From Paramecium tetraurelia (taxonomy: Eukaryota > Ciliophora > Oligohymenophorea > Peniculida > Parameciidae): 64,000 bases of DNA. This document shows, piece after piece, positions 1 through 64,000 of this stretch. Numbering within the stretch: the first letter of the stretch is position 1; each line of letters begins with the position of its first letter. The position numbers were made by a program, and so were the translations under genes. The DNA lies in NCBI RefSeq assembly GCF_000165425.1, contig NW_001799019.1:65165-129164 (forward strand). The letters run 5' to 3'. The notes beneath the pieces were generated by a model that saw only the letters and a program-made list of their open reading frames with translations, did no database searches and was not told the DNA's origin.

Positions 1-773
1 TATCTAATTTGAGAAGCTCTCCAAGACAATCTTAGGTATTACATTTCAGAATTAGATAGTCCAATCTGCAGCCTAAGCAATTAAATCGTTAAAGTTAATT
101 ATTTTCAGCCCTTCTCATTATCTGTTTCTAACCACACAGACATGAAATTTGTTTCATTTTAGTATTGCAATGTTGGCACAAATAGCTTTTATTGTTAGTA
201 ATATTTAATTTATTTGGTTTTTTGCAATGCAAACATATGAGTCTTTAATATTGATGATTATTTGAGCATCTGAATATGAAGGGTTCAACTAAATCTCTTG
301 AAAACGCATCCTCCTAACAAATTTTGCAATCATCAATCTAAAAATGTGAATTGCAATTTTCGCAGTAATTCTTCTCGTTCGCATTATTCAGTATTTTCAT
401 ATTTTTGCATCCAGGACAATTTACAATGTAAAAACCATTTTTGCAAGAGAAACAAATGATTCTTGAACTTTATTTTAGATTCCCCCCATTAATTGCTTAA
501 GGACATTTACAAAACAAGCATTCAAATATTCTTTGCTTTGCCCCACAAATACATTGTGTTATTGTGTTGAGGTCTCCGTATTTAAAAAATCTAAGGCATA
601 GCCAAAATTTATTACTTAATATTTTAGCAACTTGTACATTTTACACAAACTGTTTTTATATTACAATCCAAACAATCTAATACATGAATACCCTTTTATT
701 CAACATATTTTATGTTAAATTTTAAAATTTCTTTATTATTTCCACATCCAAAACAAAAATAATAATTTTCCAT
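1..773 (-). CDS. Cysteine-rich zinc-ribbon-like protein (3' end outside window)
   Basis: The ATG is at 773 and the frame runs off the left edge. One 25-nt intron (591-615, GTAATA...CTTAG) joins the two frames. The product has many C-x2-C pairs spaced 15-25 residues apart (CFGCG, CLDC, CVKC, CICG, CLFCKC, CFSC, CPGC, CENC and others), typical of stacked zinc ribbons or treble clefs. No catalytic motif or membrane segment is visible. I do not recognise the family. Zinc binding is inferred from the cysteine spacing only, and the C-terminus is missing. Confidence 0.7.
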
Positions 774-1075
774 TTATAATATTAAGAATTAAGATATATT
801 TTTCATACAACTCCTACATTTACTAATTTCAATTTCTATTAAAATTACACTAAAATCTGCATTATATTAAAAATGAATCAAAGATGAAATAATAGTAGAG
901 CAATTTAATTAATCTATAAATGAAATAGAATGTTCTTGAAATGCTTCCTTTCTTTTAATTACAAGTTTACAGCCAAGGGGAAGAATTTTAATTATTTACA
1001 CCTTGCATCTTGGATATAAGAAAATATGAACATAATTTAATATACTATTATTTATTAATATTATAAAAATAATAT
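774..1075. other. Intergenic, nothing identified
   Basis: AT-rich stretch between the zinc-ribbon gene start and the tRNA terminator. Both strands are dense in TGA and I see no coding or RNA structure. Confidence 0.5.
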
Positions 1076-1081
1076 AAAAAA
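1076..1081 (-). terminator. Pol III T-run terminator of tRNA-Pro
   Basis: A run of six A on the + strand is T6 on the minus strand. It lies four bases past the tRNA 3' end, the expected RNA polymerase III terminator. Confidence 0.75.
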
Positions 1082-1084
1082 GAA

Positions 1085-1155
1085 GGGCTCTCCCGGGAAT
1101 TGAACCCGGCTCACATGCACCCTAAGCATGCATACTACCGATATACTAGAAAGCC
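1085..1155 (-). tRNA. tRNA-Pro(AGG)
   Basis: The minus strand folds as a cloverleaf. The acceptor stem GGCTTTC pairs with GAGAGCC. The anticodon stem CATGC/GCATG encloses loop TTAGGGT, so the anticodon is AGG (Pro, CCU). The T arm is CGGGTTCAATTCCCG. The D stem is weak (G-U rich). Position 73 is C, as in eukaryotic tRNA-Pro. There is no intron. A T6 terminator follows. Confidence 0.92.
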
Positions 1156-1783
1156 TTGGTTAATACTTATGTCATTTTTGAGTATTTCAAGTACAACTTA
1201 AAAATTGACAATTTTATTCAAGGAAAGATATCGACTAAAACATCCAAAAAATACAGAGGAGCATTTATCAATATTATATAATTATTTATAAAACAATAAA
1301 TTTGAAAATTGAGGTTTATATTTTATTGATCATAAATATATATATTTAAGTTTTATATAAAATGTATATATATTTTAACGATAAAATAATTGAGATTTAA
1401 TTTTAAAATCGAGCAAAGGTTTTCGATTGATTTAGCATTTTATGCGAAATTGCAGAAAAAGTTTGGAGGAAAATAAATTACTATAAAATCTTAGAGTGGA
1501 AGGACATTTTAGATAAGTTGGTGTAATTAGGGGATTGCGATTGAACTATGGGGGAATAGATTTTTGATTGGGATTGATGAATATAGTAGTAGTGGGTGAG
1601 ATGATGGGTCTGAGATGAGTGGATCAGGATTTGAAATTATTATGTATATGGTTGCCAAATAATTGTAGGCAAAATATTAATTTTATTAATTTTTATGGTC
1701 TTTCTCTTTGCGCTCATAAAGATGTATCATTTTATGTTGAAATAGCGCAAAATTTATGTGCTTAATAATTAATAATATTTATA
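1156..1783. other. Intergenic, nothing identified
   Basis: No frame stays open for long on either strand. It separates the tRNA from the SET gene and presumably holds its promoter, but I see no clear motif. Confidence 0.5.
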
Positions 1784-2944
1784 ATGAGTACTCAGTGCAT
1801 CAAAGAGCAAAGCAACACGTAACCAATTTCAATTTTTGATCCTTAAGAAGAAAAGAAGATAGAACTGTAAAAGTTCAAAAAGAGTAAAGTGTGTGCTGAA
1901 TGCAAATCTTGGATAATAAGACAAAAGTCAGTTGGATGTGGAATATGTGAAGATGTATATCATCTGTCTTGTATGGTAATATTTTGTGGCATAGTTTAGA
2001 GACCTAAATTGACACGGAAACCTAAAAAATGGACATGCACTCGTTGTCTTGAGTTAAAGAACACATTTCCAGATACAAATGAATTGGAAATAGATACTTT
2101 ATGTGGGCGATGTTAAAAGCATGTATAGTGTGATGATGAGGAATTTTGTTCTAAATGTTCTAAAGTATTTCATAGCAAGTGTTATGGCCCAAAAAAAGTA
2201 GCGCCTATATGTATATTCTGTGAGCAATAAAAACCGCCAAAAATAAAATAAAATAAAAATTTGGTGCAATTCCTACCGCTAAAAATCTCATTAAAAAACC
2301 AGAACTCTTTCATTTTACCTTGTTGCATCTACGACGACACTCTACGCGAAAGGTGTTTCAATTCTATTCAATATGCACTCTATTGTCAAAATATTAGTTT
2401 CAATGATGATCTAGTGTATGACTCAGTCTAGAAACAAGAGAATAATGTGGCACTTGAAAAATTGGAACCATTGACAGGTAAGGATCTTGAAGCTTTCAAA
2501 AAGTATAAATAAGTGACTAAGCATGGTTATTATGCCCCTGTGATAGTGGAATACAATACGGATTAGGGATTTTATGTCAAGGCAGTTCAACCAATAGCCA
2601 ATAATACATTGATATGCGAATATGCAGGGGAAGTGTTTCGATTTGCAGATCAAGTGTACAGCACATCTGATTCTATGATGAGTTTGCTTGAAACTAGTTT
2701 TGCAGCCACTTCTTTAGTGATCATACCACAAAAATATGGCAATCTTGCAAAATATTTATCGGGAATTAATAATACAAAAAAAAATAGTAAGAAATAATAA
2801 TAAAATGTGAAATCCTAAAGATTTAATGTGGAGGGCGAATCAAGAGTGATCTTGTATGCTTGTCGAGATATCAGGACAGGGGAAGTGCTCTATTATGATT
2901 ATAATGAAGGTGGATTCAATTATAATACAAGATTCTTTGTTTGA
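1784..2944 (+). CDS. PHD-SET histone methyltransferase, ATXR5/6-TXR1-like (H3K27 monomethylation)
   Basis: Uninterrupted 386-codon frame. Residues about 37-85 form a PHD finger (C-x2-C, C-x2-C, H-x2-C, C-x2-C). A second Cys pair cluster with an F-H-x3-C element spans about 105-145. The SET domain covers about 248-386, with ICEYAGEV, SDSMMSLL, NLAKYLSGINN and the catalytic-site LYYDYN near the C-terminus. SDSMM and SGINN are hallmarks of plant ATXR5/6 and Tetrahymena TXR1, which monomethylate H3K27 and control heterochromatin replication. That function is inferred from family. There is no AdoMet post-SET Cys cluster, as in ATXR5/6. It should act in the nucleus, most likely on replicating macronuclear chromatin. 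Confidence 0.85.
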
Positions 2945-3069
2945 TTTATTATACTTTAAAGCAGAAATAATTTACGGCTTTAATCATTTTTATCTCTATT
3001 TCAACATTTTTATCAATCTCTTAAAATTAAATAAATTATTGGTTTTTTAATTTGTGAACAAATAAGAAC

Positions 3070-4101
3070 ATGTTTACTATTAATACATAAATCATTTACA
3101 AATTGCCAGACTTCATACCAAATCTTAATATTGATTTGTCATTTCCTCAAATCCTAACACCTAAATACAGACCTCCTCCCCTCAAGAAACATCCTGTTTT
3201 AGATTCGCCTGATGAAATCAAAAAATGGTTAGAATAGAGAAGGAAAAGATACCCCAATAAGCAAAAACCTACTGTGGATGAAAATGCACAAGAACTTTCG
3301 ATCTTGGAAATTAAACTGAGAAAGAAGATTTTAATTTTGAGTGGAAGCAGTAGGAGAACATAAATTAAAGCTAAGTAAATGAAGGAACTCTGTAAGGTTC
3401 TTACTGAATCAAAAAGAATTCAGAAGAAAATGAATATTATTGAACCATAAATTAGTTCTGATTCAGAAGAAAATGATAAGGAGGAAAAAGATTAAAAAAT
3501 AGATGACAAGGAAGCGATATCAAAAGAAATAACCAAATTATAAAAGAAGTTAAGTAATAATAGACCAAGGGAATATTATAAATAGGTGAAAGAAGCAGGA
3601 GAATAATAGTAGTTATCAAAGATGGAAAAGTAGATAATCAAAACTAAAATTAAGGATCTCAAGGTAAAGTTAAAGTAATTAAATCCAGAACCTGAACAAG
3701 TTAAGGAATACTAAAATGTAATTAGATAAGAGAACACACAGACTTTAGAAGATCATACTAAGGAGATGATTGACAATTTAGAGGAATAGAAAGAGAAGAT
3801 GTAACAATTTTATTGATATAAAAATAGTGAGAATTTATTGGAGGAATCATTAAATTACAGAGTCAATCCAGCCAACTTTAGGTATAAGAGTAACACTCTC
3901 TATACAAATATGCTGATTGGGGAGATTTTTAGAGAAAGACAATATGTTTTGTAGGCAATCAGATAATTGGTGAAGGAGAACTTTTTCGAGGTGAAGGAAT
4001 AAGGGGGACTTGAATGTATTACATCAGAATCAGATGAGGAGGAACAAGAAAGCAGTGAGGAGGAGAAAGGGTTTTAGGAAGAGATGGAAGAGTATTTTTG
4101 A
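3070..4101 (+). CDS. NUFIP1-like nuclear protein
   Basis: Two exons around a 27-nt intron (3801-3827) that carries an in-frame TGA, leaving 334 residues. The N-terminus holds a proline-rich stretch followed by DEIKKWLEQRRKRYP, which matches the E-[IV]-x-K-W-x2-ERRK-x-[FY]-P signature of NUFIP1/Rsa1 (box C/D snoRNP assembly, and ribophagy in animals). The middle is a long charged, Q-rich coiled coil. The C-terminus is acidic (SDEEEQESSEEE). The C-terminal part (LYTNMLIGEIFRERQ) also resembles the NUFIP tail. No zinc finger is visible. The role in snoRNP assembly is inferred from the family. The stop is 38 bp from the convergent kinase gene. Confidence 0.65.
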
Positions 4102-4138
4102 GATTTGAATTTGAAATAGGAAAGCTTGATAAATGAAT

Positions 4139-5794
<1,656 letters not shown>

Positions 5795-6080
5795 TTTGAA
5801 TTTATTTAAATTAAATCGTTGATGGATAATATAAAAAAATCATAGCACAATTTCTATTGATCTATTTTAGAAGATATATATAGTGAAAGGCATGATGAAT
5901 AAGCCTAAACTTTAGAAAGCCCTTCAAATTCAGGAAGGAACCAATTAGGGAAATAGATATTACGGGATTTCATTTAATAGAAGAATTTGAAGATAGATAA
6001 AACAAGGATATAATGGAAGGACAAATTTTTAGGTTAACCTTATATCATTTGTAGAGGTGATATAACTCAATAATGAAAAT

Positions 6081-7547
6081 ATGCATATTGTTAATCTTCT
6101 CCTAACTGTTTCCTATATACATGAATTTATACTTTATCTTTTTTCTGCTATTCGTTCAGCATCTCAAAATTATACTACCTAAGATGAAAATGGAAGAGTT
6201 ATCAGTTTTCCCTGTGTCCACATACAAAGAAGAGAGAATTAATCCTTTTAGTAGAAAATATGATTTGATTTATATTAATTTTTAGAAATTGTTTTGAAAT
6301 GAAAGCTAAATTGAATAGGGAGGATTATTAATTTCGAAAGAAAACAGGTTAAGAATTGATTAAATATCCTGGACAATTAAATGGGTTAGACTTTGTGGTC
6401 TCTAATTGTGAAGATTGCACAATCTATATTTGTGATCATGCTGCATAAATATTTGTGGATTTGAGTAAGAATTGCAAAATCTTTATTGGACCAGTTGAGG
6501 GCTCTATCTTTGTTAGAAAATGCGAGAATATTGAAATAAGTGTTGCATCAAGTTAATTTAGAGTCTCAAATTCAAATAAGTACTAAATCAATAATATATT
6601 ATCTAGCATCTAATGTTTTGTCTATACTTCAAGCGATCCAGCACTTGAGAAATCAACAGGCATCAGTTTTGCTCCATATAATTTCACTTATCCTGGGATC
6701 ACTGAAGATTTTGGGAAAGCCAAGTTGGATCCCGCAAATAATAAATGGAGTTAGGTTTTTGATTTCACTCCTAATGCTGAAGCCAGTAATTGGACTCTCT
6801 TACATCCTTCCTAATTTCATTTAGTAAGCAAATCATTTGAAGGCCTTGAAGAACCAGAATAATGTCCTGTTCCTATCCCTACCACTTATGGGGGAACATG
6901 TACTAAGAAAATCATTTTGGGGAGTGCTGATTAGAAAGCCAATGGATTGGAATTCGATTTTTTGATGGGCAAAGACAATGTCAAGAACCAATAATAATTG
7001 TCTGATGAAAATCAAGTTTATTTGGAGACTCAACTCAAACCATCCAATTAGAAATAAGTTGAATAGATTTAAGGGAACTATGAAGAGTTTGTATTTGATT
7101 AGGAAAGTGTTAAAAGTACAGAGCCTTAGGTCAATTTGCAAAGTCAGACTACTTTTAATGCATTTGATGAATTGATGGCTGTCGATACTCAATCAAACAA
7201 GTAAAGAGAAGTATTTTAGAGTCAACAGATGCTTAAGGATGTAATTGATAATTTTAAACTAAATTTAGGATGCTGAAAGAAAACTAAAGGAGCAGAAAAG
7301 AAAATAGGGTTAAGAATATTTAAAGAAGTTCATGAGGTATATTAATTAATATGAGTATAGTGACTTTACAGAATTAGCGAATTAGAGAAAGATACAAAAT
7401 AGAGCTATTGTCAGGGAGAAGGTGTAGAATAAGGAGGGATGGAAGACAGTGATGACAAATATAGATGTGAAAGATAATGGAGGAGAAAAAGATGTCAGTA
7501 AAATGGCTTAAGCAATTAAAAATAAATTCATGGATGTATTAAAATGA
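6081..7547 (+). CDS. RP2/XRP2-type TBCC-domain protein with clathrin-light-chain-like tail
   Basis: The TBCC beta-helix of RP2 is clear: NCEDCTIYICDH, FIGPVEGSIFVRKC, SSQFRVSN, then WSQVFDFTPNAEASNWTLL, as in human RP2 (Arl3 GAP, ciliary traffic of lipidated cargo). The human NDPK-like domain is replaced by a charged helical region of about 100 residues ending KDVSKMAQAIKNKF, which resembles the C-terminus of clathrin light chain (KDVSRMR, with an upstream EEY/NR/W pattern). Introns are 6251-6285 (35 nt) and 7241-7268. The start is uncertain: ATG 6081 gives 467 residues, while ATG 6299 gives 406 and almost no N-terminus. There is no obvious MG acylation start. The light-chain match is pattern-based inference. 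Confidence 0.75.
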
Positions 7548-7585
7548 TATAAGACATAATTAAATATATTATATAATAATATAAA

Positions 7586-8565
7586 ATGGGCAATAAAGCT
7601 CTTTGTTGTTCTACTTAATCTGAACTGCAATCGTAGATGTGCAAATTAGATGGTCGACCTCAGGCGTAGATAATTTAATAGACTGATGTGAATGGCTGCA
7701 GAGTTGTTTTGAGTTTGGGAAAACTATTTAATGAGCAGGTTGACATCATTGTGTTGGCAACAACTCAAAAATTGAAACTGAATAATCAGGCATCTGAGCA
7801 CATTAAGTAGGTTATTGTGATTATTTGATAGAAAATTCGGTAGTAATTAAATATTGAATGAATTGCACCAAATTCTTTTGAGCGAAGGAGGAAAAGTGTA
7901 ATTGGGATCTGTAGTGCACACTCATGCTGGCGAGGTTGTTTTTTGTGTAAAGATGTTAGATGCCCTATGATTATATCTTCTTTGCTGTATTGCCAAATGC
8001 TACTGATTCTTCGATAATAGTGTTGAATGAGTCACTAGAATAAGAGATGATATCTTCGCTGGAGGAGAACTTCAGAGTAAACTCGTTTGCTGCTTATGCT
8101 GAGAAGAAGAAACTAGATTCGACAGAGTCTAGAGAAATTTAGATAGTTTATGAGGCTGTGGTGAATTGTTTAGAGAAAGCCACAGAACTGGGTGCGAAAT
8201 CAATAGCCTTCTCTGTGATGGATCAGCAAATCATTCAGATAGCAAGGAGCAAATTGGCTTCAGTGATGCTATTTGCAATCAAGAGTTTCTTGAGGGACCA
8301 TTGTGGCAAGACTTCCTTGGTGGAAATAAGGATTTCATCATGTGAAGCTCCGTCATTCAAAATTTATCGAACCTACATGAATTAGATTTTAAATGATTAG
8401 GGTGAAACTACGATTGAGAAATTATTTCAATAAGAAGAATAAATTTATTAATAGGAATTCAAAATTGACAGTTAGACTGATATCAAGAAAGACGATATTC
8501 GAAAATTTTGCAATGGATGCAAGGACGGAGGTTCTTAATAAAAGTAATTTAAGAGTTCTTTTTGA
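7586..8565 (+). CDS. Macro-domain-like protein with possible N-myristoylation site
   Basis: The frame starts MGNKALCCS, a candidate myristoylation/palmitoylation signal. Introns are 7807-7831 and 7935-7959 (or 7938-7959, same frame), leaving about 309 residues. The pattern VDIIVLATTQ, then LGSVVHTHAG, then YEAVVNCLEKATELGAKSIAF and LRDH...LVEIRISS follows the macro-domain order (NxxVDVIV, G-rich loop, A-x3-G-x-SIAF), but the diagnostic Asn and Gly positions are poorly kept. ADP-ribose binding is therefore uncertain. The C-terminus is polar, with a CNGCKDGG motif. Confidence 0.6.
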
Positions 8566-8703
8566 TTAATCTGCTCTTGTGTCTATATATTAAATATATA
8601 CGTATATATATAAATTTGAGTTCATCGGATGCAATATTGATAGGACTTAAGGCTATTAGAAACATTCATTAAATTAATTATTTTGAATTCAAAATATAGT
8701 AGC

Positions 8704-10182
8704 ATGTAACCGCAAAGTGTAGATGATTGTCTTCTTTAACAGGTAAATCTAAAGGCTTAAATAAAGTTGAGACGCATTTTCAGTTTTCCAGTCTTAATCA
8801 GAAACCATTTTCTATTGAAAAAATTTGATTCCACCACAGGGTTTATTCGTCTTTCTTGCTTGGCGAAAGAGAATAGCTTTCGATAGTTGTTAGAATATCC
8901 CAATGGAATGCAGAATTTAATGAATGTATATAAGTCCATCATCATTCTATAGATATTATTTCAATTTAACTACACCAATTGGTTTTATGATCAAAACTTC
9001 AATGCAGTATTGCCGATCTTTTCAAAGGAGAGGAAATAAGTTCAAATCCTGATCAAGAAGAATCAGGTGGAAGAATTTAAGAAGTTTTTACAAGAATTGG
9101 AAGTTAAACAAGAATGGGAACCAAGGGAGGCAGAATACGTACCCAATAAAGATATGATTAAATTATTCATTGTCTTCGAAACCAAGGAAGATGCCCAAAT
9201 TGGCTTTGGCAAAATTCAACAGTCTAAATCAATTGTAAGAATTCTATTTATATCAAAATAGTATGGCATACAAAATGCAAAAATGGAAGAAGTAGATTAC
9301 TTTTCTAAATTCTTGAGCATAGTTGCAACTAAACAACAATAATTCCAAGAATAGAGAATCAACAACATGAGAAACTATGAAGATAGAAACTATGATGAGA
9401 CTTCGAATTAATTTTAAAATTATTCTTAATAATAATAACCTCAATAATAAATTCCTTAATAATAATAATCTTAATAAGTTTAAGAAGTTTAATAAGTTTA
9501 GTAATAATCCTAATAGCAACCTCAATAGTCATATTAACAAGAACAATAATTCTACGATTATTCATCATCAGACATTGTTAGCCAAAGACTAAATTAAATA
9601 AGAACCAAAGATAAAGTCGAATTAAACTTTGCCCCATTACAAGAACAACAATTCTAATTTTCATTTGCTCCCATCTTCTATCCCCAATAAGATGTCCAAT
9701 AGCAAGAGGTCCCTATTAATCCATAACAATAACCTTAACCAGAACTATAACCATAACAAGAGCAAATATAAGTAGAACAGCCACAAGAGTAACCCAGTGC
9801 AGGATAGCCTATTGAATAAACAGATTAGAAGTAGCCAAGGGAGACTGAATCCAACAAAGAGAACTCTGTTGAGAAGAACCACGGGAGAAAGTATGATGAA
9901 GGAAGAACTGAAAATTATCAGAAACCCTATTATCAAAATAGATATCAAGTACTAATGAATATTAGCATGTAGCAAAAGAGAAGACCAAATAACGAATCAT
10001 ATTAGCATTCCAATAAATACTATGACAATTCCTATACCAGGAAACCATAACAACATTACAGTAACATTGAATTACTAATTAGTTCAGATAGATTGGAAAA
10101 TGATTTGAGAGAGTTTACAGGATATAAAAAGTATTCATAGAGACCTCAGAAGGAGTATTATGAACCAAAGAGAGAATCTTGA
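8704..10182 (+). CDS. La-motif (LARP-type) RNA-binding protein, Q/N-rich
   Basis: A single 492-codon frame needs no intron. Residues about 12-70 fit a La motif (L-I-R-N-H-F-L-L-K-K-F-D-S-T-T-G-F-I, then SCLAKENSFRQL). About residues 125-190 could be a degenerate RRM. The rest is extremely glutamine-rich, largely written as TAA/TAG, with several Y-Q-N rich and R-K-Y patches. La-related proteins bind the ends of mRNAs or RNA polymerase III transcripts and control stability or translation. Which LARP subfamily it belongs to cannot be told. The start codon places the La motif at its usual N-terminal distance. Confidence 0.6.
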
Positions 10183-10243
10183 ATTCTCTAACATTTTTGT
10201 TTAATTATTAAATTTTATCTCTACACTTTTCATATATATAATT

Positions 10244-12036
10244 ATGAATTAAACATAGAAATTGGCATATTATCCAAATTTGCTTGTAATTCTTTAAATC
10301 TTTATGGATAGGGTCAATCTGAGAGGATAATCCAATAAAATGTCGAGAGTAAGAGAGGCTTGGAGGAATATTTGGCTATTTTACAAGAAAGAGCAAACAT
10401 TGAAGATCAATATGCCAAATCCTTACACAGACTCTCCTAACAAATAGATAGATCAAGGTATTTAACTTCTTATGAATATAACAGCATAACATATTTGAGG
10501 GAATAATTGGTGAATTAGTTAAGATAGAAAATAGAAAGGTTGGAGAATTTCGTAGATTTCATCAGATCAGAAATAGCTGAACAGGTTAAAGAAATCATAT
10601 TGAATTAAAATCAAGTGTAAAGAAAGATTATTGACGAGATGAAAGGTCTTGAATGGGATTTGTAAGACAAATAGGACGACTTGATGTCAGGAAAATTGGA
10701 CTATAAGTTGTAGGCACGAGAGTTAGAGTAATCAGGAATTTAAGATATGATCTATTAATATAGTCTTGATATTTCAGAAGACAAAGCCATAAAGCAAGTA
10801 TCCAAGTAATTATACTCTAATATATCAACAGAACTCAGCAAATCTAATAAGAATGTGTCAAATTGGAAAGGGATTTCGAGATTATCGTACTATCCTATAA
10901 TGAATTCATTGATGTTTATAAAACCAAGATGGAAAGCTATTTATCTTAGATGGAGTAACAAGAGTAGTAAAAGCTGCTGGTGCAAAAGGATACCTTGATG
11001 AAGCTCTTTCTATTTGAGTCTTCCATTTCGAAATAGTCATTGCAAGATACCGAAAAATTGAATGATCAGATCAGAAAGACAAATCTCCAAGACGTCATAG
11101 AGAATTTTATTATGAAATATCAAAGACCTCAAGAAGCACCTAGAATACTTGAATTCAGACCTTATTCTTCCTTTTTATCTAAGACCATCGAGAGCATGAG
11201 GAGTCAGGAGTACCAAAAGTTAAAGGATGTCATCAAAGCACATAATGACACATTCTACAATATATATGAGGACTATGTGAAAAAGAATGTATGCAATATT
11301 TTAATAATCGATAGAATTTGTAAACTATAGAGGAGTAAGAATTAACTCATTTGATTAGTCGTAACAGTGTGTAGGCTATATACAAGATTATGTAAATTCA
11401 CATTAATTGTGTATGGAATGCTAATGAGATTTAAAATAATGAGACCATTGTAGGTCTACTTAGATAAAGCACTTAGAATAGATTGCTTTGGTGCTAGGCT
11501 TTGGAGATATAGGCAAACAAAAGTAACTACAAGGTGCAATCAAATGATGCTTATGAATAACTAATTAAATGGAGTCAGAAGATAATAAATTTAGTACTTT
11601 TAATGTCCTATATAGAGTGTATAGAGTTTTTGGATGCTTCCCCATTAAGAAAGCTAATCACTGTTAGTTCGTTGATTCACATTGCAGTTTAGAATAAGAA
11701 ACACTTTTTGATGTATAACATCAAGGATAACAAAGTCTTGCAGACAGCAGATTTCATAGAAGCCTCTGTTGTCCAAGCTGTATATGATGCCTTGGTTGAG
11801 GAAATAAAGGAAGTCACAACTTAGGAAGAGAGAATAAGAAAGTACATATTTGGTTGTAATGAAGATAAAAAATTAATATCCTGACTTAATTATCAAAGAT
11901 CTGCTTCACTTTGTTGTAGTTCAACCCAGTAAGTGTAATTAAAATCTATGCAGAGAACTATTTGAAGTAGTTATCCGTGGCTCAAGATGCTACTGAGAAT
12001 TTAATGTTTTAGATTGAGAGTTTTGAGTAATTTTGA
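10244..12036 (+). CDS. F-BAR domain membrane-remodelling protein
   Basis: Five exons; introns 10286-10311, 10806-10831 (ends CAG), 11289-11314 and 11842-11864 (ends AAG, least certain). The spliced length is 563 codons. The start of the F-BAR domain is diagnostic: R-G-L-E-E-Y-L-A-I-L-Q-E-R-A-N-I-E-D-Q-Y followed by AKSLHRLS, then about 250 residues of helical coiled coil with MKGLEWDLQDKQDDL and FRPYSSFLS. No SH3 domain is seen. The C-terminus is another all-helical domain ending FNPVSVIKIYAENYLKQL. F-BAR proteins bend membranes at endocytic or contractile sites. The role here is inferred. Confidence 0.75.
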
Positions 12037-12586
12037 AATAAAGTCATATTCTATAAAAATACATATAAATAAATAAATATCAAAATATAATTTAGACTAA
12101 TAAACTGGGGAGACAATTCATTGATTTATAATATCTGGATCGTACAAAAATCTGAACTAATAAAAATCTCTGGATAATTGTTCCATCCTTTATGAAATTT
12201 TCTTTATGAGCTTTATTCCGGCTCGTTCGCTGGTTATTCCCAAGAATTATACTAAAAGTTAACCTGAAAAATATGAATTAAAAATTAGAATTTCCACTAA
12301 TTGATAGCCTTCTCACATAGTTATAATTAGGACTTCAATTGTTATGAAGTTGAGTAATTCTGTTTCAAATATAATTTTTGATAGAATCCAGCCCTGATTA
12401 CTATTCCTAAGCTAACAACCTTCTAACTGATAAAAGAATTTTGATTTTTGTTATCTCTAATTACAAAACATAGTTAGACGATTTAAATTAATATCTCTCA
12501 TCCAAAGAAATTATTGTCACTTATACTTACTAGAAGTCAAGGAGGGTGTGTTCACAAAAATATCATCACTTCAAGAAACTTAAACT
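12037..12586. other. Intergenic, nothing identified
   Basis: AT-rich. Short open stretches exist but none can be joined into a convincing exon set. Confidence 0.4.
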
Positions 12587-12859
12587 ATGAATTTGAATAT
12601 ATATTTTAAAAATATGTTAAATCAAGATTAAATAGTTTAAAAATTACAAGGATATCAAAATAAACTAATGATTTTACTGAACAGAAATGACATCTAATTA
12701 GATCTTAATGATTATTAGACAGGAATGAAAATTATGTTATACTTTGAACATTTATTTGTAAATATAGTAAATGATAATATTACAAGAAACGATGTCTCTA
12801 ATAGATCATTAAATCTAGTTTATAAAAGAAGCCTTTTGAAAATAGAAACTTCTAGATGA
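12587..12859 (+). CDS. Small hypothetical protein (90 residues)
   Basis: Uninterrupted frame from ATG to TGA with mixed composition: a helical, charged N-terminus, then MKIMLYFEHLFVNIV and a basic tail. There are no recognised domains and no close partner. It could be a gene remnant. The region just upstream also contains open frame fragments. Confidence 0.35.
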
Positions 12860-12917
12860 TTAAATATATTTCATATATATATTCTTCTGTTGTTGTTATT
12901 GTGTATTAAGAATAATA

Positions 12918-14315
12918 TCACCATTCTAATTTATCTAAACCTTTCTCGAACTCAGCTGCACCATCATAGAATTGGGAATACCATTATCTCCATTACAATA
13001 ATGCTTAGTCAGAATAGGTCTTCAAATTGTATCTGAGTATTTCTGAGAATATTTTGGCATTCCACAATTTGACATCAAATAGAACTTATCTCAATTCTGC
13101 ATGAAGCAAATAAGCAGAGAACCAATATGGCAAATAACCATTAGTAAATACTGTATGATAGACTTTTTAAGTGAATTTCTCAACAGGTTAAATTGACTAT
13201 TTAAATAAGACTTCGAATATTGCACTCTTGACATACAATGCAACAGTGGAAGGACCCATTTAGAATCCAGTAGCCCAAATGGCATGGAATTTAAATCTGT
13301 TGAATAGAATCACATATCCATCTAGAAGGAGTACATTCAAATAAGGAATCAATTCTTTGTTTGTGAAATATTAATCGAAAAGCTATTTTTGATATTATCT
13401 GCATCTGGGAACTGGATGTGTCATTTCTTTTAAGAAATCGGAATCCTTGGCATTCTTGGTTTTCATTTCCCATTTCAAACTCACCAACCAATGGGGTATG
13501 ATATCCATGGCAGATGCATGAATATAATCGAAATGTCTCATGTCAGCCCCATTCTCTGGTATTTCTTGAATGTGACAATTCACATAGTTGATACTCTCTG
13601 CTCTCAGGGTTAAATGATCACTCTCCTCACTTACTACATCGTACCATCTATAACATAGCATTAATAGTTTTACGGCTTGGCCTCCTTCGAATGTAACCAA
13701 ACATACACTATTCCTTTTACTTCCTTCACCAAGTATGTTTTTATTTTGACTTCCCCCTCTGCAATCTTTTGTATATATTCTCCCTTTTAATTCTTTGTCA
13801 CTCTTTCTATATCCGGATAACAATAAGTTGTGACTATCTTTGGCTCCAGTTGCTCTGAATTGACACATAAACCACTTTTCCCATCGAAAGTCCATCCGTG
13901 GAATGGACATCTTTTTAAGATTATCTTAATATCATTACTCAATGCAAGACCGAAACTTCACCTATCCACCAATACCCAAGTTGGCACCCATGTGAGGACA
14001 ATAGGCAGCCACAGCATATACTTATTTATCAGTTCCTCTGTAATATGCGATGTGTCTTCCACACAATTTAATTTCTTTTACTTCTCTATTTAATATATTA
14101 AATACATTTTACCCTGGTTACAATTCTCCTGATCTGCAAAGACGATACCAACCATTAGGATAAGATGGTGGACACTTTCCTCTTGGTAATTTGTTTTTGA
14201 TGTTCTTCTCGTCCAATTTCTCAACAATAGTGAAGAATTTGAACTTTTTGTAGTACAGATAATACAATAAGAAGGCTGTTAAAGTCAAAACCATTTCTAA
14301 TGATAAGATAGCCAT
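12918..14315 (-). CDS. Rieske oxygenase, DAF-36/Neverland-type sterol C7-desaturase
   Basis: 447 codons after removing introns 13911-13938 and 13648-13673. An N-terminal membrane anchor (LTLTAFLLYYLYY) is followed by P-N-G-W-Y-R-L-C. The Rieske cluster reads CPHMG...CPFHGWTFDG, giving the C-x-H and C-x2-H ligands. The catalytic iron motif NCHIQEIPENGADMRHFDYIH supplies the expected Asn/His/Asp positions. The hydrophobic C-terminal half ends GFQMGPSTVAL...VEKFTQKVYHT. Animal DAF-36/Neverland and the Tetrahymena enzyme insert the sterol 7,8 double bond. Paramecium needs external sterol, so it would act on a dietary one. Convergent with the F-BAR gene. Confidence 0.88.
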
Positions 14316-14429
14316 TTAGAAATAATAATATTATTTAATTTATTTACATTGATCCAATTATGAATACTATTTTTATATTTATTTTTCAATTCTCATTAGA
14401 TTATAACTGATAAAAATTAAGACTTATCT

Positions 14430-16060
14430 TCACATTGCAATTAATCGATATTATCTAATCCCTTCCTGTTGAAATTTAAGAATCTCATCCTATCTTGTTT
14501 AAGAAAACTCTAAAATCTCTTCTAGATTGTTTCAATAATGATATGATTTGATCAAATATTCAAATAGGCTATTAATGAATGCAAACTTATCTTAGCCGAA
14601 AAGATTCAAATAAGTTAAATTTAGTGATATCTTAAAGAGTTTGATATAGCGATCCAATCTGTTAGGCTTGAAAGGAAACAAATAGATTAAAAAGCACCCA
14701 AAGAATTGAATTATAAATCAAAAACGAAACTCTAAATATACCCCTTTTCTGCTCACAGATAATGCTATTTTTGTTTCTTTGTTTTAGGTTTTTAAATAAT
14801 CATAGTTTATTCTGTTGATTTAGTAATGCGATTTCAGAATGATTTTTATATATTTTTCGAGAATCATGTTTATGGATTAATTTATAAAGTGTAGTACCTT
14901 TTGATAATCAATTTTATTAATCATCAAAATATTGTCCTACTTAAACAAATTAGTTTATCACAGAATCAGCACAAAAATAAGAATATTAATCAACTTAATT
15001 ATATATGGAATTACAACTTATATATTTGTTCGTTGGGATTTAATGTAAGGATAATTAGAATATATTAAAGGATATTCATTATTATAACTTGTATTGATTT
15101 TTAAATGCTTTTAACTTATGACAAAATGAATCTTTGTGGTGTTTATTGATTTCCCATCAAAACGTACATAATTTCTTACAATATAATTAAAGTTATTTAT
15201 TATCAAGTTTTTAGTAGTGCTTTAAATTTCATTGAAAAATAGATATCTAGTTTGATGATGTCTAACAATAACTGTTTCAAATTGATTTTAATTGTATTTA
15301 GAAGAACAAAAAATTTAATTTTTGTACTTGAAATATTTAAAAAATGAGACATTCATAATCTATATTTGATTCATTGATATCTTAAAGAAAGAACTTGACA
15401 TCTTTACTCATCTTATAATTACTGCACTCTATTAAAGCAATATAAGTGTTTACCATTTATACTTAAATATTGCTAATTTTATTAAAGACTTGGAGTGTTT
15501 GAACGAATTTAATTCATTTAGCTTGAATTTTGATATAAATCAAAGTGAATGGTTTTCAGAGTCATGATTGATATAATTATATGTTTAACAAATAAACTTA
15601 TCGAAAGAACCACTCTTTGGTCATTTGATAGATTCCATTCAGAGGGATCTGAGTCCTTGATTATTATACTATTTCTGATTACACGTGGTTGAGAATCATG
15701 AATAGAATGGACATTACAATTAAAAACTATCTAAAACTATCTCAAAAATACATAAACTTATCAATCTAAAATATGTTTATTTTGAATACGAATATATACA
15801 GATATAGTGAATCAGATATGAGAATTGGATATCCCTAAGATTCCTTTGATTGTAATTTTATTTAAATTGACCGAAGACAGTCCAATTCTTTATTATTGTG
15901 GCTTCGAGATTCCAATAACAAATTTGTGTCTTTAAATCTGATTGTTAAATTCATCCTATTTCGGTGATAAAGTATGAGTTTCTAGGTCTGTCTCTAAAAT
16001 ATCCCAATCAGAAAAGGATAACTTAGTCGATTGAACTTCAATTGTAATATTACAATTCAT
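14430..16060 (-). pseudogene. Probable decayed gene, putative membrane protein
   Basis: The minus strand carries long coding-like stretches broken by TGA and frame changes. From ATG 16060: MNCNITIEV..., FSDWDILETDLETHTLSP. Around 15.7-15.2 kb: SDPSEWNLSNDQRVVLS, and RHHQTRYLFFNE. A hydrophobic tail follows near 15.0 kb (VVIPYIIKLINILIFVLIL). Around 14.65-14.43 kb: FKPNRLDRYIKLFK and EILKFQQEGIRQYRLIAM. Splicing with 25-35 nt introns repairs only some breaks. The order suggests one large protein with an ectodomain and membrane segment, now degenerate. I cannot name the family. Confidence 0.4.
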
Positions 16061-16535
16061 TTTATGATTTTCAGATTATTTAAGAATCTTATATTTATCT
16101 AAGTTTAATTTAATAGTACATAGTAATATGTATAATATGTATTATATGTATCTCATTGTTTCATTTTAAAGTACTTGATTAATCATATTAGACCTTTTTA
16201 TCTATAATTTACTACATTTTAAAGAAGAATAACGAATAATATGATTTGAAAATGAGTGTAATATTTTAAATATATAATTTAACACTAAAATTAATTTTAT
16301 TAATAATATGCTTAATTATTTTTAAATCATTACTATATCATATTATTAGAATATATCTTCTTACTTTCATACACATATGTAAATTATGATAGAAATACCG
16401 AACCATAAGAAAACCAAAACTAAGTCAAAATTTTAAAAACTAAAATAAATATGTAAAATTATTCAAATTTCCTTATTTATTTATAAATTTATTATGAATT
16501 AGTAATCTTAATGAGATAAATAAAATTATTAATTA

Positions 16536-17911
16536 ATGGGAACCAACAACTCTAAGGAAACAAGTAAGCTAATTTTTAACCAAATAGAAAAACCACCAAT
16601 TCGTAATGAGGATAAGAGGATAGAAAAAATAATGGATTAAATGTCATTTAATTAAAAAGCTTAATCAAAAAGGACTGAGTAGAAAACACTTCCTATTGTC
16701 TACTAATATAAAATCTAATCTCAATTTGCTTAATAATGTATGAATTTCAAAAAGTATATTTAGAGAATGATATTTACTTAGAAAATGATCTCCAATTTTT
16801 AAAATATGACCCTGACAATTAAGAATGCGGAAATCTAAATTAATCAACCTTCAATCAATAGTCGGCCTTTAAGGATTAAGGATAGAATTCATTAAACGAA
16901 GAATAATCCCAAAGTTTAGATAATAAAACCATCGATAAAGTTATAGATGTTCACGAATGCAGAAGCAAATTAAGAATAATACCACTTGTCATCGAAGATC
17001 AATAGCATCCAATTGTAATTTAAATTTCGGATGATTTAAAAATTGAATTGAATCAGCATCACCCTACAGCTCAAGAGGCTATTCTCTATTAAGACAAAGA
17101 GATCCAGATTAGTAATTTAAGAATAGCTGGAATATGGAGATATCTTGGTCCTTATGAGGGTTTCCTAAAGAACAAATAACCATATTAACTATTTGACTAA
17201 TCGATCTATATTGGTGATTGGTTCAAAAAGAAGAGGGAAGGATTTGGTTTATTAATAAATGAAAATTACCTTTATGAAGGATAATGGCTGGAGGATAAAT
17301 ATCATGGGAATGGAAGGATAATTTATGGAAATAGCAATGCCTATATAGGATAATTCAAACAAGGATTATATCATGGGGAAGGCTTTTATATTTAAAATAT
17401 TGATTAAGCTAATACCATATATGAAGGAGAGTGGTTGTCAGGTTTAAAGAATGGAATGGGTAAGGAATAAATGCCTGATGGCACCATTTTTATAGGATAA
17501 TTTAAAGACAATGAGAGACATGGTCATGGAAAATTATTTAATATAAGAGATTCATATGTTTTTGAAGGACAATGGATTGGAGGTATCACAGTAGAAAAAG
17601 GAATTTTGATATGGCAGGACGGGAAAAGATTTGAAGGAGGATGGTAGAATAATATGATGAATGGTTAAGGCGTGTTTATTTGGCCAGGAGGCAAAAAGTA
17701 TGTAGGACATTATGTAAATAACCTAAGAGATGGTTATGGAGAGTATTATTATAAGGATGGTAAGATTTATAAGGGGATGTGGAAGGCAGGATTAATGGAT
17801 GGATAAGGGATTATTATATATCCTAACAATACTCATGAAAGGGGAATCTGGAAGTAAGGTAAGAGGGTTGATTTATAGGGGAAGAAGAAGCATAAACAAA
17901 AAGTAGTTTGA
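16536..17911 (+). CDS. MORN-repeat protein
   Basis: 449 codons with one intron (16738-16763). A second 24-nt GTAAGC...ATAG segment (16564-16587) is a possible stop-less intron. The N-terminus starts MGTNNSK, a possible myristoylation signal, followed by a low-complexity polar region. From about residue 220, eight or more MORN repeats follow (YEGQWLEDKYHGNGRI, YIGQFKQGLYHGEGF, YEGEWLSGLKNGMGK, FEGGWQNNMMNGQGV, YKGMWKAGLMDGQGI). MORN proteins organise membranes and the cortical cytoskeleton, and some anchor PIP kinases or basal bodies. No catalytic domain is attached. The last repeat is followed by a short basic tail. Confidence 0.85.
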
Positions 17912-18401
17912 GCAATTTTGATTTATAAATAATTTTTCTTTACAAATCTTTCACTAAAAGCTCATAAAAAAGAAGGGGAGATTGATTATATTAATTAAAC
18001 TATTCATAAATTTAGATAATATTTTATTGAATGTTATGTATTTTGATGATAATATTGACGAATTGAACATTAAGCAATAATGAATTAATTATTATTGTTT
18101 TGCTTATAAAATTCTATTATAATTTTCAATCAATTTAACTTTGAGATTGGCCAGATAAGCATCATTTATTTTCTCTATTTCTTATTTGAGATTACTAAGA
18201 ATAATAATTTTAGAAATTTTCCTATTTTATAGAGATATGCCTAGTCTCATTGGCTATCATTATAATCAATAGCTTCACAGTGCAGAGAATTGTCCTTAAT
18301 GAGTAACCATCCTTTTTCGGCGAAAATTTCTTTCAAACTTCGAAAACTCTAAATCTTTGAGTTCCATATAATCCATTAATATAATTCAAATTTTAATTAA
18401 T
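17912..18401. other. Intergenic, nothing identified
   Basis: No supported exon on either strand. Confidence 0.4.
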
Positions 18402-19107
18402 ATGATGCCTAACAACTAGTACTAAAGTCCATAAAGTTCTTAATTGCCTGTACAAAGTTACAAGTTCTTGGAAGTTGTGCGAGAAGAGGAGGCTGAAGAT
18501 GAGAAACCAACCCATATATTTAGCGAGAATCTAACGGAAAGCCAAACAAGTATTTAGAGATTGCATATTCTTTTAAGGAATGCTTACTGCTTACACAACC
18601 CCAATGAAGAACATAAAACGGAATGGAGGCAATTCGTCATCTTCTGGAAGGAGTCCCTTTTAAGAACTCTAAAAGTCAAGTTCCAATTAGGTATTTCAAA
18701 TTACAAAATGTTTAGAAAATATTAACCACTGTAACACCGAACAAGAATTCAGTTTTGAAGTTCAGATGACATTTTTTTTTAATTTGCATTTCCCCTTATA
18801 AAAATGCATTTTTGTAATAATGACTCCTTTCTCCTTATATCTATTAATAATATAAACTTTTTCATTTAATAATGTTTAATTTAGCTTTCAAGAGGATACC
18901 ATTGAAATTACAAAGTATCTGAATATGGAAGAAATGTTGACTCATGGAGTATGTAAAATTTATCATCAAATACAAGTTATCTTAACAAAAATTGATTTAT
19001 TCATCACTTAGAGGCTTGTGATTGCCAAAAAATCTTTAATAGGGATTTAGAAGGCCAAGTTATCTAACATTACTATATTTGCCGTTTTCTTTATTTTGAT
19101 TTATTGA
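18402..19107 (+). CDS. Hypothetical protein, structure uncertain
   Basis: A clear coding exon from the ATG (Q-rich start, then LEVVREEEAEDEKPTHIF and RLHILLRNAYCLHN, FVIFWKESLLRTLKVKFQ). Removing a 25-nt intron (18691-18715) carries the frame past a TGA to 19107, 226 codons in all. The second half is hydrophobic and low-complexity around 18780-18880 (a T9 run), then regains a normal look (EDTIEITKYLNMEEMLTHG). It may hide further introns or be non-coding in part. No domain recognised. Confidence 0.4.
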
Positions 19108-19411
19108 GATATTCTACCTCAATATATCAGCCTACCTATTGGATTTTGCCTTTCAAGCGTCACAATGTCACAATGTTTTCGCCTTAAATTCTAATTATAT
19201 TATATTCTTATTAGATAATTTATTAGTAAGATCATTCTTTTTTACCAAATACCATATACAATTCTATTTAAGGATTACTATGTTTATTACTTGTTTTCAA
19301 GAGGGCTGAAAATTGTAATAATCAAAGACGATCCTATATAAAAATTATTAATAGTCCATAGAGAGAAAGTTAGAAATAAATTAAAAAATTCACTTTTTGA
19401 AAATGATATTG

Positions 19412-20348
19412 TCAATATTCAGTTTTTTTATGTGGATCATAGTATTTGCTTTCTTCCTAAATTTTCTATAATTATTATTATAATAAAAATGTCTCCTGTA
19501 ATAAAGCCTATAAATATTTCTCTTTAATTTCTTCATCATGTTTGTCTTATGTAAGGTACTTCAATTTTGCCCCGTAAATAATGGAATTTTTGTCAAACTT
19601 CTTGATCATTTTGTCAGCATCAAACCCTTCTTTTTTTGTTTATCTGGTTTTAAAGGTTTCCTTATACATTCCAACTTCCTATTCTAAGAGTTTCTTTTCC
19701 TCGATCAAATTTTGTATTTATCTAATGTATAAAAGTGTATTACCTGTCCTTAAGTGAATTGTCTGGTTTTAGTTTATTTTTCTGGGTTAACTCATTGGCT
19801 GTTTTAATTTTACTTACATTGACTAGAGTTGATTTTTAGACAAGTATCTAATCATTCAAACAATCATGTCCTTCGTATTTTTTGGGTACAACTACCGAAC
19901 TCTGTTATAGATTAGGCTTTTTGGTTTATATTTGAGTTTAGAGTTCTGCATTCTATTTTTTCAATGCATCAACCAAAAATTCTAGTTCTCTAATGTATTC
20001 GATTCTGACTGCAGAACTACCAAAGGCACTCTCATCAACGAACAAATTGCTCAGTTTTTAATTGGTTCTAAGGATTATTGAACATGGTATTTACGGATAT
20101 TTTGCAAAATCTGATGGTTTTTGTCCCAATTCTATTTTTTTGATTTGTGAGTTAGCCATCTTTTCGATTCCTGATTAGGGTCTTTTTTTGGCTTCGAAGT
20201 CATATACTCCTAATGTGGTTTTTAATGATTTGTTTTGTGATTCCAGTATTCTTAGTTCATTAAGAATAATTTAGATGAATACCTTCCTTTAAGTTTTTAA
20301 TGTATAGATTGGATAGTGCCACTGGGTCCTAAGCTTATTTGATTTCAT
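19412..20348 (-). CDS. Coiled-coil hypothetical protein, 5' end unresolved
   Basis: 304 codons from ATG 20348 with intron 19732-19753. Coding is clear from about 20290 onward (NELRILESQNKSLKTTL, RIEYIRELEFLVDALKKQNAEL, FDADKMIKKFDKNS), mostly helical with a coiled coil near the middle. A different frame from ATG 20391 looks more protein-like for the first 40 residues (HPQSKKPINWLDEIKQ) but is one base out of register. Either the start is 20348 or one base is extra near 20290-20310. No family recognised. Confidence 0.5.
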
Positions 20349-20379
20349 CTAACCAATTAATAGGTTTTTTAGATTATGG

Positions 20380-21171
20380 ATGTTTATTCATAAATAAAAA
20401 ATAAATGGATAATTATTTCACAATAATCAGTTTGCTTGGTTTGAGAAATCAGAATTTACCACCATTCAGGTAACTGCTCTTAGATAATCATTTAGAGAAG
20501 CTCGTTTAAAGCGTTATAAATCAATAAAGAAAATGGTGGAATTGATTGAAACAGCAGGATGGACTCAACCAAAGGTACCATTTAATGCCTTCTGTCTCAG
20601 TTCATAAGACCGTATGCAATACAATATGATTGATTAGCTGAATGGGAAGATGACATGACTTATCCTGTAATCGAATATAATAAGTTTGGATACTAAGCAT
20701 TGGCATTTGGAATGAATTTGGTATGTAAATCGAATAATGAAAAGTTCCTCTATGCTTACAATTACAATGTGATAACACAAAACATTAGATTCAGAACATT
20801 TAGATACCTCTTCCCAGTTGTATAATGTGTGATCTTTAGCAGAATATATTTCGAATACAAATCAGAACTCACTAAAGTGAACTTGTTTGATGAGTATGTT
20901 CAATTGAGAGCATAAGAATTGGTAAAAGAAAATGAATTTTTATTGGAACATGAAGGTTAAAACTATAGAATTTAATGTAGACATCAAAAGATTTGTATGG
21001 TGGTATGAGGATTACAAAGAAACCTTATGCAGAGTTCACAGACAAGCAAATGATCATGCAGCCACAGACTTCAAAGACTCAGAACTAATCTTACAAGATT
21101 TCATTCGAAGATACACTAATCCAAACTCAGCTAGACCGCTCAACTATCAAGAGAAGGGAGTCTTGTTCTGA
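20380..21171 (+). CDS. Hypothetical protein with aromatic-rich C-terminus, frame unresolved
   Basis: From ATG 20380 (or 20405 with an alternative 26-nt intron at 20455) through intron 20612-20637 the product contains QFAWFEKSEFTTIQ, REARLKRYKSIKKMVELIETAGW, WEDDMTYPVIEYNKFGYQALAFG, FRYLFPVVQ and ends VDIKRFVWWYEDYKETLCRVHRQA. The last block is in another frame: either a 34-nt intron (20924-20957) or one surplus base near 20950. No catalytic motif is seen. The composition resembles ciliate mitochondrial complex subunits, but I cannot identify it. The start overlaps the alternative start of the divergent gene. Confidence 0.45.
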
Positions 21172-21191
21172 AATAACCATTTATCCATATA

Positions 21192-22521
21192 TCATTACAA
21201 TAGAAAAATTTTAATTACTCCATCAAAATTAATGCAAACAACATAATTCTAATACTCTGCTACATTTGCAACTCCATCTTATGACACGCTTTGAATGTTC
21301 TTAACTTATAACACTTTCTCCTTCTCTTATGCCCTCACAAATAAACTATTTTCTTGGTTTAATTAATTTAAATCAACATCTGTTATTGAAATCGTACCAT
21401 CATAGCATCCGCATATTATCCTGAACTCTGTTGCACTTATTGAACTAAACACTCCTCTAGAAATAAATGAGTTATGACCCAGCAATCGTATCCATGACAC
21501 TTTTGTATTGAAGTTTATCACGTAAGCAGAATCATCCTAGGCTCCTAAACAAACCTATTTAACTAGCTCTACTTACACTGCTGAAATTTGGATTAAACGA
21601 AAATGAACAAATCCCACAATATTCAGTTTTAAATGAAAATAATGGTTTATTAGTTATAGCATCTAGCAATCTAAAATATCCATCTAATCCACTTATCGCT
21701 AAACACAACCCCTTCTCCATTCGTTGCTCAGGATTGTTTAGATGTTCCAAAGGACTAAAAGGTAATATCTCAATATCATTAATTGACATGGATTAGAATC
21801 TAAATAAAAAAAGAGGGTTCATCTTTTGCTAACAGTACTAAAAATTCGAAAATTCCCCATAATTTAAATAGTGATAATGAAAATTATGTGCTGATTCAAA
21901 TTACTTTAGTGTTTTCTAACTTACTTATATAGAATTATTATATTACCTATAGATTTATGATATATGAATGACAATTGCATTACTTTTTCATATTCGTTCG
22001 AAAATTTGAACATTTAAAGATCTTGATGATAAATGCAAACGACTCCTTCTAAAAAAAGAGTAACAAAATATTTTTGGAAAATATGAATTTTCAAGGGTCT
22101 CTTCTTGATAATAGATTCTTAATTCTGCCGATTGAATTCTTTAATTATTCGCTATGTGGATATCTATTTTTAAATTATTCTGCCATCCAAATAGCCTCCA
22201 ATTAGGTTATCTGCATCTAATAATCTGAAACATGATAAATATTGATTTGGTTATTCTTCATGCTATTTATTCTAAACAGCTTTGGTGCCTGATAATCCAA
22301 TATATGCAAACATTCTTGGAATCTTCAACGCCATTAGAGTGTCAGATTTTTAAGCTTTGATAATAAATGGAAGAGTAAATACTTATAAAATCTACTTAAA
22401 TAGTCTCAGGATCTGTAAATGGCTCCTTACTATTAATTGAACACACTATGTATAATTTATTTAATTTTGGTGATTTGACATCTAAAGTAATTGAATCATC
22501 TATAATTTTTGATTAATCCAT
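21192..22521 (-). CDS. WD40-repeat protein
   Basis: 418 codons after removing introns 22355-22382, 21924-21946 and 21555-21576. Degenerate WD40 blades are visible: FAYIGLSGTKAV, FRLLDADNLIGGYLDGRI, LCLAISGLDGYFRLLDAITNKPLFSF, YVINFNTKVSWIRLLGHNSFI, FRIICGCYDGTISITDV and VVCINFDGVIKIFLL. It probably forms one propeller. The repeats lack a clear GH-WD signature, so the subfamily is open. A short hydrophobic linker lies around residue 195. It ends only 20 bp from the convergent gene at 21171. Confidence 0.65.
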
Positions 22522-22676
22522 TATTGATAAATGTATAATAATAATATTATTGCAATTAACCTATCAATCAATAAAAAAATGCTATTCTAATAATTTGATC
22601 AGGTTTTTTAAAGATAAAAACACTTTAAGATAATCTTTATAATTATAATGCAAACTTAAATATTTATTTGATGAAA

Positions 22677-23405
22677 TCACAATTATAGATTCTCTAATCT
22701 GTTGATGCAATCTATTCCGGATTCAAAATACACTTTCTCGCATTCTAAGTCCTTTTGCTTGATCAATTTTTCTAAGCCATATCCTTTCCTAACAAAAATG
22801 ATATCCTCCTTTCTCAATATTGTTCCTGGACAGTAATCATTCTTGCCGTCTCCAAAATAACACACTTTTTCATAGTTATTAAATTAATAATTATCTAAAA
22901 GGATAGTTTTTTTGCACATGTTTCTAGGGCAGGTTGACTCGCATTCATTCTTGTGATATGGGAAGATTGATATTTCCATATCATCAATAATTTACACTGG
23001 ATTAGTAAAAATTTTATCAAAAACATCCTTAAGATCTTGTTTTTCTAAAATAGAATCAATGAAAAATGTATTAGAATCACTTGCAATTATGCATTCAATT
23101 TAGTCTTTATTTTTTCTAATGTTAATAATAATACATGGGTACCTAATGAAATTCATCAATTCTCTAAATCCTTAGGTTAACTCCATTTCTTGCAAACAAG
23201 TTTTAACTTATTAAACGCTAATGTCGTTGTGATAATAAAATTGTAAGACTTTTCTCATCACTTTATTCCAATGTTTTTCTTTCTCAAATTATGGAGGCAA
23301 GCTTTTATGACCTTCTGGGAGCAATTTCCAAATGTAGGTGTCTGTATTGTCATCAACAATGGTATTGTCGAAATCAAAAATGAAGAGAAATCTTTTCTTT
23401 AACAT
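22677..23405 (-). CDS. PHOSPHO1/2-family HAD phosphatase
   Basis: 233 codons with intron 23116-23142. HAD motif I is FIFDFDNTIVDDNTDT (nucleophile and general acid Asp). Motif II is around IIASDSN, and motif IV is CYFGDGKNDYCPG. The sequence RKGYGLEKLIKQ that follows is characteristic of PHOSPHO1/2 (phosphocholine, phosphoethanolamine or pyridoxal phosphate hydrolysis). The internal cysteine-rich stretch (CESTCPRNMCK) matches the family's cap. The length is close to the family norm. Substrate cannot be read from sequence. Confidence 0.85.
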
Positions 23406-23492
23406 AAATAATAATAATTCAAGTTTCAACATTTGCCTTGTATTAAAACAGATTTATCGAATTTGATCCCATTTTGCAAGCCTGTTTAAAAC

Positions 23493-23801
23493 TCAGGAGA
23501 ATTCGGTGATATTGTTTGAATTTAAACTAATATTGATTGAATTATCTCCTGATGTCCATACCTTTTATATTTAAGAATAAAGAGAAAATTTCCAAAATAT
23601 AAGTAATTTCTCTAATAATTGATAATAATAAGTAGATTTAACTAATTTAATTACATCATATTCTTAAGTATCAATATTATTGATCTGTATTCGATAATGT
23701 TAATTATTCAGAACAACAACATTCTCTTTCTTTATTTGGTTAATTAAAATATCAAATACAGCTAATTCGATTTCCTCAATTCATTCTTTATGCGTCTTCA
23801 T
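23493..23801 (-). CDS. Possible small gene or remnant with in-frame TGA
   Basis: A frame of 102 codons from ATG 23801 has TGA at codon 7, then a protein-like body: IEEIELAVFDILINQIKK, HYRIQINNIDTQEYDVIKLVKS. No intron removes the TGA. Translation could start downstream only by a non-ATG or undetected exon, so a decayed gene is as likely. No domain recognised. Confidence 0.25.
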
Positions 23802-23889
23802 TATTCAATTATATATTTGATAGACTTGATTTAGCTTGAACTGTGTCCGCTTATAAATATTATATTATAAATTTATTTATTCATACAAA

Positions 23890-24223
23890 ATGTCAGAGCA
23901 TTCACACTTGATGGATGAGAATGTTGTGTAATCATAAATAAATTTCAAATACAAAACTAAATTGAATGGAATGTATAAAATTATGAGAATGTATTATAAG
24001 ATCAGAACCAAGTGAATTTTATTGTTTTACCTGCAATCAACCAAGAATATCGAGAATAGAATATACATATAGCAAGGCAACATTTATATGGTGTTGTATA
24101 TTATGCTTTTGCACAATCATTTTGGGTCTATTGCCATTTTGCATGTAGAAATGTTCTTCGAAAACGCATTATTGTCCTGCTTGTGATAAGATAGTTGGAC
24201 ACACAGATGGAGAACTTTGTTGA
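23890..24223 (+). CDS. LITAF-domain membrane protein
   Basis: 101 codons with intron 23973-24000. The LITAF fold is complete: YCFTC near the start of the domain, a central hydrophobic hairpin (FIWCCILCFCTIILGLLPFC) and CSSKTHYCPACDKIVG at the end. The two C-x2-C halves bind one zinc and the hydrophobic part inserts into endosomal or lysosomal membranes. The family works in endosomal sorting (LITAF/SIMPLE, CDIP1). The N-terminus is short and polar. Confidence 0.88.
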
Positions 24224-24244
24224 TAAATAAATATATTCTAAGAA

Positions 24245-26150
24245 TCATTTCTTCTCAAAAATTGAAATATCAAAGTTTTCAATATCCTATTTTAGCAATT
24301 CCTTTCTGTTAATATTCTTTTCCTTTGCTCTCTTCTTCAACCCCCTCAAATATTACCCTTTAATGAATCTGACATGATTGGGATTGACATCACCCATGAA
24401 TTTGGCAATCTTCTTATTATTAACTACAATTTCAAAATATTTGTACAGTCCTTCCAAGAATTATTTATATTATTCTTCCTTCCATTCCTCCCTATTATCG
24501 CTATGATATATGTAGGATCTAAGAACTATAAAAATAAGACGTACCTCTTCTACTGAGTTTTGGGAGCATTGATATAATTTAGATATTCGTCGATAGCTGA
24601 ATTGACTTATTCCAAAGAGGATTTCAATCCTAAAATGCCATCCTTATTGGTTTTGAGAACTCCAAAGTATTCCTTGAAATGCTCCTTCTTAGAAGTGTAT
24701 ACAATTTCAATGTAGTTGTTGTAGACTCTGAGTAGGTCGTCATATTAATCAAAAGGAATATCATAATACAATTCTAATTGTGCAAGTACATTGAAATAGT
24801 AGTAATCATTCTACATATCAGTTTTGTTCCATTTTTAATAAGAATTGTGAGATTTATCATTCTTTTCTTCCTCCTCGTAATCCAATTGATTGATTTTCTG
24901 ATCCTCAAAATTGTAATCAATTCCTAAGATTTATTTCGCAAATCTAAATGATAGGATGAGAATGTTTCTGATTAAGAGTAATTCCTTTCTATAACTAGCA
25001 GGAGTGCTTGAGAAATAATTCTTTAAACTGATGTTTTGATTTTTGCAATACTACTCAAAATCTGTCATCAATTTATCCTTAGATTAATCCAGATACTTCT
25101 AAAATAACTTCATGGATGTCTTCGATTCAGCATTATCATCTAAAATGATGTTCTTTTTCTGTTTATTCTACTTATAATTCTCCTGATCACTTAGACACAA
25201 ATACAACACCAAATTCTGAATTCTCAAATGCTATCTTGTGAATTCACAATTCTCTCCAAAGATGAATCTGTATATGTAGGGCAGAATCACCAAATCAATT
25301 TTATAATAACAATAAACTTGATTTGGGACAAATATGGTTCTTCGCTCATCAACATCCAATCTCTACAATTCCTTAATCATCACTCTTCTGTCTCTATAGG
25401 AAACTTAATCGGTCTTAGCTGATCTGGTCTCTTTATTTTGAAAGTAAGTGACTCTGCTCATCAGATCAACAGGTTAATTCTTCACATGATCGACTTGCTA
25501 TTGCAATTTCAATTGATATTTTCTCTGCTTGCATTCTACAAGAGATTGGATGATTTCATTGTATGAGTCTATGGCCTATAACTGTTTGTTTTGAGAGCTA
25601 AATTTTAGGATGATATTTGTTACTTGGCTTGATCATACTCTGAGATCAAGGCTATCACTTCTGGAATCTTCAAGAATTCGCTTTTGTAATCCACCTTTGA
25701 AAAGTCCAAGGATGCCAAATATTTTCTTAGGGCATGAACATCTTGAAGTATTTCAGATAATGATTTCTTGCCTCCACTCTTTTTCACTTATTCCTAACTG
25801 CAATTCGGTTCCAGAGTGTGCAACAACTTAAAACGCAATTGCACCTCGTTCCAAGCCTCACTTCCATGAATCCAAAACTTAGAATTGAGTCTCATTTCCC
25901 TGATTATATAGCTTGTCAATTCCTTAATGGTCTTGCTTCTCTGCGGCTGGATTGCTAACTCTAGTAAGTAGGTTTGCAGTTCAAACTCAATAAGTGAGCA
26001 AAATTCTTTATGAGATATCTTATGCATAATGTGAGAAGCAAGATGAGGAAGGTAATTGATGTTTAGGTAGGTGTATGGACCCAATTTGGCTTCTTCAGGA
26101 GTGAAGATGTGAAGATCAAGAGCTTTCTCATCCATGCTGAATTTATCCAT
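24245..26150 (-). CDS. Conserved-looking hypothetical protein, 617 residues
   Basis: Introns 25598-25623 and 24519-24544 give an exact 618-codon frame. The product is soluble and largely helical: LGPYTYLNINYLPHLASHI, LEILQDVHALRKYLASLDF, YRDRRVMIKELQRLDVDERR, YYYFNVLAQLELYYDIPFDQYDDLL, and a basic C-terminus (LRGLKKRAKEKNINRKELL). There are no membrane segments and no motif I recognise. It is convergent with the LITAF gene, with a 21-bp gap. Ordinary codon use suggests a real, active gene. Confidence 0.65.
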
Positions 26151-26187
26151 TTAATAATTTTAATGTATATATATGTACTAGATAACT

Positions 26188-26602
26188 TCACAATGCCTTA
26201 ATTTTATCTTCTACAAATTATTTTTCATTCTCGCTGACCTCAATTGCAAAGTCCTTTACTGCTACAGATGAGCATTTTCTTGATTTGATCTTCTTTGTCT
26301 TAGTAAGGAACTTTGAAATGCCAATCCATTCTCCAAGTAAAGCACCCCCTTCTCCACCTTCCAAACTGGAATTTGGAATTGTTTTGCCAAAGCAATAACC
26401 AATTTCTTGTATGTGTCCTCTGAGCAATCATCAGCTAACACTATGAATTTGGCCTACACTCCTTCAATTACAATACTTATTTGCTTTCAATTGCCTTCGC
26501 AGACTTCATGGACTCCCTTGGCCAATTGTCCTCTGTGTAATGATGTTTATACAACTCTTTTTAAGGTGGTGAGTTCCTCTGATAATTGTTCGACTTCTGC
26601 CA
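26188..26602 (-). pseudogene. RPS12: Ribosomal protein eS12 gene with two compensating frame breaks
   Basis: Recognisable eS12: HRGQLAKGVHEVC, KAIESKQ, AKFIVLADDCSEDTYKKLV, IPVWKVEKG, LLGEWIGISK and SVAVKDF, in family order and length, with intron 26454-26476. The frame is broken twice. One surplus base lies near 26496-26500 (after HEVC). One base seems missing in the C5 run 26345-26349 (G5 on the coding strand), after WKVEK. An error in a homopolymer would explain the second. Together they restore the normal length, which fits either two assembly errors or an eS12 duplicate decaying after genome duplication. The protein sits in the 40S subunit. Confidence 0.75.
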
Positions 26603-27074
26603 TAATAAAATAATTTAAATCTTATTTAAATTAAATAACATACAAAAACTCAATAACCTATTCTTTCCACACAATTAAACTCACTTGACTAGTCATTTTT
26701 ATTGTCAATCTTAACAATTACGGCCCCAATGCATATGCTATATAATTTATTAATGAAGTTATTTACAAATAACATTATTCTAGGAGTATTAGAATTTATT
26801 TAAAGCTTAATTAAATATTTCTCAATTCATTGAGAACTCAGCATCTACAGTAATGATTGTATTGATTAAACCAAAAACTGTTTACTTTCTTCTGTCACAA
26901 TCTCCTTTTAACTTGAATATTATCACTATGAAATATAGAATTATAATGAATGAATAAATGTAATTTTACTACATGAGATCCAAAATTCATTCATTATGTC
27001 ATTTATTCGATATTAATTATAAATCTATTTGGATAATGCTGATATTTCTATTTATTAAATAAATTATTATATAA
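26603..27074. other. Intergenic, nothing identified
   Basis: Divergent gap between eS12 and the FHA/RING-CH gene. No exon or RNA seen. A shared promoter region is likely. Confidence 0.45.
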
Positions 27075-28423
27075 ATGGGCGTTGCTTGTTCAGGAAGTAA
27101 GAGAAATGAACAATTACTGTAAGTATTATTGAAGAGAGTAGATTACATGTTGACGTGTACATATGGAAGGAGAAGGAAAAGAAATACCATCTCTATGACT
27201 ACTCCAGTCATGAATCGCATTATTAGCAATTGTAGTTGATCTAGGACACAAAATTGTGCAAATATGGAGAAAACATTTTAGCTGTTCAACCAAATGTTAC
27301 ATAACATAAATTTAATGATAGTAAACAATAGAAGGAGCACAAGAGTTGTTTGTAATCAAGGAGAAAGTCTTGAGACCCATCACAGAAATATGGTCAATAA
27401 TTAGGAATGACTAAGTGAATGGAGTTCCAGTAACGAATGTATATATAATTTTGTATGGAAGAGAGTCTAGCTAATTCCTGGGTAAACCATAAGACTGGGA
27501 AGAGTAAAAATCATATTGTGGGAGGCTTGTTTTAACCAGGCTATGGCCACGGAGGAAAGCGAAAAAGAGAAGGACGAAGATGCCAATGGGTTGGATGACA
27601 GTGAAAACAGCAATGCCGAAAACTCATGTCGAATCTGTATGAGTAAAGTAGGAACTCTCTCTAATCCATTAATAAATCCCTGCCAATGTAACTAGTATTA
27701 CCTAAACATATTGCAGGTTCTGGATCTGTCAAATACATACATATTAAATGTCTTTAATAATGGATACACAATAAATTCAAGATTAGAGAACTCAACAATA
27801 TTGTCCTTTATTTTTGGTCCAATCTCATTTGTGAGATTTGCAAGGAATAATATAAATGTAAGACATTACATTCATACATAAATAGTGGAATACAAGTTTT
27901 AGAATAGAAAATATCATCTAATAGACATTCCCAGACCAAAAGAGGCTTATTTTATATTTTGGATCAGCCACATTGACAAAAACAAAGAGAAAGGATTGTA
28001 TGTGATAAACTTGAATGGAAGAAGCAACATTAAGATAGGAAGAGTATAGGAGAATGATATTAAGTTGCAGGATATCAGTGTCTCCAGAAATCATGCACTC
28101 ATTACATTTAATAGAGAGGATGAATCAATTTACTTAGAGGATTTAGGCAGCAAATTCGGCACTCTTTTATAAATTGATCAATTGAAATTAGATTGCAAAT
28201 CGATTATCTAAGTTGCAAATTCGGTGTTTATTTTTGATTACTTGAGAAAGAATCAAAAACATTATGAATTGCCGAGTTTCTACAAAGTAGTCGAAAAGGA
28301 AACGCAATAGCAGCCTTAAGTAAGCATATACAATTTTAATAAATTTAGGATTGCGTTGAAGATGACGTTTTGGTCAATGTGGATAATAACAAGTATTTGA
28401 GTGGAGATAATGAAGCCTCTTGA
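27075..28423 (+). CDS. FHA-like / RING-CH / FHA protein, putative E3 ligase
   Basis: Six introns (27119-27141, 27352-27374, 27439-27461, 27688-27716, 27858-27885, 28320-28348) give exactly 397 codons. The N-terminus is MGVACSG, a possible myristoyl/palmitoyl site. An FHA-like half follows (WSIIRNDQVNGVPVTN, LIPGQTIRLGRV). Next is a RING-CH domain: CRICMS, NPLINPCQC, GSVKYIHIKCLQQW, CEICKEQ. A full FHA domain then reads IGRVQENDIKLQDISVSRNHA and LEDLGSKFGT. RING-CH proteins are E3 ligases, and FHA domains bind phosphothreonine. No membrane segment is present, unlike MARCH proteins. This combination is seen in ciliates and some other protists. Confidence 0.85.
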
Positions 28424-29642
28424 TTTTACTGAACCAATGAAACTATATTAATATTTTAATTCATTTAATATTGAATGGCGTACTTTTTTATTATGATTTA
28501 TATTTTTTAATAAGATTGTCTTATAAAGTTGCCAAATATTCAATATATGTTCAATCTTATTCTATTAGACTTAATTGACATATGCTCTCCATAACTTCAG
28601 AAATGTTGGAGTCAATAAATTGAAAACGTTTGGCCATTAGCTAAATTAAGAGTATAACTTCGAAAATAAAAGAATTGATTAAAACCTATGAGGTAAATTA
28701 TTTTAATATTGTAGATTAGGTATCATAAGTTTGATATAATTTAGAACAGTGTATTTTTTAAATATTTTTGTTTACTTAATAATGATAAAAGTGATAAAAA
28801 ACCTTATACTATTTTTACTATTTCTTTTTTGTTGCTTCTGAAGAAACTATTTGTAATATTAGTAAAATTATTCATAGCTCTTAGATAATGAAATGTTCAA
28901 TTTGACTAACATTCAACAAGAATGTTTTATGTTTGTTGATAGTTATACTTAAAATGAAATTAGATATTTTAAATTGGTGCAAATTAAGAATTTTAAATTA
29001 CTTGGAGATTAACTAATAAAATTATAATGAACTTTAGAATTTAAAAATAGTAATCAAATTTTAAAAAAAAGTAAAATTTTTTTAAGGTTGAGGTAACAAA
29101 AATTAGAATTGAAAACCACAATAATGATATATCATATATCTGCTATTAAGTATGTTTACGATATTATGAAATTTTCGAATTGAATATAAATCTTTAAAAA
29201 GCAAAATTCAGTCTAATAACTTGACATTCACACAGTCATGCATTCTTAATATATAATTCCCTCACTTTAATTACAGAGGCACCCTTCAGACTATTTGGTC
29301 TTTGTTAATTTTAGGGGTGGCATCACTTATCATATTAGAGTTTGATACCTCTGACCTAATTGCTCTTGGTCTAAGAAGCCATAACCTCATAGAATTTAAA
29401 ATGAAAAAAGTAATCAGTATTATTCCTGTAAGAGATATAAGTAAATATATTTGTAAATTGCTTTAAAATTTAAATATAAATCGATAAATATACACATAAA
29501 TAGAGACTTTGTTATGATAAATAAAAGGCCAGATAAGAAATGGTTGTCTTCATGCAATCATCTCTTTAAATACACACTGCTGAGAGAGACTGTAATATTT
29601 ATATAAGTCTACTAATAATTAAAGTATATATTATCAATTCTA
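28424..29642. other. Long intergenic tract, no gene assigned
   Basis: 1.2 kb, very AT-rich with A/T runs. One short minus-strand fragment near 29270-29400 (ending SDATPKINKDQIV after a possible 23-nt intron) looks coding but has no usable start. It may be a gene remnant. Confidence 0.35.
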
Positions 29643-30401
29643 TCATAATCTCCTTGTATTCAAACTCTTAATTCTATATTCAGTTTTAATTCGCTATTGA
29701 CTTCGAATTGTTGGATTTAAGGGTTATTGGCTCCTATTTTCTTTGGTGTTTTTTGTTGGCAAAATAACCTATTTGTGTTTTCTATGGTTTGTCCTAACTC
29801 TGAAATAGTCCCAAAATCTCATATAATTCAAATCATCATTAATATTATATTACTAAGTATAATCCTTGAGATTCTCAAGAGGCAAGATCTTCTTATATTT
29901 TAGATAATGAAGTTTCAACTTATTGATTAATTTTTATGTTTCCAATGCCAACTATTCCTCTGAGATCTACTCCTTTTTTTTTGGGTAAGTCTCAAAGCGT
30001 ATTTTGTAGAGCATTTGCAATTCATCTGTTGGTGATAAATATGAGAATTCTCCTAGATGAACTCCCTTCAATAGTATTTCATCATCATTCCAAATGTTAT
30101 GTTCTGATGCATCTGAACTTGAGTCCGAAGAGGAACTGCTGTCTTATTTGATCTCAACTGCAGGCTTTTAGAATCTCGACTTTCTAGATGAAACCTTCTG
30201 ATTTTGTGGAATTTTCAAAGTATCTGGAGTATTAGGCTCGCTGACCTCTTTCAAAGGTTAAAGAGGCTGTTAAATATATATTGGTTATTTAAATTTAATT
30301 TCTGACTTTGTTGAAGTGCTATCGGAATCATTAGATGAAGTTGATTGTTTGCGACTATTAGATGTTCTAATAATAACAGTCCTATGTAGGTTTTTTATCA
30401 T
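29643..30401 (-). CDS. Serine/glutamine-rich hypothetical protein
   Basis: Uninterrupted 252-codon frame. The N-terminal half is disordered and serine-rich (SSNDSDSTSTKSE, QDSSSSSDSSSDASEHN). The C-terminal half has a helical block: NDDEILLKGVHLGEFSYLSP, DELQMLYKIRFETYPKKKEQ, LNYMRFWDYFRVRTNHRKHK. No catalytic motif is visible. It may be a nuclear or scaffold protein; I do not recognise it. Confidence 0.6.
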
Positions 30402-30513
30402 TTCGATAATAAAAATTTAATATTAAAAATTAATTTATTGTGGATGCTACTTTTGTTTATCATCATTATCACTGTTTAAATTTAATTCAATTTATAAATG
30501 ACTATGCCATTAA

Positions 30514-31120
30514 TCAAACTAATCCTCCTGAATTTAACTTGTTTCTAATGACTGTACTTAATTCAGCAGAATTAATAAACTCTTTGCCATTTCTTGTGGT
30601 TTGGAGTTAATTTGATATTGCGCCTTAAGTTTATTGTATATTTAGATCATTTATGCTTAAGCATCCTAATCCATAAAGAATCCTTGTAGTTTTGTAAATC
30701 TTATTCAGTCTCTTGACTCGATTTTAATTTATCTTAATACTAATGTTAGTTTAATCAATTCTTGGTAATAGGATAGCCTCGATAAAGTCTTTTTAAGTGA
30801 AAATATTGATTTCTGTTTATCCAATATTGATGTCTAAGTTTTCTTAGGTCACTTGATGTAAATTAGTTGATCAAGCGAAATCATCTTAATTCATTTTCTA
30901 AGTCGCCTATTGCTGTTATCAAATCATCTAGATTTTCATTACTCTGATACCAAAAGGCCTTCTCATTTCAGCATGTGTTTAAGCCATTTCATTATATATT
31001 TTCCTAAATAGCTTTAAAATAACTCATCAAGATTTCTGTGCTCACTTACACCATATTTGAGTGAATTGAATAGTATATCGATAAAGCTATATCAAAGCTA
31101 ATTGTTTTAGCATAAACCAT
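30514..31120 (-). pseudogene. Decayed gene with several frame breaks
   Basis: Coding-like segments lie in order but in three frames: MVYAKTISFDIALSIYYSI; then IMKWLKHMLK and EKAFWYQSNENLDDLITAIG; then MISLDQLIYIK; then a longer block with FTQKDFIEAILLPRIDQTN, KRLNKIYKTTRILYGLG and EFINSAELSTVIRNKLNSGG. A 20-nt intron (GTTATT...TTTAG) repairs only the first junction. At least three further indels are needed. This density is unlike neighbouring genes, so decay is more likely than sequencing error. The family is not recognised. Confidence 0.5.
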
Positions 31121-31369
31121 TTATAATAATAATGTAATCCGTTTTAATATTTTATATCAAATATTTTGACTATTTTGATCAATTATGATCACTTGAATCA
31201 ACCAATTATGCACAAACAATAAAATTTACATCAATATATTCTCACATATGGCATTAGAAGGAAATAACTTCTTAAGTAAAATTACAACTTGAGTAAGGGA
31301 GACAAATTTATATTTATTTATATATCTAAGTAGATTTATATTATTTTTGTTTTGAATGATTATTGTTGT

Positions 31370-32251
31370 TCATTTAGTATATTTCTTAAATCCATCAGTA
31401 TACTGAGATTATCCTAAATTGAAATCCATGGGTTCGTCTACTCCCACATAGATCTTATTCATTGCTTGATTAATTGGGGATGGTGGGATATTAAAATAGA
31501 CTTACGGAGGCACAATGAATTGCACACTAGGTTATAAGACCTTACTATTATTCAATGAATCAATCTAAGTAAATAAGAAATGGACTTACTCTGTCTTTGT
31601 TGAAAAACTTATTGTATTAATCACTTAGAAAATTATGGGGTTTACTATTGTTATTACCATTTAGTAAGCTATCCATTTTCATTAATTTGATTTGATTTGA
31701 AGAGGTAAACATTGATAGTTATTATTTAAAATCCTACTAATCGGGGGAATTTGACTAATCGTCTAATTGATTACCGCATTAATAAAGATCATCGAAATTT
31801 CTAGCTTACTGATGATCAATGATATCATTGAAAGCAATCTCATCATTTGTTTTCTTGCTTTTAGGTTACATTTTATTTTTTGATTGTTCAAATTCCTCTT
31901 ATTTTGGCTCAATTTTGACAATTTTCCTGGATTCTTATTGAATTTGTTTTTCTTGATTCTCTAAAACCTTGTTTCTCAATCTCATTTGTTATTGACCCTT
32001 CTGATATTATTGATTTTGCTAAATAAGTTAGGATTATTAGATAAATAAATGTTATTAATTTAAATGTTCCTATGCTCTTGTCCTTTTCTATTCTATACTT
32101 AACTCACTTTCTGCTTCTGATTATGATTCATTATCTTTCTTTTTTTAGAATCCAGGATACTAAATATAGGTAATAGAAATACATCCTATTTTGTGAAAAT
32201 CTTTTTGTGATTTGATTATATCAATTCCATTTCGGTATTCTCGTTTGACAT
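31370..32251 (-). CDS. Glutamine-rich coiled-coil hypothetical protein
   Basis: 277 codons after removing introns 32160-32182 and 31565-31589. The N-terminus is SNENTEMELIQSN. A long helix of about 60 residues follows (IEQKRTRAQEHLNQQHLFIQQ, MRLRNKVLENQEKQIQQES), then a low-complexity N/Q/S region and a Pro-rich tail (PPQVYFNIPPSPI). The helix has a basic start and leucine-like heptads but no clear bZIP basic region. It could be a transcriptional regulator; this is only a guess. Confidence 0.55.
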
Positions 32252-32704
32252 AAATTAATAGACATTGCCACCTAAAAATAATTTATGTTTTATTTTACTT
32301 AAATCCGTAAAACACAAAAGCATTTTGATATTGCACAATACTGATAATTCGCAAGCCTTTTTCAACAATCCATTTTTTCTTTTGTTAAAAGTTATCTAAA
32401 ATATAATTATAAGTTTATAAATTATATAATGCTTCTAAAAATAGTAGAACAAGCATTTAATTAAATAAAATTACATTTCTAATACGATCATCTTTTATAT
32501 ACTGAATGTCAATTTTATTTCTTCCCATTTTTATAATTAATTATTTAATATTTAATAAATAATGAATATTATTTTTGGCTAAATAGTAAATTTTCAATTA
32601 TTTAGTTTAATAACATATCTAACAAACAACATCAGATTTGCAATTAATATATTTAAATATAAGCAATACAATATCAATATTCGAATTTTCATTCTTTTTT
32701 AAAA
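32252..32704. other. Intergenic, nothing identified
   Basis: AT-rich gap between the Q-rich gene start and the channel gene end. No exon supported. Confidence 0.45.
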
Positions 32705-35569
32705 TCACAAGCGCTATTGTTGTCTAATCTTTGATTTCTCTATAACACTTAAGATTTAAGCTGCATGCCTTTGAGTCTTCTTTGGCCTCTTCGCCTTCAT
32801 TAAGACGATATCCAAATTGAAATTGACAAAATAATGTTTCGTGTTGAAGCATTGATCTATATCAAAATCTATTCTTTGTCTTGATTTATAAGAAATTTCT
32901 TCCAGTTTAGAATTGCTAGTTTCCTAAATCATGGAAAGTGAAAATTATCTCAAATCCGACCTTGACTATTATTATTAAGTTTTAATCAATTGGGTCATCT
33001 GTTAGTCAAGATTTTGATATGAATTAGAATTTCCTTTTCTTAATTGCCTAGATCTTGATGAAATACTGGCATGATGCATTTACATCTATTAAGTCGGCTA
33101 ACAAATTTATTATGGCTACAATTAAGATGCATAGGAGTTTTAGGATTAGGAACTTTGTTATAAAACCTATCCCAAATTGGATAGATCTTAGGATAGAGCA
33201 GATATAGAGCTGCCCCGATGATTTTGAATTTATGATAGTTTGGCAAAGGTTCTTTTGCTTCCCCTGACACGTTTAAATTTGGAAGTCTGTTTACCAAATT
33301 CCTTAGATTCAGGGGATATTTGCAGGAATTAAACTTTCTTCTCAAGATTAGGACTTTTTGATTAATTTATTAGATGAATTTAATTGTCCTCCTCATCAGA
33401 ATCTTGGCTACTTGAGTTTTAGGTGTTGCTTGTTTTCATACTTAATAATGTCTTTATCATATGATTATTCTAATTAATATTGATGACATAGCCTAACGTA
33501 TCTAAATATTGATCAGTCAAGTCTTCCAGAGGTATGTAATTGTTGTCTACAATTTATTGAAGAGCTGATTCTTGTAAAAGTTATTTGTCGAATCTTGTTT
33601 TTTCGTTGAGATATCTTTTATATCTTTTTCTTTTATTATCCTCTGTTATCATGAACCTCTTTCGCAATCTATCAAGGTTAACATGATAGAATACGAAAGG
33701 GCATTTCATAAACTGGTGAGTCCATCTGCATATATAGCATACTTCTCCATAGTTTTATTTCTCCTCATTAAATAGCATCTCATCCTTCAACATTTAGTAA
33801 TTCTCTTCCTCTATTGGATCTTCTTTTATGATTTTAAAAAAATCCTCATATTGGATATAAGCAATTTGACAGAACTTAGTAGTCCTTATGGAATAATCGT
33901 ATCGAGATTAAATAATGAATTCCTTTTCTCCTATAAATTTACCAGCATTAATGACTGCTAATTGAGTTTCTCTGTTTGCTTAATCGCAAATCAAATTTAT
34001 TTATCCTTTCTATAAAAAGAACAGCTTATTAGCCAATTCATTCTGAGCCTCCACGATCTCTTCAGGAGCCATCCTCTTCTCTCTCACATAACAACATAGC
34101 TTCTTGACACTCTTCTCTGATAGGGTTTTCTTAATAAGTCTGGAACTCATCAAAGTATTGTGATATAAATCAATAGCAACTTATTCCTTTAGCTTCTTAT
34201 TTAATGCGTTCATCATATTCTCTCCAAACTCAGTATTCTCATCTTGCATTTTCAAGTAATATTCAAAATATTTTCTTACTGACAAAATCAATTGCTTGCT
34301 TAATTGCCTCTTTTTTACATAATTGTTTAGTTATGTCATCTTCTATTTGTAAATTTACTCCTTCTCTGTTAACTGTCTCAGTATATTTCCAATACTTGAT
34401 ATAGTGTATCCGAACAACCCACATATCACCATAGCCATCAGGATCACAAATATCCTTTCGAGATCACTTTAAGGAACTATATCCCCATATCCCACTGTCA
34501 GGGTGGTGACGGTAGTAAAGTATAGTGAATGGATGTATCTTGAATCCCATTAGGCATCAACGATACCCTTTGAATCCAACCAAGAATAATTCCCAGCATC
34601 TTATTGCATCTATCCGATCAAATTCCATAAACAAGCACAGCAATGAGAAACAAACAATAATAAAAAGACCGATTTAAATAATTCCAACACTGTTTACATT
34701 GTGATTGAAGGGTTGATTGCTTCCTCTACTGAATTAATCAAAGTCTTTACTTTTGCCAATCTCAGCATTAAAATATACTCAGTGTATTTTATTTTGAAGG
34801 AGGATAAGATGAATGGAATTGCGATCAATAGATCCCACCACAATTCATATCTTGCATAATTTCTGATGATATCCTTGTGGCTTTTGTGGATCTACCCCTT
34901 ACTGTAATAAGCAGTGAAGAAATTTATGATTATATCCACAATAAAGGTCCAAGAGGGTAATGATTCAAAAAATAATTGATACAGTATTCCCTCGTTTTAA
35001 AAGCCAAATCCTATTTTCATTGGGATATAAAAAATATTCAAGATTATTTAAATTAATAGAAGTATATCCCACATCACCTTAAAATTAGAATCCGGATCCA
35101 TGATCGGAATGTGGCTTAAGGCCCATTTTAAATTTTAAATGAGAATTTAAATTTTATTCATATGTTTCTACAATAACACATCTGAATCACTTGCAGCATC
35201 TGATATTAATTTAAGAATGTTTGCATTTAGAGATTTAAATTTCACTTAAGTTGAATGATTTTTCATTTGTTTCACAAATTTAGTCATAAAGAACATAATC
35301 CTAAGACCCTTGGTACCCCACTTTTTATTTTTTATCTTAATGAGCTAGTCTTGACTGCTCTCTATATCTCTATCGAGAGGCATTTTAGTTTCTCTCTTTT
35401 ATTCAGTTATTTCGAATATACTTTATGCTAATTTCTACTCAGAACTAATGCTGGGTTCAAAAGAAACATCTTCGCTATTGTTATCACATTATGGTAAAGA
35501 GAAATCAGGTCGATTACTTAAAGATCGGCTTAGTACAGGGCTAACTTCAATTTCAAATACGATACACAT
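32705..35569 (-). CDS. Voltage-gated/CNBD K+ channel (EAG/CNG superfamily)
   Basis: A 954-codon frame with no intron. Six membrane segments are visible, roughly residues 175-430, with an S4-like KYTEYILMLRLAKVKTL. The pore helix and filter are YFTTVTTLTVGYGDIVP, so it is K+ selective. A C-linker and cyclic-nucleotide-binding domain follow (ELANKLFFLQKGQINLICD, AVINAGKFIGEKEFI). The long C-terminal tail is polar and basic. Paramecium has hundreds of such PAK-type channels controlling excitability and swimming. Whether the CNBD binds cyclic nucleotide cannot be told, because the RxAxI/V phosphate-binding motif is not evident. Confidence 0.92.
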
Positions 35570-36304
35570 TTTAGAATCTGTTAGAATAAGAATTTATGAT
35601 GCTTGACATCCAAATCGAAACTAGTATTAAAATTAATATTGCTAAACTAAATTAATTATATCCAATAATATGATGGCTTATTTACTAACAAAAATGTTGT
35701 TTACACTTGAATGAGATCATTACATTCACGATTAATAAATTGTAATAAACAACATTAATAATTATTATTCCAAAAAACAATATCCTAATATCTACAACTT
35801 AAGTCTATAAGATTACATTAATTATTTATAACTAATTAATAGTAATTCTGTTTGCTTAATTAAATAAAACATAAATAGATATGGCTCAGTTTCATTAAAT
35901 TAAATATCAAAATGACGAATGATTGTTTCTTCCAAAGTGATTCATTTCAGTATTTGCATTTAATAAACTTTAAAATTACATCAATTTGAAATTATTAATT
36001 TGAACCTCCATTTTTTGTAATTATATTCTGAATTTAATATTTAAAATGCATATGCATATGATTGTTTAATTTATCTTAACTGTATTTAGTATTGTTTAAT
36101 TGCATAAGACTAGAGCTTTGGAACTTCTGTTTTTTAAGCAATTTTCAATTTAAATAATTCTATTAAGTGATACTTTACAAAGTATTTTATATACACCATA
36201 TAATTATACAATCATTCTAATTTTCTATATTATTGAAAAATAAAAAAAGAAATGAGTCATGTTATAAATTGCTATTTAAATTATATAATTTTTTTAAAGG
36301 AAAA
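35570..36304. other. Intergenic, nothing identified
   Basis: Divergent gap between the channel and the CLEC16A-like gene. Rich in short A/T tracts, with no supported exon. Confidence 0.45.
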
Positions 36305-38356
36305 ATGGAAAAGGATTTTATGAATTAGATTAAAAACTTATAATAGAATATCAATATACAAGAGGCTATTTCAACTATTACAGAATTTACCATAATCGGA
36401 GACAAAAATAATTAGGACCTATTTGAGTATGAATTTCAAGATTTGTTAGCTTGTTCATTGAAGAGAAAGTAATTGATGATTTCCTTAGGATTCTAAAAAA
36501 AACAACCGAAGCAGATATTATAATCAAAATATTGTCATCTGTTTCCATGTTATTGTAACTAAAATCAATTTAATATGGTATAGTACTAATATCAATAATA
36601 ACCTAATTGTTCTCCTTTCCTTACCCTAATTAAACGAATTCATCATATTCGATTATAATTTGAAAAAGGAAGAGATCCCAGATTACTACATCAATTTTAT
36701 TAAAATTATCTCAAATAAGCTAAATGCTGGTAATATTTAATTATTCTTCAACTCTGTAAGCATATATCATTTAACACTTATAGAAATATTGCTAGTTCCC
36801 ATTATTGCTTTACTCATAAAACTTCTACAATTCACCAGATAACTTAACACGAATATATACAAGACATTTGCTATTACACATTTTGTAAATTACTTAGGAA
36901 TCAAAACTAAGTCCAATCCTAGTAAAGTACTTGCAATCTTATCCCTTTTTATAAGTTCTGGCAAATCATATGCAATTCATGAGGGAATTGTTTGCAAAAA
37001 CCAAAGAAAAACATGATAATTTTGAAGAAGAACTTGGTCTTATGGATCATTTCTTTAAAGATCTCTCTCAAATAGTTCCTCAATTGAAATAAGTAACAGC
37101 ATCCTTATTTTAAGATTTTAGATAATCTAATAATGCAGATCATAATTTTACCGTAATATAAGGAAATAACAAACATAAAAGATGATTAGAAAACTTAATG
37201 TTTTAACACCATCTTGCACTTTTTATAAAATGATATTTATGTTAGTGAAAGATTGTAAGTTGGAATATTTTCATTGATTTTTTTGCACGAAATACCAGAA
37301 TTTCAAATATTTGAAATAGAATTAAATTATTTACCAGTTTAGGATCCTGAAATAAGAGAAATTTGCCTAAATTTCTTTAAAAATTCCTCAAACATCTAAG
37401 AATCACGCTTTATGGTATTGGAAAAATTAAATTATACTTTATCCTTAATTCCATATTTATCAAGTTATTATTCAAAGAGTAATCCAAAATACTTATTATT
37501 TGAAGAATTATTGAAAAATGATGTTGTTTCTATTTTATTAATGTCTAACAATCTTTAATATTATAAATAGTAGGTGTATAATTTATATAACATTTATACT
37601 TTTTTGGATTGTTTGAATGAAGGTCATTATTTATAGGTTTTGGATATTATGCTTGTTTTGATAATGAACAAACATATCTTTTAGATGACTTCACTCCAAA
37701 AAGTGAGTTTTCTTATTAATTTAATTAACATTATGATAAATGAATCAGAGAACAAAATAAATACGATTGAAAATTGCAAGAAAAGTATTTAAATTGTAAA
37801 GGAACTAATTTCAAATTATGAGAAGAGATTTATGATTGCATTTATGAGATGCAATGTTTTAAAAAAAATAGAAATTCACTTTATCAATTCAGAATCCCTT
37901 TATTATAAATATTTTTTTAAGATTTAATAATGCGTAGAAGATGAGAATATAGAAGTATTTAAAAAAAAACCAGAAACACATTAAATAATCAGATTTTTTA
38001 TGTTTTTAAATGTGATTTTAGAATAGGGGTGGCTAGCAAATCCATTTAAGAAGATTAATTATAATTTAACCTTTGAACCGAAGTCATTTAAAAATGGATA
38101 GATTAAACTAATTAATTGTTAAGCTATAATAGAAAATAACACTTATGAATTAGAAGAATTAGAAGTAATGTATGATTAAGAGCAGAAAAAGGTGATAATT
38201 GTAAATTTAATTAATGAAAATGAAAATTACAAGGTTGAATTCGAGGAAGCAGTTGAATAGGAAGAATTTTTAGTAGAATTCTAGATGAGGCAAAAGTATT
38301 AAGAATAACACTTTGTTCCAGAAACTCTACGACAATTGAATAAATTATACTTATGA
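36305..38356 (+). CDS. CLEC16A/GOP-1/Ema-like FPL-domain protein
   Basis: Introns 36427-36449, 36555-36583, 36756-36783 and 37153-37189 (37 nt, long for this genome) give 644 codons exactly. The FPL domain is clear: FTIIGDKNNQDLFDLFIEEK, LNEFIIFDYNLKKEEIPDYY, INFIKIISNKLNAGNIQLFF, then RIYTRHLLLHIL. The C-terminal half is helical, with MRCNVLKKIEIHF and an acidic end. CLEC16A, worm GOP-1 and fly Ema promote Rab2 activation, endosome maturation and mitophagy. Animal C-terminal extensions are absent. Function is inferred from family. Confidence 0.85.
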
Positions 38357-38689
38357 ATTTATATAATTTATTATTTTAAATAATAAAATAATTTTTAATT
38401 ATGATGATTTCAACAATATTAAGCTAATATGATCATTTTATGATTATAGATATTGGAGCTGATCTGATATGGTATATTAAATTAAATAAATGATGAATTT
38501 GATTATTTTAATTGCTGATGCAAAAAATGATTACAAATTTATTGGAGTTGTTTGATAATATTTAAAATACACAAACCCATATTTTAATTTAAACTATTAT
38601 AGTAAATTATAAAGCATTAAATGTCTTTATATTTACATATTAAATTATCAAACATAGCTCTGTTTCTTAAGGATATTAATTATATATAT
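38357..38689. other. Intergenic leader of the snoRNA cluster
   Basis: AT-rich, ends in a (TA)n tract (38681-38693) just before the first C box. It probably contains the promoter of the snoRNA transcript; no sharp motif. Confidence 0.4.
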
Positions 38690-38785
38690 ATATAATGATG
38701 AAACGATGACGAGTATGAAGGAATCGATAGACATCCATCTATTATTCCTGCATCAATGATTATTTGAGGCATTTGTCTGAACAAT
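38690..38785 (+). ncRNA. Box C/D snoRNA 1
   Basis: C box ATGATGA (38695-38701) and D box CTGA (38777-38780), flanked by complementary TA-rich ends. An internal C'-like AATGATTA is present near 38756. The guide before the D box, TGAGGCATTTG, is antisense to the conserved LSU rRNA segment around CAAATGCCTC (recalled), suggesting a 2'-O-methylation guide. Confidence 0.75.
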
Positions 38786-38797
38786 ATAGAAAAATAT

Positions 38798-38862
38798 GAA
38801 TTAATGAAGATATAAATGCCGCCCCAGTCTTAACGACTCTGATGATACGGCTCATGACAGAT
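38798..38862 (+). ncRNA. Box C/D snoRNA 2 (less certain limits)
   Basis: A variant C box ATGAAGA (38804-38810) is followed by GCCGCCCCAGTC, antisense to the conserved LSU segment GACTGGGGCGG (recalled). An overlapping CTGA/TGATGAT (38839-38846) looks like D'/C'. The final D box would be a variant CAGA near 38859. Boxes are atypical, so the ends are approximate. Confidence 0.45.
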
Positions 38863-38879
38863 TTATTATTATAGTTATA

Positions 38880-38952
38880 TTAAAGTGATGTAAAAATATT
38901 TGCTACTCTTGAAATAGCATGATGAGACAACCACCAAGATCTCTGATTCACA
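38880..38952 (+). ncRNA. Box C/D snoRNA 3
   Basis: C box GTGATGT (38885-38891), internal C' ATGATGA near 38929, D box CTGA (38943-38946). The guide CCACCAAGATCT, directly before D, is antisense to the conserved LSU segment AGATCTTGGTGG (recalled). The fifth base from D would target the C in that segment. Confidence 0.8.
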
Positions 38953-38973
38953 ATAAAATTATATATATATATA

Positions 38974-39038
38974 CAAAGTGATGATTTTGTAGTCCATGAT
39001 TAATCATGATTTCAATCTTTCGCTCCTATCTGATACAC
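38974..39038 (+). ncRNA. Box C/D snoRNA 4
   Basis: Perfect C box GTGATGA (38978-38984) and D box CTGA (39030-39033). The guide TCTTTCGCTCCTAT before D is antisense to an LSU segment of the type ATAGGRGCGAAAGA (recalled). Preceded by a (TA)n spacer. Confidence 0.82.
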
Positions 39039-39057
39039 ATAAATTAAAATTATATAA

Positions 39058-39130
39058 ATATAATGATGACTATTAAGTACTAGAGTCTATGACTTCAATA
39101 TGAACTACAACCCTTGGCTGTCTGAAATTA
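39058..39130 (+). ncRNA. Box C/D snoRNA 5
   Basis: C box ATGATGA (39063-39069) and D box CTGA (39122-39125). The guide CCCTTGGCTGT before D is antisense to the conserved LSU segment ACAGCCAAGGG (recalled). Followed by a (TA)n spacer. Confidence 0.85.
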
Positions 39131-39146
39131 AAAAACTATATATATA

Positions 39147-39217
39147 TATATATGATGATAACTGACACCTCTTGATTGAGCCTATTGGCATTGATCGGAA
39201 TTCACCGTCTGAACTCT
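39147..39217 (+). ncRNA. Box C/D snoRNA 6
   Basis: C box ATGATGA (39152-39158), an early CTGA (39162-39165) and D box CTGA (39209-39212). The guide before D is CGGAATTCACCGT; I cannot match it to a known rRNA site. Last member of the cluster. Confidence 0.75.
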
Positions 39218-39550
39218 TTTTTGCAAAGTGTTTTATTTAGATTGTTAAAAGCATGTAAGAACGATAGTAGGAGCAACTTACACTAAATTTGATTGATTCA
39301 AGAAAGGGGAGTATATAGATAATTGCTATAATATCGCTTTGAAAGATCTGATATTTATTATTAAATTTCATAAATCTTTATTTAATACAGAGCCGAACTC
39401 CAGTTATTTAAGTGCGCAGACATCGTTTTGAATAGTTTTAATATAAAATGTAAGTTGAAACAACATAAGACATAGATGAAATAAAATAATTTGATTAAAG
39501 TATTGAATCAAAATATAGACATTTGATCAGACAGATTAGAATAATTGTGT
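39218..39550. other. Gap after the snoRNA cluster
   Basis: No clear C/D boxes or exons. It could hold a further non-coding RNA or the transcript 3' end, but I see no supporting motif. Confidence 0.35.
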
Positions 39551-39796
39551 TCAGAATGTGGAACAGCAGGTTTTTGCTGATTCCTCAGTTAACTAATTAT
39601 ATCGTTTCCAATTTTCAACAACATGTATATCTGCAATCGTCTTTCCTTTTTAACATTCATCTCTAAAAACCACTCTGTGGACTTTCGTTTTCTTCAGTAT
39701 TGGTATGTTAAATTTGTCTAATCTAATTTATACTTTGTTTGCTGCAGTGGGTTCTGAATTGTAAGTATCATCTTGATTATTTAGTTTAGATTACAT
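39551..39796 (-). CDS. Small protein with C-terminal CaaX box
   Basis: Uninterrupted 81-codon frame. Globular middle: KVQIRLDKFNIPILKKTKVHRVVFRDE, then TIADIHVVENWKRYNQLTEE. It ends KTCCSTF, so the last four residues C-S-T-F form a CaaX motif; terminal Phe favours geranylgeranylation. The preceding Cys could be palmitoylated. The size and beta-rich middle are compatible with a ubiquitin-like fold, but no Ubl signature is certain. It may be a membrane-anchored adaptor. The segment was not assignable to any family from memory. Confidence 0.6.
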
Positions 39797-39844
39797 TAAA
39801 AAATAAAATAAAATATGTATATTATAAACAATGTGCAAGAATAA

Positions 39845-40532
39845 ATGATAAATAGTTATAGGAAGTGGTAGGGCTTTGTGACTGAGAAGCATTCATTGAA
39901 AAATCTATATGCGAAGGCCAAAGTGGATATCACTTAAATTGCAAAACAAATAATCTTCACCATTCTAATAGCATAAATTTAAATAGAAACCAATCAAAGT
40001 TGTCCCATTTGTTTGAACGAGGATATTGTTTCCTCTGGAGTACAATCTGAATAATGTAAACATACATTTTGCATTGCGTGCATCAATATCTATTGGCAAC
40101 ATAATCAAAAAAAATAGTTAAAATGCCCTTGCTGCAGAGCCAAAATTAGCACTTTCGCTAAATCAAAAAAATTATAAAATGAATTTTAATAAGAATGTGA
40201 CTAATTTATATTGGAATACAGAATTCGATGCACAGTCTTAAAATATTATCTCATTTATGTAAATATTATCCAACATAACTTAGCCATTTTAGATTATCGT
40301 TAATGTCTACAAACATTTAGGTTAACTATTTAATCTAAGTAAAATTTTACTAAAATTGTCAATTTAATTGCAACTTGTACTATGTTTTATTTTGTGCATT
40401 TATGTGTTGTCGCCTATTGACTTATTCCCAGAAGCAATATTTGGAGTGCTAGGATTGGTAGATGATCTCTTGTGCATAATATTTATAGTTTGGATAATAA
40501 TTACTCAAATTATGATTAGAATTTTTTTTTGA
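39845..40532 (+). CDS. RNF170-like RING + DUF1232 membrane E3 ligase
   Basis: 222 codons with one very short intron (40321-40339, 19 nt). The RING domain reads CPICLNEDI, CKHTFCIACI, CPCCRAK. The C-terminal half is a DUF1232 membrane region, LCFILCIYVLSPIDLFPEAI, FGVLGLVDDLL and a last membrane helix. The layout matches RNF170, an ER ubiquitin ligase that degrades IP3 receptors in animals. A first membrane segment precedes the RING (IIFTILIA). A function in Ca2+-channel turnover is only an extrapolation. Confidence 0.85.
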
Positions 40533-40808
40533 TTCAAATAAATATAATTATTGATATAAAATTATGAGTTCCTCATTTCTCAATTGTAATAATATGCTTA
40601 GTAATTAATAGAATTTGAAGTCTTAAATTGGAATGGTCTTTTAAAATATATATATCCATTAGACATTAATGATTAATCAGTCTTTACAGATTGATTATTT
40701 TTTAACTAATAAAGTTTAAAGAGAATTCTAATTGATTGCTAATGAAATTGGGATTATAATGAAATGATTTTCACTATTTCTAGTAATTATTTTTACTGTT
40801 AATTAATT

Positions 40809-42221
40809 ATGAATTATCTAAACATTATTGAGTAATCTCAAATAGATAAATTGAAAACTTACTTGAGAAAAAAGATTTTATTTATTTGAATTAATGAATA
40901 GGAGCAAATAGTTGAAGAATTAAAAGACAAATATTTTAATTGAAAAACCAATTATAATTGCAAGTTGAAAGAAACAACGTCATTCAAATTGCGAATCAAA
41001 AAGAACTAGCATAATTAAAATAGAAGTATGAATCTAATCTTGGAATTGATAAATTTCCCTTAAGATAAGTTAAGGAACCTAATTAATTGAATGAAAGAGA
41101 TCAATTATAAATTAAAAGTTACTAAAAGATAAAGAATAATAGCCATTCAATAACACAAAAAGACCATACTATAAAAGAATTAAGATTTCAGAATGAATAA
41201 TTACATAAAAGTAAATAATAAATTATTGAAACCTTGACTCAAGAACTAGAAATAGAGAGAACTAACAGGAGAAAATTGCAGTAAGAAAATGATGATTTAG
41301 AATCAGCTTTGAGTAATATTATGGTGACGATGAAGATGAATTACTCAACAAATGTAAAAAGTGATGGTAAAATCATTAAAGATTAAGAGTTTATCACCTC
41401 TAAATCGATTGAATGAATACATCGAATTATTTGAAGACGAGAAGAATTAAAAGAAGAAGTTTATCTCAAAAATTAAATGATAAAACTGGAAATTACATAT
41501 TATTACTTGATATTTCAATTAATTTTGTTTATTTTACTTATTTGAATTCCTAAATCATAATTTAAACAAAATAATAAAAGTGGTATAGCGATAAAATATA
41601 TGAAGATAGAATTAAGAAATCTATAAGAGTAGATTAAGGAAGAGAAAGGAATGTAATCTAAGTAGTAAATGAAGATTAAGGATTTATATACTGATATTGA
41701 AGAAATGAAACATGAACTAAATATTTTGAGACAATCAGATAAGGATTGAAGAAAGAGCCAAGGAGGTTGAAGTCTGAGAGAAAAAGAAATTGAAAGAGAC
41801 ATGAAGCGGATTAAGTTACAGAGAGAGTTATATCTAAAGAAACCATCTGAGGATTAATTTATGACAATAAGGAAATACAAGTAAGTTGATTGAGGAAATT
41901 ACAAAATAATCGTTTTACTAACAAAACTGAAAGATTATGAACAAAATAATGAAAATTCTATAACTAATAATTATAAGAATGTAATTGAAATAAACAAGGT
42001 TATTCGAATAAGGACTAATAAAGAAATTGGACGAAAAAATAAATATTTAAAGATTAATCTTATGAGGGATATTATGATTTGCCTCAGATGCAGATTATCT
42101 AGGCAATCCTTATCAAACTGAACTTCAAATGGATAGGATCTATTAAAGATTAAGAGAAGATGTTATCAAGTAAAAGAATAGTTTAGACCCTGTTGAACAT
42201 AAATGTAATAAATTAAAATGA
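40809..42221 (+). pseudogene. Decayed coiled-coil gene
   Basis: Ordered coiled-coil segments lie in different frames: IIEQSQIDKLKTYLRKK, TGA, then EQEQIVEELKDKY; QLKNQLQLQVERNNVIQ to NIMVTMKMNYSTN; across a good 28-nt intron (41357-41384) to LSPLNRLNEYIELFEDEKN and a TGA at 41480. Then IELRNLQEQIKEEKG, KDLYTDIEEMKHELNI, several TGA and shifts, and a normal ending DADYLGNPYQTELQMDRI, PVEHKCNKLK at 42221. A 67-codon frame at 40564-40767 may be its N-terminus. The number of breaks points to a pseudogene. Confidence 0.55.
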
Positions 42222-42329
42222 CTTATATGATTTGTATTTTATTCCATATCAGTAATCTTCAGAACTCTAATCAGAATTAATTATCTGTTGCGTATATAAA
42301 AGCAGAAGCTTCATTTGATATTAATTTTA

Positions 42330-43127
42330 ATGGATTCTAGATAATCAAAAGTAATAGAGAAGATTGAAAAAGCTGGCTTACTCGAGAAGCATAACCAGCT
42401 AATTACTTAAGGATACACTAATCCCTGGTTCAATTATAAGCTCTTAAAAGAGCATGATGGAAATCTGGATTCAGTTATTGTTTTCTACAATGAACACAGA
42501 AAGAAAAAGGATGAATAGAATGCTAAGGCTTTGAAGATATTGGAAACTATGGGTTGGTTAAACAAACATCAAGAACTAGTTGAAAAGGGGTTTGCTCAAG
42601 TGAAAAAAAATTTAAAAGCTTTGCTCAGAACTGAAGGAGATGTAGCCAAAAGCATTGAGAAATTAAGTAACAAGAAGGAAGTTTAGACTGATTAACCAAT
42701 TGAATAAATTGTTGAGTAACATGGATTTAAAGTGTAATATGAAAAATTGAAGGAGATGGGATATGACAATGATAAGAGAATTGTTAGATTGTTATTGAAA
42801 TTCAATGGAAATTTGGAACCAATCATTGATAAGCTATTGAGTGGAAGAGAAGGCAGACACCATCATTGTAAGAAGAGAGAAGGAAAATGTGAAAAGAAAG
42901 ACAAAGACTCTTAAGAATTCTAGGAATTTAAATTGAAAAAGAAAGAATTCAAAAAGAAGCTTCAACAGCTGGAGTAGAGTGGAATTCATCGCCATAAGGC
43001 AGTGAAACTTTTGGCCATTTGGAATGGAGACGCTGATGCTGTCATCAAATGGGCCAATTAAGTTAAACCACAAAACAAGGCTGAAACATAAACTTTGTAA
43101 GAACAATAAGTTCCTGCATAAGAATGA
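42330..43127 (+). CDS. Protein with repeated UBA-like domains
   Basis: Single 265-codon frame. Four helical repeats share the UBA-like plan of a short motif, then an L-x3-N-G-[ND]-x2-x-V/I core: HDGNLDSVIVFYNEHRKK, LRTEGDVAKSIEKL, YEKLKEMGYDNDKRIVRLLLKFNGNLEPIIDKLLS, and HRHKAVKLLAIWNGDADAVIKWAN. The third is the clearest (M-G-Y-D-N and LLL-x2-NGNL). Between the third and fourth repeat lies a Lys/Cys/His patch (RHHHCKKREGKCEKK). Such repeats bind ubiquitin or act as dimer scaffolds. No other domain is present. Confidence 0.65.
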
Positions 43128-43258
43128 GTTTGAAAAAACTCAAAAGTAAGGGAGGGAGGGTCGGATATATGATATATATATATATAAGAACATATAAATA
43201 TTATACAATTATAAAAATATTTCTTAAAGGATCAAATAGAAAATGATATGAATGTATT

Positions 43259-44781
43259 TCAGATGAAATCCTCCATCAAAGCTTTGTTTTGATCTACTAA
43301 TTCACTTTTATCAAATTTAATTTGAGTCGAAGAATTAGAATGAGTTTCAATTTTGTGATATAACTAACTCTCATCTTGTTCTTTGGGTTTACTTTGGTTG
43401 AGTTTTAGTAAATCTGTTATTATTTATTGTTATTTTTGATTCAATTGTGATATGAGTTATTTATGATGATTGTTTAGAGGTTATCTTTTTAATATGCAAT
43501 CATCTAATAAGTAGAGAATCTATTTAGTTTCATTTTGGTGATCCATTCTTTATTGAAACTACGAAAGAAATATATCTTCACTCTTTGAATAAGTTTACCT
43601 CTTGTCATTTAATCTGATTCTATCCTCTTTGCTTAAATATTCTTTTAAAACCGACTGCTTGGTATTCTTGATGATCTAATTAGTGAAGTACTCGTCGTCT
43701 AACCCCTTTTGTTTGAAATCATTTAAATATTATGATCCGAGGAGAGCAACAATTTTCTCTAATTCGAAGTAATCTCTAAATTTCAAAACATGATCATAAA
43801 TAAAAATTAAACATTACACCTAAATAAATAGTGAAGTATACATTGACAAAATTGAAGAAAACATTGGATAGCATTTTTTCTGCATGTTTCTCCAAATATT
43901 TTCTATAATAAAGCAAATCAGTTGGTTCGATTAAATAATTGGTTTTTCCGATTTCTTAAAGAAAATCAATTTCAGCATCCTCCATCTTTTCATTTTTATC
44001 GAGAAATCTTCCTAAAGAAATTTCCTCTCTGAAAAAATTCAGGAAGTAGAAAACAAGGGGTTATGAATGAAAATACAATAGAAAATATACCATCTAAACT
44101 ATGTTCTAAAATTGAATACTAATAATTTACCTGAGTGCAATGGATATTTGGATATGAATATAACAAACATTGTAATACAGATTGTATAAATATTGCTGGC
44201 ATGTTTTCCATTAAATCTTTAGTCAAATAATAGTCGAATTCTTTCATAGAATAGTTATATTAACTGCGAACCTATTTTTATGGAATTATGAGAATACTTA
44301 ATTTATAATAGCTGGTATAGATTTCAACTCTTCAGTAGCAGCAGCTGATAAGTTTTTTTTGCTTTAGCCTAATATTGTGTAGTATTATTCAGTGAGATCC
44401 TGTTCTCGAACACTAAATAGAAAGTAACACATACTTTTGAAGACAATGTTTGAGCCATTGTTTAGTGATAAGGGAATTCTTATTAAAAGATAACTATTCT
44501 TTAACAATTATATCTTAAATATTGAGTTATTCATCTCTACAAATCTAACAACATCTATGCTAGGTTTTTAGATCATAATCAACAATCTTAGTTTTATTAT
44601 TAAAAAAATACAATGGCTTTAAATCTTCCACAGTCACAACACACTGCTCGCTGACATCTCTTGCATTGATGTTATTAGAGTAATCTTATATATAAGAGGA
44701 TGAATACAAGGAGAAATTCTTCTGGCAAATTTCGCATTTTTGATGCTTGGGTCTTGGCAATGTTTTTTTGATAGTGGCCAT
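43259..44781 (-). CDS. Hypothetical protein with N-terminal Cys pairs
   Basis: 475 codons after removing introns 44413-44434, 44272-44297, 44106-44130 and 43820-43841. The N-terminus begins HQKCEICQKNFSL and later HRCCQICRDE, so one zinc site is likely. The middle is helical and hydrophobic (ENMPAIFIQSVLQCLLYSYP, MVYFLLYFHSQPLVFYFLNF). The C-terminal third is soluble: DYFELEKIVALLGSQYL, DDEYFTNQIIKNTKQ, KEYLSKEDRIRLNDKR and a Q/N-rich coiled tail. I do not recognise the family. Confidence 0.6.
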
Positions 44782-44847
44782 TTTAAATTTTAATAAAATT
44801 ATATAAATGTATATATACAAGAAACATGATAATAATGAGTTTCATAT

Positions 44848-46063
44848 TCAATATTCATAAAATTGAGGGATAGGTTCTTGATCATAAAAAGAATTCTTTC
44901 TACTTAAATTAGGTGATTCTGCTATTAGAAAGTTCTCATCTATTTTGTGAAATGAAAAGGGATCACTATATATCATGAGTTGATTGTCCTACTTCTTCTC
45001 TTCATTCTCTTTTTTTAAATCCAATTTCTTAGTTATTGGATATTCCTCTTCAAAACTAACCTCCTCATCCTCATATTTAAAAGCATTCTTCTTCTCCTAC
45101 TTCTAATTATTAGCCACTGCATTCATTAATATTTAGATGATTTGAGTCTTAGACAATTATTCTATTTATTATTCGAAATTCGATTTGAGTATTTGTTATG
45201 GGAGTTAATCCAAAGCATTTTTTTCATTTTCAATGTATTTTTGGTGTTAGAATTCATTCTACATTTCATCATCATTTTCACTTGCTTACTTAATCATCAA
45301 CAGATTGTTATTTTAGATGTTTTTATGTTTTCCACTCTTATTGTTGTTCCCTTGTAATGATTATAGCACCCACTTCATTATTTATTCTTCAGAATTCTCA
45401 TTTTTATGCCTCTTTATCAATGTAATATGTACTTATTCTTCATCAGTTCTGTCCATAAATATTTATTTTCCTTCAAAATTTTCTCATTTTATTTAATAAG
45501 AATTTTCATTAATTTTTCAAGTTCTGACTATTTATTCTACATTCTGGACATTTGCTGAGATATCTATTAATAACTAAAATCTAGAACTTCTGGAATTTCC
45601 TAATTCCCATTTCTCACAATATCAGTTTTGATGAGAGTCAAGGAATTTTGTTCTTTCTAATCATTTGTCTTTCGTTTAATTTAGCTCAATAAATCTCTAC
45701 GCATATTTATAATTCTAACTTCTTTCCTCTTTAAAATAACTTATGTTTAAATTCATTTTCATTATTGTCGTGTCTTGTCTTGTGAAAGTCGTACATATTT
45801 AATTGTCGAACGAACGACGCAAAGTTGCTGTGTTTGAAAGATCTTGGTAGGATTACATCTGAAAACTCATTCACTTTTTTAACTATAAATGCATTTCCTT
45901 CCTCATTCCAACTAATCACATCTTAATTGCTGGGATTCTATGAATTGCACATCAATTTTACATCTATTATCTCATATGTCTTTAATAAAAATGCAGGAAT
46001 AGAATCCCCATTGTCCTTTTAAGACCTCGACCTCTTTTTCTTAACTATTTACTATTAATCCAT
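44848..46063 (-). CDS. Heat shock transcription factor (HSF)
   Basis: 389 codons after removing introns 45697-45719 (starts GTTAG) and 45410-45432 (ends GAG). The HSF DNA-binding domain spans about residues 17-110: [55 protein letters not shown] and HKLFQRGKKDLLSQIKRK. A coiled-coil trimerisation region follows ([26 protein letters not shown]). The C-terminus is Q/N-rich and acidic, consistent with an activation domain. It binds heat shock elements as a trimer in the nucleus. Confidence 0.92.
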
Positions 46064-46244
46064 TAAATCAATTTACATAAACTTAATAATACTTATACAA
46101 ACATAATTGCTCAATGCATTAAATTCTAATACGGACTTACATAAGACATTCCCAAGTATTAAATAAACAATATATTTTTATGTGTGTTTACAATCACTTA
46201 TAATATACTATTAATTTAAGGTAAATAACTATTAATATTTAATT

Positions 46245-46818
46245 ATGATAAAGCAAAATAAAGAAGGGGAACCAATTTTCATCCCGCCAACCAAAATTTT
46301 ACAAGAGTTAAAGTATTTGCACAAAGAATTGCCAGCATTTTGTTATTCTTGGGCTTGGGAAGCCAGATGTGTTTGTGCATTTGAAAAAGGAGAATTCATT
46401 GAAGCAATAAAAGAGTTGAAAGTAGTTTTTGTTTGATAATCCAAGTAAATTGGTTGCTAAAAGAGATGTGAAGTGTATGCAAAAAAACCAATTCTCATTG
46501 GCAAAAGGTTATTTAATGTAAGATTAATTTCATATGGGGCATCATCTCCAAAAAAAATGTTTTTTGGACCAAACCATTTAGCTCATGCATTTGATAAGTT
46601 GATGTTTGATTATGTCTATATATTTTTGGAGACCCCTCAGAAAACAGCTAAAAAAATATAGTTACTTATATAAAAAGCAGAAAATGCATAAAATAATAGG
46701 TATTCCTTATTTAAATGTAAGACAAATTGCAAGTTTTAAGGAGAGTTACAAATTATTACTGGGAAAGGAATATGAAGTATAGAATATGGAGGAAGAATAG
46801 AGTGAAGAACAAGATTGA
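46245..46818 (+). pseudogene. Frame-broken TPR-like gene
   Basis: Coding-like pieces: MIKQNKEGEPIFIPPTKIL, FCYSWAWEARCVCAFEKGEFIEAIKEL; then one frame over LFDNPSKLVAKRDVKCMQKNQ and SLAKGYLMQ; then another frame with KAENAQNN; finally SFKESYKLLLGKEYEVQNMEEEQSEEQD to TGA. At least three frame changes without usable introns. The A-E-F-I-E-A-I-K-E-L style suggests a TPR or helical-repeat protein. Assembly errors alone would have to be unusually dense. Confidence 0.45.
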
Positions 46819-47112
46819 TGCATTATCATAATATTAATTTTGTTTGTGATATGATATTGATTCAAATTTATATAAAATTTTTGTATCAGTTTTTTTTTTC
46901 ACTCTTTCAATTTTATTTGCTATCTTTGATAAGAATAATTGATTTAAAAATTAATCAAATACTCTTCTTAGACAAAATTTAAATATATGGATTACTATTT
47001 GTAATTAAATCTAAGATAGATTGAAAAGGCATTTTGATATTAATTAAATTTAAGTTAGATTATTTACATGTCATAATTAAGATAATTGATTCATATAAAG
47101 GAACAATACATA

Positions 47113-47658
47113 TCAAATCATTTATAAGTTGATTTAAAAATTAATGATGATCCAATAATGCTTTTTGGAGTTACTGGGTTTGTCTTAAACTTTCTCTATT
47201 TTTAATTTACATAATAATGATACTTTAATTTATCTCAGTTTGATCAATGATTTAAAATTTTGGATAATCACTTTTTTTTCAAATCCATGTCCTCTCCCAC
47301 TTAAAATATCACAATATTTTTATTATTCGGATGGTATTTTAGTAGTATTCGAAATACTACTTTTTGGATTTATTATTTTTTATCTCTCAGATTCTAAATA
47401 GTTTTCTTCATTGACATCCTATTGTATTCTTCTTGTGCTTCCTATTGTACTAGTAAAGGAATTGCGTTTGGTTGTTTTAGTCTTAAAATTCACTTAAACT
47501 TAGGCCCTTGATTCAATGTCAGTTCTCAACGATATCTTTTTTTGAGAAAATTCAATGCTCAATTTGCTTTTGTAGTTTTATTAAAATAAAGGGGAATCAT
47601 TAAAAGAAAATTTAGATCTTTTGGGTATTTAAGTTATTGAATGTATTAATTCAATCAT
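47113..47658 (-). CDS. Basic hypothetical protein
   Basis: Uninterrupted 181-codon frame from ATG 47658. Ser/Lys/Thr-rich: FNDSPLFQQN, KISLRTDIESRAQVQVNFK, FTSTIGSTRRIQQDVNEENYLESERQK and SGRGHGFEKKVII. The last 50 residues are AT-rich and may not be translated if an intron is missed. No domain known. It lies in a stretch otherwise lacking genes. Confidence 0.45.
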
Positions 47659-47749
47659 AGTGTGAATTTAATTGGAGTAATAATCTGAGGCTTTTAAGTA
47701 AAGTTTGATGAAAGTAGATCCAGCTTATAAAAATTAATTCAAAGCATCT

Positions 47750-49208
47750 TCATTTACATACAATTTTAGAATGATACTCTATATAACAATAAAGCAATAC
47801 ATTTTAAATTTAATGATATAGATCTGGTTGAGTAGAAGTTAGCGGGTTATTTATGAATTAATATAAGGATAGTGAATAATGTCCGATATAGGTATTTGCA
47901 CAGAAATTTTTGATTTTGCTATCAATCTAAGAAGATTTCAAATCAATTGCCATTCTCTTCTAATGGATTGCCTAAAAGATATCATTGAATCTAATGAATA
48001 TTAATTTTATGCATACCTCTTAATGGCATTGTAGAGATTTCCAAATACTTTAATGATGAATGACTCTGCTTTATGTAATAGATTCTACTTAAAGTTATTT
48101 TGAGATTGCTTCATGGTTAAGAATCCCATTAATTTCTGGACATCTTGAAATTGTGAATCAGACTCCTCCTCCTCATCATAAACGTAGAATCTTTCACACA
48201 ATTCCTTTAATTCTTTTAATTCTTATTGTAATTCTTGCTTCTCTTCCATCAAACCCAAGCCTATTGAAGACTCACTGTCAATTTGAACTTGATATTTTCT
48301 GTATTGCTGTATGAGATTCTCAACCAAGAATGGAACTCCAAAAGGATGAGTATGCATGAAATCAGATATCTCTTTATTACAATCTACCTTATTGATATCC
48401 TCAGTTACAAAATTTTCGTTGATTTCTTCTTCAAAAGTCAAATACATTCTTAGAACATTATTATAATTTTATACCTTTCTAATTTTTATAACACCTGCAA
48501 ATCTATCACTACTTTTCTTTACTCATGCAATTTAAAAATGTTGGTCTCATTCTAATCATTCAATTATTGTATAGTTTTTTCTTATTCAGCTAATGTTTAT
48601 TAAGCTTACTTATAAAATGGTGTAAAATACTTTTATTTTTTGCAATAAACTATAATAGTTCTGTTGAGTCTGCTGTGTTTCATTTTTGACCTTCTCCAAA
48701 TTATCTAATACTTCAACTCTTTTATTTTCCAATTACTTAATGTATTCATCATAGCTTAGTTTATATTTGGTATAACTTAAGTAACTTAATTTCTTGTTCT
48801 ATTGACTTTCCCTATGCTCAATAGGCAAATCTTGATAGAAACTGTTGATCAATCTCAGTTGCTCCTCCAAATCATTAATGTACTTCTGTCTCAACAACTA
48901 GTGATATTAATGGAGCATACTATAGAGTAGAGAGTTCTATCGAAATCTATTTCCAAATACTATTTCTGTTCCACAGCCTTCTCGATCTCTTCAACATGCA
49001 ATTGCTATTTCTCCTACTTAATCTGATATTAAATTTCTTCTTTTCTTAATCTTGCAATTTGATCTCTCTTGGCAATATTGTTGAAATGCACTTCATTATA
49101 TATTTGTTCAATCTTATTTATTATAGCATTTATAAATACATAAGAATGCGAAAATGCTGAACTCTCTATATTACATTAAGTCAAAAATTCATTTTCCAAT
49201 TCATTCAT
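47750..49208 (-). CDS. Long coiled-coil hypothetical protein
   Basis: Introns 48898-48920, 48609-48630, 48449-48474 and 47991-48016 give 453 codons. From about residue 50 to 260 the protein is an almost continuous coiled coil (RLRKEEIQYQIKQEKQQLHVEEIEKAVEQ, YIKQLENKRVEVLDNLEKVKNE). A mixed domain follows (ISDFMHTHPFGVPFLVENLIQQY, LGLMEEKQELQ), then a helical end. The start codon is only 6 bp from the start of the divergent SAXO-like gene. Possible structural or ciliary role; no family recognised. Confidence 0.6.
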
Positions 49209-49214
49209 AATTTT

Positions 49215-50000
49215 ATGTATATTAAATAATAACTCCTCAAATAGTAAATTCCATCTTATTAGCATTCAGATGGCACTTGTTTCTGCTCTGTGTGTTTGTG
49301 CAGCAAGTGTTACTGCAAATAAAAGCCTTAACAAACGCATTACATTAATGAACCAAAATCAATCTATAACATTGATTACGATTCAAGAAGAACCCCTATT
49401 AAACATTCCAGACTGCCTAATCAGAATTATCAAGGCAGATAAAAGGCTTTGTCACTCCATTCTGTTTACAATGATGACTTCGATAAAAAGCAGTTGAACA
49501 AATCATCACTTGATAATATACAATTACCATAGAATAATTCTTTCAACATTCCTTTTTGTGGCTGTAACTCTTATGCGCTCTAATATCCAAGTAAAAGTTC
49601 GATGCCTCCTCAACTATTAAAACCACTAAATTAAATTCAACTACTCCCTTCCAAATTAGACATCAAATCAAGTTATCAAAGAGAACACAAACATTACAAA
49701 TTGGATCAAGATAAAATCATCAATTTCTCCAAAATTACTAATCAAAGATTGCATACCAACTCTAAGGAAAAAAACATCTATTTGAACTCTAGTTATTAAG
49801 AGTAATACAAAGGATAAACTGCAAAAAGAGTTTCATAATTGCCCATTCAATCTACCTATTTACCTTTTGGACTAAGTAACCAAGGCATTAATCTTTATGT
49901 AAGTACAAATAAAAAAGATTATGAAGAATAAAGGCAATATTAATGTGAAGCAGATGAAAAATTGCAACAATTAAGCAATTAATTATTATAAGAACATTGA
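49215..50000 (+). CDS. SAXO/FAM154-like axonemal microtubule-binding protein
   Basis: Single 261-codon frame. After a short N-terminus comes CFCSVCLCSKCYCK, a close variant of the N-terminal C-x-C-x2-C-x-C signature of SAXO (FAM154/stabiliser of axonemal microtubules) proteins. The rest is basic and repetitive with motifs like SIYNIDYD, SSYQREHKHYK, SSYQEQYKGQ and STYLPFG, reminiscent of the family's Mn microtubule-binding modules. SAXO proteins coat doublet microtubules in cilia and basal bodies. The end is acidic and Q-rich. No ATG nearer the Cys motif exists, so 49215 is the likely start. Confidence 0.65.
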
Positions 50001-51095
50001 ACAATATATAATCAAAATTATTGAATATCTTCTTATCTTGTTTTTTAAATTATTACCTTCTTGTTTTGTAGTGGAAATTGTTGTTCAATTTATTAATATT
50101 TAAAATCTTCACTTGATATTAAAGGATTGTCTTTAAATTATGTGAAACTAATGAGTATTGGGTTTGCGATGAATAGCTAAAGTGTCGTCTACTTGATATC
50201 CAATAAATTATTTAAGAAAAATAATCTAAATTCTGGAAGTTGATTATTATTTATTCTAACCCCTTTTGTTATAAGTTTATTTATCTATCATCTTGTGATT
50301 CTATTTTAAGTTTTATTTGAAATAAATATATTTAGACTAAGTAATATAACATAACTTCAACTATTACCATCACCTTTCATATAAATATTGTATCTAAAAT
50401 AATTGATTTGAATAAATATCTTCATAAATATACATAATTACATTTTCTATAAGAAATATAAAAATATATTCTTCTTTTATCTTCTTAATTAGCGAAATTA
50501 TATTATAAATATCAAATTTGTGTACAATATAACATGATTGAGCATATGACTATTTTAGAGATACTTTAAACTAATACATCTAGTATAATATTTACAATAC
50601 CTATCAGTCCCATTAATCCCTTTAAATTCACATATTTTAATTTAAAATAAAATTCAAACTAACCACTTGTTTGAATAAAAATCTTATTATACTCCTATTC
50701 AAAGTTTAGGCTTGAAAATTGCATATGAAAAATTATATTTTGAAAAATTCTTAAATTTCATCATCAATTTATTTCAACATCGTATATTGGTTTAAGAATA
50801 GGAACTGGAAGAATTTTGTTAAGTAATCTCTCTTATATTTTCTATCAACTTTTTAACAAAAAAATCTGGAATAAATTACAATTGCCCAAAAGTTGATTAG
50901 TATTATTATAGAATTAACTGTCAAATATTAAAGTTATGGCATATCTAAAATCTTTTAAAAAATTTATTTGATGATAAATTCATTAATTCACATTTTGATA
51001 ATGATAAGCATTTATCATATATTGTAATATTCTTCTTTAGTATTTGATAATGAATTGATTTTATAATCTGATTTATATTTATTTTGTTTATTTTA
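50001..51095. other. Long intergenic tract, nothing identified
   Basis: About 1.1 kb, very AT-rich. A 64-codon minus-strand frame at 50945-51139 is low-complexity and overlaps the next gene, so it was not called. Confidence 0.4.
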
Positions 51096-52460
51096 ATGGA
51101 TACACCAAATATGTAAAGATTATTAGCTATTAAAGTCAAGCAGCTGGAGCCAGACCCAATAAGTAAACCTTTGATTAAGCTCCTTCAACTAGACAAGTGT
51201 AAACATAGCTGTTTTATTTAGAATGCAAAACAAATCAGATATTTTTGGAGTCAACTCTCCTGCTCCTGCTCCACAAGCATCAAGATAAAGTGCAAGGCCC
51301 AAAACCGATATTTTTAGTAACGAATGTTAAGCACCAAAATAATAGGAAGTATGAGACTTATCATACATATTTTAGGCAAGATAAAACAAAACTTTTTAAT
51401 CTCAAATATTTTCATAAGAGGTTGTTCAAAATGCACCACCACCTGCTCGTTCGAATCAAACATTTGAGAATTCATAACAAGAAGTGAAAAGATATTAAAA
51501 AAAAAATAATGATAATCGACAAGCTGATCACGGAAAGGATTTCTTATTTGGGAAGAGTGGTAATGATAATTGAATACATTCAAGATTTTGATGAATATAA
51601 ATCATTAAAGAGAGCAGCCACTCTAAGTGAATTCAAACCAAAACTAAATTATGACCCCTAAAATAGAAGAAATAAAGAACTCTATGGCAATGAAATAGCT
51701 CGCGAACATCTACCTACTAAGGAAGTCAATTTAGAAACTTCCAGTCCTTAAAAAACTAAAAAATAATTATAATAACAATAAGAATAGAATCCATCCAATA
51801 GAAAATAGATGGAAAACCAATCAAGTGTTTTTGGAGATTCTCAAACGTATAACTTATAAATGTATTTGCAGTAAGGTTGTGTAGAATCAAAAAGTAGAAA
51901 AACTGACTGCATCCACATAAAAATGGAGTACTGTTGGAGGACAGAGCAATAACTAAGTCAAAGAGTTTGATCCAGAAACATATGCTAAGAATAGAAAGGA
52001 AGCAGAATTATAATCAAGTGTATTCGGAGAATAGGCAGTAAAGGTTTAACCAGTTGAAATACCAGAATAATAGGAAGAATCTGAAACATAATAAGGTATA
52101 ATTTTACATCATTTAGCTTAATAATAATAGTAATAAAAAGTCTAAAAGCCAAAAGAAAGACTAATTCCTAACAATTAAACATGGTAATAGACTGATTCAG
52201 TTAAAAATAAAAGAGATTTTGATCCAACCCAATCCTAAGTCAAAGATGATGTAGAGGCATCTTAAAAGAAAATGGATGCACTAAAGTCAGCATTGGATAC
52301 TCATTAATTTGAAGCTTAATAAATTCCAGCAAACTAAAAAATATCAAACAAAAATCTTAAAGTAATTAATTTTATTAATAAATAGTAAAAAAAGGACATT
52401 ATTCAAAGGGAGGAGAAATAACCAAAAGAAAAAACAAAAGCATAAGCTAAGAAAAAATGA
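51096..52460 (+). CDS. Disordered protein with repeated [D/S]-x-[I/V]-F-[G/S] motifs
   Basis: Introns 51113-51135, 51199-51221, 51349-51375, 51560-51584 and 51847-51871 give 413 codons. Two further stop-less candidates (52096-52116 and 52362-52385) are likely introns too. The protein is Q/K-rich and disordered, with repeated short motifs: SDIFGVNS, TDIFSNE, SQIFSQE, DFLFGKS, SSVFGDS and SSVFGEQ. Linkers such as APSTRQ and PAPAPQASRQSARP surround them. The motif recalls the HN1/Jupiter N-x-F-G repeats of microtubule-associated proteins, a resemblance only. Likely a scaffold or microtubule-associated factor. Confidence 0.6.
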
Positions 52461-52537
52461 TTTATTTATATCATAGCAATATAATATTGGGAATATTTTA
52501 TATAATTTTAGATATTTTAATTATTTTTGTATATACA

Positions 52538-53939
52538 TCAATGTTTTTTATTTCTTTTAATTTTTCTCATATCGTTTACATCATTTGGATTCAATTTACC
52601 ATAACCAACTGTGATTTTTTGTTGAGGATGTTTATAATCAATATCTTCAAACCCAATTCCATTTTCATAAGTTTTCATTACTTTCTTATATCTGAGCTCC
52701 TCTTGTTTCCTCTAATTATTATAAATCTATATTTTACCTGTCTCGCTAATTATTACTAAATTCCACTTTTCATTAATTGATCTTGACAAAAGATAAATGG
52801 GGCATCCTTTTTGGTTAAATTCTAAGGAATTGAATACTAATAGATTAGAAGAATAATGTACTTGAGTTCCCCTGAGATTGACCTTGAAATTCTTCTTTCT
52901 ATACAAAATAATGGTTCCATCAGATTCCAGAGAACAAGAAACTTTCAGTAAGGAGTTGTTACCACAATTAGTACAGAAGAGTCTTGTTGAATCTCTGACT
53001 AATGTCTTGCATATATGACATTCCAAAATGAATCTTCTTGCACTCTTAATCATATATCCTTCGGTCGATAAGACAGGTACGCCCATTTGTAATAAGACAT
53101 TCTATTGAATTTAAATTAAATGATACTTGCATAGCAAAGTCAGTTGTCAAAAGAGCAACTCCAAATAGATTTCCTTGATTATCTTATGGATTGATTTAAA
53201 TTTCATTTAATTTTTCATGGATGTTTGTATTATTAATCCATTCTTCTTCATTTTCATCTTCAGAAGACTCCTCTTCTTGATCTTACACTTATTTTTCTTC
53301 TTATTTAGGTTTTTATGATGCATTTTATTTAGATTAATTATTGTAATATTTTTTTTTTGGAACAACTTCTTCCCATCCATCTGAATCATCATCATTATCC
53401 TCATTTTTTTAAGTTGTTTCTTATATTTCTTGCTCTTCTGATTTTTATTATGTTTCATGATTCTCTGGTTCTTGTTATTTTTGTTAAGTTTATTATTATT
53501 TATTCTACACTTATTCATTTTCTTCCTTTTATACTTCTTCCTCTTCTTCTTCCTCTTCTACTTGTTAATGATTTTTGGATCCATATACATTCTTAATTTT
53601 ATTAAACTCTAATGGTTTTAGTGGTTCCAACTTTAACTTGTCCTTCTGACCATTTTCCTCAATCAAAGTACAAGCCAAAGCAATGAGTTCAATATCAATA
53701 GGTGACAATGATGCTATGTCTGATGTTTATGTGGCGAATTGCTTAACGATTTTAATCATTTTCTCTGATGGAGTCAAGAAGGTGAGAGGGTAGGTGAAAT
53801 TTTATAATTTTTATCTGGCTCTTTCATCTCTGACTTCAGTGAGAATGGCCTCATGAGTTACGAATGAGTAGTGTTCTGAAAGGTGTTGAAAATTGATTTC
53901 TTTAATAAATGCATTGGCATCCAATATTAATTTATTCAT
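52538..53939 (-). CDS. NOB1: NOB1, 20S pre-rRNA D-site endonuclease
   Basis: 458 codons with intron 53102-53126. The PIN domain starts NKLILDANAFIKE with the catalytic Asp, followed by FVTHEAILTEVRDERAR and LSPIDIELIALACTL. A long acidic, Q/E-rich insert follows. The zinc ribbon is CHICKTL...LFCTNCGNNSLLKV, then VLLQMGVPVLS before it and the family's GYGKLNPND near the end. NOB1 makes the final cut that forms the 3' end of 18S rRNA in the cytoplasm. Its neighbour across a 25-bp gap is IFT52, divergently transcribed. Confidence 0.92.
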
Positions 53940-53964
53940 TTATTTTAATTTAAAAAAATAAAAG

Positions 53965-55400
53965 ATGTCGGAACCATAAGTATATAATAAATTAATTAGG
54001 TTATATTTAATGTAGCCAAAAATGAATAAGGTCATCCCAGCCAGAATTACAAGAAGCTTGTTAAAAAGTATAAGAGTTAATATAAGGTAAGTTATGGATT
54101 TTTGAAATATTTAGTTTGGCTTAAACAAAGATGACTTAGTTATAGACAAAATCAGAAATGCCAATTTACTCATTTTTGCTGGGTCCAGAGCTCCCTTTAC
54201 TGAAAAAGGTATTTTTTATTTTGATTCCTAGAAATCAAATGCCTCGAAGAATATCTCAATAGTGGAGGCAATGTATTAATCTTATTCTCCGGATGGTGGT
54301 GAGAGTAAATCTACTAGCAACTTAAATGCATTCATTGAGAAATTTGGAATCTATGTGAACAATGATTGTGTTGTGAGAACATGCTATTTTAAATACTTTC
54401 ATCCAAAAGAAGCATATATCTAATAAGGAGTTATCAATCAAGAAGTTTGAAAATATTTATTCTATTTAAGATAGTTCGAGTGATTAATGGTGAATAAAAA
54501 GAGACCAGAAAAAACAAGGCATCCACACCATACCTCTAAGGAGTCATCGAGATGGAAGATACTGAAATTAACAATCAAAGTGGCCTTGATTTTGTCTATC
54601 CCAATGGAGCCACTCTGATTGTGAAGGACAAGGCCTTCCCCATCCTATCCACTGGCCCTATGTCTTATCCATGCGAAAAACCTATCATGGCTGTCAATCA
54701 AGAAAAGGGTAAACTTGTAGTCATTGGCTCCACCGACATATTCAATGATGAGTACTTTGAGAAGGATGACAACCAAAAGATTTTTGACTTCCTTTTAAAG
54801 TTCTTCTTAACAAAAGAAGTTGAATTTGATAAGAAAACTCCCTTTGCTGAAAATGATTGCAAAAATGCACCTGATATAGCAGAATTATCTGATAAACTAA
54901 AGAGTTGCTTACAAGAAAGCGAAGAACTACCAAAAGATGTAACAACCTTGTTTGATTCGACCTTATTCAAATTTGATCTTGATCTCATTCCAGATGCAGT
55001 CAAGCTCTATGAAACTCTCTGTAATGTTCTTTCATATTCTAGAGGTTAAACATGAGCCACTCACACTTATTGTTCCCCAATTTGAAACCCCTTTATTAGG
55101 ATTACAACCAGCGGTTTTTCCACCCATCCCAAGGGAATTACCCCCTCCTCCACTTGAGTTATTTGATTTAGATGAGGAATTCGCATCTGAAAAGTAACTC
55201 TATCTTTTTATATCTTCCTTAGAACTCGTTTGGCGTAATTGACAAACAAATGCACTAATGAAGATTTGGAATATTATGTCAAGGAAGCTGGAGATATCAT
55301 AGGAATCACAGATAAATTAAAGAATAGACAAAAGGCATAGTCAGTAATTCATTATGTCCTAGAAAATTTAATCAATTTTAAAAAATTAAATTAAGGTTGA
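53965..55400 (+). CDS. IFT52: IFT52, intraflagellar transport B subunit (one frame break)
   Basis: Introns 53980-53999 (20 nt), 54087-54114, 54209-54231, 54445-54470, 55021-55042 and 55194-55222. Start VIFNVAKNEQGHPSQNYKKL matches IFT52. FKYFHPKEAYI, LDFVYPNGATLIV, FETPLLGLQPAVFPP, RELPPPPLELFDLDEEFASEK and NFKKLNQ are near-diagnostic. The spliced length is one base out of frame. The break is at 54291-54300 (SG-x-GGES), where two bases seem missing. IFT52 scaffolds the IFT-B core for cilium assembly, so loss would be severe; an assembly indel or a redundant duplicate is more likely. Confidence 0.93.
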
Positions 55401-55809
55401 GCTTTATAATCAATAAATATGTAGACACATTTAATTTCAAATTTTTTTTTGTAGATTCACATACTGTTTTGTATATATATAATATATATAAATTAATTCA
55501 TAGTTTTCTGGAAGAAAACTTTTTATTTGTTGAGTTTAAATCAACCTTATTTAAAGACGATGTTCTGATATGCTGTTATGAAAAATTGGAATGTTCCAAC
55601 CGAAATTTCAATTTATTCCATAAATCTTCAATCAAGTTATACATTCTTGTATTTTGTTTAATTAATTTCAGCATCTCATTACTTTTTATAGCTCTATACA
55701 ATATGTTTGATACTAGTTGCAATGACTCTTATGTCGACAACAATTCAGGTTCAATTATTTAGTCGTTTTACAGTATTTTTATTTACTCCATTAACTAAAT
55801 CATATTCAT
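55401..55809. other. Intergenic, nothing identified
   Basis: A 121-codon + strand frame here ends in AT-rich low complexity and was rejected. Otherwise empty convergent gap. Confidence 0.4.
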
Positions 55810-56610
55810 TCAAATGTTTACTTCTTTCAATTTGATGTTGTGATGTTTCTTTAACTATATGATTTCTTCCTTTATATCCTAAACGTGGATCCAATCTTAA
55901 ATCACTTAGAGTCTCTCGTTTTTATTGATCTTTATCGCTTCCTTCAGAACCTAAACTATATTATCCTACTCCACCTATGAAAATTAAGCCATCAACATTT
56001 AGATTGCATTGTTAATTTCATAATGATTAAGTTGTTGTTGCTTATTGTACAGTTATTAGAGTTCACTTGTTAATTACTTGATTTGCCAATTCTACTATTA
56101 CATAGTTTGTTAATAAAACTATTCTTTTTCGTTTTACTCATTCATTAGCTCATTTATTTTGTTCTTCTATGCATTTATTTCAATTTCATATGATTTATTT
56201 TAAGAGATTAATAATCCATTCTCCTTTTTTATGGTCTTAATCTAATTGAAGATCTCCTCCTTCTGTAATTGTAATTGCATGACATTCTCTTGCAGAATCT
56301 CTAATTTTGGCTTGGGTAGTGTTTCAGTTTAGATTTCTTTGTTTTGTTAATTTATTTGGATTTTATTCAAAGATTGGGTAAAAATATCTTTTTTTGGCAA
56401 AGCAAAGGCAGATACTTCTTCATAATACCCTTAATATTGTCTACTATCTGCTGTAGTGATGCTATGCATATCCGTCGAACTTTTCGATCTATTTTATCTT
56501 GAGAGATCTTAGATTTACGACAATTCTTATTGAAAATATTCAAGTCTCTTAACCTACTCTCTGATTTTAGGTTTTTGAGTTTGAAAGCTGAAAATCATTT
56601 GCTTATCCAT
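55810..56610 (-). CDS. Coiled-coil hypothetical protein
   Basis: Single 266-codon frame. The N-terminus is polar (FSFQTQKPKIREQVKRL, SSTDMHSITTADSRQ). From about residue 95 to 235 the protein is coiled coil (EILQENVMQLQLQKEEIFNQIKTIKKE, EIEINAQKNKINELMNEQNEKEQ). It ends with a basic helix (LKKHHNIKLKEVNI). No motif is recognised; a cytoskeletal or centrosomal role is possible. Confidence 0.55.
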
Positions 56611-57103
56611 ATTATTCAAATTTTAACAGTAATATATTGATTTAATTTCTTATAATTACAAATACAATATATTTTCATTCAATTCTATACCAAAAAAACA
56701 AACTAATATTTTGATTCTTTTTCGTCTTCATTACCAGAGCTTCTCTCTTTATAGATTAATTGAATTCACTTTTAAGTGTGCAAAGATTCTTAAATAATAA
56801 TACTCGCTTGAGAATAAATTTGTATCAGATATAATAATTTCACTAAAGTCGTTTAGTATAACTAATCGTTATGGTTATATCTCTGCAAAAGTATCATTAA
56901 AGATTGACAATTAGTTTCTTAAATTGGCTTCCACTTTTAGAGATAGTGCATTTATCCATATTTTTAGAGATCATCTATTTTTGGTATATAATTTCATATT
57001 AATGGAATGCAATGATGAATTTACTATATTGTTTAAGGGATTATTAGTTTATTGAGAGACAGAAATAGACTCATCAATTTAATCAACATAATAAAATTAA
57101 TTA
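56611..57103. other. Intergenic, nothing identified
   Basis: Divergent promoter region between the coiled-coil gene and the Na+/H+ exchanger. No exon supported. Confidence 0.45.
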
Positions 57104-58959
57104 ATGTCAGAAACTTCTTTTGGTGTGGTGTCATTTACAATCATATTAATTTTGTTCATTTATGCTATTGCAGGATCATATTTTGAGCACAAACATGTAC
57201 GATGAATTAATTAATAGGAGATTCACTTTATACATGAGACAGGATTGGGCATTATTTTAGGGGTTGTGGCTGGAGGGTTGTTTACATTGATTTACAGAGG
57301 AACATTGTATTATATTGTAAAGACAATTAATAACATAGTACGAATTTAATGAATCCTTCTTTTTCTACATTTTGTTACCAATAATCATTTTTGCAGGAGG
57401 ATACAATTTAAATAAAAGAAGGTATATTAGTCTATACAATTTAGATTCTTTCAAAATTTTCTATATATTAATTTATTTGGATTGTTGGGTACATTATTGA
57501 CTTTCCTACTGATAGTATGCTTCACATTTTTGATTAGTGATGGAGGTTTGAATTAATTTTTGATTCTATATAGATTTGATTCAAATTTGGGGAGGTGATA
57601 CTACGATTAAATTGAAAACTGAATAAATAATGATATTTGCAGCTACAATCTGTGCTACTGATTCCGTGGCAGCATTGACGATGATCAAACCCAATAAATA
57701 CCCAAAACTGTTTAGTGTAGTATTCGGAGAGGGCATGGTCAATGATGCTGTGTCTATCATTCTATATATTTCTGTAGATTTGTTATCTGGTAAACACGAT
57801 ACAATCTTTACAGTCTCTTTGGAGTTTTGCATCCTGTTCATATTGGAATTCTTTTGCAGTCTTGTAGTCGGATTACTCTTTGGAGTATTGGCTTCCATAC
57901 TCTTCAAATATCTTAGATTCATCACCGAATCTGTAATTTTAGAAATGGCTATTATAATTTACATCGCCTATGGTAGTTTCACAATGTGCGAACTATTGGG
58001 ACTGAGTGGGGTGCTATCAGTGTTAGCAACTGGAGCTCTGATGGCTTATTATAACATTTACAATTTGTCCAGTTTGGGCTAGGTTGCATCCAAGTAAATT
58101 GATATAGAATAATTATAGAATTACAGTCTCAACACTCTCTTTAATATGCGAGGCATTTATATACATCTATTTGGGATTGTCAATGTGGATATTGTCAGGA
58201 TATCAGAATTCAGATGATTAGATTGAAAAGCCAAAATGCAGTTGGACATTCCTGGTGCTAGAACTATTGATATGCTTTTTCTCAAGAGGAGTATCCATGG
58301 CCATATTATCAGGGATGGCCTACTTGATTAAGGGGAAGGAGAAATTCAAACTATCTCTGTAAGAATTGAATATCATTTGGTTTGCTGGATTGATTAGAGG
58401 TTCCGTTGCATATGCCTTAATTACAAAATTATAGATCTCAAATCCTGAAGATCTAAATGAAAGATATTAAGTTGAAGTCATAAAAACAACTGTCTTATTT
58501 ATGGTTATCATTACTACAATTCTACTTGGAGCAATGATGCCCTTCTATATTAATTTAAACCTGAAAAGGAAAGTAGAGGATGTCAATAGTAGGTTGCTAT
58601 AAAACAATGAATTTGAAAGTGGGTATCGAAGATAAATTTAAAATAATTTTAAGTATCTTGATGATCATTACTTTAAATATTGGATGATTTTTAATTACTA
58701 AAATAGAAAATCAGAAATTCTAAAACAACAACAAGAAAAACAATAGGATGAAGAAAACCACAACAAGATCGGTCTAATTTCTTAATTCTAATCCAAGTTT
58801 ACTGGAAATTAGAACATTGTATTCTACGTTGAAGCAAATAAAAGTATCCCTGCACACACAGAATCGTTGATCGAAGGAATAGATGACTTAGAAGAAAACG
58901 ATTAATCAGATTAACCAAATTTGATGACTCACATATCCTAAAATTATAATGATCTATGA
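57104..58959 (+). CDS. Na+/H+ exchanger (CPA1/NHE family)
   Basis: Introns 57197-57217, 57317-57338, 57422-57444, 57546-57573 and 58094-58118 give 578 codons. Conserved NHE elements: FFFYILLPIIIFAGGYNL, ATDSVAALTMI, VFGEGMVNDAVSIILY, and LSGVLSVLATGALMAYY; the ATDSVAA and EGMVNDA segments carry the transport Asp residues. About 10-12 membrane helices are seen. The C-terminal 120 residues are cytosolic and Q/E-rich. The protein exchanges Na+ or K+ for H+ at plasma or organelle membranes, as for NHE6/8-type endosomal exchangers in compact form. Confidence 0.9.
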
Positions 58960-59088
58960 ATGCATCATATTTTTAAATATTTTTCTATCTTAGATTATAC
59001 CTCCGAAATGGGGAAGAAATATTGTGTATATTTATTGTAATTAAATTGTAGTTTATTTCTTATCAAATTATTATTATTACTTATACTA

Positions 59089-61144
59089 ATGAAAGTTTAA
59101 GATGCTTCCGAGAAGCAAGCCAAACCAATCGATTCACGCTTAATGAATGGACCATTGTAAGATCGTCACTGCACTGATATCATATGTTGTTTGTTATTTA
59201 TCGCATCGTTCATATTCATGTGGTAAGTTATTATTCTTAATCTAGGTATATTGCTATAACAGGATACTCTCTTGGAAAACCAGAAAGAATATTGGCAGCT
59301 TATGATTCTGATGGTACAGTTTATCTCAATTTAGGCAATGCATGTGATTTGGATTTACCAGATTATCCATTATTATACTTTCCTATCGTTCATCCTGATT
59401 ACTATAACAAGACAGTCTGTGTGGAAAGATGTCCAGCAAATACATCAGACGCTGTTAAATGTTAAACAAACAAAAATATCACCTCCTGTCCTAGAGATTG
59501 TACAAAAGTTTCAATTGAAACATCTACTACTTTTGATTTTACTTCCATCGATTCGATGAAGACCTACGTGGACACAATAACAAGTTCAGTTAGTAACCCA
59601 GAAAATTGGATATGTCTCTATGGAAGTGAACCTATTTTTTCAAGAGCATGTTTCCCAAGCACTGCCTTAGAAATTTTGAATCAAACTTCTAATTTCAGTT
59701 CCTCAGTTGATTTGAATAGATTGACGTCTTGGTTGTATGACCTTTCTGTTGCAAAATACATCATTCTTGCATCTTTTTTTATAGCATTTGGTTTAGGGTA
59801 AGGAGTAAAATTTATAATTTTAGATTAATCTATATGGTAATTTTAAGATTTTTGGGAGGATTATTTGTATGGCTGACAATCTTGCTTTATTTTGTAGGAA
59901 TTTCAGTTTTGGCAGGTTACACTTGGGATTAGCACTTATATTATTTAAAGTAAATATAATCATATATATATTTTAGTGATTCTCAATAATCAGGCTCTGC
60001 TGGTTCAACAAATGCCTCTGACAATGCCAAAGCCTTGGAATACATATTTTATATCGAAATCGCTTGGATTGCATTTTCAATTCTGGCATTTTTTTGCATT
60101 TTCAACAAAATTAGATTGGCCATAGGAGTAGTGAAGACAGCTACTCTCTATGTGAGAGATAACTTTTCAGTTATGATTGTACCTCCAGTAATTGGAGTTT
60201 GTTTAGGAGTCTTGTGGGTTTGGTGGATTGTTTCAGTTGTGTAATGAATATAATTAATTTATAAGATACATTGTTGGTCTTGGAAACATCAAAGGAGATG
60301 GCAGTACACCTTTTGCCTCTGTGACTTTTGACAACACAACTAGAAACATGGTGTATTACTTTATGTTTGGTGGATTATGGAAATAGGCCTTTTTGTTGGC
60401 TCTGAATCAATTCATAATTGGTTGTTCAGTGTGCATATGGTATTTCAATTAGGGACCAGGCTAATCCTATACTGGCAACTTATTCTAGAGTATATATTGG
60501 GCATTTCGTTATCATCTTGGATCATTGGCATTTGGTTCATTCATATTGGCAGTGGTTCAATTCATTCGATTGATGTTGGAATACGCAAAATATCAAGCAA
60601 AATAGATGGCAGGCGATAATAAATGTACTAAATGCATATTGGATTGTCTGTCTTGTTTGGTGGCTTGTTTTGAACGATTTATTGAATTCCTCAATAAAAA
60701 TGCTTACATTCAAATTGCATTGACTAGCAAGAGTTTCTGTCCAGCTGCTAAAGATGCTTTTGAATCAATATGGGCTAATACCATGAGATACAGTCTAGTT
60801 TCTGGTATTGGTTCTATTTTCACATTCGTAATTCTTTATTTATATTCAAATAGATTGGTAAATTATTTGTTGGCTTTGCTACAGTTCTGTTCTCATATGA
60901 AATCTTTATCAATGTGGAACCGTATAAAACAGATCTGGCATCTCCAATTGTACCATCAATAGTGTGCTTTATTATTGCTTATATGGTGGCTATTCTGTTC
61001 ATGAGTATCTATTAAATGGCATGTGATGCTGTGTTGACTTGTTTCATTTACGACGAAGAATTGAATAAGTAGAATGGAGGGATGTCAGCATAACATTGTC
61101 CAGAGACGTTAAGAGAATGGTTTGATAGCACTTAATCATCATGA
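59089..61144 (+). CDS. Choline-transporter-like protein (CTL/SLC44)
   Basis: Introns 59223-59245, 59314-59334, 59798-59823, 59950-59976, 60241-60265 and 60828-60853 give 635 codons. The first helix is followed by a Cys-rich, glycosylatable loop with CPRDC, CFPST and NQTSNFSSS. Family motifs: ASFVSAVVQFIRLMLEY is replaced here by SFILAVVQFIRLMLEYAKYQ, then CLDCLSCL-like LDCLSCLVACFERFIEFLNKNAY and IQIALTSKSFC. The end reads FMSIYQMACDAVLTCFIYDEE. About ten membrane helices. SLC44 proteins move choline or ethanolamine for phospholipid synthesis. Confidence 0.9.
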
Positions 61145-61197
61145 TATCAAATTTTAAAAACATAATATAATTAATAGAATTACTAACCATCAAACAA

Positions 61198-61729
61198 TCA
61201 TAAATTTTCTAATGCTTTATCTATTAACTTTCTCACTTTCTTTTTATATTCATCCGGTTTGTCTCTAAATTGGATTCCAGCATCGACATTGGCAGGTGAA
61301 TTGATATTAGGTTCCGATAACATTGAAACTATTGAAATTAACACATCCTCAGGAGTCAATATGGGTCTCCATCTAAGAATATGGTAGATTAATCACCTTG
61401 TCTCTGGGGGTTCTTAATCATTAAACTCGTCCTATGCGTGCAGAATGGAAATGCAGACTCTCCCATCAGAGTAAACTATTGTCAGATGAAATAGGCTTAC
61501 TATTTGGATGCCACATTTCAGTCAAGAATTTGAATGTTGGTGGAGAATTGGGATAGTCTTCTGGAAATTTCATTATCGCTTAGAAGTACCCCCCTTCATA
61601 CAAAGTGTCTGATGGACCAGCAAAGCTAATGTTCCATTGGTATAAGCTATTCGATTCCAATCCCACTGAAACTCCCTCTATAGTCTTGCTTTCCTCCAAT
61701 TCTAGGTTGTGTTAATTCAATCGTTACAT
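61198..61729 (-). CDS. Ubiquitin-conjugating enzyme E2, CDC34/UBE2R-like
   Basis: 160 codons with introns 61476-61500 and 61373-61396 (starts GTG). The E2 fold is complete: YQWNISFAGPSDTLYEGGYF, MKFPEDYPNSPPTFKFLT, MWHPN, then GRVCISILHAQDEFND with catalytic Cys. The acidic loop DEFNDQEPPETRW and LISIVSMLSEPNINSPANVDA mark the CDC34/UBE2G class. The acidic C-terminal tail of CDC34 is missing, so UBE2G-like activity is as likely. An upstream in-frame extension (DVTPIVISPDNC) has no ATG and was not included. The stop is 53 bp from the convergent transporter. Confidence 0.88.
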
Positions 61730-62014
61730 CTGAGTTACTTTTTTAGCAAAGTAACTGTATAACTGGTTGAGGGAGCAGTTATCGGGTGAGATGACTATTG
61801 GGGTAACATCTGAATATAAATATTTAAAATTGATTATTAGCTTAACTTTTTTGCTATTATTTTAGATTAATAAATTGGACTATTCGATAATAAATGAAAA
61901 AGTAATCATCAGTCTAATCTACAGTTATTTATTAACTCTAGATTGCATATTGTGTGATTGCAAGTATATAAACAAATTTTCTTTTATAAATATATTTAAT
62001 ATAAATATAACACA

Positions 62015-64000
62015 ATGCAATTCTTATTGTATTCAATATGCTTCCTATTGCTCCTCGTATAGGTTCAAACATAGGATGAGAATGAGATTAAGTGTGACTA
62101 ATATTTTGTGAACATTACCACAGCCATACTCATGGGAAAAATGCCAACCAATCTGTCACCGTAAACAATTCTAAGCTCAGCAAAAGGACTTTAAGATTTA
62201 GGTTCCTATCTGGTTTGTAAGGATTCTGCGGATTTACATTACATTCATCTCAGAATGATGAGCGAAGGAAAACCTATGCATATGGGTTTTTGTTTACCCG
62301 AATATTGCGAATAGAGTCACCTCCAAAAATATAACACCCCAACCAAAGATCTCATCAACAATTTTACTGTACTTATCTCCATCTTAACCGTTAGATGCGT
62401 CTATATAACAAATCAATGGTCGACAGCGCTTCCTACTAAGATCCAGATTTAATTTATCCGTCATGGACTGTAGGAACCTATTTGACTCTAGTTCTGTTGA
62501 TTGTCATAGTGGCACTCAATGTTATCGGAAGCATCTTTTCGATTATAGCAGAAAACAAAAAATAAGCGTATTAAGATGACCTGAAGACAGAGATCAAGAG
62601 GAAAGCAGCCCAGAAAATAAATGAGTCCCACTAGGATGAGAATTCATTAAAGGACTCCATATCTCAACTCTACAAGAGATCAGAATTGATTTGTAAATAA
62701 ATAAATAAATTATATTTAGAAAATGAAATCATGGAGAATCAGGAATCTGCTTTCATGAGTGGCAAAGGTTAATTCGAAGAAATCAAATACAAGAAATACA
62801 AAGAACCATCTTGGGAAAGATTCGCTTTGAGTTTCTCCTTTATCCACAATTACCAAAAACTATTTAAGATTAATGAACCCAAAGGTGAGAATGCTGGATT
62901 TGTGATTTTTAATGGCATAAGATCATTGTCAATATTTTGGGTAATTTATGGTCACGATCAACTCATTCGAGGCTCCAATTCCTTCAATTTGATAGATATA
63001 CCATACAAGATCACTGAAGCCGGATGGCTCACACTCACACCAGCTGCATACTTTGCTGTCGACACCTTCTTTTTTGTGGGAGGATTCTTGGCTGCTGTTT
63101 TACTTCTGGAAAAGTTGACCAAATTGAGGTCCATCAAGTTTTCATTGGTGCCAGCAATGTGGGTACATAGATTCTTAAGAATATGGCCTACATATGCATT
63201 TTGCATTCTAGTGTATTGGCAATTGACTGTTTATTGGTCAGATGGACCTATCTGGAATGAATATATAGAGTATACCTCCACTTGCAATACTTAATGGTGG
63301 AAGAATCTATTATTCATTGACAACATGTTTTCACATGATGCCAGTGGATTGAACTATTGTTTTGGTTGGGGTTGGTATCTATCCAACGATTTCCAGATCT
63401 TTCTTATCACTCCAATATTATTGATTATCTATGCTAAAAACAGAAAAATTGGATTAGCTCTTATTATTTCAATGCTAATCGGAAGCGTATTTTCAGCCTA
63501 TTACATAGCTTATTCTCACGATTACCATTTATAAATGGCCACTCCTAATGCTAAACCACAGCCAGACTATCAAGATGTTTTCTACTTCAAACCTTGGATC
63601 AGGATCTCTCCCTACCTCATAGGCATCCTATTTGGATTCTTCTATTGCAATTACATTAGTGGTTAGAATTAAAAAATGGTTTAAGTGGCATAGAAAATTA
63701 AGGACAGCGTAGTTATCAGAACCCTATTCTATGTCTTCGGAATCGGGTTGACTTAAACGATCATTTGGATCATAGTCCCTCTTTAAAAGGACATGAATGC
63801 TTGGCCTCCTTAAGCCTAATATTTCTACTAAGCCTTTAACAGAGTGTTTTTTGTCATAGGTGTTGGATTGTGCATTACTCCTGCTCTTTTGGGTTGCAAA
63901 AATGATCCGTCAAGATTTATGTATACTTTGATAATAATTTAGACTCGGACATCCCTTTTGGCAACCCATAGCCAGAATATCGTTCTGCATGTACTTGACA
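62015..64000 (+). CDS. NRF-6-type acyltransferase-3 membrane protein (3' end outside window)
   Basis: A signal peptide (FLLYSICFLLLLV) opens the frame, followed by the extracellular NRF domain (IKCDQYFVNITTAILMGKM, FCLPEYCEQ). Introns are 62369-62394 and 63921-63942. After a membrane helix (LVLLIVIVALNVIGSIFS) comes the acyltransferase-3 core: FNGIRSLSIFWVIYGHDQL with the catalytic His, AVDTFFFVGGFLAAVLL, HRFLRIWPTYAF, CFGWGWYLSNDFQIFLITPILL. The family (nose resistant to fluoxetine) probably acylates lipids or transports lipids. The sequence runs off the right edge. Confidence 0.9.

Follow-up and report, generated by a model that had tools for sequence, protein, structure and literature searches.

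What is encoded at positions 38690-39217 of the 64-kb stretch of Paramecium DNA analysed here (the window, corresponding to C66:65165-129164), and are its parts expressed together or one by one? The first-pass annotation had placed a cluster of six box C/D snoRNAs in this region, and six such units were found at these very positions, all on the + strand. They are given below together with the upstream sequence element (USE), the predicted leader and two further candidates that precede them.

38396..38472, + strand: candidate box C/D snoRNA 'a', upstream of the USE (C box 38401, D box 38464; recognized by eye)
38486..38560, + strand: candidate box C/D snoRNA 'b', with a guide similar to that of a (recognized by eye)
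38572..38589, + strand: USE of snRNA type, CAAACCCATATTTTAATT
38636..38689, + strand: predicted 5' leader with apparent decayed remains of a unit called u0 (start near 38636 according to the 63-nt spacing described below)
38690..38784, + strand: unit 1, box C/D snoRNA similar to SNORD15, plasmodium_snoR21, and TtnuCD10
38798..38866, + strand: unit 2, box C/D snoRNA with weak boxes, similar to DdR13 and SNORD31
38880..38950, + strand: unit 3, SNORD24 (U24), RF00069 with 55.3 bits for a gathering score of 41
38974..39038, + strand: unit 4, box C/D snoRNA with a D guide to LSU ATAGGRGCGAAAGA
39059..39129, + strand: unit 5, box C/D snoRNA similar to TtnuCD15
39149..39216, + strand: unit 6, box C/D snoRNA similar to TtnuCD16

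The surrounding DNA is AT-rich. With the standard code, no more than 4 frames of at least 150 aa are found in the 64 kb, while the ciliate code keeps a frame of 1003 aa open at 32705-35716, in which 63 codons are reassigned. This frame, on the - strand, encodes an ion channel carrying Ion_trans and cNMP_binding domains, whose nearest named relatives are Paramecium proteins, many related ones being present in Paramecium species. A tRNA-Pro (AGG) was predicted by ARAGORN at 1085-1155 on the - strand.

Box C/D snoRNAs are defined by a C box, RUGAUGA, near their 5' end and by a D box, CUGA, near their 3' end, and their mature forms are stable RNAs of 60-100 nt to which Nop58, Nop56, 15.5K, and fibrillarin bind. 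Along the array, the C boxes of units 1-6 start at 38695 (ATGATGA), 38804 (ATGAAGA), 38885 (GTGATGT), 38978 (GTGATGA), 39063 (ATGATGA), and 39152 (ATGATGA), and CTGA D boxes are located at 38777, 38943, 39030, 39122, and 39209 in units 1, 3, 4, 5, and 6, five units combining CTGA with a C box that is the consensus or one letter off. Both boxes had been recognized in five units by the first-pass annotation, which called the sixth atypical; the irregular unit is instead unit 2, with ATGAAGA as C box and CAGA at 38858 as D box (CTGA in the C225 copy). Successive units are closely packed, the interval from a D box to the following C box being 23-31 nt.

In Rfam searches, a gathering score was reached by unit 3 alone, and the five other units scored below every gathering score. 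Unit 1 was matched by RF01864 (70.7 bits, cut-off 90; E 2.8e-9), RF02287 (31.4 bits), and RF00067 (24.2 bits), unit 2 by RF01563 (DdR13; 30.0 bits, cut-off 65; E 0.0011) and RF00089 (22.8 bits), unit 5 by RF02291 (31.0 bits, cut-off 75; E 0.066), and unit 6 by RF02292 (36.3 bits, cut-off 75; E 2.7e-5).

The DNA of the cluster has three relatives in the genome (69.07 Mb in 231 contigs), located on C41 (96% identity), C225 (83%, other strand), and C224 (75%, with a similarity limited to query bases 407-533, i.e., the end of the array), which are probably copies arising from the known Paramecium genome duplications. All six units are present in the same order in C41 and C225. The C224 copy is decayed: as judged by eye, it keeps u0 and a unit 6 whose D' guide and D' box are altered, and of units 1-5 nothing or only decayed sequence is left. 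SNORD24 was found only in C66, C41, and C225, snoR21 and TtnuCD16 were also recovered in C41 and C225 (37.6 and 37.9 bits, respectively, for the TtnuCD16 model), DdR13 was recovered in C41, and at E 0.05 no Rfam model matched the C224 locus. Between C66 and C225, identity amounts to 72-89% in the units, 38-67% in the five spacers, 46% in the leader, and 38% in the 43 window bases downstream. Between C66 and C41, it reaches 96-99% in the units and 76-100% in the spacers, with 51% in the leader and 58% downstream; the spacers being also well kept in this pair, it is the comparison with C225 alone that sets units apart from spacers. An extra first snoRNA, u0, is present just downstream of the USE in C225 (L044) and C224 (L045).

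How the array may be transcribed is suggested by the DNA upstream of it. In C66, C41, and C225, CAAACCCATATTTTAAT lies ahead of the cluster, and a close variant takes its place in C224; the USE, compared over 38573-38590, is identical at 18/18 positions between C66 and C225 and at 16/18 between C66 and C41. The AAACCCAT that starts at 38573 is the sole A[AC]ACCCAT on the + strand of the 64-kb window (there is one on the - strand, at 62289), and is thus present as a single copy just upstream of the array, with none inside it. In all U2 (4/4) and U3 (2/2) genes found, the same motif starts 63 nt before the beginning of the Rfam match; this distance is 62 nt in one and 63 nt in the other of the two U4 genes found, and in C225 and C224 the motif starts 65 nt before the u0 C box. 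The distance from the USE to the unit 1 C box is longer (122 nt in the window, 115 in C41), a length explained only by a decayed first unit, u0, whose remnant in C66 and C41, apparently decayed, was recognized by a resemblance judged by eye. The motif alone is not specific, since the 14-mer AAACCCATATTTTA has 9 exact sites genome-wide (3 at the cluster family; 4 for the reversed control) and the C225 and C224 loci (9.9 kb each) both contain one additional AAACCCAT outside the array. At E 0.05, no Rfam model matched any of the six other AAACCCATATTTTA loci, so that the motif loses value as a predictor by itself. We read the element as one snRNA-type promoter serving the array, with a start predicted near 38636. 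The polycistronic, non-intronic layout proposed at first pass is supported to this extent, one USE of snRNA type lying before the array and none within it, from which we infer a single transcript.

Two side observations concern such elements elsewhere in the genome. At L055-L060, L063, and L064, an AAACCCATA element is located 62-63 nt upstream of the U2, U3, and U4 genes, and ATTTAA(A)GG is found further down, common to the U2 and U3 genes. A snoR38-like snoRNA (41 bits, cut-off 45), the sole snoR38 locus of the genome search, lies in L065 (C189) with AAACCATAATT about 65 nt (counted by hand) before its C box; as judged by eye, only the variant AAACCAT is present upstream of it, which counts against the promoter reading.

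Alternatively, each of the six genes could be transcribed from its own promoter with the TA tracts acting as TATA boxes, a reading that we regard as unlikely. In Tetrahymena, the neighbouring snoRNA genes TtnuCD32 and TtnuCD33 have a USE of their own, at 98 and 118 bp upstream, respectively (PMC6315972), and three TA tracts of 14-17 nt stand directly before units 1, 4, and 6 of the array. These are the only tracts of (TA)5 or longer there, and half of the six such tracts of the whole 64-kb window; the initial description of units separated by (TA)n holds before units 1, 4, and 6 and fails for 3/5 gaps, which have no long TA tract. Against separate promoters, units 2, 3, and 5 lack a tract of at least five TA repeats, and the window has a single USE on the strand of the array, before it. 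Moreover, a TATA box is usually 25-30 nt from the start of transcription and the tracts end at the C boxes or at most 4 nt from them, so that a start at this spacing would fall inside the snoRNA; the TA tracts were rejected as promoters on this ground. The short D-to-C intervals and spacers that are only 0.38-0.67 identical to those of C225 also speak against a promoter in each gap.

Hosting of the array in an intron or in an untranslated region of a protein gene appears very improbable. An upstream reading frame on the + strand does end at 38356, shortly before candidates a and b, and Plasmodium snoRNAs are described in introns and in a 3' UTR (PMC2656528). However, the array is far longer than the introns of P. 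tetraurelia, about 98% of which measure 20-30 nt, a handful near 80 nt containing snoRNAs (PMC5485702), and it carries its own snRNA-type element. Such hosting is possible for candidates a and b.

It is hardly credible that the six units are decayed or silent copies left from genome duplication, even though units 1-5 have decayed in C224, whose locus escapes Rfam at E 0.05, and u0 looks decayed in the window. Boxes and guides are preserved in all six units of the window, which are nearly identical to those of C41, and the leader and the downstream bases are less alike to C41 than are the units. The one sign of wear is the CAGA D box of unit 2, which the window has in common with C41.

What the units would guide was addressed with surrogates. 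The own rDNA of the species was not found in the genome (0 matches for the 5.8S family and 0 for an LSU 18-mer with one mismatch), and the targets therefore rest on surrogate eukaryotic rRNAs, i.e., eukaryotic rDNA contigs (10 loci) filed as bacterial or viral entries in GTDB and IMG/VR records. Four of them served in the control, namely L042 (SSU, 5.8S, and an LSU cut at its 3' end), L040 (SSU and LSU), L039, and L035 (partial LSU only for the last two). L034 was added in the guide and G-U pairing tests and L037 in the guide test, both outside the four-surrogate control, and L033, L036, L038, and L041 stood outside guide matching, L041 having no rRNA match. Among these records, L040 contains at 5392-5807 a group I intron in a eukaryotic LSU rRNA gene, on a contig filed as a Chloroflexota MAG, and other GTDB records also contain eukaryotic rDNA.

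Each of the six units has one or more guides of at least 10 nt upstream of a D or D' box that match at least one surrogate rRNA. The D guide of unit 1 fits LSU CAAATGCCTC (10 nt in 4/4 surrogates), that of unit 5 fits ACAGCCAAGGG (11 nt in 4/4), and that of unit 3 fits AGATCTTGGTGGT (13 nt in 2/4, 10 nt in a third). The first two of these LSU segments had been given at first pass exactly as they read in 4/4 surrogates and the third as it reads in 2/4. For unit 4, the match of the D guide amounts to 11 Watson-Crick pairs in 1/4 surrogates and extends to 14 pairs in L042, L035, and L034 when one G-U is allowed. The unit 2 guide is located upstream of a degenerate D' box (CTTA 38829) and fits LSU CTGGGGCGGCA (11 nt in 4/4), as given at first pass except for the leading GA, which is GG in all four. 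The statement that guide 6 had no nameable match was not borne out, given that the D' guide of unit 6 (TTGA 39172) fits LSU GAGGTGTCAG (10 nt in 3/4). Additional D' guides were found in unit 1 (ATGA 38715), fitting the adjacent LSU CTCGTCAT(C) with 9 nt in L035 only and 8 nt plus G-U in L040 and L039, in unit 3 (TTGA 38909), fitting LSU AGTAGCAAATATT with 13 nt in 1/4 surrogates, and in unit 5 (ATGA 39089), fitting LSU GACTCTAGT with 9 nt in 3/4. The unit 4 D' guide and the unit 6 D guide had no run of at least 8 nt to the surrogate rRNAs. Outside the window, the guide of u0 fits LSU AAGCAGAAC (9 nt in L040, L039, and L035).

Among the 10 CTGA sites on the + strand between 38395 and 39220, 4 have a run of at least 10 nt, 3 of them in two or more surrogates. 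By comparison, 28 of the 388 other CTGA sites of the window (both strands) have such a run to any surrogate, a single one (1/388) matches two surrogates, and none matches three. Out of 5000 shuffles, the observed run was reached by 211 for the unit 1 D guide, 116 for unit 4 D, 254 for unit 6 D', 667 for unit 1 D', and 968 for unit 5 D' (9 nt). By itself, guide length provides modest evidence for several guides, and the weight lies with the agreement across species. Chance C and D motifs in AT-rich DNA, which such short and frequent motifs and the 28 sites elsewhere could evoke, have a likelihood close to nil, being contradicted by the Rfam E-values, the conservation between copies, and the guide matches in several species. 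The box C/D identity claimed at first pass is supported by the Rfam models, by the higher conservation of units than of spacers between C66 and C225, and by an rRNA complementarity above that of the control. We conclude that the snoRNA array is real and of an ordinary type, and that it belongs to a known kind as a member that is new or has perhaps been listed before.

Support for candidates a and b is weak. Their DNA is present only in C66 and C41, in tandem and with a common guide, ATTGGAG(C/T)TG. The guide TATTGGAGCTG of candidate a, which is retained in C41, matches SSU CAGCTCCAA(TA) over 9 nt in L042 only, a run reached by 808/5000 shuffles and not significant alone; if real, candidate a would be a transcript separate from the array. 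Candidate b has a TTGA D box in the window and CTGA in C41, its copy in the window has no 8-nt run to the surrogate rRNAs, and it is possibly decaying. SSU patterns for both guides retrieved nothing in viral contigs, and the cluster had no match among phages. Short snoRNA pieces hit 8 and 17 loci in viral contigs, which were taken as chance. SNORD14 was not found in the genome, a silence that shows no absence, since the control genomes gave none either.

Altogether, the locus most probably (roughly 0.88) represents a six-gene array with one snRNA-type promoter and one precursor, from which six guide RNAs for LSU rRNA methylation would be trimmed. That the array is transcribed as a unit, and that its RNAs are processed, bound by proteins, and used in methylation, is what we infer from the DNA. 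The promoter with its USE at 38572-38589 would drive one precursor across the array on the macronuclear chromosome, and cleavage and trimming of this precursor would yield six RNAs, about 65-95 nt in length. Each RNA would be bound by the C/D snoRNP proteins and pair with LSU rRNA through its guide or guides, and the methyltransferase would add a 2'-O-methyl group at the residue paired to the fifth guide nucleotide from the D or D' box, a rule that is established for the box C/D family. The predicted residues, in brackets, are CAA[A]TGCC and, more weakly, CTC[G]TCAT for unit 1, AGAT[C]TTGG and AGT[A]GCAA for unit 3, ATAG[G]RGCG for unit 4, and ACAG[C]CAAG and GAC[T]CTAGT for unit 5. For unit 2 a G of the GGGG run in CTGGGGCGG and for unit 6 GAGG[T]GTC would be modified, with an uncertain register in both cases because their D' boxes are not canonical. 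These are concrete predictions of rRNA methylation guides for Paramecium.

As to the history of the locus, we lean slightly towards a scenario in which the snRNA-type promoter, with its USE 63 nt before the start, serves single snRNA and U3 genes as well as this snoRNA operon, which would have become divided, after genome duplication, between the older duplicates: u0 would have stayed in C225 and C224 and decayed in C66 and C41, and C224 would have kept u0 and unit 6, with its D' guide and D' box changed, and lost units 1-5. With one snoRNA operon present in four copies that differ in how far they are retained or decayed, the locus would offer a natural experiment on how guide RNA dosage is maintained after genome duplication.

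Compared with known systems, unit 3 resembles SNORD24/U24 (RF00069) in its boxes, both guides, and a score above gathering. SNORD24 is hosted in introns in animals, whereas unit 3 belongs to an intergenic array. Units 1, 5, and 6 have boxes and guide stretches in common with Tetrahymena TtnuCD10, TtnuCD15, and TtnuCD16 (RF02287, RF02291, and RF02292), but score here below the thresholds, and the D guide of unit 6 is unlike that of TtnuCD16. Unit 1 also shares a ACGATGACGAG-type segment with both plasmodium_snoR21 and SNORD15 (RF01864 and RF00067), GAGGCATTTG being present in snoR21, from which it differs by a shorter middle part and a score below the cut-off. The unit 2 guide CCGCCCCAGTC is similar to that of DdR13/SNORD31 (RF01563 and RF00089), a likeness taken from the DdR13 alignment only, whereas the D box of unit 2 in the window is weak and the scores are low. 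The units are RNAs of the same kind as the 142 snoRNAs annotated in P. tetraurelia (PMC6735861), and the six genes are perhaps already among those catalogued. Among the titles listed, which leave aside most of the subscription literature, none was on this cluster or on a Paramecium USE, a result that does not establish their absence from the literature. Nearly all non-coding RNA genes were reportedly intergenic in the catalogue of Chen et al. in 2009. Finally, in the polycistronic clusters of plants and in PFS11-PFS12 of Plasmodium, several snoRNAs share one promoter and are cut from a precursor (PMC2656528); the present array, putatively of the same layout, is distinguished from these by its six units, its 23-31 nt from D to C box, and its ciliate-type USE.
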